The notes under the pieces are model-generated. The model was not told the DNA's origin, made no database searches, and worked only from the letters and a program-made list of their open reading frames with translations. DNA of 35,413 bases, taken from the NCBI RefSeq assembly GCF_001418575.1, contig NZ_LIQR01000193.1:1-35413 (forward strand), in the 5' to 3' direction. The translations under genes were made by a program, and so were the position numbers. Position 1 is the stretch's first letter. Every line of letters begins with the position of its first letter. Source of the DNA: Peterkaempfera griseoplana. GTDB taxonomy: Bacteria; Actinomycetota; Actinomycetes; Streptomycetales; Streptomycetaceae. This document shows positions 1 to 35,413 of this stretch, one piece after another.

Positions 1-19
1 AGATGGGTATAAGCGACAG
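1..19 (+). other. Tn5/Nextera mosaic-end adapter remnant (not genomic)
   Basis: Bases 1-19 match the 19-bp Tn5 mosaic end AGATGTGTATAAGAGACAG at 17 of 19 positions; the differences are G for T at 6 and C for A at 14. Position at the very first base, full length and a low-quality-like mismatch pattern point to untrimmed library adapter at a contig end. It supplies an in-frame TAA at 10-12, so the first gene looks falsely complete from base 28. Confidence 0.88.
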
Positions 20-21
20 CC

Positions 22-1446
22 GAGGGGGTGCGGGCCTTCCTGGGGATTCCCTATGCGGCCCCGCCGTTCGGTGCCGGCCGTTTCCGCGAACCCCGGCCGG
101 CGGCGGTCTGGAGTGGGGTCCGTGAGTGCCGGGAGTTCGGTCCGGTGGCGCCGCAGTCGGTTCAGCTGCCGGGGATGCGGCCCTGGGCGCCGGGCGACGA
201 GGATGTGCTCACCCTCAGTGTCTGGGCTCCGGAGGGCGGCGGCCCCCGGCCGGTGCTGCTGTGGATCCACGGCGGCGCGTACGCCTTCGGGTCGTCCTCG
301 CAGCCGGACCACGACGGCACGGTCCTGGCCCGCGCCGGTCTGGTGGTGGTCGGCTGCAACTACCGGCTGGGCTTCGAGGGGTTCGGCCAGGTCCCCGGTC
401 GGCCCGCCAACCGGGGGCTGCTCGACCAGGTCGCCGCGCTGCGCTGGATCCGGGAGAACATCGAGGCCTTCGGCGGCGACCCGGGGAACGTCACGGTCGC
501 CGGACAGTCGGCGGGCGCGGGTTCCGCGGTCTGCCTGACGGCCATGGAGGAGGCGCGTGGCCTCTTCCACCGGGTGATCGCCCACAGTGTCCCCGACGAC
601 TGCGGCTCCCCGGCCGCCGCGGCCGGGATCACCGGGCGGGTCGCCGCGGCCGCCGGGGTGGAGCCCACCGCCGAAGGGCTGTGCTCCGCCGCGCCCGAGG
701 CGCTGCTGCGGGCCTCGGACGTGGTCGCCCGCGACTGGGGCGCCGACCCGGCCTCGGGCGCGCTGCGGCACAACACGGTGCTCTACGGCCCGGTGGTGGA
801 CGGTGCCGTACTGCCGGGGGCGCCGCTGTCGCGGCCCTGGGACCCCGGGCTCGACCTGCTGGTCTGCCACACCACCGAGGAATGGTGGCTGATGCGGGAG
901 ACCGGCCAGGCGCTGCGGGTGGAGACGGTGGAGGAACTGGACCGGGCCGCGGAGGAGCTGGGTCTGCCGGCGGAGCTGCCCGCGGGCTACCGGCGGCTGA
1001 TGCCCGGTGCGGACCCGGGGGAGGTCTATACCGCGCTGCTGGGCGACGCGGTCTTCGCCGAGCACAGCCGCCGGGTGGCGGAACACCACGCCGCCGGAGG
1101 CGGCCGGACCTATCTGGCCTGCTTCGACCGGCGGCGGGTCACCCCGGGGGGCGGCCGGACGCGGGCCTGGCACTGTGCGGACGTGCCGTTCGCCTTCGGC
1201 ACGCTGGACCGGCCGGAGACGGCCTTCCTGCTCGGGGGGCCGCCCGACGAGGCGGACCGGGCGCTCTCCCACCGGATGGTCCGGGCCTGGGCGGGCTTCG
1301 CGGCCACCGGCGATCCGGGTTGGCCCCGGCTCGCTCCGGATACGGCTGCGCCGGTGCGGGCCTGGGCCGTTCCGGAGGACGGCGCGGCCCCCGCCGGAAC
1401 GCCGTTCCGGGCGCTGTGGCGGGACGCCTTTCCGGCCACCGGCTGA
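22..1446 (+). CDS. Type-B carboxylesterase, 5' end cut by contig edge
   Basis: A serine hydrolase of the carboxylesterase type B family (alpha/beta hydrolase), which cleaves carboxylic esters; the natural substrate is unknown. Visible motifs are GVRAFLGIPYAAPP near the start, the oxyanion-hole segment IHGGAYAFG, the nucleophile elbow AGQSAGA, an acidic TTEE segment, and HCADVPFAFG, the usual context of the catalytic histidine. Family members have about 20 more residues before the GVRAFLGIPYA segment. Here the reading frame stays open back to the end of the adapter remnant and stops only inside it. The GTG at 28 is therefore probably an internal valine codon and the true start lies off the contig. 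The gene converges on the PP2C phosphatase. Family assignment is secure; substrate is not. Confidence 0.88.
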   Translation, partial: EGVRAFLGIPYAAPPFGAGRFREPRPAAVWSGVRECREFGPVAPQSVQLPGMRPWAPGDEDVLTLSVWAPEGGGPRPVLLWIHGGAYAFGSSSQPDHDGTVLARAGLVVVGCNYRLGFEGFGQVPGRPANRGLLDQVAALRWIRENIEAFGGDPGNVTVAGQSAGAGSAVCLTAMEEARGLFHRVIAHSVPDDCGSPAAAAGITGRVAAAAGVEPTAEGLCSAAPEALLRASDVVARDWGADPASGALRHNTVLYGPVVDGAVLPGAPLSRPWDPGLDLLVCHTTEEWWLMRETGQALRVETVEELDRAAEELGLPAELPAGYRRLMPGADPGEVYTALLGDAVFAEHSRRVAEHHAAGGGRTYLACFDRRRVTPGGGRTRAWHCADVPFAFGTLDRPETAFLLGGPPDEADRALSHRMVRAWAGFAATGDPGWPRLAPDTAAPVRAWAVPEDGAAPAGTPFRALWRDAFPATG

Positions 1447-1564
1447 CCGGGGGGCACGGACCGGCCGGTGGTGCACGCCGCGCGGGGCTGGGGAGGGCCC
1501 GGGCGGCGCGGTGCTGCGGCCGTGGGGTGGCGGTCGCGGAAGGACGATCCCGCTGTGCCGCGCG

Positions 1565-1595
1565 CCTGACCCCGGGGCATGGCTCCGGGGTCAGG
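1565..1595. terminator. Bidirectional hairpin between convergent genes
   Basis: A perfect 11-bp inverted repeat, CCTGACCCCGG at 1565-1575 and its complement at 1585-1595, with a 9-nt loop. The right arm covers the stop codon of the minus-strand phosphatase. It lies between two convergent genes and has no U-tract, as is usual in streptomycetes. Confidence 0.55.
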
Positions 1596-2937
1596 TGGCC
1601 AGCCGTACCGCCAGCAGGGCCACATCGTCATGGAAGACACCGCCGCGGTGGGCGAGCAGGGCGTCGCAGAGCTCTCCGAGCGGGTGGTCGGCCATCGCGG
1701 TGGCGGTCCGGGCCACCTCGCCCAGGCCGTGGTCCAGGGTGTGGCGGGGGCTCTCGATCAGCCCGTCGGTGAAGAGCAGCAGGGTGCTGCCGGCCACGAC
1801 GGTCTTCCGGTGGTCGGGGCGCGGCAGGCCCGGGTCCACCCCCAGCGGGATGCCCGGTTCGCCGCCGTACAGATAGCGGGACCGTCCGCCGGGTTCCAGC
1901 AGCAGCGGCGGAAGGTGGCCGGCGCTGGCCCAGCGCAGCCCCCAGCTGTCGTGGTCCTGCCGGTCGAGCCTGCCCACCAGCACGGTGGCCATCGGGCCGC
2001 CGTGCAGCCGGTGCAGTACCTCGTCCAGCCGGTGCAGGATCCGGCTGGGCGGCTCGCGCTCGTCGAAGGCGATCACCCGCAGCATGTTGCTGATCTGGCT
2101 CATCACGGTGGCCGCGTGCAGGTCGTGGCCCATCACGTCGCCGATCATCAGGCAGGGCGCGCCGTCGGGCAGCCGGATCAGGTCGTACCAGTCGCCGCCC
2201 ACCCGGGGGATCTCGGAGGACGGCTGGTAGCGAGCCTCCAGCTGCAGTGGTCCCAGGTCCGGCAGGGCCGGCAGCAGCCGCCGCTGGAACTCCTCGGTGG
2301 CCTCCCTGAGCCGCCGGTAGAGACGGGCGTTCTCGATGGCCACCCCCGCGGCTCCGGCCAGCGCGGCCACCACCGACTCGTCGGCCGCGGTGAACGGGCC
2401 GCCGTCGTTCTTGTCGGCGAGATAGAGGTTGCCGTACACCGTGCCGCGCACCAGGACCGGCACCCCCAGCAGGGTCCGCATCACCGGATGGCCGGCCGGG
2501 AAGCCGACCGTGGCCGGGTGGTCCGCGAGGTTGTCCACGCGCAGCGGGCGGGGATTGCGCACCAGCTCGCCCAGGATGCCCTCGCCGTGCGGCAGCATGC
2601 CCAGCGCGGCGAACTTCTCGCGGTACTCGCCGGAGGGGATCAGCTCGGTGAAGGAGCCGTCCTCGCCGAGCACGCCCAGTGCCGCGTAGCGGGCGTCCAC
2701 CAGGGTGCGTGCGGCGTCCGCGATGGTGTGCAGCACGGCCGTCAGCTCCAGCTCGCCGCTGATCGACAGCACCGCGTCCAGCAGCCGCTGCATCCGTCCG
2801 TGGAGGTCGGCCACCTGGCGCAGCCCCGCCTGGATCCGGTCCAGATCGGGATCGCCCAGCCCGCCGGCCGGGTACGCGCCGGCGCCCCGGCGGCTCTCCG
2901 CCGGGCCGGATCCGGGCGCCTCGCCTGATGTCGCCAT
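1591..2937 (-). CDS. GAF-domain SpoIIE-type PP2C phosphatase
   Basis: Predicted cytosolic metal-dependent Ser/Thr phosphatase of 448 aa. Residues about 55-205 form a GAF domain, followed by a helical linker (RLYRRLREATEEFQRRLLP) and a SpoIIE/PP2C_2 domain at about 230-448. Candidate metal-binding acids are in GGDWYD (D249, D252), GDVMGHD (D267) and HDDVALL (D437/D438). Such proteins usually dephosphorylate anti-sigma-factor antagonists in partner-switching cascades in response to a ligand on the GAF domain. No anti-sigma or antagonist gene is adjacent, so the target is unknown. The ATG at 2937 has GGAGA a few bases upstream. Its GAF domain resembles that of the histidine kinase at 21139-22335. 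Confidence 0.88.
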   Translation of the reverse strand: MATSGEAPGSGPAESRRGAGAYPAGGLGDPDLDRIQAGLRQVADLHGRMQRLLDAVLSISGELELTAVLHTIADAARTLVDARYAALGVLGEDGSFTELIPSGEYREKFAALGMLPHGEGILGELVRNPRPLRVDNLADHPATVGFPAGHPVMRTLLGVPVLVRGTVYGNLYLADKNDGGPFTAADESVVAALAGAAGVAIENARLYRRLREATEEFQRRLLPALPDLGPLQLEARYQPSSEIPRVGGDWYDLIRLPDGAPCLMIGDVMGHDLHAATVMSQISNMLRVIAFDEREPPSRILHRLDEVLHRLHGGPMATVLVGRLDRQDHDSWGLRWASAGHLPPLLLEPGGRSRYLYGGEPGIPLGVDPGLPRPDHRKTVVAGSTLLLFTDGLIESPRHTLDHGLGEVARTATAMADHPLGELCDALLAHRGGVFHDDVALLAVRLAT

Positions 2938-3060
2938 GGGGGTCTCCGTCCCGCCGGTCGGCGCGGCCCCGTGGACCGGTGGAGCCGTGCCCCGGCCAGG
3001 TCTCGTCAGTACGGCTGCCCCCGGCGGCGGCCCCCATGCACGGGCGGCCGGACGGTCCGG

Positions 3061-3079
3061 ACTGTGGGGAATCCACAGT
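3061..3079. promoter_or_regulatory. Palindrome ACTGTGG-N5-CCACAGT, candidate operator
   Basis: Perfect 7-bp arms (3061-3067, 3073-3079) with a 5-base spacer in the 269-bp region between the divergent phosphatase gene and fabG. Symmetry and position suit a dimeric regulator. I do not recognise the site; it is not a good DnaA box. Confidence 0.35.
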
Positions 3080-3167
3080 TCAGCGCCGGTGGTGCTGTGG
3101 GAGGCGGATTCGTCCGACGCCGTGGCGGCCCGATAGCGTCACAATGCGTACCCGTTGCCGCGTCGGC

Positions 3168-3185
3168 CGGGTGCGACCGCACCCG
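3168..3185. promoter_or_regulatory. Palindrome in the fabG leader
   Basis: CGGGTGCG (3168-3175), AC, CGCACCCG (3178-3185): perfect 8-bp arms ending about 10 bases before the fabG ribosome site GAGG (3196-3199). It could be an operator or an RNA hairpin affecting translation. No regulator can be named. Confidence 0.35.
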
Positions 3186-3206
3186 ACGTATGGAAGAGGT
3201 GGACCT

Positions 3207-3926
3207 GTGAGCCGCTCGGTTCTCGTCACCGGAGGCAACCGGGGCATCGGACTGGCGATCGCCCAGGCCTTTGCGGAGGCCGGCGACAAGGTCGCCATCA
3301 CCAGCCGCTCCGGTGAGGTCCCGGAGGTGCTGGCCAAGTACGACGTGCTGGCGGTCCGCTGCGACATCACCGACGCCCAGCAGGTCGAGGACGCCTTCAA
3401 GGAGATCGAGGAGAAGCAGGGCCGGGTGGAGGTGCTGGTGGCCAACGCCGGCATCACCAAGGACACCCTGCTGCTGCGCATGTCCGAGGACGACTTCGCC
3501 TCGGTCCTGGACACCAACCTCACCGGCACCTTCCGCGTCGTCAAGCAGGCGGCCCGCGGCATGCTGCGGGCCCGCAAGGGCCGGGTCGTGCTGATCTCCT
3601 CGGTCGTCGGCCTCACCGGGTCCGCGGGCCAGGCCAACTACGCCGCCTCCAAGGCCGGCCTGGTGGGCTTCGCCCGCTCCCTCGCCCGCGAGCTGGGCTC
3701 GCGGAACATCACCGTCAACGTCGTCGCCCCTGGCTTCGTCGACACCGACATGACCGCGGTGCTCGACGACGAGCGCCGTGCGGAGATCCTCTCGGGTGTG
3801 CCGCTCGGCCGTTACGCCGCGCCCGCCGAGATCGCCTCCGCGGTGCGCTTCCTCTCCTCGGACGACGCCGCGTACATCACCGGAGCCGTCGTTCCCGTCG
3901 ACGGCGGATTGGGCATGGGTCACTGA
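3207..3926 (+). CDS. fabG: 3-oxoacyl-[ACP] reductase FabG
   Basis: NADPH-dependent reduction of 3-oxoacyl-ACP to 3-hydroxyacyl-ACP, the first reduction of each type II fatty-acid elongation cycle, in the cytosol. The protein is 239 aa and a complete classical SDR: cofactor motif TGGNRGIG at 8-15, NAG at 80-82, and catalytic S132, Y145, K149 (SSVVGLTGSAGQANYAASK). The C-terminus has AYITGAVVPVDGGLGMGH, typical of FabG/MabA. The GTG at 3207 is chosen because GAGG sits 7 bases upstream and the protein then begins directly with the first beta strand. It lies 5 bases upstream of fabI, matching the mabA-inhA arrangement of mycobacteria, so the two are almost certainly cotranscribed. Confidence 0.95.
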   Translation: MSRSVLVTGGNRGIGLAIAQAFAEAGDKVAITSRSGEVPEVLAKYDVLAVRCDITDAQQVEDAFKEIEEKQGRVEVLVANAGITKDTLLLRMSEDDFASVLDTNLTGTFRVVKQAARGMLRARKGRVVLISSVVGLTGSAGQANYAASKAGLVGFARSLARELGSRNITVNVVAPGFVDTDMTAVLDDERRAEILSGVPLGRYAAPAEIASAVRFLSSDDAAYITGAVVPVDGGLGMGH

Positions 3927-3931
3927 TCACC

Positions 3932-4699
3932 ATGAGTGGACTTCTCAACGGCAAGCGGATCCTGATCACCGGCGTCCTGCTGGAGTCGTCGATCGCGTTC
4001 CACACCGCCAAGCTGGCCCAGGAGCAGGGTGCCGAGATCGTTCTGACCGGCTTCGGGCGGCTCTCGCTGGTCGAGCGGATCGCCAACCGGCTGCCCAAGC
4101 CGGCCCCGGTGATCGAGCTGGACGTGCAGAACACCGAGCAGCTGGACAGTCTGGCGGACCGGGTGCGCGAGCACCTGCCCTCGCTGGACGGCGTGGTGCA
4201 CTCCATCGGCTTCGCCCCGCAGGACGCCCTCGGCGGCAACTTCCTCAACACGCCGTGGGAGTCGGTCGGCACCGCCGTCCATGTCTCCGCGTACTCGCTG
4301 AAGTCGCTGACCATGGCCTGCCTTCCGCTGATGGAGAACGGCGGCTCGGTGGTCGGCATGGACTTCGACGCCACCGTCGCCTGGCCGCAGTACGACTGGA
4401 TGGGCGTCGCCAAGGCCGCGCTGGAGTCCACCTCCCGCTACCTCGCCCGTGACCTGGGCGACCGCAACGTCCGGGTGAACCTGGTGTCGGCCGGCCCGAT
4501 CAAGTCGATGGCCGCCAAGTCCATCCCGGGCTTCGAGGAGCTGGCCGGCGTCTGGGAGAACCGCGCCCCGCTCAGCTGGGACCTCAGCGACCCCGAGCCC
4601 GCCGCCCGCGGTGTGGTCGCGCTGCTCTCCGACTGGTTCCCCAAGACCACCGGCGAGATCGTGCACGTCGACGGCGGTCTGCACGCCATCGGTGCCTGA
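3932..4699 (+). CDS. fabI: Enoyl-[ACP] reductase FabI (InhA type)
   Basis: NADH-dependent reduction of trans-2-enoyl-ACP, the last step of each fatty-acid elongation cycle. At 255 aa it has the divergent SDR features of FabI: ITGVLLESSIAF in the cofactor loop, VHSIGFAPQ, VGMDFDATVAWPQYDW, and the Y-x6-K catalytic pair Y154/K161 (InhA Y158/K165). The segments HSIGF and GMDFD closely resemble Mycobacterium InhA, the isoniazid target. The start lies 5 bases after the fabG stop with no strong ribosome site of its own, which suggests translational coupling. A strong hairpin terminator follows at once, so fabG-fabI looks like a two-gene unit. Confidence 0.95.
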   Translation: MSGLLNGKRILITGVLLESSIAFHTAKLAQEQGAEIVLTGFGRLSLVERIANRLPKPAPVIELDVQNTEQLDSLADRVREHLPSLDGVVHSIGFAPQDALGGNFLNTPWESVGTAVHVSAYSLKSLTMACLPLMENGGSVVGMDFDATVAWPQYDWMGVAKAALESTSRYLARDLGDRNVRVNLVSAGPIKSMAAKSIPGFEELAGVWENRAPLSWDLSDPEPAARGVVALLSDWFPKTTGEIVHVDGGLHAIGA

Positions 4700-4724
4700 C
4701 GGCTCCGCAGCCTCCCGCACACCT

Positions 4725-4772
4725 CCGCGGCCCGTCGGCCGGCCACTTCCCCGGCCGGCCGACGGGCCGCGG
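4725..4772 (+). terminator. Strong rho-independent-type terminator after fabI
   Basis: A perfect 20-bp inverted repeat (4725-4744 and 4753-4772) with an 8-nt loop ACTTCCCC, followed by CTTTTGCCTT. One of the strongest hairpins in the window; it separates fabG-fabI from the glycerol operon. Confidence 0.85.
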
Positions 4773-4782
4773 CTTTTGCCTT

Positions 4783-4809
4783 GAATGCCGGATTTCACCC
4801 GAATGGCGG
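4783..4809 (+). promoter_or_regulatory. Direct repeat GAATGSCGG upstream of glpF
   Basis: GAATGCCGG at 4783-4791 and GAATGGCGG at 4801-4809 are 18 bp apart, start to start, in the 129-base stretch between the fabI terminator and glpF. They could be tandem half-sites for a glycerol regulator. A palindrome GGGATCCC lies a little downstream. No regulator gene of the GylR/IclR type is adjacent. Confidence 0.3.
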
Positions 4810-4904
4810 TACGCCGCTGAGCGGTCGCCGGGATCCCATGGGCACGATGGTCACGCACCGAGCCACCCACAGCCGACCCCTCGGCCGGCGGGAAGCGGGC
4901 AGTG

Positions 4905-5753
4905 ATGGCCGAGCGACGGCGCAGCTCAGGGTTGATCGGCGAACTGGCGGCCGAATTCACCGGGACGATGGTCCTCATCCTGTTCGGAGCCGGCGTGGTG
5001 GCGCAGGTGGTCGCGGGCGGCGGCCTGACCGAACCGGCGGGCGGGCTGGGCAACCACGACTCCATCGCCTGGGCCTGGGGGCTCGGCGTCACCCTCGGCG
5101 TCTATGTCGCGGCCCGGCTGAGCGGCGCCCATCTCAACCCCGCGGTGACCGTCTCCCTGGCGGCGTTCAAGGGGTTCTCCTGGCGCAAGGTGCCCCCGTA
5201 CTGCCTCGCCCAGACCCTGGGCGCCTTCGTCGGCGCGCTGCTCGTCCGCTGGAACTACACCGAGGTGCTCGGCCACTACGACCCCGGCCACACCCTGAAG
5301 ACCCAGTTTGTCTTCTCCACCCTGCCGGGCAACGGCAGCACCGCCTTCGGCGTGCACGAATGGGGGGCCTTCCGCGACCAGGTGATCGGCACCGCCCTGC
5401 TGGTGCTGCTGATCCTCGCGGTGACCGACCTCGCCAACACCCCGCCCGGGGCCAACCTGGGCCCGCTGGTGATCGGACTGATCGTGGTCGCCATCGGTAT
5501 GGCCTTCGGCACCAACGCCGGCTACGCGATCAACCCGGCACGTGACTTCGGCCCCCGGCTGGCCAGCTTCATCACCGGGTACCGCAGCGCCTGGCGGGAC
5601 CAGTGGGGGAACCTCTACTTCTGGGTTCCCATCGCCGGGCCGCTGGTCGGAGGCCCGCTGGGCGCCTGGATCTACCAGGCCCTGGTGGGCAACCGGATGC
5701 CCGGGGCCGAGCCCGAGCCGCCCGGCGCAGTCCCCCCGTCCGAGTCCCGCTGA
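4905..5753 (+). CDS. glpF: Glycerol uptake facilitator (aquaglyceroporin)
   Basis: MIP-family channel of 282 aa for facilitated diffusion of glycerol across the membrane. Both half-helix motifs are present: HLNPAVT in the first half and AINPARDFGPR in the second. The aspartate after NPAR marks the glycerol-conducting rather than water-specific branch. Six hydrophobic membrane segments are evident, with a long outer loop (about 125-155) and a proline-rich tail. GTG at 4902 and ATG at 4905 are adjacent possible starts; GGGAAG at 4890-4895 serves either. It is first in glpF-glpK-glpD, where the kinase traps imported glycerol and the dehydrogenase oxidises it. Confidence 0.93.
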   Translation: MAERRRSSGLIGELAAEFTGTMVLILFGAGVVAQVVAGGGLTEPAGGLGNHDSIAWAWGLGVTLGVYVAARLSGAHLNPAVTVSLAAFKGFSWRKVPPYCLAQTLGAFVGALLVRWNYTEVLGHYDPGHTLKTQFVFSTLPGNGSTAFGVHEWGAFRDQVIGTALLVLLILAVTDLANTPPGANLGPLVIGLIVVAIGMAFGTNAGYAINPARDFGPRLASFITGYRSAWRDQWGNLYFWVPIAGPLVGGPLGAWIYQALVGNRMPGAEPEPPGAVPPSESR

Positions 5754-5786
5754 ACCCGCGCACCCCGGATCCGGAGGGCAGCAGCC

Positions 5787-7304
5787 ATGGCCGACTTCGT
5801 CGGCGCGGTGGACCAGGGGACCACCAGCAGCCGTTTCATGATCTTCGACCACGACGGCAACGAGGTCGCCCGGCACCAGCTGGAGCACGCCCAGGTGCTG
5901 CCACGCCCCGGCTGGGTGGAGCACGACCCGGTGGAGATCTGGGAGCGCACCAACGTCTCCATGCAGAACGCGGTCCGCTCCGCCGGCATCGCCGCCTCCG
6001 ACCTCGCCGCCGTCGGCATCACCAACCAGCGGGAGACCACCGTGGTGTGGGACCCGCGCACCGGCCAGCCGTACTGCAACGCCCTGGTGTGGCAGGACAC
6101 CCGTACCGACCGCATCGCCGCCGCCCTGGAGCGGGACGGCCACGGCGACCTGATCCGCCACCGGACCGGGCTGCCACCCGCCACCTACTTCTCCGGGGGC
6201 AAGATCAAGTGGATCCTGGAGAACGTCGACGGCGTCCGCGAGGCCGCCGAAGAGGGCCACGCGCTCTTCGGCACCACCGACAGCTGGGTGCTGTGGAACC
6301 TCACCGGGGGACCGCGCGGCGGCATCCACGCCACCGACGTCACCAACGCCGGCCGCACCATGCTGATGGACCTGGAGACCCTGGACTGGGACGCCGAACT
6401 GCTGGAGATCTTCGGCATCCCCCGCGCCATGCTGCCGTCGATCAACCCCTCCTCCCACCCCGAGGCCTACGGTCGCACCCGCACCAGCCGCCCGCTGCGC
6501 ACCGCCGTGCCCATCACCGGGGTCCTCGGCGACCAGCACGCGGCCACCGTCGGCCAGGTCTGCTTCGCCGAGGGCGAGGCCAAGAACACCTACGGCACCG
6601 GCAACTTCCTGCTGCTGAACACCGGCACCCGGCCGGTCCGCTCCCGACACGGCCTGGTCACCACCGTCTGCTACCGCTTCGGCGACCAGCCGCCGGTCTA
6701 CGCCCTGGAGGGCTCCATCGCCGTCACCGGCTCCGCCGTGCAGTGGCTGCGCGACCAGCTGCGCATCATCACCGACGCGGCCGAGGTCGAACGGCTGGCC
6801 CGCACCGTCGAGGACAGCGGGGGCGTCTACTTCGTACCGGCCTTCTCCGGGCTCTTCGCCCCGTACTGGCGCTCCGACGCCCGCGGCGCCATCCTCGGCC
6901 TCTCCCGCTACCACACCGGCGGCCACCTGGCCCGGGCCACCCTGGAGGCCATCTGCTACCAGAGCCGCGACGTGGTCGAGGCGATGCAGCAGGACGCCGG
7001 AGTCACCCTGGACGTGCTCCGGGTCGACGGCGGCGTCACCGCCGACGACCTCTGCATGCAGACCCAGGCCGACATCCTCGGCGTCCCGGTGAGCCGCCCC
7101 GTGGTCGCCGAGACCACCGCCCTGGGCGCCGCCTACGCCGCCGGGCTGGCCGTCGGCTTCTGGCGGGACACCGACGAACTGCGCGACCACTGGCACGAGT
7201 CCAGGCGCTGGGAGCCCCGGTGGAGCGACCGGCGAAGGGCCGACGGCTACGCGGGCTGGAAAAAGGCCGTGCAGCGGACCCTCGACTGGGTCGAGGTCGA
7301 GTGA
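5787..7304 (+). CDS. glpK: Glycerol kinase
   Basis: ATP-dependent phosphorylation of glycerol to sn-glycerol 3-phosphate. The 505-aa length is that of the FGGY kinase GlpK. Typical segments are [16 protein letters not shown] (phosphate 1 loop), [58 protein letters not shown], and [11 protein letters not shown] near the C-terminus. GGAGGG (5773-5778) lies 8 bases before the ATG. The gap to glpF is 33 bases and to glpD 24 bases, which supports one transcript. Nothing appears truncated or missing. Confidence 0.96.
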
Positions 7305-7328
7305 CCAGCACAGAGACGAGGAGCTGAC

Positions 7329-9041
7329 ATGGTGAAGCCGGTGGCACTCTCGCCCCAGAACCGCGCCGACGCACTCACCCGCCTCGGCGAGCGGGAACTC
7401 GACATCCTGGTCGTCGGCGGCGGCGTGGTGGGCTGCGGCGCCGCCCTCGACGCGGCCACCCGCGGCCTGAGCGCCGGCCTGGTCGAGGCCAGGGACTGGG
7501 CGTCCGGCACCTCCAGCCGGTCCAGCAAGCTCATCCACGGCGGCCTGCGCTATCTGGAGATGCTGGACTTCCGGCTGGTCGCCGAGGCGCTTCGGGAACG
7601 CGGCCTGCTGGTCCAGCGGATCGCCCCGCACCTGGTGCGCCCGGTGCCCTTCCTGTACCCGCTGCAGCACCGCGTCTGGGAGCGCCCGTACGTCGGCTCC
7701 GGTGTGCTGCTGTACGACACCATGGGCATCACCTCCGGCAACGCCCGGGGCCTGCCCCACCACCGCCACCTCACCCGCCGCGGCGCCCTGCGGGAGGCCC
7801 CCGCGCTGCGCGCCGACGCCCTGGTCGGCGCCGTCCAGTACTGGGACGCCCAGGTCGACGACGCCCGGCACACCATGACCCTGGCCCGCACCGCCGCCGC
7901 GTACGGCGTGCTGGCGGCCAACCGCACCCGGGTGACCCGCTTCCTGCGGCAGGGCGAGCGGGTGGTCGGCGCCGTCGTCACCGATCTGGAGACCGGGCGC
8001 ACCACCGAGGTCCGCGCCCGGCAGGTGATCAACGCCACCGGGGTGTGGACCGACGACACCCAGGCCATGGCCGGCACCCGCGGGCAGTTCCATGTGCGTG
8101 CCTCCAAGGGCGTCCATCTGCTGGTGCCCAGGGACCGCATCAACTCCCGCACCGGGCTGATCCTGCGCACCGAGAAGAGCGTGCTGTTCGTCATCCCCTG
8201 GGGCCGCCACTGGATCGTCGGCACCACCGACACCGACTGGGACCTGGACAAGTTCCACCCCGCCACCAGCGCCAAGGACATCGAGTACCTGCTGGACCAC
8301 GTCAACCGGGTGCTGGTCACCCCGCTCACCCCGGAGGACGTCGAGGGCGTCTACGCCGGGCTCCGCCCGCTGCTCTCCGGCGAGGCCGCGGAGACCAGCA
8401 AGCTCTCCCGGGAGCACCTGGTCGCGCATCCGGTGCCCGGCCTGGTGGTGGTCGCGGGCGGCAAGTACACCACCTACCGGGTGATGGCCAAGGACGCCGT
8501 GGACGAGGCGGTCCGCGCCCTGGACGAGAAGGTGCCGCCGTGCACCACCCACACGGTGCCGCTGCTCGGCGCCGACGGCTTCCAGGCCATCTGGAACGCC
8601 CGCCACAGCATGGCCCGCCGCTCCGGCCTGCACGTCGCCCGGGTCGAGCATCTGCTGCGCCGCTACGGCTCCCTGGTGGAGGAGGTCCTCGACCTGGTCG
8701 CGGAGGATCCCGGGCTCGGCGAGCCGCTGCCCAGCTCCGACGACTACCTGCGGGCCGAGGCCGTCTACGCGGTCACCCATGAGGGGGCCCGGCACCTGGA
8801 CGACGTCCTGGCCCGCCGCACCCGGATCTCCATCGAGTCCTGGGACCGCGGTGTGGACGCCGCACGGCCCGTCGCCGAGCTGATGGCGGGCCGGCTCGGC
8901 TGGGGCGGCGACCAGGTGGACCGGGAGGTCGACCACTACCTCAAGCGGGTCGAGGCCGAGCGCCAGGCGCAGCGGCAGCCCGACGACCACACCGCGGACG
9001 CGGTACGGCTGGGCGCCCCGGAGATCGTCCCGCTGGTCTGA
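7329..9041 (+). CDS. glpD: Aerobic glycerol-3-phosphate dehydrogenase
   Basis: FAD-dependent oxidation of sn-glycerol 3-phosphate to dihydroxyacetone phosphate, passing electrons to the membrane quinone pool. At 570 aa it has the N-terminal dinucleotide fold VVGGGVVGCGAALDAATRG, then SSRSSKLIHGGLRYL, INATGVWTDD, IPWGRHWIVGTTDTDWD and VAGGKYTTYRVMA, all typical of GlpD. A C-terminal helical domain (about 430-540) ends the enzyme. GAGGAG (7316-7321) precedes the ATG at 7329. It completes the glycerol catabolic operon and is followed by a short hairpin. Confidence 0.95.
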   Translation: MVKPVALSPQNRADALTRLGERELDILVVGGGVVGCGAALDAATRGLSAGLVEARDWASGTSSRSSKLIHGGLRYLEMLDFRLVAEALRERGLLVQRIAPHLVRPVPFLYPLQHRVWERPYVGSGVLLYDTMGITSGNARGLPHHRHLTRRGALREAPALRADALVGAVQYWDAQVDDARHTMTLARTAAAYGVLAANRTRVTRFLRQGERVVGAVVTDLETGRTTEVRARQVINATGVWTDDTQAMAGTRGQFHVRASKGVHLLVPRDRINSRTGLILRTEKSVLFVIPWGRHWIVGTTDTDWDLDKFHPATSAKDIEYLLDHVNRVLVTPLTPEDVEGVYAGLRPLLSGEAAETSKLSREHLVAHPVPGLVVVAGGKYTTYRVMAKDAVDEAVRALDEKVPPCTTHTVPLLGADGFQAIWNARHSMARRSGLHVARVEHLLRRYGSLVEEVLDLVAEDPGLGEPLPSSDDYLRAEAVYAVTHEGARHLDDVLARRTRISIESWDRGVDAARPVAELMAGRLGWGGDQVDREVDHYLKRVEAERQAQRQPDDHTADAVRLGAPEIVPLV

Positions 9042-9042
9042 C

Positions 9043-9059
9043 CCCGGCGGGCTGCCGGG
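9043..9059. terminator. Short hairpin between glpD and the GntR gene
   Basis: CCCGGC (9043-9048), 5-nt loop, GCCGGG (9054-9059), in the 24-base gap between two convergent genes. A plausible but modest bidirectional terminator. Confidence 0.4.
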
Positions 9060-9065
9060 ATCTGC

Positions 9066-9737
9066 TCAGGTGCCGACCCGGCACTTCCCGATGGCGTCGG
9101 CGGCCTCCGCCGACGCCGCCTCGGGGTCGCCGCGGCGGACGGCGTCCACGATCCCGGAGTGGCCCACATAGCGGTCGGCGGACAGCACCGGGCCGACGTC
9201 CTGCCGCAGATGGGCGCGGAGCACCTCGCCCAGGTCGGCGTAGAGCGCGGCCAGCACCTCGTTGTGCGCGGCGGCCACCACCGCCTGGTGGAACGCCGCG
9301 TCGGCCTGGACGAACGCCTCGGGGTCGCCTGACCGCCAGGCCTCCTCGCGCCGCTCCAGGGCCACTGTCATCAGCTCCAGGTCGCGGGCGGTCCGGCGGC
9401 GGGCCGCGAGGGCGGCGGCGGAGGCCTCCAGCGTCTCGCGCAGTTCCGCCACCCCGGCCGGGTCGGCCTCGGCGAAGCGGCGGTGCATCACTCCGGCCAG
9501 TTCACTGGTGGCCAGCACATAGGTCCCCGAGCCCTGCCGGATGTCCAGCAGCCCGTTGTGCGCCAGTGCCCGTACGGCCTCCCGGACGGTGTTGCGGGCC
9601 ACGCCCAGCTGCCCCACCAGCTCGGTCTCGGTGGGGATGCGTGAGCCGACCGGCCACTCACCGGAGGTGATCTGCGCCCGGAGCTGGGCGATCACCTGGT
9701 CGGACAGCGGCGTGCGCCGGGCGGACGACAGTGCCAT
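9066..9737 (-). CDS. GntR-family regulator, FadR/FCD subfamily
   Basis: DNA-binding transcription factor of about 223 aa. The N-terminus is a GntR winged helix (PLSDQVIAQLRAQITSGEWPVGSRIPTE, then the recognition segment GVARNTVREAVRAL and wing RQGSGTYV). The C-terminal FCD helical ligand domain spans about 90-215 and includes candidate metal or acid ligands in DAAFHQAVVAAAHNE. I place the start at the ATG at 9737, which has GGAGGGAG just upstream; a GTG at 9788 would add 17 residues. It diverges from the MFS permease with a perfect palindrome between them, so it probably represses the permease and itself. The effector is unknown. Confidence 0.88.
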   Translation of the reverse strand: MALSSARRTPLSDQVIAQLRAQITSGEWPVGSRIPTETELVGQLGVARNTVREAVRALAHNGLLDIRQGSGTYVLATSELAGVMHRRFAEADPAGVAELRETLEASAAALAARRRTARDLELMTVALERREEAWRSGDPEAFVQADAAFHQAVVAAAHNEVLAALYADLGEVLRAHLRQDVGPVLSADRYVGHSGIVDAVRRGDPEAASAEAADAIGKCRVGT

Positions 9738-9813
9738 GGGGCTCCCTCCGGTGCGCGGCGTGCGGGGATCCGCAGGGACATCATCCACCAGTGGGCTGGC
9801 GGAGAAGTCATCC

Positions 9814-9828
9814 CATCATTCTATGATG
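9814..9828. promoter_or_regulatory. Palindrome CATCAT-TCT-ATGATG on the MFS -10 box
   Basis: Perfect 6-bp arms (9814-9819, 9823-9828) with a 3-bp centre, in the divergent region of the GntR and MFS genes. It contains TATGAT (9822-9827), a good -10 hexamer 7 bases before the MFS ATG at 9835, so the mRNA may be leaderless. On the opposite strand TAGAAT overlaps the same site. A repressor bound here would block both directions. Size and symmetry suit a GntR/FadR operator; the link is inferred. Confidence 0.6.
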
Positions 9829-9834
9829 TGAGCC

Positions 9835-11124
9835 ATGTCGACCGCCGCAGACCCCACCGCCCGGCCTGCCCCGGACCGCGCCGCACGGACCGGTCGCGAC
9901 CCGGCCCGCACCGCCCGCCGCATCCGCCTGCTGCTCGCCGCCGCCATCGTGGCCGCGGCCTTCAACCTCCGCCCCGCCGTCACCAGCCTCGGCCCTCTGC
10001 TGGAGCGGGTCCGCGACGGGCTCGGCATGAGCGCCACAGTGGCCGGACTGCTCACCGCGGTCCCCTCGCTCTGCTTCGCCCTCTTCGGCCTCGCCGCGCC
10101 CGCCCTGGCCCGCAGGATCGGCCCCGCCGCGGTGGTCACCGCCGGCATGGGAGCGGTCACCGCGGGCCTCGCGGCCCGCGCCCTGGCCGGCAGTACGGCG
10201 GTCTTCCTGCTGCTCAGCGCGGTGGCGCTGGCCGGGATCGCGGTCTCCAACGTGCTGATGCCGGTGATCGTCAAGCGGTACTTCCCCGACCGGGTGGGGC
10301 CCCTGATCGGCCTCTACTCCATGGCGCTCTCCGCGGGCACCGCGGTGGCCGCCGCCGTCGCCGTACCGCTCACCGCCGCCGTCGGCGGCAGCTGGCGGGC
10401 CGGACTCGGCGTCTGGGCCGGCGCCGCCGCGGTCGGGCTGGCCCTGTGGCTGGCCGTCCTCGCCGCCGGACGCGACCGGGGAGCGGGCCCGCGCCCCGCG
10501 CCGTCCCCGGGCACCGCGGCGGGCGAGCCCGGGGGCGAGCGCACCCTGAGGATTCTGCGCAGCCCCACCGCCTGGGCGCTGGCCGTCTTCTTCGGCCTCC
10601 AGTCGACCGGCGCCTACGCCACCATGGGCTGGCTGCCGCAGATCTACCAGGACGCCGGCATCTCCGCGGGGGAGTCCGGGGTGCTGCTGGCCGTCACCAT
10701 GGCCATCAGCGTGCCGGTCTCCTTCGTGCTGCCCTCCCTCGCCGCCGCCCGCGGCGACCAGCGGCTCTTCGTGGTGCTGCTGGGCGGCTGCGGACTCGCC
10801 GGATACCTCGGACTGGCGTTCGCCCCGGCCGGGGCGCCCTGGCTGTGGGCGGCGCTGGCCGGCCTCTCCAACTGCTGCTTCCCGCTGGCCATCACCATGA
10901 TCGGGCTGCGTGCCCGCAGTGCCGCCGGGGTGGCCAAACTGTCCGCCTTCGCCCAGAGCCTCGGCTATCTGATCTCCATCCCCGGCCCGGTGCTGGTCGG
11001 CGCCCTCTACCAGGGCACCGGCTCCTGGTACGCGCCGGTCGGACTGCTGGCCGCGCTGCTGGTGCCGCAGATCGGCGTGGGACTGCTGGCCGGGCGGGCC
11101 CGCCAGATCGAGGACGAGGTCTGA
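9835..11124 (+). CDS. MFS permease, CynX/NimT type
   Basis: Twelve-helix major facilitator of 429 aa. AFNLRPAVTSLGPLL near the first helix is typical of the CynX/NimT group (cyanate/2-nitroimidazole transporter relatives); the substrate here cannot be told from sequence. Two six-helix bundles are separated by a hydrophilic loop at about 215-240 (RDRGAGPRPAPSPGTAAGEPGGERT). The second half starts at SPTAWALAVFFGLQSTGAYATMGWLPQIYQDAG. No convincing ribosome site precedes the ATG, consistent with the leaderless promoter at 9822. It is flanked by a divergent GntR regulator and followed by a small membrane protein. Confidence 0.88.
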   Translation: MSTAADPTARPAPDRAARTGRDPARTARRIRLLLAAAIVAAAFNLRPAVTSLGPLLERVRDGLGMSATVAGLLTAVPSLCFALFGLAAPALARRIGPAAVVTAGMGAVTAGLAARALAGSTAVFLLLSAVALAGIAVSNVLMPVIVKRYFPDRVGPLIGLYSMALSAGTAVAAAVAVPLTAAVGGSWRAGLGVWAGAAAVGLALWLAVLAAGRDRGAGPRPAPSPGTAAGEPGGERTLRILRSPTAWALAVFFGLQSTGAYATMGWLPQIYQDAGISAGESGVLLAVTMAISVPVSFVLPSLAAARGDQRLFVVLLGGCGLAGYLGLAFAPAGAPWLWAALAGLSNCCFPLAITMIGLRARSAAGVAKLSAFAQSLGYLISIPGPVLVGALYQGTGSWYAPVGLLAALLVPQIGVGLLAGRARQIEDEV

Positions 11125-11136
11125 CCGTACCGGGCC

Positions 11137-11183
11137 CGGCCGCACCGGGGGCGCGGCCGTCGGCGGCGCCCCCGGTGCGGCCG
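11137..11183 (+). terminator. 18-bp stem after the MFS gene
   Basis: A perfect 18-bp inverted repeat (11137-11154 and 11166-11183) with an 11-nt loop, between the MFS stop and the 40-codon gene at 11213. It has the strength of a terminator, so the small gene may be reached only by partial read-through or have its own promoter. Confidence 0.7.
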
Positions 11184-11212
11184 CCCCGCGACCGGGATGC
11201 GAGACTCGGACC

Positions 11213-11335
11213 ATGCCCGTGCTCGAACCCAACCCCACCGACGGCCACAAGAAGCTGCTGCAGATGGCCGCCGTCATCGTCGGCATCGTCGTCGTCGTCT
11301 CCGTGATCGCCACCATCGCCCAGAAGATGGGCTGA
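11213..11335 (+). CDS. Small single-helix membrane protein, SGM_5486 type (40 aa)
   Basis: A 40-residue protein: hydrophilic start MPVLEPNPTDGHKKLLQM, one membrane helix AAVIVGIVVVVSVIATIA, and the short end QKMG. I recall this as the small Streptomyces SGM_5486 transporter-associated family found beside CynX-type permeases; no function is established as far as I know. The position just after such a permease fits. The hairpin at 11137-11183 lies between them, and no clear ribosome site precedes the ATG. By analogy with other one-helix partners it may bind or stabilise the permease. The call rests on codon-compatible composition, helix and neighbour, not on a search. Confidence 0.75.
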   Translation: MPVLEPNPTDGHKKLLQMAAVIVGIVVVVSVIATIAQKMG

Positions 11336-11418
11336 CCGCGGACGGGCCGGCCCGGCCCACCCGCGGCGGCGTACCGCCGCACCGCGCCCACCGCGCGGTT
11401 TTCTGGAAAACTTGCTGC

Positions 11419-11940
11419 ATGAGCGTCGACACGCCCCGCAGGATCATCGTCCTCCGGCACGCGAAGGCCGACTGGCCGTCGGTGCCCGACCACGAGCGGC
11501 CGCTGGCCGACCGAGGCCGCAGGGACGCCCCCGCCGCCGGACGCTGGCTGGCCGGCGCCGGGGTCAACCCCGAACTCGTTCTCTGCTCCACCGCCCTGCG
11601 CACCCGCGAGACGTGGAAGCTGGTCGCCCACGAGCTGCCCAAGCGGCCCCGCAGAACCGTCTACGAGGACCGCCTCTACGAGGCCAGCCCCGGCGAGATC
11701 ATCGCCGTCATCCAGGAGACCCCCGACGACGTCGCCGATCTGATGCTGGTCGGGCACAACCCCGGTGTGCAGGGCCTCGCCGAGGTGCTCACCGCCGAGG
11801 CCGAGGGGGACACCCTGGTCCGGCTGCGCCGCGGCGGCTTCCCCACCTCGGCGATCGCCGTCCTCACCTTCACCGGCAGCTGGAAGGCCGCCGAGCCCGG
11901 CGCCGCCACGCTGGTGGCCTTCCACTCCCCGCAGGACTGA
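11419..11940 (+). CDS. SixA-type histidine phosphatase
   Basis: Member of the phosphoglycerate-mutase-like histidine phosphatase superfamily, 173 aa, cytosolic. The RHG-type motif is IVLRHAKADW (catalytic H14). Conserved arginines are in LCSTALRTRETW, and the second histidine is H113 in LVGHNPGV. The short length and HxKA variant resemble E. coli SixA, which acts on phosphohistidine in phosphorelay or phosphotransferase proteins; here the target is unknown. The ATG at 11419 is chosen because the conserved first strand begins 8 residues later. The upstream GGAAAA (11405-11410) is a weak ribosome site. It converges on serB across a hairpin. Confidence 0.88.
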   Translation: MSVDTPRRIIVLRHAKADWPSVPDHERPLADRGRRDAPAAGRWLAGAGVNPELVLCSTALRTRETWKLVAHELPKRPRRTVYEDRLYEASPGEIIAVIQETPDDVADLMLVGHNPGVQGLAEVLTAEAEGDTLVRLRRGGFPTSAIAVLTFTGSWKAAEPGAATLVAFHSPQD

Positions 11941-11966
11941 CCGCGCCCGGCCGGGGCCGGGCGCGG
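11941..11966. terminator. Bidirectional hairpin between sixA-like gene and serB
   Basis: CCGCGCCCGGCC (11941-11952) and its complement (11955-11966) form a nearly closed 12-bp stem in the 42-base gap between convergent genes. No U-tract. Confidence 0.6.
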
Positions 11967-11982
11967 GAGGAGGGCGGGGCGG

Positions 11983-13224
11983 TCAGGCGTCCGAGGCGTC
12001 GGCCGCCTCCACCTCCTCGCGGGTGATGCCCAGCAGATAGAGCACGGTGTCCAGGAACGGGACGTTGACCGCGGTGTCCGCAGCCCGGCGCACCACCGGC
12101 TTGGCGTTGAAGGCCACGCCCAGCCCGGCGGCGTTCAGCATGTCGAGGTCGTTGGCGCCGTCGCCGATGGCCACGGTCTGCTCCAGCGGGACCCTCGCCT
12201 GCTCGGCGAAGCGGGCCAGCATCCTGGCCTTGCCCGCGCGGTCCACGATGTCGCCCACGACCCGGCCGGTGAACCGCCCGTCCACCACCTCCAGGGTGTT
12301 GGCCGCGGCGAAGTCCAGCCCCAGCCGCTCCACCAGGTCGTCGGTGACCTGGGTGAAACCGCCGGAGACGATGCCGACCTGGTAGCCGAGCCGCTTCAGG
12401 GTGCGGATCAGCGTACGGGCGCCCGGCGTCAGCCGTACCGCGGAGCGGACCTTGTCCACCACCCCGGCGTCCAGGCCCGCCAGCAGCTGCACCCGGGCCC
12501 GCAGGGACTCGGCGAAGTCCAGCTCGCCCCGCATCGCCGCGGCGGTCACCTCGGCCACCTCGGCCTCGCACCCGGCGTGGGCGGCGAAGAGCTCGATCAC
12601 TTCGTCTTGGATGAGGGTGGAGTCCACATCCATCACCACCAGCCGCTTCGCCCTGCGGTGCAGCCCGGCCCGGACCACCGCCACATCCACCTGCTGGGTG
12701 GCGGCCTCGGACGCCAGCGCGCCGCGCAGCTCCTCGGTGGCGACCCCGGACACAGCCAGCTCCACGGCGGTCACGGGGTACTTGGCCAGCCGGAACACCC
12801 GGTCGATGTTGCCCCCGCAGTCGGTGATCCGGGCGGTGAGCGCGGCCACCGCCCCGGCGGTCAGCGGGTGGCCCAGCACCGTGACATGGGAGCGCCCCTC
12901 ACGGCGGGGCCGGTTGTCGCCGGTGCCGGAGATGATCTCGGCCTGGAGCTTGTGGTCCTCCGCCCAGCGGTGGACGGTCGAGCGAAGCTCGCCCTCCGGG
13001 CCCGGGGCACCGCCGGCCGGCGGGGTCACCAGGGCGCAGAGCGTTATCCGCCCCCGGGTGACGACCTGCTCGATGTCGATGACGTCCACGCCGAAGTCGG
13101 CGAGCGTGGAGAAGAGGCCTGTGGTGATGCCGGGGCGGTCCTTGCCGAAGACCTTCACCAGCAGAGTTCGCGGCTGCGGCGCCGGTTCCGGCAGGGGCTC
13201 GGCGGGCGGGAGCGATGCGTTCAT
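11983..13224 (-). CDS. serB: Phosphoserine phosphatase with two ACT domains
   Basis: Hydrolyses O-phosphoserine to serine, the last step of serine synthesis from 3-phosphoglycerate. The 413-aa layout is the actinobacterial long form: a proline-rich leader, ACT domain 1 at about 20-95 (VKVFGKDRPGITTGLFSTLA), ACT domain 2 at about 112-185 (VTVLGHPLTAGAVAALTARI), and a HAD phosphatase at about 193-400. HAD motifs are DVDST (D199 nucleophile, D201 acid/base), VSGG, and GDGANDLDML. The ACT pair probably binds serine for feedback control, as known for mycobacterial SerB2. The ATG at 13224 gives the expected length. No serA or serC is nearby. Confidence 0.94.
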   Translation of the reverse strand: MNASLPPAEPLPEPAPQPRTLLVKVFGKDRPGITTGLFSTLADFGVDVIDIEQVVTRGRITLCALVTPPAGGAPGPEGELRSTVHRWAEDHKLQAEIISGTGDNRPRREGRSHVTVLGHPLTAGAVAALTARITDCGGNIDRVFRLAKYPVTAVELAVSGVATEELRGALASEAATQQVDVAVVRAGLHRRAKRLVVMDVDSTLIQDEVIELFAAHAGCEAEVAEVTAAAMRGELDFAESLRARVQLLAGLDAGVVDKVRSAVRLTPGARTLIRTLKRLGYQVGIVSGGFTQVTDDLVERLGLDFAAANTLEVVDGRFTGRVVGDIVDRAGKARMLARFAEQARVPLEQTVAIGDGANDLDMLNAAGLGVAFNAKPVVRRAADTAVNVPFLDTVLYLLGITREEVEAADASDA

Positions 13225-13309
13225 GGTGACCCCAACGCTACCGGGCGCACGCCCCGGAACGCGCCCCCCGTCCGCCTGGTGAGAGGCCCGCCGCGCGGCA
13301 CCCGGGTGA

Positions 13310-13353
13310 CCCCGCGCACCCCGGCGTCCGGGGCCGCCCGGGCCGGCGCGGGG
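13310..13353 (-). terminator. Nested GC-rich hairpins after the streptophobe gene
   Basis: Outer arms CCCCGCGC (13310-13317) and GCGCGGGG (13346-13353) enclose an inner hairpin CCCCGG-CGT-CCGGGG (13319-13333). It lies just past the stop of the minus-strand membrane protein and before serB, and is a plausible terminator. Confidence 0.45.
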
Positions 13354-13355
13354 CG

Positions 13356-14915
13356 TCAGGGGTGGCGGTGCGGGTCGTCGGCGTAGGGGTTGAAGCCGTC
13401 GTTGCCGGTGAGGTACGGGTTCTGCGGCGCGGCGGAGCCGGGCAGGCTGTGCTCCGGAAGCCCCCCGTACGGCGCTCCCTGTGCCGGGCCGGGACCCGGA
13501 CCCTGACCCGGCATCGGCGGCATCGGCGGCATGGGCGGCGCAGCCGGCACCGGGCCCTGCCCGCCGCCGGGCGCCGGAGGCCGCTTCGCCGCGGCGAACC
13601 TGTCCACCAGCAGCCACCCGGCGAAGCCGGCCACCGCTCCCCACAGCAGCCCGTAGCCGACCGCCAGGGCCGGGCTGCCCTCGACGGTCGCCTTGGCCCC
13701 CACCGCGTCGAAGCCGAAGACCGAGAGATTGGCGCTGACCGTCACCTCGGACAGCGCCAGCCCACAGGGCAGCAGCACGGCCAGGCCGACACCCAGCCGC
13801 AGCGCCGCCGAGGCGGCGCCCCGCAGCGCAGGCGGCGGCGCCGCGGCGGACCTGGGCGTGCGTACCGCGGCCAGCACCCCGGCGAGCAGCAGCATCAGCG
13901 CGACGGCCACCGGCAGCACCCACAGCGAGCCGTCCAGCTGCATCAGCCGGGGCACGGTCACGTCCTGCACGGTACCGGCCCTGACCAGCTGGTCCAGCGG
14001 CGCCGGAAGGGCGTGCACCAGTGCACCGGTGGCCTGCGCGGTGACCGGTACGCCCAGGGCGACGGGCATCGCCAGGCCGATCCCGTTGGGGGTGCCCAGC
14101 AGGGCGCCGCCGGCCGCCGTCGCGGGGCTGGAACCCTCGGTGAGCGGCAGCACCACGGCGGTGACGGCGCCGACGACGACGGCGCCGAGCAGCACCGTCC
14201 ACAGCGCCGAGGCGACCGGCCGCACGGTGCGGTGCAGGGCCTCCCAGCCGCGGGGCAGCGGCGCCCGCCGGGAGACGGTGAGCGCCAGGAGCAGCACCAC
14301 GAGCACCCAGACCAGACCGGCCAGCAGGGTGGGCCCGGTCCGCACCGAGAAGCCGATGGTGGCCTTGGGCTGGGCGATGCCGCCGAGGATGCCGCCGAGC
14401 TTGCCGGGGTCCAGCAGACCGCCGAGCCCTCCGCCGCCGTCGGAACCGCCCCCGCCGCCCCCGCCGGCGCCGGTGAGCTTGGTGAGGTCCAGGGTGGTGG
14501 TGTCCTCCCCGGTCCAGCTGAGCAGCCCGAGGACGGCGAGGAAGCAGACCGTGGCGGAGGCGGCCCGTACGGCGAGGTCCGGCAGCTCCAGCACCGCATG
14601 GCGCCGCAGCGGGCGGACGAACAGCCAGCCGAGGACGGCTGCCCCGGTGAAGGCGACACCCAGCGGCATCAGGGAGAGTGCGGTGTCGGCGCCGGCGATG
14701 CCGCCCGCACCGAAGACCCCGGCGGAGCCGGTGGGGGTGATCGAGCCCCCGGTGCCCAGCGCCACCACGGCGGCGGTCATCGGACCGAGGCCGGCGTAGG
14801 CGTCGGCGCCCAGCAGATGCAGGCCCAGCGCCGCGACACCGGCCATGGCCACAAAGGCCCAGCTCACGGCGATCGCCGCCTGGACCGCCCCGCGCAGCCC
14901 CGAACCCTTGCCCAT
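13356..14915 (-). CDS. Streptophobe-family polytopic membrane protein
   Basis: An integral membrane protein of about 519 aa with roughly ten hydrophobic segments, which I recognise as the streptomycete streptophobe family; its function is unknown. A Gly/Asp-rich outer loop (GAGGGGGGGSDGGGGLGGLLDP) sits after the fourth hydrophobic segment. Conserved-looking features are VSWAFVAMAGVAALGLHLLGAD near the start and GTPNGIGLAMPVALGVP in the middle. The soluble tail is Pro/Met/Gly-rich with PPMPPMPPMPG repeats and ends NPYADDPHRHP. I prefer the ATG at 14915; a GTG at 14984 would add 23 polar residues. It diverges from the FHA-ABC exporter, so the two may share promoter control. Confidence 0.82.
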   Translation of the reverse strand: MGKGSGLRGAVQAAIAVSWAFVAMAGVAALGLHLLGADAYAGLGPMTAAVVALGTGGSITPTGSAGVFGAGGIAGADTALSLMPLGVAFTGAAVLGWLFVRPLRRHAVLELPDLAVRAASATVCFLAVLGLLSWTGEDTTTLDLTKLTGAGGGGGGGSDGGGGLGGLLDPGKLGGILGGIAQPKATIGFSVRTGPTLLAGLVWVLVVLLLALTVSRRAPLPRGWEALHRTVRPVASALWTVLLGAVVVGAVTAVVLPLTEGSSPATAAGGALLGTPNGIGLAMPVALGVPVTAQATGALVHALPAPLDQLVRAGTVQDVTVPRLMQLDGSLWVLPVAVALMLLLAGVLAAVRTPRSAAAPPPALRGAASAALRLGVGLAVLLPCGLALSEVTVSANLSVFGFDAVGAKATVEGSPALAVGYGLLWGAVAGFAGWLLVDRFAAAKRPPAPGGGQGPVPAAPPMPPMPPMPGQGPGPGPAQGAPYGGLPEHSLPGSAAPQNPYLTGNDGFNPYADDPHRHP

Positions 14916-15059
14916 CGCGCCCCCGTTCTCCGCCTGTTGCACCGCCGTCGTACCGCCGTCGCACGACCGCGTCAACGTTGCCACACGGTCACAGTCTCCG
15001 CGCCGAGTTCACCCCCTAGTGATCGAGCTGGAATGATTCCCCCCGTCATACGCCATCCC

Positions 15060-15065
15060 TAGACT
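15060..15065 (+). promoter_or_regulatory. Candidate -10 box for the FHA-ABC gene
   Basis: TAGACT at 15060-15065 in the 199-base divergent region fits the streptomycete -10 pattern TANNNT. Transcription would begin near 15072 and give a leader of about 43 nt that includes the mini-ORF at 15095-15112. Confidence 0.4.
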
Positions 15066-15094
15066 CCCCACAGAGGGACTACTCGGGGGACTAC

Positions 15095-15112
15095 GTGAGT
15101 GGGGCAGGCTGA
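15095..15112 (+). CDS. Possible five-codon leader ORF
   Basis: GTG AGT GGG GCA GGC TGA, a five-residue frame (MSGAG), preceded by GGGGGA at 15084-15089. Its stop lies 2 bases before the GTG of the FHA-ABC gene. The ribosome site is better than that of the main gene, so ribosomes could load here and re-initiate. It could also be chance. Confidence 0.25.
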   Translation: MSGAG

Positions 15113-15114
15113 AA

Positions 15115-17703
15115 GTGCCGCAACTCGTTCTTGAAATCAACGGACAGAACCGGACGTTGGATTCCGGTAGGACGTATTCGCTGGGACGTGACCCGCAGTC
15201 GGACGTGGTGTTCGACGACGCGCGCGTGTCCTGGCGGCACGCCACCATCTCCTTTGACGGCGGCAGTTGGCTGCTGGACGACCACGGCAGCACCAATGGC
15301 ACCTTCGTCAACGGCCAGCGCACCGCCCGCGCGGCGCTGACGCCGGGTACGGCGGTGCATCTGGGGAATGCGGAGAACGGCCCCCGGCTGGGCTTCGCGG
15401 CGGTGGCCGGGGCGGTCGGCGTCGGCACGGGGGGCGACCGGCACGACGTCAGCGGCGGCCGCCAGGCGGCGCAGACGCCGTGGGGCGCGCAGGGCGGTCA
15501 GATCGCCGGCGGCCCGATGGCGGCCGGGCCCGGCTGGCAGGCCGGCGGGCAGCAGGGCGCGGCAGCCTTCCAGGGGGGCGCATCGAGGCACGGGGGCGTA
15601 CCCGCGCAGGGCGGTGCGCCCGTCGGCTGGGAGCAGCAGCCCGCCGGTGGCGGGGTCACCCCGGTGTACGGGGACCGCAACCCGACCATGATCCGCAACC
15701 TGGCGCAGGGCATGCGCACCGTGCGGATCGGCCGCTCCCTCGACAACGACCTGGTCGTCTCCGACCTCGGCGTCTCCCGCCACCACGCCGAGCTGCGGCA
15801 GCTCGCGGACGGCCGGTACGAGATCGTCGACCTGGAGAGCCACAACGGCACCTATGTCAACGGCCTCCCCATCCAGCGGCACGTGATGGGCCCGGAGGAC
15901 CTGCTGGGTGTCGGCCACTCCGTGTTCCGGCTGGTCGGCGACCAGCTGGAGGAGTTCGTCGACACCGGCGCGGTCTCCTTCTCGGCCCGCCACCTCACCG
16001 TCGAGGTGCAGCACAAGGGCGCCAAAAAGGTCCTGCTCAACGACGTCTCCTTCGGCGTCCCGGAGAAGTCGCTGGTCGCGGTGATCGGCCCGTCCGGCTC
16101 CGGCAAGTCCACGCTGCTGCGCGCCCTGACCGGCTATCGCCCCGCGGACCGCGGCGACGTCCTCTACGACGGCCGCAACCTCTACAAGCAGTTCGCCGAA
16201 CTGCGCCAGCGCATTGGACTGGTCCCGCAGGACGACATCCTGCACAAGGAGCTCACCGTCCGCACCGCGCTCAAGTACGCGGCCCGGCTGCGCTTCCCCG
16301 GCGACACCCAGGAGGCCGAGCGCGCCGCCCGGATCGACGAGGTGCTCTACGAGCTGCGGCTGGACAAGCGCGCCGACAACCGCATCACCGCCCTGTCCGG
16401 CGGTCAGCGCAAGCGGGTCTCGGTGGCGCTGGAGCTGCTGACCAAGCCCTCGCTGATCTTCCTGGACGAGCCCACCTCGGGCCTGGACCCGGGGATGGAC
16501 CGCGAGGTCATGCAGATGCTGCGCGGGCTCGCCGACGACGGGCGCACCGTGCTGGTGGTCACCCACTCCGTGGCCGAACTGGCGCTCTGCGACCGGCTGC
16601 TGGTGATGGCGCCGGGCGGCTCGGTGGCGTACTTCGGGCCGCCGGACGAGGCGCTGCACTTCTTCGGCTACGAGACCTGGGCCGACGTCTTCCAGGCGTT
16701 CGAGAACTACCCGGACCACGACTGGGCGGGCCGCTACCGGGGCTCGGTGCACTACCAGATGTACTCGGCCGACGTGGAGGCCGTGGCCCCGCAGTCCGCA
16801 CCGATCCAGCAGCAGGTGTCGCGGCCGCAGAAGCAGCAGAGCTGGGGCTCGCAGCTGGCGACGCTGACCCGGCGCTATCTGTCGGTGATCGCCGCCGACC
16901 GGGGCTTCCTGGTGCTGTGCGGAGTGCTGCCCGTGGTGATGGGCGCCGTCAGCCTGGCCATCCCGGCGAAGTTCGGTCTGTTGCCGGCCAATCCACCCCT
17001 GAAGGACAACCAGCCCCAGTTCAATGTGGACGCCGCCACGGTGCTGCTGATCGTCGCGGTGGGCACGGTCTTCACCGGCGCCGCCAACTCGGTCCGCGAA
17101 CTGGTGAAGGAACGGGTGATCTACGAGCGCGAACGCGCCGTGGGGCTCTCCCGGTCCGCCTATGTGATGTCCAAGATCCTCACCCTGGGCGCGCTCACCG
17201 CCATCCAGTCCGTCGTGGTGGCCGTGATCGGCATCGGCACCCGCGACCTTCCCGCCGAGGGCCTGGTGATCAACGGCAACCCGCTGCTGGAGATGACCGT
17301 CGCGGTGGTCCTGCTGGGCCTGAGCAGCATGATGCTGGGCCTGGTGATCTCCTCCCTGGTGAAGACCTCGGAGAAGACCATGCCCCTGCTGGTCCTGGTG
17401 GCGATCGTCAATGTGGTCTTCTGCGGAGCCCTCTTCCCGCTCTTCGGCTCACCCGGCCTGGAGCAGCTGGCCTGGCTCACCCCGGCGCGCTGGGCGGTCG
17501 CCGCACTGGGCGCCTCGGTGAGCCTGGGCGCCATCTCGCCGCCGCCGGACGGCAAGGACGGCAAGACCGACCCGCTGTGGAACCACGACGTCTCCACCTG
17601 GTTCACCTCCGCGGGTGTGCTGGTGGTGCTCGGTCTGGTCTGCGCCTTCCTGGTGGTCAGGCTGCTGCGCCGGCACGAGCCCGAGGTCATGCGCAAGCGC
17701 TGA
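15115..17703 (+). CDS. Double-FHA ABC transporter (ATPase + ABC-2 permease), Rv1747-like
   Basis: An 862-aa half-transporter fused to two phosphothreonine-binding FHA domains. FHA1 spans about 1-95 (GRDPQSD, SWRHATI, GSTNGTFVNG). A Gly/Gln-rich linker runs at about 100-185. FHA2 spans about 185-280 (IGRSLDNDLVVSD, VSRHHAEL, SHNGTYVNG). The ABC ATPase has Walker A GPSGSGKST at 325-333, signature LSGGQRKR at 427-434 and Walker B LIFLDEPTSGLD from 447. An ABC-2 membrane domain with about six helices starts near 595. The layout equals M. tuberculosis Rv1747, an exporter linked to phosphatidylinositol mannosides and controlled by Ser/Thr kinases through its FHA domains. The substrate here is unknown. 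GTG 15115 is used because a stop lies just upstream in the leader. Confidence 0.92.
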   Translation: MPQLVLEINGQNRTLDSGRTYSLGRDPQSDVVFDDARVSWRHATISFDGGSWLLDDHGSTNGTFVNGQRTARAALTPGTAVHLGNAENGPRLGFAAVAGAVGVGTGGDRHDVSGGRQAAQTPWGAQGGQIAGGPMAAGPGWQAGGQQGAAAFQGGASRHGGVPAQGGAPVGWEQQPAGGGVTPVYGDRNPTMIRNLAQGMRTVRIGRSLDNDLVVSDLGVSRHHAELRQLADGRYEIVDLESHNGTYVNGLPIQRHVMGPEDLLGVGHSVFRLVGDQLEEFVDTGAVSFSARHLTVEVQHKGAKKVLLNDVSFGVPEKSLVAVIGPSGSGKSTLLRALTGYRPADRGDVLYDGRNLYKQFAELRQRIGLVPQDDILHKELTVRTALKYAARLRFPGDTQEAERAARIDEVLYELRLDKRADNRITALSGGQRKRVSVALELLTKPSLIFLDEPTSGLDPGMDREVMQMLRGLADDGRTVLVVTHSVAELALCDRLLVMAPGGSVAYFGPPDEALHFFGYETWADVFQAFENYPDHDWAGRYRGSVHYQMYSADVEAVAPQSAPIQQQVSRPQKQQSWGSQLATLTRRYLSVIAADRGFLVLCGVLPVVMGAVSLAIPAKFGLLPANPPLKDNQPQFNVDAATVLLIVAVGTVFTGAANSVRELVKERVIYERERAVGLSRSAYVMSKILTLGALTAIQSVVVAVIGIGTRDLPAEGLVINGNPLLEMTVAVVLLGLSSMMLGLVISSLVKTSEKTMPLLVLVAIVNVVFCGALFPLFGSPGLEQLAWLTPARWAVAALGASVSLGAISPPPDGKDGKTDPLWNHDVSTWFTSAGVLVVLGLVCAFLVVRLLRRHEPEVMRKR

Positions 17704-17709
17704 CCCGGT

Positions 17710-17757
17710 ACGCGCCGAAGGGCGGCACCCCGGCCGGGGTGCCGCCCTTCGGCGCGT
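17710..17757. terminator. 48-bp perfect palindrome between convergent genes
   Basis: Perfect 24-bp arms (17710-17733 and 17734-17757) with no separate loop, between the convergent FHA-ABC and transglycosylase genes. As RNA it forms a very stable hairpin on either strand and should act as a bidirectional terminator. Confidence 0.8.
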
Positions 17758-17782
17758 CGGTGCGTCACGACGCGTGAGCGGC

Positions 17783-18634
17783 TCAGTACCAGTGGTGCGA
17801 CTGCCAGAAGTTCCAGGCGCCGCAGGGGCTGCCGTAGCGCGAGTTCATGTAGTCCAGGCCCCACTTGATCTGGGTGGCCGGGTTGGTACGCCAGTCGGAG
17901 CCGGCCGAGGCCATCTTGCTGCCCGGCAGTGCCTGCACCAGGCCGTAGGCGCCGGAGCCGGCGTTGACGGCATACGGGTTCCAGCTGCTCTCGTGCGAGA
18001 CGATGTGCGAGAAGCACGCGAACTGGGCCGAGCTGCCGATCATCTGCTGGGCGATCTGCTGCGGGCTGCCGCTCAGCACCGGCGGCTGGGCCGCGCGGGC
18101 CGTCCTGCGGGCGGCGGCCCTGGCCGCGGCGGCGCGGGCGTTGGCCTTGGCGGCGAGGTGGGCGCGGTGGGCGGCGGCGGCCTTGCGGGCCGCGGCCTTC
18201 CTGGCGGCGGCCTTCTGGTTGGCGACGGCGGCGAGGTGCGCGCGGTGGGCGGCGGTGGCCTTGGCCGCGGCGGCCCGCTGTGCGGCGCGGGCCTCGCTGC
18301 GGGCCTTCTCGTTGGCGACGGCGGCCAGGTGCGCGCGGTGGGCGGCGGCGGCCTTGGCGGCGGCGCTGCGCTGTGCGGCGCCCGCGGCCAGGTCGGCGCG
18401 GTGCTCGCTGCGGTTGGCGGCGGCGCCGGCGGCGTCGCGGGCGGCGGCGTCCTGCTGCGCCGTCTCGGCGCTGAGCCCGGTCGCCGGGGCGGCGGTGGCG
18501 CTGCTCGCGGCGGCTGCCGCGGTGCTGCCGGGACCGCTCTGCGGGACCACCAGCGCCAGCGTCGCGGCGGCCGCGACGGCGGTGGTGGAGGCGCCGGTGA
18601 TCAGGATGTGGCGTCGGGACAAGGTGCGTGTCAT
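17783..18634 (-). CDS. Secreted lytic-transglycosylase-like protein, Tat signal, Ala-rich repeats
   Basis: A 283-aa exported cell-wall protein. The start LSRRHILITGAS followed by a hydrophobic stretch is a good twin-arginine signal, with likely cleavage near residues 38-50. Residues about 55-190 are an Ala/Lys/Arg/His-rich, helix-forming spacer holding three copies of AAHRAHLAA. The C-terminal 90 residues form an SLT-like domain: FSHIVSHESSWNP with the probable catalytic glutamate, GAYGLVQALPGSKM, DWRTNPATQIKWGLDYMNSRYG, ending in aromatic WNFWQSHHWY. This domain is common in actinobacterial wall remodelling enzymes that cut peptidoglycan glycan strands. AGAGGA lies about 8 bases before the ATG. 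A long non-coding leader precedes it. The enzymatic call is by motif only. Confidence 0.85.
   Translation of the reverse strand: MTRTLSRRHILITGASTTAVAAAATLALVVPQSGPGSTAAAAASSATAAPATGLSAETAQQDAAARDAAGAAANRSEHRADLAAGAAQRSAAAKAAAAHRAHLAAVANEKARSEARAAQRAAAAKATAAHRAHLAAVANQKAAARKAAARKAAAAHRAHLAAKANARAAAARAAARRTARAAQPPVLSGSPQQIAQQMIGSSAQFACFSHIVSHESSWNPYAVNAGSGAYGLVQALPGSKMASAGSDWRTNPATQIKWGLDYMNSRYGSPCGAWNFWQSHHWY
18142..18357 (-). repeat. Three imperfect direct repeats within the transglycosylase gene
   Basis: Related segments of about 45 bp lie near 18142-18184, 18218-18264 and 18311-18357 (shared core positions 18151, 18229 and 18322, offsets 26 and 31 codons). Copies 2 and 3 are nearly identical. 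They encode the AAHRAHLAA units of the basic, Ala-rich spacer. Likely internal duplication, able to vary in copy number. Confidence 0.7.
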
Positions 18635-18822
18635 CGGGCGGGTCCTCTTCGGTAGGTCCGGTCACCCGTACCGGGGCACAGCGGTGCCCTGGCATCCACA
18701 GGGGTGGCCGGCGCACGCAGGAGGGGATCCATGGGTGCGAGCGGGGACGCCGGGCGAAGGCCGCGGCGCCGTGCGACCCGGTCATTCTTGGCAGGCGGCG
18801 GATTTCCGGGCAAACAGCTCTG

Positions 18823-18841
18823 CTACTAAGGCCTGTAGTAG
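18823..18841. promoter_or_regulatory. Dyad CTACTA-N7-TAGTAG, candidate operator
   Basis: Perfect 6-bp arms (18823-18828, 18836-18841) about 190 bases upstream of the transglycosylase start. It resembles BlaI/MecI operators (TACTACA-TGTAGTA) but the spacer is one base longer. A weaker relative lies at 18977-18993. The tie to a BlaI-type repressor is inferred. Confidence 0.35.
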
Positions 18842-18922
18842 ACCGCCCGTGCGGGCCCGGGCGTCCACCGTGCCCCCGGGACGCCCCCGCCGGCCGTCCC
18901 GCTCCCGGCGTCCCGGCTGGCA

Positions 18923-18955
18923 GCGGCCGGGAGCACCCCCGTCGCTCCCGGCCGC
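18923..18955 (-). terminator. 12-bp hairpin downstream of the queA-like gene
   Basis: GCGGCCGGGAGC (18923-18934), 9-nt loop, exact complement (18944-18955). It lies about 140 bases past the queA-like stop. Terminator of the SDR-queA unit is the simplest reading; it could also be part of the transglycosylase leader. Confidence 0.45.
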
Positions 18956-19096
18956 CGCGCACCCTTCCCCGGCATCTACTATCGGCCGTCGTATCACCGC
19001 AACGCCCTGTGGGGGGCGTCACAGCGCCACCGGGATGGGATCGCCGAGGGTGGCCGGTCCCGTACGCTCCGCTGCCCGCCGGAACCCCGGGACCCC

Positions 19097-20242
19097 TCAG
19101 CCGGGCAGCATCAGATTGAGGTCGCCGAACTCGTGCCACAGGTACCGGCCCCGCAGCGCCTCCGCGTAGCAGGCGTCCACCAGGGCGCGCCCGGCTACCG
19201 CCTCCAGCATCAGCAGATGGGAGGCACGCGGCTCATGGAGGCCGGTGAGCAGGCCGTCCACCGCCCGCACACCGCGCTCCGGGGTGACCACCAGATCGGT
19301 CCAGCCCCGTGCGGCACGCACCCGCCCGGACTCCTCCGCCGCCGACTCCAGCGCCCGCACGGCGGTGGTGCCCACCGCCACCACCCGGCAGCCGTCCTGC
19401 CGCGCCGTGTTCACCAGCCGGGCGGTCGCCTCCGGCACGGAGAACCACTCCGGGTACGGCGGCTCGTGCGACTCGGCCGAGGCCACCCCGGTGTGCAGGG
19501 TGATCGGTGCGATCAGGACGCCCCGGCTCACCAGGGCCGTCACCATCCGGTCGGTGAACGGCCGGGCCGCGCTCGGCATCTCGGCGGAGGCGGCGGCGGG
19601 CACCCCCTCGGCGGCCTCGGCGCCCCGGGCGAAGACCGTCTGGTAGGCGGCCAGCGGGCGGTCGCGGTCGGTGTAGCGGTAGCGGACGGGGCGGCCGTGG
19701 CGGCGCAGATGGTCCAGCGCCGCCGTCCCGGGCTCCGCGGAGAAGCGCGCCAGCCACAGCCGGTCCGCCCCCTCGACGGCCGGCTGCTCCAGCACCAGCC
19801 GCGCTCCGCCCGCCGCCCTCACCACCGCCCCCGCGGGGCCGCCCGGCCGCGGCAGGGTGCTGCCCGCGCCGTCGGGGGTGCGCAGCTCCACCGTCCAGCG
19901 GCCGTCGTCCTGCGCGGTGGAGAAGTGCACCACCACGGGTTCGTCCGCCAGGGTGCCGTCCAGCGCGGCCGGGGCCGTCGCCGAGACGTTGACCAGCAGC
20001 ACATCCCCCGGCCTGAGCAGCCCCGGCAGTTCCCGGAAGCCGTGGTGGGACACCGCGCCGGGGGCCCGCCGGCCCACCAGCAGCCGTACGTCGTCGCGGC
20101 CCGTGCCGCGCTCCTCGGGCGGGGACGGCGCCTCCAGCTCCGGCGGCAGCAGGAAGTCGTGCTCCCCGCCGCGGGACGCCGGTCCCGGTCGCCCCGCGGT
20201 CCCCACCGGCCGCGGGGCGACCGGGGCGGCGGGCCGCCTCAT
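19097..20242 (-). CDS. QueA-like SAM:tRNA ribosyltransferase-isomerase family protein
   Basis: 381 aa, QueA family. True QueA transfers and isomerises the ribosyl part of S-adenosylmethionine onto preQ1 in tRNA to give epoxyqueuosine. Visible family segments are FRELPGLLRPGDVLLVNVSATAPAAL, YRYTDRDRPLAAYQTVFA, SAEMPSAARPFTDRMVTALVSRGVLIAPITLHTGVAS, GTTAVRALESAA and LLTGLHEPRASHLLMLEA. The usual QueA start and the NDTRVIPARL-type segment are changed here (LVNVSATAPAAL), so this may be a divergent paralogue rather than a queuosine enzyme. The ATG at 20242 overlaps the SDR stop (ATGA), so translation is coupled. No tgt, queC-F or queG gene is in the window. Confidence 0.85.
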   Translation of the reverse strand: MRRPAAPVAPRPVGTAGRPGPASRGGEHDFLLPPELEAPSPPEERGTGRDDVRLLVGRRAPGAVSHHGFRELPGLLRPGDVLLVNVSATAPAALDGTLADEPVVVHFSTAQDDGRWTVELRTPDGAGSTLPRPGGPAGAVVRAAGGARLVLEQPAVEGADRLWLARFSAEPGTAALDHLRRHGRPVRYRYTDRDRPLAAYQTVFARGAEAAEGVPAAASAEMPSAARPFTDRMVTALVSRGVLIAPITLHTGVASAESHEPPYPEWFSVPEATARLVNTARQDGCRVVAVGTTAVRALESAAEESGRVRAARGWTDLVVTPERGVRAVDGLLTGLHEPRASHLLMLEAVAGRALVDACYAEALRGRYLWHEFGDLNLMLPG

Positions 20243-20949
20243 CGCCGGGTCCCGGCCGGGTCCAGCAGCGCCGCCGCGGTGTAGCGGCCGCTGGGCGGCC
20301 GCCGGTCCAGCAGGGCCAGGAACGCCGGCGCCACCGCCTCCGGCAGCGCCCGGCCGCCCAGCTCGGTGTCCTCCGGGACGGCGGCGGTGTACAGCGCGGT
20401 CAGCATGTCGCCCGGGTCCACCGCCCAGACGCGCAGCCCCGGCTCCTCCTGCGCCAGCACCGCGGAGAGCTGGTCCAGGGCCGCCTTGGCGGCCCCGTAG
20501 CCGCCCCAGGTGGGATAGGCCTCCACCGCGGCGTCGGAGCTGACGCAGACCACCGCGCCCGCCGCCGAGCGGCGCAGCAGCGGCAGCGCCTGCTGGACCA
20601 GCGCCAGCGGGGCGGTGACATTGACCTCCAGCGCGTGCCGGAACCCCTCCAGCGGCTGGTCGGCCAGGGGCACCAGCGGCTCCGCGCCGAGGACCGAGGC
20701 GTTGTTCACCAGCAGGTCGAGACCGCCCAGTCCGGCGGCAGCCTCCAGCAGCGCGGCCCGGTGCCGGGCGTCGGCGACGTCCCCGGGCAGCGCCGCCACG
20801 GCGGTCCACTCCGCCAGTTCCCCCGCGACCTCGGCCAGGGCCGGGGCGCCCCGGGCGTCGAGGACCAGCGACCAGCCGCGCCGGGCCAGTGCCCGGGCGA
20901 GTGCCAGGCCCAGCCCGCGTGAGGCGCCGGTGATGACTGCTACAGACAT
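20239..20949 (-). CDS. Short-chain dehydrogenase/reductase
   Basis: A 236-aa NAD(P)-dependent oxidoreductase of the classical SDR family; the substrate is unknown. Motifs are TGASRGLG in the cofactor loop, NNAS, serine in CVSSDAAVEAYPTWGGYGAAKAAL, and the catalytic Y-x3-K pair within YGAAK. The C-terminal part has VDPGDMLTALYTAAVPED, where MLT replaces the more usual PGxVxT segment. GGGAG lies 6 bases before the ATG at 20949. It overlaps the QueA-like gene by four bases (ATGA), so the two are made together. That coupling suggests a shared modification or catabolic role, but no pathway can be named. Confidence 0.88.
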   Translation of the reverse strand: MSVAVITGASRGLGLALARALARRGWSLVLDARGAPALAEVAGELAEWTAVAALPGDVADARHRAALLEAAAGLGGLDLLVNNASVLGAEPLVPLADQPLEGFRHALEVNVTAPLALVQQALPLLRRSAAGAVVCVSSDAAVEAYPTWGGYGAAKAALDQLSAVLAQEEPGLRVWAVDPGDMLTALYTAAVPEDTELGGRALPEAVAPAFLALLDRRPPSGRYTAAALLDPAGTRR

Positions 20950-21078
20950 GTCCGCTCCCTGTCCCGCGCGCCCCGTCGGCGGGGCGCTGCGACGCTGCCG
21001 ACGCTAGGAGCAGGGGCGGCCCGGCCGCCTCGGCCGCGGGCAGCGGCCGGCGACTGCCGTTGGCCCTAGGACCAGGGG

Positions 21079-21098
21079 CCCGGGACCACCGTCCCGGG
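21079..21098. promoter_or_regulatory. Palindrome CCCGGGAC-CACC-GTCCCGGG upstream of the histidine kinase
   Basis: Perfect 8-bp arms (21079-21086, 21091-21098) with a 4-bp centre, 40 bases before the kinase ATG and in the divergent region with the SDR gene. A candidate binding site, perhaps for the adjacent NarL-type regulator; unverified. Confidence 0.4.
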
Positions 21099-21138
21099 GT
21101 CCGATGTCTCGCCGGCGGCCCGGCGGTACGGTGGCCGC

Positions 21139-22335
21139 ATGCCCACACCACCCCCCGCCGGCCCGCAGCAGCCGGAGCCCGCGCACGGCTGCGGCTGCCG
21201 GACGGCGGATCCGTGCCTGGCCGGTATCGAGGCGGTCAGCGGGGCGGTGCTCGCGATGAGCCGCCGCCTCGAGGTCCGCGAGGTGCTGCGGCGGATCACC
21301 GCCTCGGCCCGCACGCTGCTGGACGCCGAGTACGCCGCCCTGGGGGTGCCCGACGACCACGGCGGCTTCGCCCAGTTCGTGGTGGACGGGGTGAGCGACG
21401 AGCAGTGGCGGGCCATCGGGCCGCTGCCGCGCCAGCACGGGGTGCTGGCGGCCATGCTGCACGAGGCCGTGCCGCAGCGGCTGACGGACGTCCGCCGCGA
21501 CCCCCGCTTCGGCGGCTGGCCGGCGGCCCACCCCGAGCTGACGGACTTCCTCGGGCTGCCGATCGTCGACGGCGAGGAGATCCTCGGCGCGATCTTCCTG
21601 GCCAACAAGCGGGGCCCCGGCGGCTTCACCGACCACGACGAGGAACTCGTCCGGATCCTGGCCGCGCACGCCGCCCTCGCCCTCACCAACGCCCGGCTGT
21701 ACGAGCGCAGCCGGGAGCTCACGCTGGCCGGTGAGCGGGCCCGGATCGCGCACGAGCTGCATGACGCCGTGTCGCAGAAGCTGTTCTCGCTGCGCCTCAC
21801 CGCGCAGGCCGCCGCCGCGCTGGTCGACCGCGATCCGGCCCGTGCCCGGGCCGAGCTGGCCGAGGTGTCCCGGCTGGCCGCGGAGGCCGCCGACGAGCTG
21901 CGCACCGTGGTGGTGGAGCTGCGGCCGGCCGCCCTGGACGAGGACGGGCTGCCCGCCACCCTGGCCTCCCAGGTGGAGGTGTTGAACCGGGCCCACTCCG
22001 CCCATGTCGCCTTCACCGCGGACGGCGTCCGGGCGCTGCCCGCCGCCCAGGAGGAGGCGGTGCTGAGGGTCGCCCAGGAGGCGCTGCACAATGCGCTGCG
22101 CCATGCCCACGCGGCCACCGTGACGGTGGAGCTGCGCGGCACGGCCGCCCGCGGCGCGGTGCTGCGGGTGGCGGACGACGGCCGGGGCTTCGACCCGGAC
22201 TCGGTCCGCCGGGCGGGCCGCCATCTGGGCCTGGTGTCGATGCGTGAGCGCGCCGCCGCCGTGGGCGGCTCACTGACCGTGGAGTCGGCGCCCGGCAGGG
22301 GGGCCGTGGTGGAGATGGAGGTGCCCGGTGGCTGA
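21139..22335 (+). CDS. GAF-domain sensor histidine kinase (HisKA_3 type)
   Basis: Cytosolic two-component kinase of 398 aa without membrane helices. Order: an N-terminal segment with three cysteines (C18, C20, C26 in HGCGCRTADPCLAG), a GAF domain at about 38-188, a HisKA_3 dimerisation helix pair with ELHDAVSQ (phospho-acceptor H208), and a HATPase domain (N-box AQEALHNAL with N318; DDGRGFD from 346; GLVSMRERA). The GAF ligand is unknown; the cysteines could bind metal or sense redox, which is speculative. TACGGT (21127-21132) six bases before the ATG and lack of a clear ribosome site hint at a leaderless transcript. It overlaps the response regulator gene by 8 bases. Confidence 0.92.
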   Translation: MPTPPPAGPQQPEPAHGCGCRTADPCLAGIEAVSGAVLAMSRRLEVREVLRRITASARTLLDAEYAALGVPDDHGGFAQFVVDGVSDEQWRAIGPLPRQHGVLAAMLHEAVPQRLTDVRRDPRFGGWPAAHPELTDFLGLPIVDGEEILGAIFLANKRGPGGFTDHDEELVRILAAHAALALTNARLYERSRELTLAGERARIAHELHDAVSQKLFSLRLTAQAAAALVDRDPARARAELAEVSRLAAEAADELRTVVVELRPAALDEDGLPATLASQVEVLNRAHSAHVAFTADGVRALPAAQEEAVLRVAQEALHNALRHAHAATVTVELRGTAARGAVLRVADDGRGFDPDSVRRAGRHLGLVSMRERAAAVGGSLTVESAPGRGAVVEMEVPGG

Positions 22336-22993
22336 GGCAGGGGCGGCCCGTGCGCGGATCCGGGTGCTGCTGGTGGACGACCACCAGGTGGTCCGCCGGG
22401 GTCTGCGCACCTTTCTGGAGGTGCAGGACGACATCGAGGTGGTGGGCGAGGCCGCGGACGGTGCGGAGGGGGTGGCCCGCACCGAGGAGCTGCGGCCCGA
22501 TGTGGTGCTGATGGACGTCAAGATGCCCGGCACCGACGGCATCCAGGCGCTTCAGCAGCTGCGGGAGCGGGGGAGCGCGGCACGGGTGCTGATCGTCACC
22601 AGCTTCACCGAGCACCGCACCGTGGTGCCGGCGCTGCGGGCGGGCGCCGCGGGCTATGTGTACAAGGACGTGGACCCGGAGGCGCTGGCGGGTGCCATCC
22701 GTGCGGTGCACGCCGGACATGTGCTGCTGCAGCCGGAGCTGGCGGGGACGCTGCTCGCCGAGGACGGGCCGCGGGCGCCGCAGGGCAGGGGCGGTGCGCT
22801 GACCGAGCGGGAGCAGGAGGTGCTGGGCCATATCGCCGACGGGCGGTCCAACCGGGAGATCGCCCGGTCACTGCATCTGTCGGAGAAGACGGTGAAGACC
22901 CATGTCTCCAACATCCTGATGAAGCTGGACCTGGCCGACCGCACCCAGGCCGCCCTGTGGGCGGTGCGCAACGGCGTCGCGGGGCACTCCTGA
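22328..22993 (+). CDS. NarL/LuxR-family response regulator
   Basis: DNA-binding partner of the preceding kinase, 221 aa. The receiver domain spans 10-125, with acidic D17/D18, phospho-acceptor D63 (VVLMDVKMPG), switch S92 (IVTSFTE) and K113 (YVYKDV). A short linker leads to the LuxR helix-turn-helix at about 157-215 (LTEREQEVLGHIADGRSNREIARSLHLSEKTVKTHVSNILMKL is the full extent, shown here only by its limits 157-199). The GTG at 22328 lies inside the 3' end of the kinase gene (8-base overlap), so the pair is translationally coupled and surely cognate. Target genes are unknown; the palindrome at 21079 is a candidate for self-control. Confidence 0.93.
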   Translation: MAEAGAARARIRVLLVDDHQVVRRGLRTFLEVQDDIEVVGEAADGAEGVARTEELRPDVVLMDVKMPGTDGIQALQQLRERGSAARVLIVTSFTEHRTVVPALRAGAAGYVYKDVDPEALAGAIRAVHAGHVLLQPELAGTLLAEDGPRAPQGRGGALTEREQEVLGHIADGRSNREIARSLHLSEKTVKTHVSNILMKLDLADRTQAALWAVRNGVAGHS

Positions 22994-23014
22994 AGCACGA
23001 TCGCTACTCGCAGG

Positions 23015-23020
23015 TAACAT
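23015..23020 (+). promoter_or_regulatory. Candidate -10 box for a leaderless thioesterase mRNA
   Basis: TAACAT (23015-23020) ends 7 bases before the ATG at 23028, with a CTGAAG (22990-22995) -35-like hexamer 19 bases upstream. If used, transcription would start at or next to that ATG. Confidence 0.4.
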
Positions 23021-23027
23021 GATGCCC

Positions 23028-23894
23028 ATGACCGCCATCGACACCGCAGCACACCCAGGTGACACCGAGTTCGACCGGGGCACCGCCGTCACCGGCCACG
23101 CCGGGGAACCCGGCCGCTACCACGCCGACCTCGACGGCGGCTGGCGCATCGGCGGCGGCATCAACGGCGGCCTGCTGCTCGCCACCGCCGCCCGCGCCCT
23201 CTCCCGGGAGCTGGGCGCCGCCACCGGCCACACCGACCCCTACTCCATCAGCGGCTACTACCTGTCGGCGGCCCGGCCCGGCCCCGCCGAGCTGCGCACC
23301 GAGGTGGTCCGCCGCGGCCGCACCGTCTCCAACGGGCAGGTGTCCCTCACCCAGACCGCCGAGGACGGCACCCCCGCCGAGCGGCTGCGCGCCCTGGCCA
23401 CCTACGGCGACCTGGACCGCCTCACCGGGGACGTCCGCACCTCGGCCGCCCCGCCGGAGATGCCCCCGCCGGACCGCTGCGTCGGCACCGACCAGGCGCC
23501 GCCGCAGTTCCTCGCCCAGGCCGATCTGCTGCACCGCCTCGACCTGCGCCTGGATCCCGCCTGCGTCGGCTGGGCCCTCGGCGCCCCCTCCGGCAACGGG
23601 GCGATCCGCGGCTGGCTGCGGCTGGCCGACGGCCACCAGCCCGACCCGCTGACGCTGCTGCTCGCCGTGGACGCGCTCCCGCCGGTCACCTTCGACCTGG
23701 GGCTGCTCGGCTGGACGCCGACCCTGGAACTCACCGTCCACGTCCGCGCCAAGCCCGCCCCCGGCTGGCTGCTGGTCTCCCACACCACCCGCAACCTGGC
23801 GGGCGGCTATCTGGAGGAGGACGCCGAGGTCTGGGACTCCGCCGGCCGGCTGGTCGCCCAGTCCCGCCAGCTCGCCGCCGTGCCGCGCCCCTGA
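23028..23894 (+). CDS. TesB-like acyl-CoA thioesterase family protein (double hotdog)
   Basis: A 288-aa protein that looks like two tandem hotdog folds, as in type II acyl-CoA thioesterases. The N-terminal fold has RYHADLDGGWRIGGGINGGLLLATAARAL, the helix usually buried by the sheet, and PYSISGYYLSAARPGPAELRTEV. The second has GWLRLADGHQPDPLTLLLAVDALPP and LELTVHVRAKPAPGWLLVSHTTRN, then EEDAEVWDSAGRLVAQSRQLA. This C-terminal pattern is common to TesB-type hydrolases. Substrate unknown. ATGs at 23019, 23022 and 23028 are all in frame; I prefer 23028 because the likely -10 box overlaps the first. It converges on the Trypco2 gene. Confidence 0.82.
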   Translation: MTAIDTAAHPGDTEFDRGTAVTGHAGEPGRYHADLDGGWRIGGGINGGLLLATAARALSRELGAATGHTDPYSISGYYLSAARPGPAELRTEVVRRGRTVSNGQVSLTQTAEDGTPAERLRALATYGDLDRLTGDVRTSAAPPEMPPPDRCVGTDQAPPQFLAQADLLHRLDLRLDPACVGWALGAPSGNGAIRGWLRLADGHQPDPLTLLLAVDALPPVTFDLGLLGWTPTLELTVHVRAKPAPGWLLVSHTTRNLAGGYLEEDAEVWDSAGRLVAQSRQLAAVPRP

Positions 23895-23945
23895 GTCCGG
23901 GGGCCCGGGCGGCGCCAGGCGGGATCGGGGGAGGGGGCGGGCAGG

Positions 23946-24236
23946 TCAGCGGCCGACCACCGACCTGCCCCCGTCCCGCCGCTCGGGCTTGAGCTCCACC
24001 TGGATGCGGTGCGTGGTGTCCCGGCCCGTCGAGCCGCCCAGCTCCGCGGTCACCACGCCGATCCGCAGCCCGGCCCGGCCGTTGCCGGTCAGGTGCACCT
24101 GCACCGCGAACTCCAGGCTGACCTTCTCCACGGCGAACAGCAGATCGTGCCCGTCGCCGTCCAGCCGCGCCTCCTCCAGCTCGCCGCGCACCTGCCGGAT
24201 CACCTCCGCCAGCCCCACGAAGTCCGCGTCCGTCAT
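23946..24236 (-). CDS. Trypco2 (trypsin-co-occurring domain 2) protein
   Basis: A 96-residue protein, MTDADFVGLAEVIRQVRGEL then a hydrophilic turn, LLFAVEKVSLEFAVQVHL and a short beta-rich end. I recognise this as Trypco2, a small domain reported with trypsin-like proteases in predicted NTP-dependent conflict systems. No enzymatic residues are apparent; it probably binds a partner as an adaptor. The ATG at 24236 gives the standard start and has a G-rich GGGGGTGGG upstream; a GTG at 24248 adds 4 residues. It is divergent from the protease gene 81 bases away, exactly the co-occurrence the name describes. Function is inferred from this association only. Confidence 0.85.
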   Translation of the reverse strand: MTDADFVGLAEVIRQVRGELEEARLDGDGHDLLFAVEKVSLEFAVQVHLTGNGRAGLRIGVVTAELGGSTGRDTTHRIQVELKPERRDGGRSVVGR

Positions 24237-24275
24237 CGCCGTGCCCACCCCCGGTCGAAAATCCGATCGTGCACC

Positions 24276-24289
24276 ACCCTACGGAGGGT
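24276..24289. promoter_or_regulatory. Dyad ACCCT-ACGG-AGGGT between Trypco2 and protease genes
   Basis: Five-base arms (24276-24280, 24285-24289) in the 80-base divergent gap, 28 bases before the protease ATG. TATGCT (24303-24308) eight bases before that ATG is a possible -10 box. A regulator bound at the dyad could control both directions. Confidence 0.35.
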
Positions 24290-24316
24290 ACCGAGTCGTG
24301 CGTATGCTGTCGTGTC

Positions 24317-26026
24317 ATGGGGGACGGAAACAGACGCGCCGTCACATTCACAGCCCAGGAGGGGAGTTGGCGGGTACGCATCCTGGATGAGCGCAAGGCG
24401 GTGCTGGGCGCCGGCGTCCTGCTGGGCCGCGGCACCGTACTGACCTGCGCCCATGTCGTACCGCCCGACAGCCCCGTGCTGGTGGACCGGGTGGGCGCAC
24501 CCGGCCGGCCGGTGCGCGCCCGGGTGATCGACGGCTGCTGGATCCCGGAGGAGACCGACCAGTACGACGACCCCGGCGGGGACGTGGCTCTGCTCGCCCT
24601 GGACACCCCCCAGCCGCCCGGATGCGGCGCCGTGCTGCACCGGGTGGTGCCCACCATCGGCCGGGCCGTCAGCATGTACGGCCATCCGCGGCGGTTCGAC
24701 GGAGGAGTGCTGTTCCGCGCCGAGATCGCCGGCCGCGTCGGCCGCGACGGGCGGGTGCAGATGTTCCCCCGCACCCCGCAGGAGGTGGTCCGGCCCGGTT
24801 TCAGCGGCGCGGGGGTCACCGACAACGAGACCGGCCGGGTGATCGGCATCGTGGTCAACCGCTACCGCGGCAGCGACGGGCTGTGCCTGTCGTACATGAT
24901 CCCCACCGAGACCGTGCTGCGTCATCTGCCCCGGGTACGCACCTGGGCGCACGGCCCCTCCGCGGTGGACGCGGCCCTGGTCCGCTCCGGCGACCAGGAG
25001 ACCGCCGACTCCTCCTTCGCCGAACGGCTGGCCCACTGGCTGGACGGCGGCGGCCCGGCCGTGCGGATCAGCACGGTACGGCCCGGCGACGAGGACCGCA
25101 CCCGCGCGCTGCACCGCGCGATCATGCACGCCGACCGGGAACTGGCCGGCCGGGGCGGGGTCCGCCGCCCGGCCGCCGGCTCCGCCGCGGTACCCGCCGT
25201 GGGCAGCCTCGACCTGGCCGTGGACGCGGCACGGCGCAGCGTCCCCTCCATCGCCGCGCAGCTCGAGGAGCGCCTCGGCCTGGCGGCCGCCGCCGGACCC
25301 GAGGACCACGGCGCGGCCCCCACCCGCGTCCTGGACCGCATCCGCGCCGCCGAGGTGCCGCTCACCGTGGTCGTGGACGGCGTGGACGACGCCCCCGACC
25401 CACCGGCCCTCCTCGAACTGCTCGGGACGCTCGCCGAGCGCAACTGCCGACTGCTGCTGATCCTCCACGGCACCGGCTCCCCCGAGGTGAACCGCGCCGT
25501 GCTGGAACTCGCCGCCCGGCCGCGGCTGGCCCGCCTCTCCGCGCTCCTGGACGACATCACCGGCCGCGCCCAGCAGCAGCTGGCGGACCGCTGCGCCTGG
25601 GTCGACGCCGACATAGGAGAGGCCACCCGGGCGCTCACCCGGGCCCACGCCCTGCGCAGCCACCTCGACGCGCTGCGCGGCACCCGCCCGGGCGGCGAAC
25701 CGCTCCCACCGCCGTCCCCGCCCGAACTGGACGCCATGGAACGCACCGCCGAGCGGGCCCTGGCCAGGGTCGAGGAGGCCATCGGGCGGCTCGACCGGCA
25801 CATCGCCCGCTGCGAGGTGCTGCGCGGCAGGCTCCGCCCGTACCAGGCGATGCTCGCCGAACGCGGCGCCGCCGAGCAGCCCGCCGTGGAGTCCCTCTAC
25901 CGCCGGGCCCGTGAGCTGCTGTGGCACCTGCCCTGCGATCCGGTGCAGGCGGAGGAGGCGGTCGACCGGTACACCGAGGCGGTACGGAGCTGGATCGGCG
26001 CCGCCCCGGGGGAGGAGACGCCATGA
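24317..26026 (+). CDS. Trypsin-like protease fused to a STAND-like domain lacking the P-loop
   Basis: 569 aa, no signal peptide, so probably cytosolic. The protease domain spans about 18-205 with an intact triad: H46 (VLTCAHVV), D89 (GGDVALL) and S163 (GFSGAGV). Residues about 230-450 look like a STAND NTPase: LTVVVDGVDDA (349-359) matches a Walker B followed by helices and LLLILHGTGS. The place of Walker A (about 245-260, GGPAVRISTVRPGDEDRTRA) has no GxxxxGK[ST]. This is probably an inactive STAND (iSTAND-like) sensor or scaffold. A coiled-coil segment (470-505) and a helical end follow. ATGA overlap joins it to the kinase gene. An earlier in-frame GTG at 24269 is less likely. Confidence 0.83.
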   Translation: MGDGNRRAVTFTAQEGSWRVRILDERKAVLGAGVLLGRGTVLTCAHVVPPDSPVLVDRVGAPGRPVRARVIDGCWIPEETDQYDDPGGDVALLALDTPQPPGCGAVLHRVVPTIGRAVSMYGHPRRFDGGVLFRAEIAGRVGRDGRVQMFPRTPQEVVRPGFSGAGVTDNETGRVIGIVVNRYRGSDGLCLSYMIPTETVLRHLPRVRTWAHGPSAVDAALVRSGDQETADSSFAERLAHWLDGGGPAVRISTVRPGDEDRTRALHRAIMHADRELAGRGGVRRPAAGSAAVPAVGSLDLAVDAARRSVPSIAAQLEERLGLAAAAGPEDHGAAPTRVLDRIRAAEVPLTVVVDGVDDAPDPPALLELLGTLAERNCRLLLILHGTGSPEVNRAVLELAARPRLARLSALLDDITGRAQQQLADRCAWVDADIGEATRALTRAHALRSHLDALRGTRPGGEPLPPPSPPELDAMERTAERALARVEEAIGRLDRHIARCEVLRGRLRPYQAMLAERGAAEQPAVESLYRRARELLWHLPCDPVQAEEAVDRYTEAVRSWIGAAPGEETP

Positions 26027-28356
26027 GCAGACCCTGCGGCCGGGACGGCTGCGCGGGGGTCGTCACCGGCAGCGGCTACTGCGGCACCTGCGGACGGGCC
26101 CCCGCTCCGGACCAGCCCGCAGCCCGCCCGCCGACGGCACTCCAGCCCCCGCCGCGGCCGCTGCGGCTCTCCACCCTGACCTCCTCCCAGGGGACGGGCT
26201 CCTCCGAGGGGACGGGCCTGCCCCCGCTGCCGGTGGTGGAACTGCCCGACCCGTCCGTCCTGGTGATCAGCGACCCCGGCCCGCCGCCCGGCGGCCGCCA
26301 GTGCGGCAAGGACGGCTGCACCTGGCCGGTCGGAGTCGGCTACAAGGGCCGGCCCGCCGCCAAGCGGGGCTTCTGCGGCCGCTGCGGCCACCCGTACGAC
26401 TTCTCTCCGCGGCTGCGCCCCGGAGACGTCCTGGACGACAAGTACCGGGTGCTGGGCCCGCTGGCGCACGGCGGCCTCGGCTGGATCTACCTCGCCCGCG
26501 ACACCGTGCTCGACGACCGCCTGGTCGCGCTCAAGGGCGTGATCAACGTCAATGACGCCGCCGCCCGGCGGGCGGCCGAGGAGGAACGCCGCCACCTGGT
26601 GGCGCTGGACCACCCCGACATCGTCCGGATCCACAGCTTCGTCACCCACCGCCCGCCCGGCGAGGTGCCCACCGACTACATCGTCATGGAGTTCGTCGGA
26701 GGCCGGACGCTGCGGCAGCTCGCCGACCCCGCCGAACAGCGCTCGGCACTCGGCGGCCGGCTGCAACTGGAGCACGTCGTCGGCTACGGCTGCCGCATCC
26801 TCGACGCGCTGGAGCACCTGCACCGCCGCGGGCTGCTCTACTGCGACATGAAGCCCGAGAACGTGATCCACCACGGCGACCGGGTGAAGGTGATCGACCT
26901 CGGAGCGGTACGCCGGGCCGACGACCGGGACTCCGCACTGGTCACCACCCCCGGCTACGCCCCCGAGCCGCCGGAGGGCACCGCGGGAGGCTGGACCGCC
27001 GCCTCCGACCTGCACACCGTCGGAGTCACCCTGCGCGACCTCTCACGCGCGGCCGAGCCGCGCGGCGAGGAGGCCGGCGCCGTCTCCTTCCGGCGCGTCG
27101 TGCAGCGAGCCACCCAGGCCGACCCACGGGCCCGCTTCGGCTCCGCGGCCCAGATGGCGCTGCAGCTCCGCGGTGTACTGCGCGAACTGCGGCCGCCGGG
27201 CGCCGGTCAGGACCACCCGGAGCCCTCCGCCCTCTTCGCCCCCGGCGCGGCCCTGCTGGACGCCGGCCTCGGCGCCGTCCCGCCGCTCAGCGACTGGACC
27301 GGCCGCCACCTCCAGGACCCGCCGCCGGACACCGGCCGCCCCACCGCGGCGCAGGTCGCGGCCGGACTGCCGGTACCCCACCCGGACCCGGACGACCCGG
27401 CGGCCGCCCAGGTCACCGCCCTCGCCCAGGCGGACGACCCACGGCGGCTGGCCGAGCAGCTCGCCGCCCGGCGGCACACCCCGGAGAGCGCCCTGCAGCT
27501 CTGCCGGGTCCATCTGGAACTGGGCGGCCTCCCGGAGGCACAGCACTGGCTCGGCACCGCCGCCGCCCTGGTCGACGCCCAGGACCCGCAGCCCGGGGAC
27601 ACCACCGGGCAGCAGGCCGCCTCCGCGTACGACTGGCGGATCGCCTGGCACCGCGCGCTGCTCGCGCTGGCCGGCGCCGATCCGTCCCCCGGGCGGTCCG
27701 CCGAGGACGCCGAGGCCGATCTGTCGGCCGCCGAGCGGCACTTCGACTCCGTCTACACCGCGCTTCCCGGCGAGACCGCACCCAAGCTCGCCCTCGGTTA
27801 CTGCGCCGAGCGGCGGGGCGACGTCAAGAGCGCCGCCCGCCACTACGACGCGGTCTGGCAGCGCGACCGCTCGCAGGGCAGCCCCGCCTTCGGCCTGGCC
27901 CGTATCCACCTCGGCGCCGGGGACCGCGGCCGGGCCCTGGACGTGCTGGACGCGGTACCCAGGTCCTCCCTGCACCACGACGCCGCCCGCATCGCCGCGC
28001 TGCGGATCATCGCCGGACGCGGCGCGGGCGGCCCGCAGAGCGGAGCCGACCTCGGCGAGGCGGCCCGCCGGCTGCGGGCCCTCTACCTGGACGGCGGCTC
28101 CCCGACCGGCCACGCCAGGGAGCGCCTCACCGCCGAGATCCGCGAGACGGCCCTGGAGTGGATCGGCGACCGGCCGCCGCCGGACCCCGGGCCGGGCAGC
28201 GAGGAGCTGTTCGGCGCCGCGCCGCTCACCGCGGACGGGCTGCGGCGGCTGACCGAGCGCTCCTACCGGGAGCTGGCCGCGCAGGCCGCCACCGAGGCCG
28301 AGCACGGGGCCCTGGTGGACCGGGCCAACGCGGTGCGGCCGATGACCCTGACCTGA
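26023..28356 (+). CDS. PknG-type Ser/Thr kinase with two N-terminal zinc ribbons and TPR-like C-terminus
   Basis: 777 aa, soluble. Two Cys4 clusters precede the kinase: C5/C10/C20/C23 and C94/C99/C118/C121, the second in the place of PknG's rubredoxin. The kinase spans about 134-400: P-loop LAHGGLGWIYLA, K171 (VALK), EEERRHL, IVMEFVGG, catalytic loop YCDMKPENV (D275, K277, N280; no HRD arginine) and DLG (D292). These match M. tuberculosis PknG, as does the overall length (750 aa there). Residues about 450-777 are helical, TPR-like. PknG controls central nitrogen/glutamate metabolism through FHA protein GarA. Start ATG overlaps the protease stop (ATGA). Well supported as PknG-like; its substrate here is unknown. 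Confidence 0.92.
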   Translation: MSRPCGRDGCAGVVTGSGYCGTCGRAPAPDQPAARPPTALQPPPRPLRLSTLTSSQGTGSSEGTGLPPLPVVELPDPSVLVISDPGPPPGGRQCGKDGCTWPVGVGYKGRPAAKRGFCGRCGHPYDFSPRLRPGDVLDDKYRVLGPLAHGGLGWIYLARDTVLDDRLVALKGVINVNDAAARRAAEEERRHLVALDHPDIVRIHSFVTHRPPGEVPTDYIVMEFVGGRTLRQLADPAEQRSALGGRLQLEHVVGYGCRILDALEHLHRRGLLYCDMKPENVIHHGDRVKVIDLGAVRRADDRDSALVTTPGYAPEPPEGTAGGWTAASDLHTVGVTLRDLSRAAEPRGEEAGAVSFRRVVQRATQADPRARFGSAAQMALQLRGVLRELRPPGAGQDHPEPSALFAPGAALLDAGLGAVPPLSDWTGRHLQDPPPDTGRPTAAQVAAGLPVPHPDPDDPAAAQVTALAQADDPRRLAEQLAARRHTPESALQLCRVHLELGGLPEAQHWLGTAAALVDAQDPQPGDTTGQQAASAYDWRIAWHRALLALAGADPSPGRSAEDAEADLSAAERHFDSVYTALPGETAPKLALGYCAERRGDVKSAARHYDAVWQRDRSQGSPAFGLARIHLGAGDRGRALDVLDAVPRSSLHHDAARIAALRIIAGRGAGGPQSGADLGEAARRLRALYLDGGSPTGHARERLTAEIRETALEWIGDRPPPDPGPGSEELFGAAPLTADGLRRLTERSYRELAAQAATEAEHGALVDRANAVRPMTLT

Positions 28357-28380
28357 CGGACAGCCGACGGGGAGCAGCAG

Positions 28381-29817
28381 ATGAGCACACCGGCCGACCG
28401 GCCCGGCGTTGAACTGACCATCCATCAGGACGAGTACCACCAGGCCGGTCCCGGCCGCCGCGACATCCAGGCCGTGGTGTCGGTCACCGTCACCGGAGTG
28501 CGGCCGGTCCCCGCCTCCGCCGCCGAGGTGGTGGTCATCGACTGCTCCGAGTCGATGAGCTGGCCGCAGTCCAAGATCGAGGCGGCCCGCCGGGCCACCG
28601 CGGCCGCGGTCGGCCTGCTGCGCGATGGAACCCGCTTCGCCGTCGTCGAGGGCACCGACAGCGCCCGGGTGGTCTACCCCCGTTCGCCCTCCCTCGCGGT
28701 GGCCGGCGCCGGAACCCGCGCCGAGGCCGTCGCCGCCGTCCGGCGACTGCGCCCCGGCGGCGGCACCGCCATGGGCACCTGGCTCACCCTCGCCCGCGAA
28801 CTGCTCGAACAGGCCCCCGGCGGGATCCGCCATGTCCTGCTGCTCACCGACGGCAGGAACGAGACCGAGCCGCCCGGCCGGCTGCAGCAGGTCCTCGCCG
28901 CCTGCGAGGGCCGCTTCACCTGCGACGCCAGGGGCATCGGCGACGGCTGGGACGCACGGGAGCTGGGCGGCATCGCCACCCGGCTGCACGGCACCGCCGC
29001 GGTGGTGCTCCAGGACGCCGACCTGGAGGCGGAGTTCACCGGCATGATGCGCGCCTCCCTGAGCCGGGCGCTGCCGGACCTCAGGCTGCGCCTCACCCCC
29101 CTGCCCGGGGTCACCCTCCGCTACCTCAGACAGGTCCACCCCACCGAGGTGGACCTCACCGCCGCCGGCCGCCCGGCCGGCGAACGGGCCGTGGAGTTCC
29201 CCACCGACCCCTGGGCCAGCGAGACCCGCCACTACCAGCTGTGCCTCACCGCCGACCCGGACGGCCGGCCCCGGGACGAGCGGCTGATGCTCGCCGATGT
29301 TCAGCTGACGTCGGGGGACACCGCAGGACCGGAGCTGCCGCCCCCGGCACCCGTCCTGGTCCGCTGGACCGACGGGGCCCAGCTCTCCGCGCCCAACCCG
29401 GTCAGCGTGCACTTCTCCACCCACGGCAGGCTCGGCGAGGCCGTCGCCGACGCGTACCACGCCCACCGGGAGGGCGACCGGGCCCGGGCCGAGGCCGTAC
29501 TGGACCGGGTCCTGCGCCTCGCCCACCAGCTGGGCGACCGTTCGACCCTGGACGTCCTGGCGGACCTCCTGGTGTCCACGGAACCCGACGACGGACCCGC
29601 CCGCCTGCGGGAACGCTTCGACCGCCGGCACTTCGACCGGCTGCTGCTGAGCAGCCGCCACAGCGCCCCGGTTCCCGACGGCGCGCCCCTTGCCGAAGCC
29701 CACTCCCAGCCGCCCGGCCCCGACCTGACCTGCCCCGTCCCGGACTGCGGGACGGTGTCACCGCCCGGATCGGCCTTCTGCTGGGCCTGCGGCACCGCCC
29801 TGCGGGAGGCCCGATGA
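28381..29817 (+). CDS. von Willebrand A (MIDAS) protein with C-terminal zinc ribbon
   Basis: 478 aa, no signal peptide, predicted cytosolic. The vWA domain is at about 45-220 with a complete metal-ion-dependent adhesion site: DxSxS at D54-S56-S58 (VIDCSESM), T129 (GGGTAMG) and D157 (LLTDGRN). A beta-rich middle (about 225-345) and a short helical segment (AEAVLDRVLRLAHQLGD) follow. The last 28 residues form a Cys4 ribbon, C451/C456/C467/C470, spaced almost as in the kinase's first ribbon. vWA domains bind partners through metal, so this is a likely adaptor between kinase, protease and membrane parts. GGGGAG precedes the ATG; the stop overlaps the next start (ATGA). Confidence 0.88.
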   Translation: MSTPADRPGVELTIHQDEYHQAGPGRRDIQAVVSVTVTGVRPVPASAAEVVVIDCSESMSWPQSKIEAARRATAAAVGLLRDGTRFAVVEGTDSARVVYPRSPSLAVAGAGTRAEAVAAVRRLRPGGGTAMGTWLTLARELLEQAPGGIRHVLLLTDGRNETEPPGRLQQVLAACEGRFTCDARGIGDGWDARELGGIATRLHGTAAVVLQDADLEAEFTGMMRASLSRALPDLRLRLTPLPGVTLRYLRQVHPTEVDLTAAGRPAGERAVEFPTDPWASETRHYQLCLTADPDGRPRDERLMLADVQLTSGDTAGPELPPPAPVLVRWTDGAQLSAPNPVSVHFSTHGRLGEAVADAYHAHREGDRARAEAVLDRVLRLAHQLGDRSTLDVLADLLVSTEPDDGPARLRERFDRRHFDRLLLSSRHSAPVPDGAPLAEAHSQPPGPDLTCPVPDCGTVSPPGSAFCWACGTALREAR

Positions 29818-30794
29818 GCACCACCCGGCGCTCCCTGGTCCGCAGGCGGTCCGTCCTGCTCTGTCTCACCGCCGCGGCCGTGCTGCTGCAGCTCGCCGCC
29901 TACACGGCGGTGCACGGCGACTCCCGGCCGCTGCGCGACGGCACCGCTCCGGCGATCCTCGACGTCGCCGCCGCGGAGTCCTCCCTGTACCTGGCCGACC
30001 GCGCCGCCGCCGAGAGCCTGCGCGACTCCGGCACCGCCTCCCTGGTCGGCACCGGCGAGGAGTACCGCACCCAGATCTCGGCGGCCGGGGAGAACCTGGC
30101 CCGGGCCGCCGAGGGCAACGTCGCCGGGGAACCGGGACTCCAGACCCTGCACACGGTGAACGGCCTGGTCTCCACCTACACCACCTGGATCGAGAGCGCC
30201 GACCAGGCCCAGGGCGACGACCGGCTGCGCACCGCCTATCTGGCGTACGCGGACAGCACACTGCGGCGGCAGGACAGCGGCATCCTCGCCCGGCTGGACA
30301 CCCTGCAGACCGAGCAGCGCCGGGTGCTCGCCCGCGAGGTGTCCTTCGGGCCGCTCGAACGGCTCTGGTGGGCGGCCACCGCCGCCGCCTTCGCCGCTCT
30401 GGGCTGGGTACTGGTCACCACCCAGCTCCACCTGCGGCGCCGCTTCCGGCGACGGTTGAACCCCTGGCTGCTGGCCGCCACCGCGCTGGTGCTGGTGCCG
30501 GTGCCGCTGGCCGTCTTCACGGCCCAGGTCCACGGCGCCATGCAGCGCTCGGCGCGCAGCCTGGAGCGGGTGGTCGCCGACGAGCGGCCGACGGGGAGCG
30601 CCGCCGCGGACGACTCCGACCTGCTCGGCCGCCGGATCAGGGACACCACGCAGGAGGTGCGGACCTACCTGGGCGGCGCCGCCTGGCGGGCGGACCTCAC
30701 CGTGGGGATACCCCTGGCCGGGGTACTGATCGGCGCCCTGGTCGTGGCGGGGATGCAGCCCCGCATCGCCGAGTACCGGTTCGGCCGCCGATGA
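29814..30794 (+). CDS. Four-helix membrane protein with outer domain (GlnX-like in layout)
   Basis: 326 aa. Membrane helices are at about 13-33, 185-205, 216-236 and 293-313. Arg-rich ends (RRSLVRRR, LRRRFRRRL) place the N-terminus and the 206-215 loop in the cytoplasm by the positive-inside rule. That leaves a helical outer domain of about 150 residues (34-184) and a second outer loop (237-292). The first resembles the four-helix sensor domains of chemoreceptors and histidine kinases. Only short cytoplasmic parts remain, so signalling must go through partners. Its position between PknG-like and solute-binding genes parallels mycobacterial GlnX, but homology is not shown. ATGA overlaps join it to both neighbours. 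Confidence 0.8.
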   Translation: MSTTRRSLVRRRSVLLCLTAAAVLLQLAAYTAVHGDSRPLRDGTAPAILDVAAAESSLYLADRAAAESLRDSGTASLVGTGEEYRTQISAAGENLARAAEGNVAGEPGLQTLHTVNGLVSTYTTWIESADQAQGDDRLRTAYLAYADSTLRRQDSGILARLDTLQTEQRRVLAREVSFGPLERLWWAATAAAFAALGWVLVTTQLHLRRRFRRRLNPWLLAATALVLVPVPLAVFTAQVHGAMQRSARSLERVVADERPTGSAAADDSDLLGRRIRDTTQEVRTYLGGAAWRADLTVGIPLAGVLIGALVVAGMQPRIAEYRFGRR

Positions 30795-30850
30795 GGACCG
30801 GGCCGATGAGGACCGGGCCGATGACCACGGGACCGGCGACGACGGGGCCG
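30791..30850 (+). repeat. Four tandem 15-bp units at the start of the binding-protein gene
   Basis: Units at 30791, 30806, 30821 and 30836. The first two are identical (ATGAGGACCGGGCCG); the third and fourth are variants. They encode MRTGP-MRTGP-MTTGP-ATTGP. Because three units begin with ATG, starts at 30791, 30806 or 30821 are all possible. Copy number changes would alter only the cytoplasmic tail length. Confidence 0.88.
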
Positions 30851-32176
30851 GCCGACCCGGCCGGGACGACGGTCCGGACCAGGACGGTGACCGCCGCGGT
30901 GGTCGGCCTCTGCCTGGTGCTCACCGCCGCCCTGGGCATCACCCTCTACTCCCGGACGGCGGGCGGCAGCGTCAGCCTGCTCGCTTCCTGGACCGGCGAG
31001 GAGGAACGGGTCTTCCGCACCGTCCTGGACGCCTTCACCGCCGACACCGGCATCCGCGTCGACTACCAGGGCAGCAGCGCCCAGCGGGAGATCCTGCTCG
31101 GCGAGGTGCAGGCCGGCACCGAACCCGACATCGCGGTCCTCCCCAGCCCGGGCGAACTCGCCGACTACGCACTGGCCGGGCACCTCAGACCGCTGGGCTC
31201 CGTGCTGGGCACGGAGGAGCAGCAGTACAGCGCCACCTGGATCCCCCGGCTCACCGTCGGCGGCCGCCAGGACGTCTACTGGGTACCGGTGAAGGCCGAT
31301 GTGAAGAGCCTCGTCTGGTACGACACCCGGCGCTACCCCGGCCGGCCGCGCGACCGGCTCGCACCGCTGGTCACCCGAGGCGGCCAGTGGTGCGTGGGCA
31401 TGGGCAGCGACGCCACCTCGGGGTGGCCCGGCACCGACTGGATCGAGGACATCCTGCTCCAGCAGGCGGGCCGGGACACCTACCAGGCCTGGGCCACCGG
31501 CACCGGCAGCTGGACCTCCTCCGCCGTCCGCCGGGCCTGGCAGACCTGGCACGACCTGCTGACCGGGTCCCGTACGGCCGCCGTCCCGGAGGCGGTGCTC
31601 ACCACCGACTACCGGGACGCCGGCAGGGGCATGTTCGCCGCCCGGCCGACCTGCGCCCTGGAACACCAGGCCTCCTTCATCCGCGCCGGGTACCCCAGGA
31701 CGGGCGGCCACCCCGGGGTCCCACGGGGCGACTTCCTGCCGTCCTCCGAGCTGATCCCGCACGCTGACCGCGCCGCAGGCGCCCGCGAGGTCTCCGGGGA
31801 CCTCGCGGGGATGTTCCGCGACACCCCGCAGGCCCGGCGGCTGATGACCTATCTGGCCTCCGCCGCGGCCCAGCAGGCCTGGGCCGAGAACACCGCGGCC
31901 GACCAGATCCGCCCGCTGTCCGTCAACACCCGGGTGCCCTCGTCCGTCTACCGCACCGACCCGGTGACCACACATGTCGCCCAGGCCCTGCGCGCCCCCG
32001 GGACCACCTGCTACGACGCCTCCGACGCCATGCCCCCGGCGATGCGCGACGCCTTCCAGCGCGGAGTGCTGGAGTACCTCGCCGGCTCCCGGCCGCTGGA
32101 CGACCTGCTCGCCCGGCTGGACCACATCCGCACCTCGGTGCCCCGCACCCAGTGGCTCCCGTCGGTGTGCAGCTGA
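30791..32176 (+). CDS. Membrane-anchored extracellular solute-binding protein
   Basis: 461 aa. After a repetitive start and Arg residues, one membrane helix (about 33-53, VTAAVVGLCLVLTAALGITLYS) anchors the protein. No proper lipobox is present: C41 is preceded by leucine inside the helix. The outer part is a family-1 type binding protein (sugar-type): VSLLASWTGEEERVFRTVLDAF, ILLGEVQAGTEPDIAVLPSPGELADYA, YWVPVKADVKSLVWYD, GTDWIEDILLQQAG, LMTYLASAAAQQAW. No ABC permease or ATPase is near, so it probably senses a ligand for the membrane protein and PknG-like kinase, as GlnH does in mycobacteria. GlnH itself is an amino-acid type protein, so the ligand may differ. Start overlaps the upstream stop (ATGA). 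Confidence 0.87.
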   Translation: MRTGPMRTGPMTTGPATTGPADPAGTTVRTRTVTAAVVGLCLVLTAALGITLYSRTAGGSVSLLASWTGEEERVFRTVLDAFTADTGIRVDYQGSSAQREILLGEVQAGTEPDIAVLPSPGELADYALAGHLRPLGSVLGTEEQQYSATWIPRLTVGGRQDVYWVPVKADVKSLVWYDTRRYPGRPRDRLAPLVTRGGQWCVGMGSDATSGWPGTDWIEDILLQQAGRDTYQAWATGTGSWTSSAVRRAWQTWHDLLTGSRTAAVPEAVLTTDYRDAGRGMFAARPTCALEHQASFIRAGYPRTGGHPGVPRGDFLPSSELIPHADRAAGAREVSGDLAGMFRDTPQARRLMTYLASAAAQQAWAENTAADQIRPLSVNTRVPSSVYRTDPVTTHVAQALRAPGTTCYDASDAMPPAMRDAFQRGVLEYLAGSRPLDDLLARLDHIRTSVPRTQWLPSVCS

Positions 32177-32200
32177 CCGCCGGGCCCCCGAGGGGACGCC

Positions 32201-33007
32201 TCAGTGCGGGCTGGCCTGGGGCCGCTCGTCCACCGCCGCGTTGTACGCCGCCACCTGGGCCCGCCGCGTGGTGCGCTCCAGGGGCCGCAGCACCTCGTTA
32301 CGGGCCGCCATCTCCGAGGCGCTCACCGCGGCCCCGTGCCCGCCCGAGGCGATCGTCAGCAGCGCCGAGATCCGCTGCGCGGACTCCAGCACCCGCACCG
32401 CCCGCGGCGGATACCCCGGTGCCAGCAGCTCCCGGTGGCCACGCCGCCGGTACGACTCCAGCGCCCGCAGCGCCTCCGGGCCCGCCCCGGCGACATCCAT
32501 CCGGGCCAGCAGCGCCGTCGCCTCCCGCAGGCCCTCGGCCAGCTCCCGCTCGGCCTCCCGTAGGGTCGGCACATCGGCCGGTGGCGCCTCCCGTACGGGT
32601 GAGCAGCGCCACAGCACCGTGACCGAGCGGTCCCCGGGCGGCCCGTACCACTCCACCTCGGGCACCAGGCCCAGCGCCGGGCCGCCGGCCGTCAGCGCCG
32701 CCTGTCCGGCCGCCATCGCCTGCTGGTTGAAGTCCGCCGGTCCGGTCAGGCCCAGGGGGTGGCCGGGCACCGGCAGCGCCAGGCGGAAGCCGGACACCCC
32801 CAGCGCGCGCAGCCGCCCCAGCGCCCAGGTGAGCGCATGGCGCTCCTCCGGCCCGTCGCCGGGCAGGCCCGCCACCCGGTGGGACTCGTCACGGCCGACC
32901 ACGGCGGCGGCGGCGTCGTCCGGCGGGGCATGGCCGCTCAGCAGGGCATTGCCCCAGGCGGTCAGCCGTCCGGCACGGGTCTCCGCATCCAGGTTCTCGT
33001 CACGCAC
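32201..33007 (-). CDS. Conserved protein of unknown function
   Basis: 268 aa, soluble, not recognised. Features: a start MRDENLDAETRAGRLTAWGNALLSG, a region ALGVSGFRLALPVPGHPLGLTGPADFNQQAMAAGQAAL, the segment VEWYGPPGDRSVTVLWR, and a long charged helical region (about 140-250) with possible coiled coil. No catalytic motif or membrane helix is evident. Codon use matches real genes of the window. It starts at GTG 33007 with TAGGCT six bases upstream (33019-33014) and no ribosome site, so the mRNA may be leaderless. It converges on the binding-protein gene with only 24 bases between and diverges from the ABC ATPase. It may be unrelated to the sensor operon. Confidence 0.75.
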   Translation of the reverse strand: MRDENLDAETRAGRLTAWGNALLSGHAPPDDAAAAVVGRDESHRVAGLPGDGPEERHALTWALGRLRALGVSGFRLALPVPGHPLGLTGPADFNQQAMAAGQAALTAGGPALGLVPEVEWYGPPGDRSVTVLWRCSPVREAPPADVPTLREAERELAEGLREATALLARMDVAGAGPEALRALESYRRRGHRELLAPGYPPRAVRVLESAQRISALLTIASGGHGAAVSASEMAARNEVLRPLERTTRRAQVAAYNAAVDERPQASPH

Positions 33008-33058
33008 CGGACCAGCCTACGGACAAGGCCGTCATCCGCGTGGCGTAGGTTTGGTCCG
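33008..33058. promoter_or_regulatory. Near-symmetric divergent promoter region
   Basis: CGGACCAGCCTAC (33008-33020) and GTAGGTTTGGTCCG (33045-33058) are inverted copies with small differences. Each half carries a -10-like box, TAGGCT for the minus gene and TAGGTT (33046-33051) for the plus strand. Each lies six bases before a GTG. One ancestral promoter may have been duplicated in inverted form, or the dyad may be an operator. Confidence 0.45.
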
Positions 33059-33090
33059 TGCTCCGCGCGGCGCGCGCGGCGAAGTCGACA

Positions 33091-33131
33091 CGAGTGGACC
33101 GCACCCCTGGATCCGCCCCCGGATCCACTCG
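33091..33131 (+). promoter_or_regulatory. Leader hairpins before the ABC ATPase gene
   Basis: CGAGTGGA (33091-33098) pairs with TCCACTCG (33124-33131). Inside, GGATCC (33109-33114) can pair with GGATCC (33121-33126) over a 6-nt loop. The two hairpins share 33124-33126 and exclude each other. They lie in a leader of about 109 nt if transcription starts near 33058. Confidence 0.3.
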
Positions 33132-33166
33132 GGGAGGGCCGTATCCGATATGGGGAAGGCGTACGC

Positions 33167-33958
33167 ATGAGCGACGTTCTCGAGCTGGTGGACGTATCCG
33201 TGGTCCGCGACGGCCGCGCGCTGGTGGACCAGGTGTCCTGGTCGGTCGCCGAGGGCGAGCGCTGGGTCATCCTGGGCCCCAACGGAGCGGGCAAGACCAC
33301 TCTGCTGCAGATCGCCTCCAGCTACCTCTTCCCGACCAGCGGCACCGCCGCGCTCCTCGGTGAGAAGCTCGGCTCGGTCGACGTCTTCGAGCTGCGTCCC
33401 CGGATCGGCACCGCGGGCGCCTCCATGATCGACAAGCTGCCTCGCCGCCAGACCGTCCTGGACACCGTGCTCACCGCCGCCTACGGCATGACCGCCCACT
33501 GGCGCGAGCAGTACGACACCTCCGACGAGGCCCGCGCCCTCGCGCTGCTGGACCGGCTCGGCATGGGCCACTTCCGCGACCGCCGCTTCGGCACCCTCTC
33601 CGAGGGCGAGCGCAAGCGGACCCTGATCGCCCGCGCCCTGATGACCGACCCCGAGCTGCTGCTGCTGGACGAGCCCGCGGCCGGCCTCGACCTGGGCGGC
33701 CGCGAGGACCTGGTCCGGCGCCTCGGCGCCCTCGCCCAGGACCCTTACGCGCCGTCCATGGTGATGGTCACCCACCATGTCGAGGAGATCGCGCCGGGCT
33801 TCACGCACGTGCTGATGATCCGTCAGGGGCGGGTGCTGGCCGCCGGTCCCATCGACACCGAGCTCAACGCCCGCAACCTCTCGCTCTGCTTCGGGCTGCC
33901 GCTCACCCTGGAGCGCCGCGGCGACCGCTGGACCGCCCAGGGTCTGCCGCTCACCTGA
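33167..33958 (+). CDS. ABC transporter ATP-binding protein (stand-alone)
   Basis: A 263-aa ABC ATPase with all motifs: Walker A LGPNGAGKTTLL, Q-loop region after about residue 75, signature LSEGERKR, Walker B LLLLDEPAAGLD and H-loop VTHHVEEI. The LSEGE variant and the HHVEEIAPGFTHVL segment resemble the ModF/YlmA-type group of ATPases, whose partners and substrates are poorly known. No permease gene is adjacent. GGGGAAGG (33152-33159) 7 bases before the ATG decides the start. A clear hairpin ends the unit before nfeD. It may act outside transport, which is a guess based only on the missing permease. Confidence 0.9.
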   Translation: MSDVLELVDVSVVRDGRALVDQVSWSVAEGERWVILGPNGAGKTTLLQIASSYLFPTSGTAALLGEKLGSVDVFELRPRIGTAGASMIDKLPRRQTVLDTVLTAAYGMTAHWREQYDTSDEARALALLDRLGMGHFRDRRFGTLSEGERKRTLIARALMTDPELLLLDEPAAGLDLGGREDLVRRLGALAQDPYAPSMVMVTHHVEEIAPGFTHVLMIRQGRVLAAGPIDTELNARNLSLCFGLPLTLERRGDRWTAQGLPLT

Positions 33959-33981
33959 CCTCGCGTACCGTCCCGCGCACC

Positions 33982-34011
33982 CCGGCCGCCCGCCGCACGA
34001 CGGGCGGCCGG
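33982..34011 (+). terminator. Terminator after the ABC ATPase gene
   Basis: CCGGCCGCCCG (33982-33992), 8-nt loop, exact complement (34001-34011), then ATTCTCCCC. It lies 24 bases past the stop codon. Confidence 0.75.
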
Positions 34012-34038
34012 ATTCTCCCCATCGACCTGCGGAAACCG

Positions 34039-34067
34039 TTCCACGCCCGGCAGTTGCTCCCTAGGAT
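34039..34067 (+). promoter_or_regulatory. Candidate promoter for nfeD (leaderless)
   Basis: TTCCAC (34039-34044), 17-bp spacer, TAGGAT (34062-34067). The -10 box ends six bases before the GTG at 34074, so the mRNA may begin at that codon. The box also argues against the GTG at 34071. Confidence 0.5.
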
Positions 34068-34073
34068 GGAGTG

Positions 34074-34496
34074 GTGGACAGCTGGGTGTGGTGGCTTGTC
34101 GTCGCCGTGGGTCTGGGCATTCCGCTGGTGATCACCGCGATGCCGGAGTTCGGCATGTTCGCGGTGGGAGCCCTCGCCGCCGCGGGCGCCGCGGGGCTCG
34201 GCACCGGCGTGGTGGCCCAGTTCATCGTTTTTGTCGCGGTCTCCGTGGCCCTGCTGCTGGTGGTGCGGCCCATCGCCTACCGCCACCTCAGGCAGGGACC
34301 CCCGGTGCGGATGGGCATCGAGGCGCTCAAGGGCGCCAGCGCCGTCGTCCAGGAGCGGGTCGACGACCAGGGCGGCCGGATCAAGCTCAACGGCGAGATC
34401 TGGTCGGCCCGCGCGCTCAACCCCGGCACCGTCTACGAACCCGGCCAGCAGGTGGATGTCATAGAGATCGAGGGCGCGACCGCCCTCGTCGTGTAG
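34074..34496 (+). CDS. NfeD-family membrane protein
   Basis: 140 aa. Two or three membrane segments (WVWWLVVAVGLGIPLVITAM; FGMFAVGALAAAGAAGLG; FIVFVAVSVALLLVVRPI) are followed by a soluble beta-barrel of the OB type at about 75-140: ALKGASAVVQERVD, GGRIKLNGEIWSARAL, GQQVDVIEIEGATALVV. This is the short NfeD form. NfeD proteins act with SPFH partners in membrane organisation or quality control, and the next gene encodes just such a partner, 7 bases on. GTG 34074 is preferred over 34071 because the -10 box sits six bases before it. Confidence 0.9.
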   Translation: MDSWVWWLVVAVGLGIPLVITAMPEFGMFAVGALAAAGAAGLGTGVVAQFIVFVAVSVALLLVVRPIAYRHLRQGPPVRMGIEALKGASAVVQERVDDQGGRIKLNGEIWSARALNPGTVYEPGQQVDVIEIEGATALVV

Positions 34497-34503
34497 GGAG
34501 AGC

Positions 34504-35413
34504 GTGTTGGAACCCGTCCTCATCGTCCTGGTCATCCTGGTGGTGCTGGCCTTCATCGCACTGATCAAGACGATCCAGGTCATCCCGCAGGCCAGTGCCG
34601 CGATCGTCGAGCGCTTCGGCCGCTACACCCGCACGCTCAACGCAGGGCTCAACATCGTGGTGCCGTTCATCGACACCATCCGCAACCGCATCGACCTGCG
34701 CGAGCAGGTCGTCCCGTTCCCGCCGCAGCCGGTGATCACCCAGGACAACCTGGTGGTCAACATCGACACCGTCATCTACTACCAGGTCACCGACCCGCGC
34801 GCCGCCACCTACGAGGTCGCCAGCTACATCCAGGCGATCGAGCAGCTCACCGTCACCACGCTGCGCAACATCATCGGCGGCATGGACCTGGAGCGCACGC
34901 TGACCTCCCGCGAGGAGATCAACGCGGCGCTGCGCGGCGTCCTGGACGAGGCCACCGGCAAGTGGGGCATCCGCGTCAACCGCGTCGAGCTCAAGGCCAT
35001 CGAGCCGCCCACCTCCATCCAGGACTCGATGGAGAAGCAGATGCGCGCCGACCGCGACAAGCGCGCCGCCATCCTCACCGCCGAGGGCACCAAGCAGGCC
35101 GCCATCCTCACCGCCGAGGCCCAGGCCGCGGTGCTGCGCGCCGACGGTGAGGCCGCGGCCATCCGCACCGTCTTCGAGTCCATCCACGCGGGCAACCCCG
35201 ACCAGAAGCTGCTGGCCTACCAGTACCTGCAGACCCTTCCCAAACTCGCCGAGGGCGACTCCAACAAGCTCTGGATCATCCCCAGCGAGGTCGGCGAGGC
35301 CCTCAAGGGACTCGGCGGCGCCTTCGCGGGCTTCGCCGGCGGCCCCACCGGCAACGGCCACCAGCCGGCCGGCCCCACCCCGCCCGCCGACCGCGACAAG
35401 GGCGCCGCCCGCC
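34504..35413 (+). CDS. SPFH/band-7 (stomatin-like) protein, 3' end beyond window
   Basis: At least 303 residues, open at the window edge. One N-terminal membrane helix (PVLIVLVILVVLAFIALI) is followed by the SPFH domain (IPQASAAIVERFGRYTRTLNAGLN, DLREQVVPFPPQPVITQDN, DTVIYYQVTDPRAATY, IIGGMDLERTLTSREEIN), an Ala/Glu-rich coiled coil at about 180-220 and a Gly/Pro-rich tail. Stomatin-type proteins form large oligomers that organise membrane domains and proteases. With nfeD it forms the usual pair. GTG 34504 and TTG 34507 both follow GGGAG (34496-34500) closely; the TTG has the better spacing. The first stop codon is not in the window. Confidence 0.93.
   Translation, partial: MLEPVLIVLVILVVLAFIALIKTIQVIPQASAAIVERFGRYTRTLNAGLNIVVPFIDTIRNRIDLREQVVPFPPQPVITQDNLVVNIDTVIYYQVTDPRAATYEVASYIQAIEQLTVTTLRNIIGGMDLERTLTSREEINAALRGVLDEATGKWGIRVNRVELKAIEPPTSIQDSMEKQMRADRDKRAAILTAEGTKQAAILTAEAQAAVLRADGEAAAIRTVFESIHAGNPDQKLLAYQYLQTLPKLAEGDSNKLWIIPSEVGEALKGLGGAFAGFAGGPTGNGHQPAGPTPPADRDKGAAR
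35065..35119 (+). repeat. 22-bp direct repeat in the SPFH coiled coil
   Basis: The segment at 35065-35086 recurs exactly at 35098-35119 (offset 33 bp). It encodes AAILTAE twice, 11 residues apart, within the coiled coil of the SPFH protein. Probably a short internal duplication that keeps helix phase. Confidence 0.75.

Follow-up and report, generated by a model that had tools for sequence, protein, structure and literature searches.

A conserved operon related to the PknG locus joins genes for a sugar-type binding protein and a trypsin-like protease in Peterkaempfera griseoplana

Gene content and conservation of the operon

The window analyzed here, a 35,413-nucleotide stretch of Peterkaempfera griseoplana DNA, contains a gene that we call A, which is divergent from a five-gene operon, B-C-D-E-F. 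The original prediction placed a divergent Trypco2 gene beside an operon for a protease, a PknG-like kinase, a vWA protein, a membrane protein, and an anchored solute-binding protein (SBP), and we found all six genes. Gene A (23946..24236, minus strand) encodes Trypco2 (PF19631, 87.3 bits), starts with the ATG at 24236 (not 24248), and lies 80 bp from B; it is the sole Trypco2 match in a profile search of the genome assembly. The remaining genes are on the plus strand. B (24317..26026) encodes a trypsin-like protease (Pfam Trypsin_2, 42.7 bits) with a STAND-like part and a helical domain, and C (26023..28356) encodes a PknG-type kinase (Pfam PknG_rubred, Pkinase, and PknG_TPR [191 bits]). The Pfam-identified vWA protein D (28381..29817) has a MIDAS motif (DxSxS..T..D) and a C-terminal zinc ribbon. 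E (29814..30794) encodes a GlnX-like membrane protein (NF058618, 91 bits, 7e-26), and F (30791..32176) encodes a membrane-anchored binding protein (Pfam SBP_bac_1, 39 bits).

Among the 119 distinct loci in which a cluster-type F occurs, the succession B to F is retained in 73, which represent eight named genera; these counts are conditional on F, and one underlying set comprised the best 80 matches. Each of the nine genes flanking the operon in the window recurred in 0 to 4 of the other 72 full loci. This combination of conserved order and nonconserved flanks indicates a real unit, more than chance, and the view that these genes belong together rather than usually lying apart thus survives. 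ATGA overlaps were seen at B/C, D/E, and E/F in the window and not at C/D, as the prediction had said for three of the four junctions. Across the 73 full loci, a 4-nucleotide overlap occurs at B/C in 56, at C/D in 9, at D/E in 70, and at E/F in 63. In the remaining 10, E and F are fused, a state reached on the kinase tree by about three changes, so that all 73 have E and F either overlapped or fused. In L069 and L105, B and C form a single reading frame, which corresponds to two changes on that tree. B to F are one conserved, tightly packed unit.

The full operon was present in 24 of 121 genomes of the family, with one further copy cut by a contig start, and in one of three genomes within the genus of the window. 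In 17 E-F pairs for which 6 kb or more of upstream sequence was available, there was no cluster kinase, indicating that E and F are able to stand without C. Ten neighbors from five E-F-only loci comprised an RND transporter, GH18, MMPL, a histidine kinase, methionine synthase, TetR, another SBP, two SDRs, and one matchless gene, and we found no theme common to them. A Pfam search with the gene downstream of F in the window (dn1, 32201 to 33007) gave zero matches. We rejected a mobile element as the carrier of the operon: the vWA query recovered one plasmid record, of 11.85 Mb from Nonomuraea, and the E query recovered zero phage matches. A literature search did not find a description of this B-C-D-E-F/Trypco gene set.

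Kinship with the PknG locus

The canonical Streptomycetaceae PknG locus, glnX-glnH-B'-pknG-PP2C-vWA-FHA (B' is our label for its coiled-coil gene), was annotated in four stretches (L039, L041, L043, and L052) and is also present in the genome of the window. Judged by homology, the operon is a rewired paralog of this locus, to which it is largely homologous. The two share homologous PknG, vWA, GlnX, and tail domains and the order B'-PknG-vWA. The canonical locus, however, has GlnH (SBP_bac_3), PP2C, and FHA, and neither a protease nor Trypco was found there; in the operon, a sugar-type SBP replaces the amino acid SBP, PP2C and FHA are gone, and the helical domain has come to follow a protease and a STAND-like part. 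The tail of B is homologous to B' (profile scores of 56 to 65 bits in five distinct canonical stretches), and D is 41% identical to C572, the vWA protein encoded at the canonical pknG locus of this genome.

C contains an N-terminal zinc ribbon, a rubredoxin-like domain, a kinase domain, and PknG_TPR, the last three above Pfam cutoffs, and aligns with Mycobacterium tuberculosis PknG (PDB code 2pzi; E = 2.7e-91) over residues 63 to 774; it can thus be assigned as full-length PknG kin. Its six catalytic positions are kept in 69 to 72 of 72 alignment rows: the kinase Lys, Glu, Asp, and Asn are kept in all 71 readable rows of the 72, the DFG Asp in 72 of 72, and the catalytic-loop Lys is changed to Ser in two. 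A Ser/Thr-rich N-terminal segment of PknG kinases recruits the FHA substrate. The Ser/Thr fraction of this segment is 0.173 in the window, with a cluster median of 0.107 (0 to 0.213; 65 of 73 kinases parsable) and canonical values of 0.227 to 0.32 (n = 4), and threonine counts overlap (window, 6; cluster median, 4; canonical, 2 to 9).

The four transmembrane helices of E were assigned by visual inspection of its hydrophobic stretches and from the model. Its AlphaFold2 model (pLDDT 92.1 from 45 rows) predicts one full four-helix bundle (amino acids 37 to 176) and a helical hairpin in place of a second, whereas GlnX is characterized by two extracytoplasmic four-helix bundles; the GlnX paper places the docked SBP near the second. 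The score of E against the GlnX model NF058618 (91 bits) falls below the cutoff of 250 bits, as do those of two relatives (34 and 74 bits), and the canonical L043 gene scores 433; E is thus GlnX-like, not a member of the GlnX family by that cutoff. The best fold match to the bundle was LytS of the XylFII-LytS complex (PDB code 5xsj; Z = 16.9 over 119 residues, 1.7 Å), closely followed by McpS (15.5), PcaY (15.3), and a designed bundle (14.8); Foldseek alone gave zero matches at E ≤ 0.001. XylFII-LytS likewise pairs a sugar-type SBP with a four-helix sensor domain, but LytS is a histidine kinase, whereas the operon has a separate PknG-type Ser/Thr kinase.

F consists of SBP_bac_1 behind an N-terminal hydrophobic anchor (identified by eye), and the residues of its WC and SGWPxxDW motifs are invariant (73/73). 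In the PDB, its relatives bind sugars, AcbH and NagB2 among them. The original prediction likened the operon to the GlnH-GlnX-PknG pathway. This logic proved to be real homology for C (to 2pzi) and E (to the NF058618 model); for the binding protein, an anchored SBP beside a GlnX-like E was borne out, but F belongs to SBP_bac_1 and is no GlnH ortholog, the canonical gene being SBP_bac_3. The mycobacterial and Corynebacterium GlnH-GlnX-PknG system shares a PknG kinase with TPR, a GlnX family protein, and an anchored SBP in one operon, with the PknG rubredoxin domain absent in Corynebacterium (PMC6069109, PMC9769921, PMC8546545). Compared with that system, ours has SBP_bac_1 for SBP_bac_3, one full bundle for two, an added vWA and protease, no FHA gene, and a different gene order. 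Ser/Thr kinases linked or fused to SBPs also occur beyond PknG (Streptomyces griseus SGR_4432, Streptomyces coelicolor SCO1468, and MSMEG_1200), and an SBP is proposed there as the sensor of a Ser/Thr kinase in Streptomyces (PMC6069109).

The protease and its Trypco partners

An AlphaFold2 model of B (pLDDT 90.3 from 38 rows) predicts a trypsin-like domain (amino acids 19 to 212), a STAND-like α/β domain (amino acids 232 to 388), and a helical domain (amino acids 389 to 562). The triad H46, D89, and S163 is in place, and the model matches the HtrA/trypsin fold (Z = 21.3, 178 residues, 2.3 Å), the protease domain filling the fold lists for whole B. With this His-Asp-Ser triad and fold, B classifies as a trypsin/HtrA-type protease of predicted activity. 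The STAND-like part of the window protein reads VRPGDEDRTRAL at the Walker A position and has no P-loop, lacking this mark of STAND NTPases; a near-intact Walker A (VPPGSGKDRSL) is found in B of L062 and L174. Among 11 cluster B proteins, no Pfam STAND model matched the window protein at E ≤ 0.1 or the ten others at E ≤ 1, where one NPHP3_N match appeared at 0.34. B lacks the helical tail and is unfused to C in L062, L143, L159, L169, L174, and L175, and D has lost MIDAS residues in these six loci and in L164.

In 29 rows, three of them duplicates, a divergent Trypco2 gene precedes B at a distance of 67 to 174 bp. It accompanies 26 of the 73 full loci, and Trypco1 accompanies 13 others; no locus has both (0/73). 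Neither was found nearby in 34 full loci, 25 of which have an intact B triad, although Trypco1 could be missed where a stretch ends soon after F (335 bases in L123 and 1,123 in L086). Thus, the predicted co-occurrence of six genes in one order holds for B to F, and the six are better described as five plus a swappable partner. Trypco2 is an optional, not a constant, part of the operon.

The triad is intact in 63 of 70 scored rows, including all 39 with a Trypco partner. In the other seven it was lost while B was retained, which the kinase tree explains by about three changes. Loss was seen only where neither Trypco1 nor Trypco2 was found. This association gives a Fisher value of 0.002 when kinship is ignored; corrected for the tree, there are three independent pairs, two or three in the same direction and none opposite, which is too few for significance. 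Because B was kept after these losses, and with the kinase residues almost invariant, proteolysis cannot be the universal output that the original prediction allowed. The same data could suit a purely kinase-based nutrient sensor, with B a scaffold and proteolysis irrelevant. The GlnH-GlnX-PknG pathway, as presented in PMC6069109, operates without a protease, and the tail of B is kin to a nonprotease gene of the pknG locus. That reading is nonetheless unlikely, given that the triad persists in most rows and in every one with a Trypco partner, which would hardly be sensible absent a protease.

We consider it still less probable that the operon belongs to the trypsin/Trypco/vWA class of conflict or immunity systems (Kaur et al. 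2020), having captured PknG-GlnX-SBP as an outside sensor, with activation leading to proteolytic killing or effector release. Trypco1 or Trypco2 beside an intact trypsin, in a mutually exclusive manner, is what Kaur et al. 2020 state for their systems, and the patchy presence of the operon (24 of 121 family genomes, one of three in the genus) would fit. According to PMC7159879, the MoxR-vWA VMAP/iSTAND systems also have a vWA protein and a STAND domain that is inactive and may lie behind a trypsin, and the GAP1-N2 theme in actinobacteria links PP2C and a lone vWA with a kinase bearing a zinc ribbon. In those systems, however, MoxR is a partner; here it is absent nearby, the kinase and vWA are of the PknG-locus type, and an outside sensor is present. 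A PF07726 (MoxR) search gave matches in each of the 24 genomes with the full operon, the nearest about 120 kb away (G094, 29 bits), and none within 100 kb on the cluster contig (24/24), and the operon is thus not a MoxR-type conflict system. The predicted NTP-dependent conflict system also sits poorly with the missing P-loop, with triad loss while the operon and its almost invariant kinase were kept, and with the operon, in which we found no effector domain. In PADLOC, B weakly matched PDC-M35A (0.0033), and the others among the 25 of 31 matches listed were to kinase domains; we rejected filing the operon as a defense system.

A candidate transmembrane signaling module

A role for F in an ABC sugar importer whose genes lie elsewhere, with the operon merely tuning uptake, is very improbable. 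The kin of F are transporter SBPs: five of six F-only loci are ordinary ABC transporters with F before permeases, and a relative with 34% identity from the same genus precedes two permeases. But F is joined to E by overlap or fusion throughout, and of the 72 full loci whose flanks were called, only L147 has such permeases at a distance of up to about 5 kb, on the other strand, with none beside F in the window.

We favor, as the probable reading, a rewired PknG module in which an SBP docks on a four-helix sensor, the kinase is activated, and proteolysis is an accessory output. F would bind a carbohydrate-like ligand outside the cell and dock on the four-helix bundle of E, by analogy with XylFII on LytS; in some species the two form one chain. 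The docking change would travel along the long helices of E into the cytoplasm, where C may be held via its TPR domain, with D and B's helical tail serving as a scaffold. The substrate that C would then phosphorylate is probably different from the usual FHA protein. Where the triad is intact, as it is in the window, activation may also switch B, a putative cytosolic HtrA-like protease whose STAND part would be a regulatory remnant and which would be controlled by Trypco2 (Trypco1 elsewhere).

Several observations count against this mechanism. Direct contact between SBP and bundle, as in the receptor pairs XylFII-LytS and TorT-TorS, is for F and E an analogy from a fold match, alongside the gene fusions, and the second bundle of GlnX is here only a hairpin. 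There are also the E-F pairs lacking a cluster kinase, the tail-less B group, the MIDAS losses in D, and the 34 of 73 loci without Trypco.

More tentatively, the rewired PknG module could be a ligand-gated intracellular protease, in which an outside carbohydrate, via the SBP and GlnX-like receptor, leads the PknG-type kinase to release a Trypco2-held cytosolic trypsin, with Trypco1 and Trypco2 as interchangeable regulators. If true, sensing of nutrients (or wall fragments) would be joined to a proteolytic output of the conflict type within one transmembrane system.

The stimuli of bacterial Ser/Thr kinases are described as an outstanding question in an mBio paper (PMC6069109). The natural E-F and B-C fusions are ready constructs for contact tests, and the Trypco1/Trypco2 setting lets one operon be compared in versions with an intact protease, a dead protease, or no Trypco. 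The operon represents the PknG receptor design re-used with a different binding protein and a protease, and signals from outside the cell may in this way steer intracellular protein cutting.

Organization and conservation of the operon

The six genes of the original prediction were all present at 23946-32176, as assessed with Pfam and NCBIfam: a leftward Trypco2 gene (A; 23946-24236, - strand) and a rightward operon (24317 to 32176, + strand) encoding a trypsin-like protease (B), a PknG kinase with rubredoxin, kinase, and PknG_TPR domains (C), a vWA protein (D), a GlnX-like membrane protein (E; 91 bits, below the 250-bit cutoff), and an SBP_bac_1 binding protein (F). The ATGA overlaps noted at three of four junctions are those at B/C, D/E, and E/F. 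Alignment of C with Mycobacterium tuberculosis PknG spanned residues 63 to 774 (2.7e-91). Elsewhere in the window, one protein (15205-17703, +) joins two FHA domains to an ABC ATPase and an ABC-2 membrane part, and a row of genes at 33167-35413 (+) encodes ABC ATPase, NfeD-like, and Band_7/SPFH proteins.

To characterize conservation, D was used as a query against 121 genomes of the family (114 with a match), and F was used against 121 family genomes drawn likewise plus 296 of the class. An F profile search of contigs from named genomes added the best 80 of at least 441 confirmed matches. From 139 stretches read, including the window, we removed 6 duplicates and 14 lacking a cluster-type F above 300 bits, leaving 119 distinct loci; all counts are conditional on the bait (F, or D for the first loci). 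Gene content was B-C-D-E-F in 73 ("full loci"), E-F in 26 (9 with <6 kb of upstream sequence and possibly incomplete), C-E-F in 7, F in 6, C-D-E-F in 4, B-C-E-F in 2, and D-E-F in 1. The predicted co-occurrence of six genes held for B to F in the 73 full loci; Trypco2 adjoined B in only 26 of them. The full operon was found in at least 24 of 121 family genomes, with another interrupted by a contig start, and in the genera Streptomyces, Actinacidiphila, Amycolatopsis, Kutzneria, Streptoalloteichus, Solihabitans, Micromonospora, and Actinokineospora. Four-nucleotide overlaps recurred across the 73 full loci (B/C, 56; C/D, 9; D/E, 70; E/F, 63, with E and F fused in the remaining 10). Beyond the window, 72 full loci remain; each of nine genes flanking the operon in the window was found in at most 4 of them, and a protein without a Pfam match (32201-33007, -) was found in none. 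Collectively, the operon B to F is real and conserved.

E and F shared a single open frame in 13 of 119 loci (11 of 80 rows on the kinase tree, three changes). An apparent D-E fusion in L147, where the D match is split over frames, was taken as a sequencing error. Seventeen E-F loci (e.g., L060, L146, and L166) carry the GlnX-like/SBP_bac_1 pair with no cluster kinase nearby, and neighbors were unrelated in the five kinase-less E-F loci inspected.

The kinase Lys, Glu, Asp, and Asn were present in all 71 readable rows and the DFG Asp in 72 of 72; the catalytic-loop Lys was Ser in two Amycolatopsis rows. Checked residues of the F motifs WC and SGWPxxDW were unchanged in 73 of 73 rows. The D MIDAS was intact in 66 of 73, the seven altered rows being the L062/L174 group. 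The kinase and sensor are thus the fixed core of the operon, and protease activity, Trypco, and the MIDAS its adjustable parts.

The protease and its Trypco partners

In the predicted model of B (pLDDT 90.3), an HtrA/trypsin domain (Z 21.3 over 178 residues, 2.3 Å) is followed by an alpha/beta domain and then by a long tail of helices; the H46-D89-S163 triad is complete in the window. B had been described as protease-STAND. The protease half stood; judged by its sequence pattern and its layout in the model, the alpha/beta part resembles a STAND domain that lacks a P-loop, and no Pfam STAND model matched B. A near-intact P-loop (VPPGSGKDRSL) occurs in B of L062 and L174.

Besides the 26 full loci with Trypco2, 13 carry, behind F, a small gene that matched a Trypco1 profile (four checked in Pfam, 80 to 100 bits), and Trypco1 and Trypco2 never occurred together (0/73). 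The same mutual exclusion is stated for trypsin-bearing VMAP systems in the part of Kaur et al. consulted (PMC7159879). The triad was complete in all 39 rows with a Trypco partner and lost in 7 of 70 scored tree rows, none with Trypco1 or Trypco2 (Fisher 0.002, kinship ignored). This loss represents three changes on the tree and was nonsignificant by independent pairs; 24 partnerless rows that keep the triad count against a strict triad-Trypco link. Eight loci (L110, L112, L117, L119, L124, L129, L131, and L134), in which no Trypco was found, have behind F a gene on the opposite strand that weakly matches (27 to 34 bits) the protease portion of B.

B and C were fused in L069 and L105 (two changes), where the B match ends at profile residue 414 or 396, indicating that the helical tail is gone where the kinase directly follows. 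Unfused B in the L062/L174 group also lacks the tail, which weakens the idea that it docks the kinase.

Origin from the canonical pknG locus

The canonical pknG locus of Streptomycetaceae is ordered GlnX, GlnH (SBP_bac_3), B' (a 430-residue coiled-coil protein), PknG, PP2C with a zinc ribbon, vWA, and FHA. Pfam and NCBIfam models identified it in L043 and L052, and resemblance to L043 identified it in L039 and L041; the FHA gene of L039 is found ~2.4 kb beyond the others. The portions of the pknG literature consulted do not mention its PP2C, vWA, FHA, and coiled-coil genes. The window genome carries GlnX-GlnH-B' at the end of one contig (C42) and a partial PknG, PP2C, and vWA on a 3.9-kb contig (C572). 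Because the B tail matches B' (5e-12 in L041 by phmmer; 56 to 65 bits in five distinct canonical stretches by profile) and canonical genes exist in the same genome, the window operon is a paralogue of this locus: a protease was added in front of B', the PP2C and FHA genes are missing, and the sensor pair, with a binding protein of another kind, lies behind the vWA gene.

The relatives of F are sugar-binding proteins; one from the same genus (34% identity) lies just ahead of two BPD_transp_1 permeases, and such permeases adjoin F in 5 of 6 F-only loci, Chloroflexi MAGs included. Among the 72 full loci whose flanking genes were called, L147 alone had such permeases within ~5 kb, on the other strand. 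Cluster F therefore looks like a former transporter binding protein that is now a receptor part. F-like proteins beside ABC permeases in L157, L165, L173, and L153 lie on contigs labeled Chloroflexota/Chloroflexi MAGs and, in one case, Proteobacteria.

A putative receptor relay

The original prediction also drew on conflict systems. Each of the 24 full-operon genomes searched had MoxR (PF07726) matches, but on the cluster's contig no match lay closer to it than 100 kb (nearest, ~120 kb, 29 bits). On the evidence here, the operon is not a MoxR-type conflict system.

The operon probably acts in the manner of a PknG receptor; E and F fell short of the formal family criteria for GlnX and GlnH. The predicted model of E (pLDDT 92.1) shows long, uninterrupted helices and a single full bundle, which best matched LytS of the XylFII-LytS complex (Z 16.9, 119 residues, 1.7 Å), ahead of other bacterial four-helix sensors (Z ≤15.5) and a designed bundle (14.8). 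In XylFII-LytS, a sugar-binding protein sits on the four-helix sensor. For GlnX, the available part of its paper (PMC9769921) proposes that GlnH docks near a second bundle, whereas the E model predicts a mere hairpin there. In the proposed relay, F would dock onto E, E would signal to the TPR of kinase C, C would then phosphorylate a target, and B would act as a conditional protease.

The Ser/Thr-rich N-terminal segment of PknG is linked to recruitment of its FHA substrate. Its Ser/Thr fraction was 0.173 in the window kinase, with a cluster median of 0.107 (65 parsed), versus 0.227 to 0.32 in canonical kinases (n = 4); threonine counts overlap. This thinner segment only hints that the cluster kinase may have a different substrate.

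Other Ser/Thr kinases that are linked to a binding protein or fused with one are already known in Streptomyces and mycobacteria, as described in the part of PMC6069109 consulted, and the pairing concept is thus not new. No description of the gene set was found in the literature searched; what is new is this particular set.
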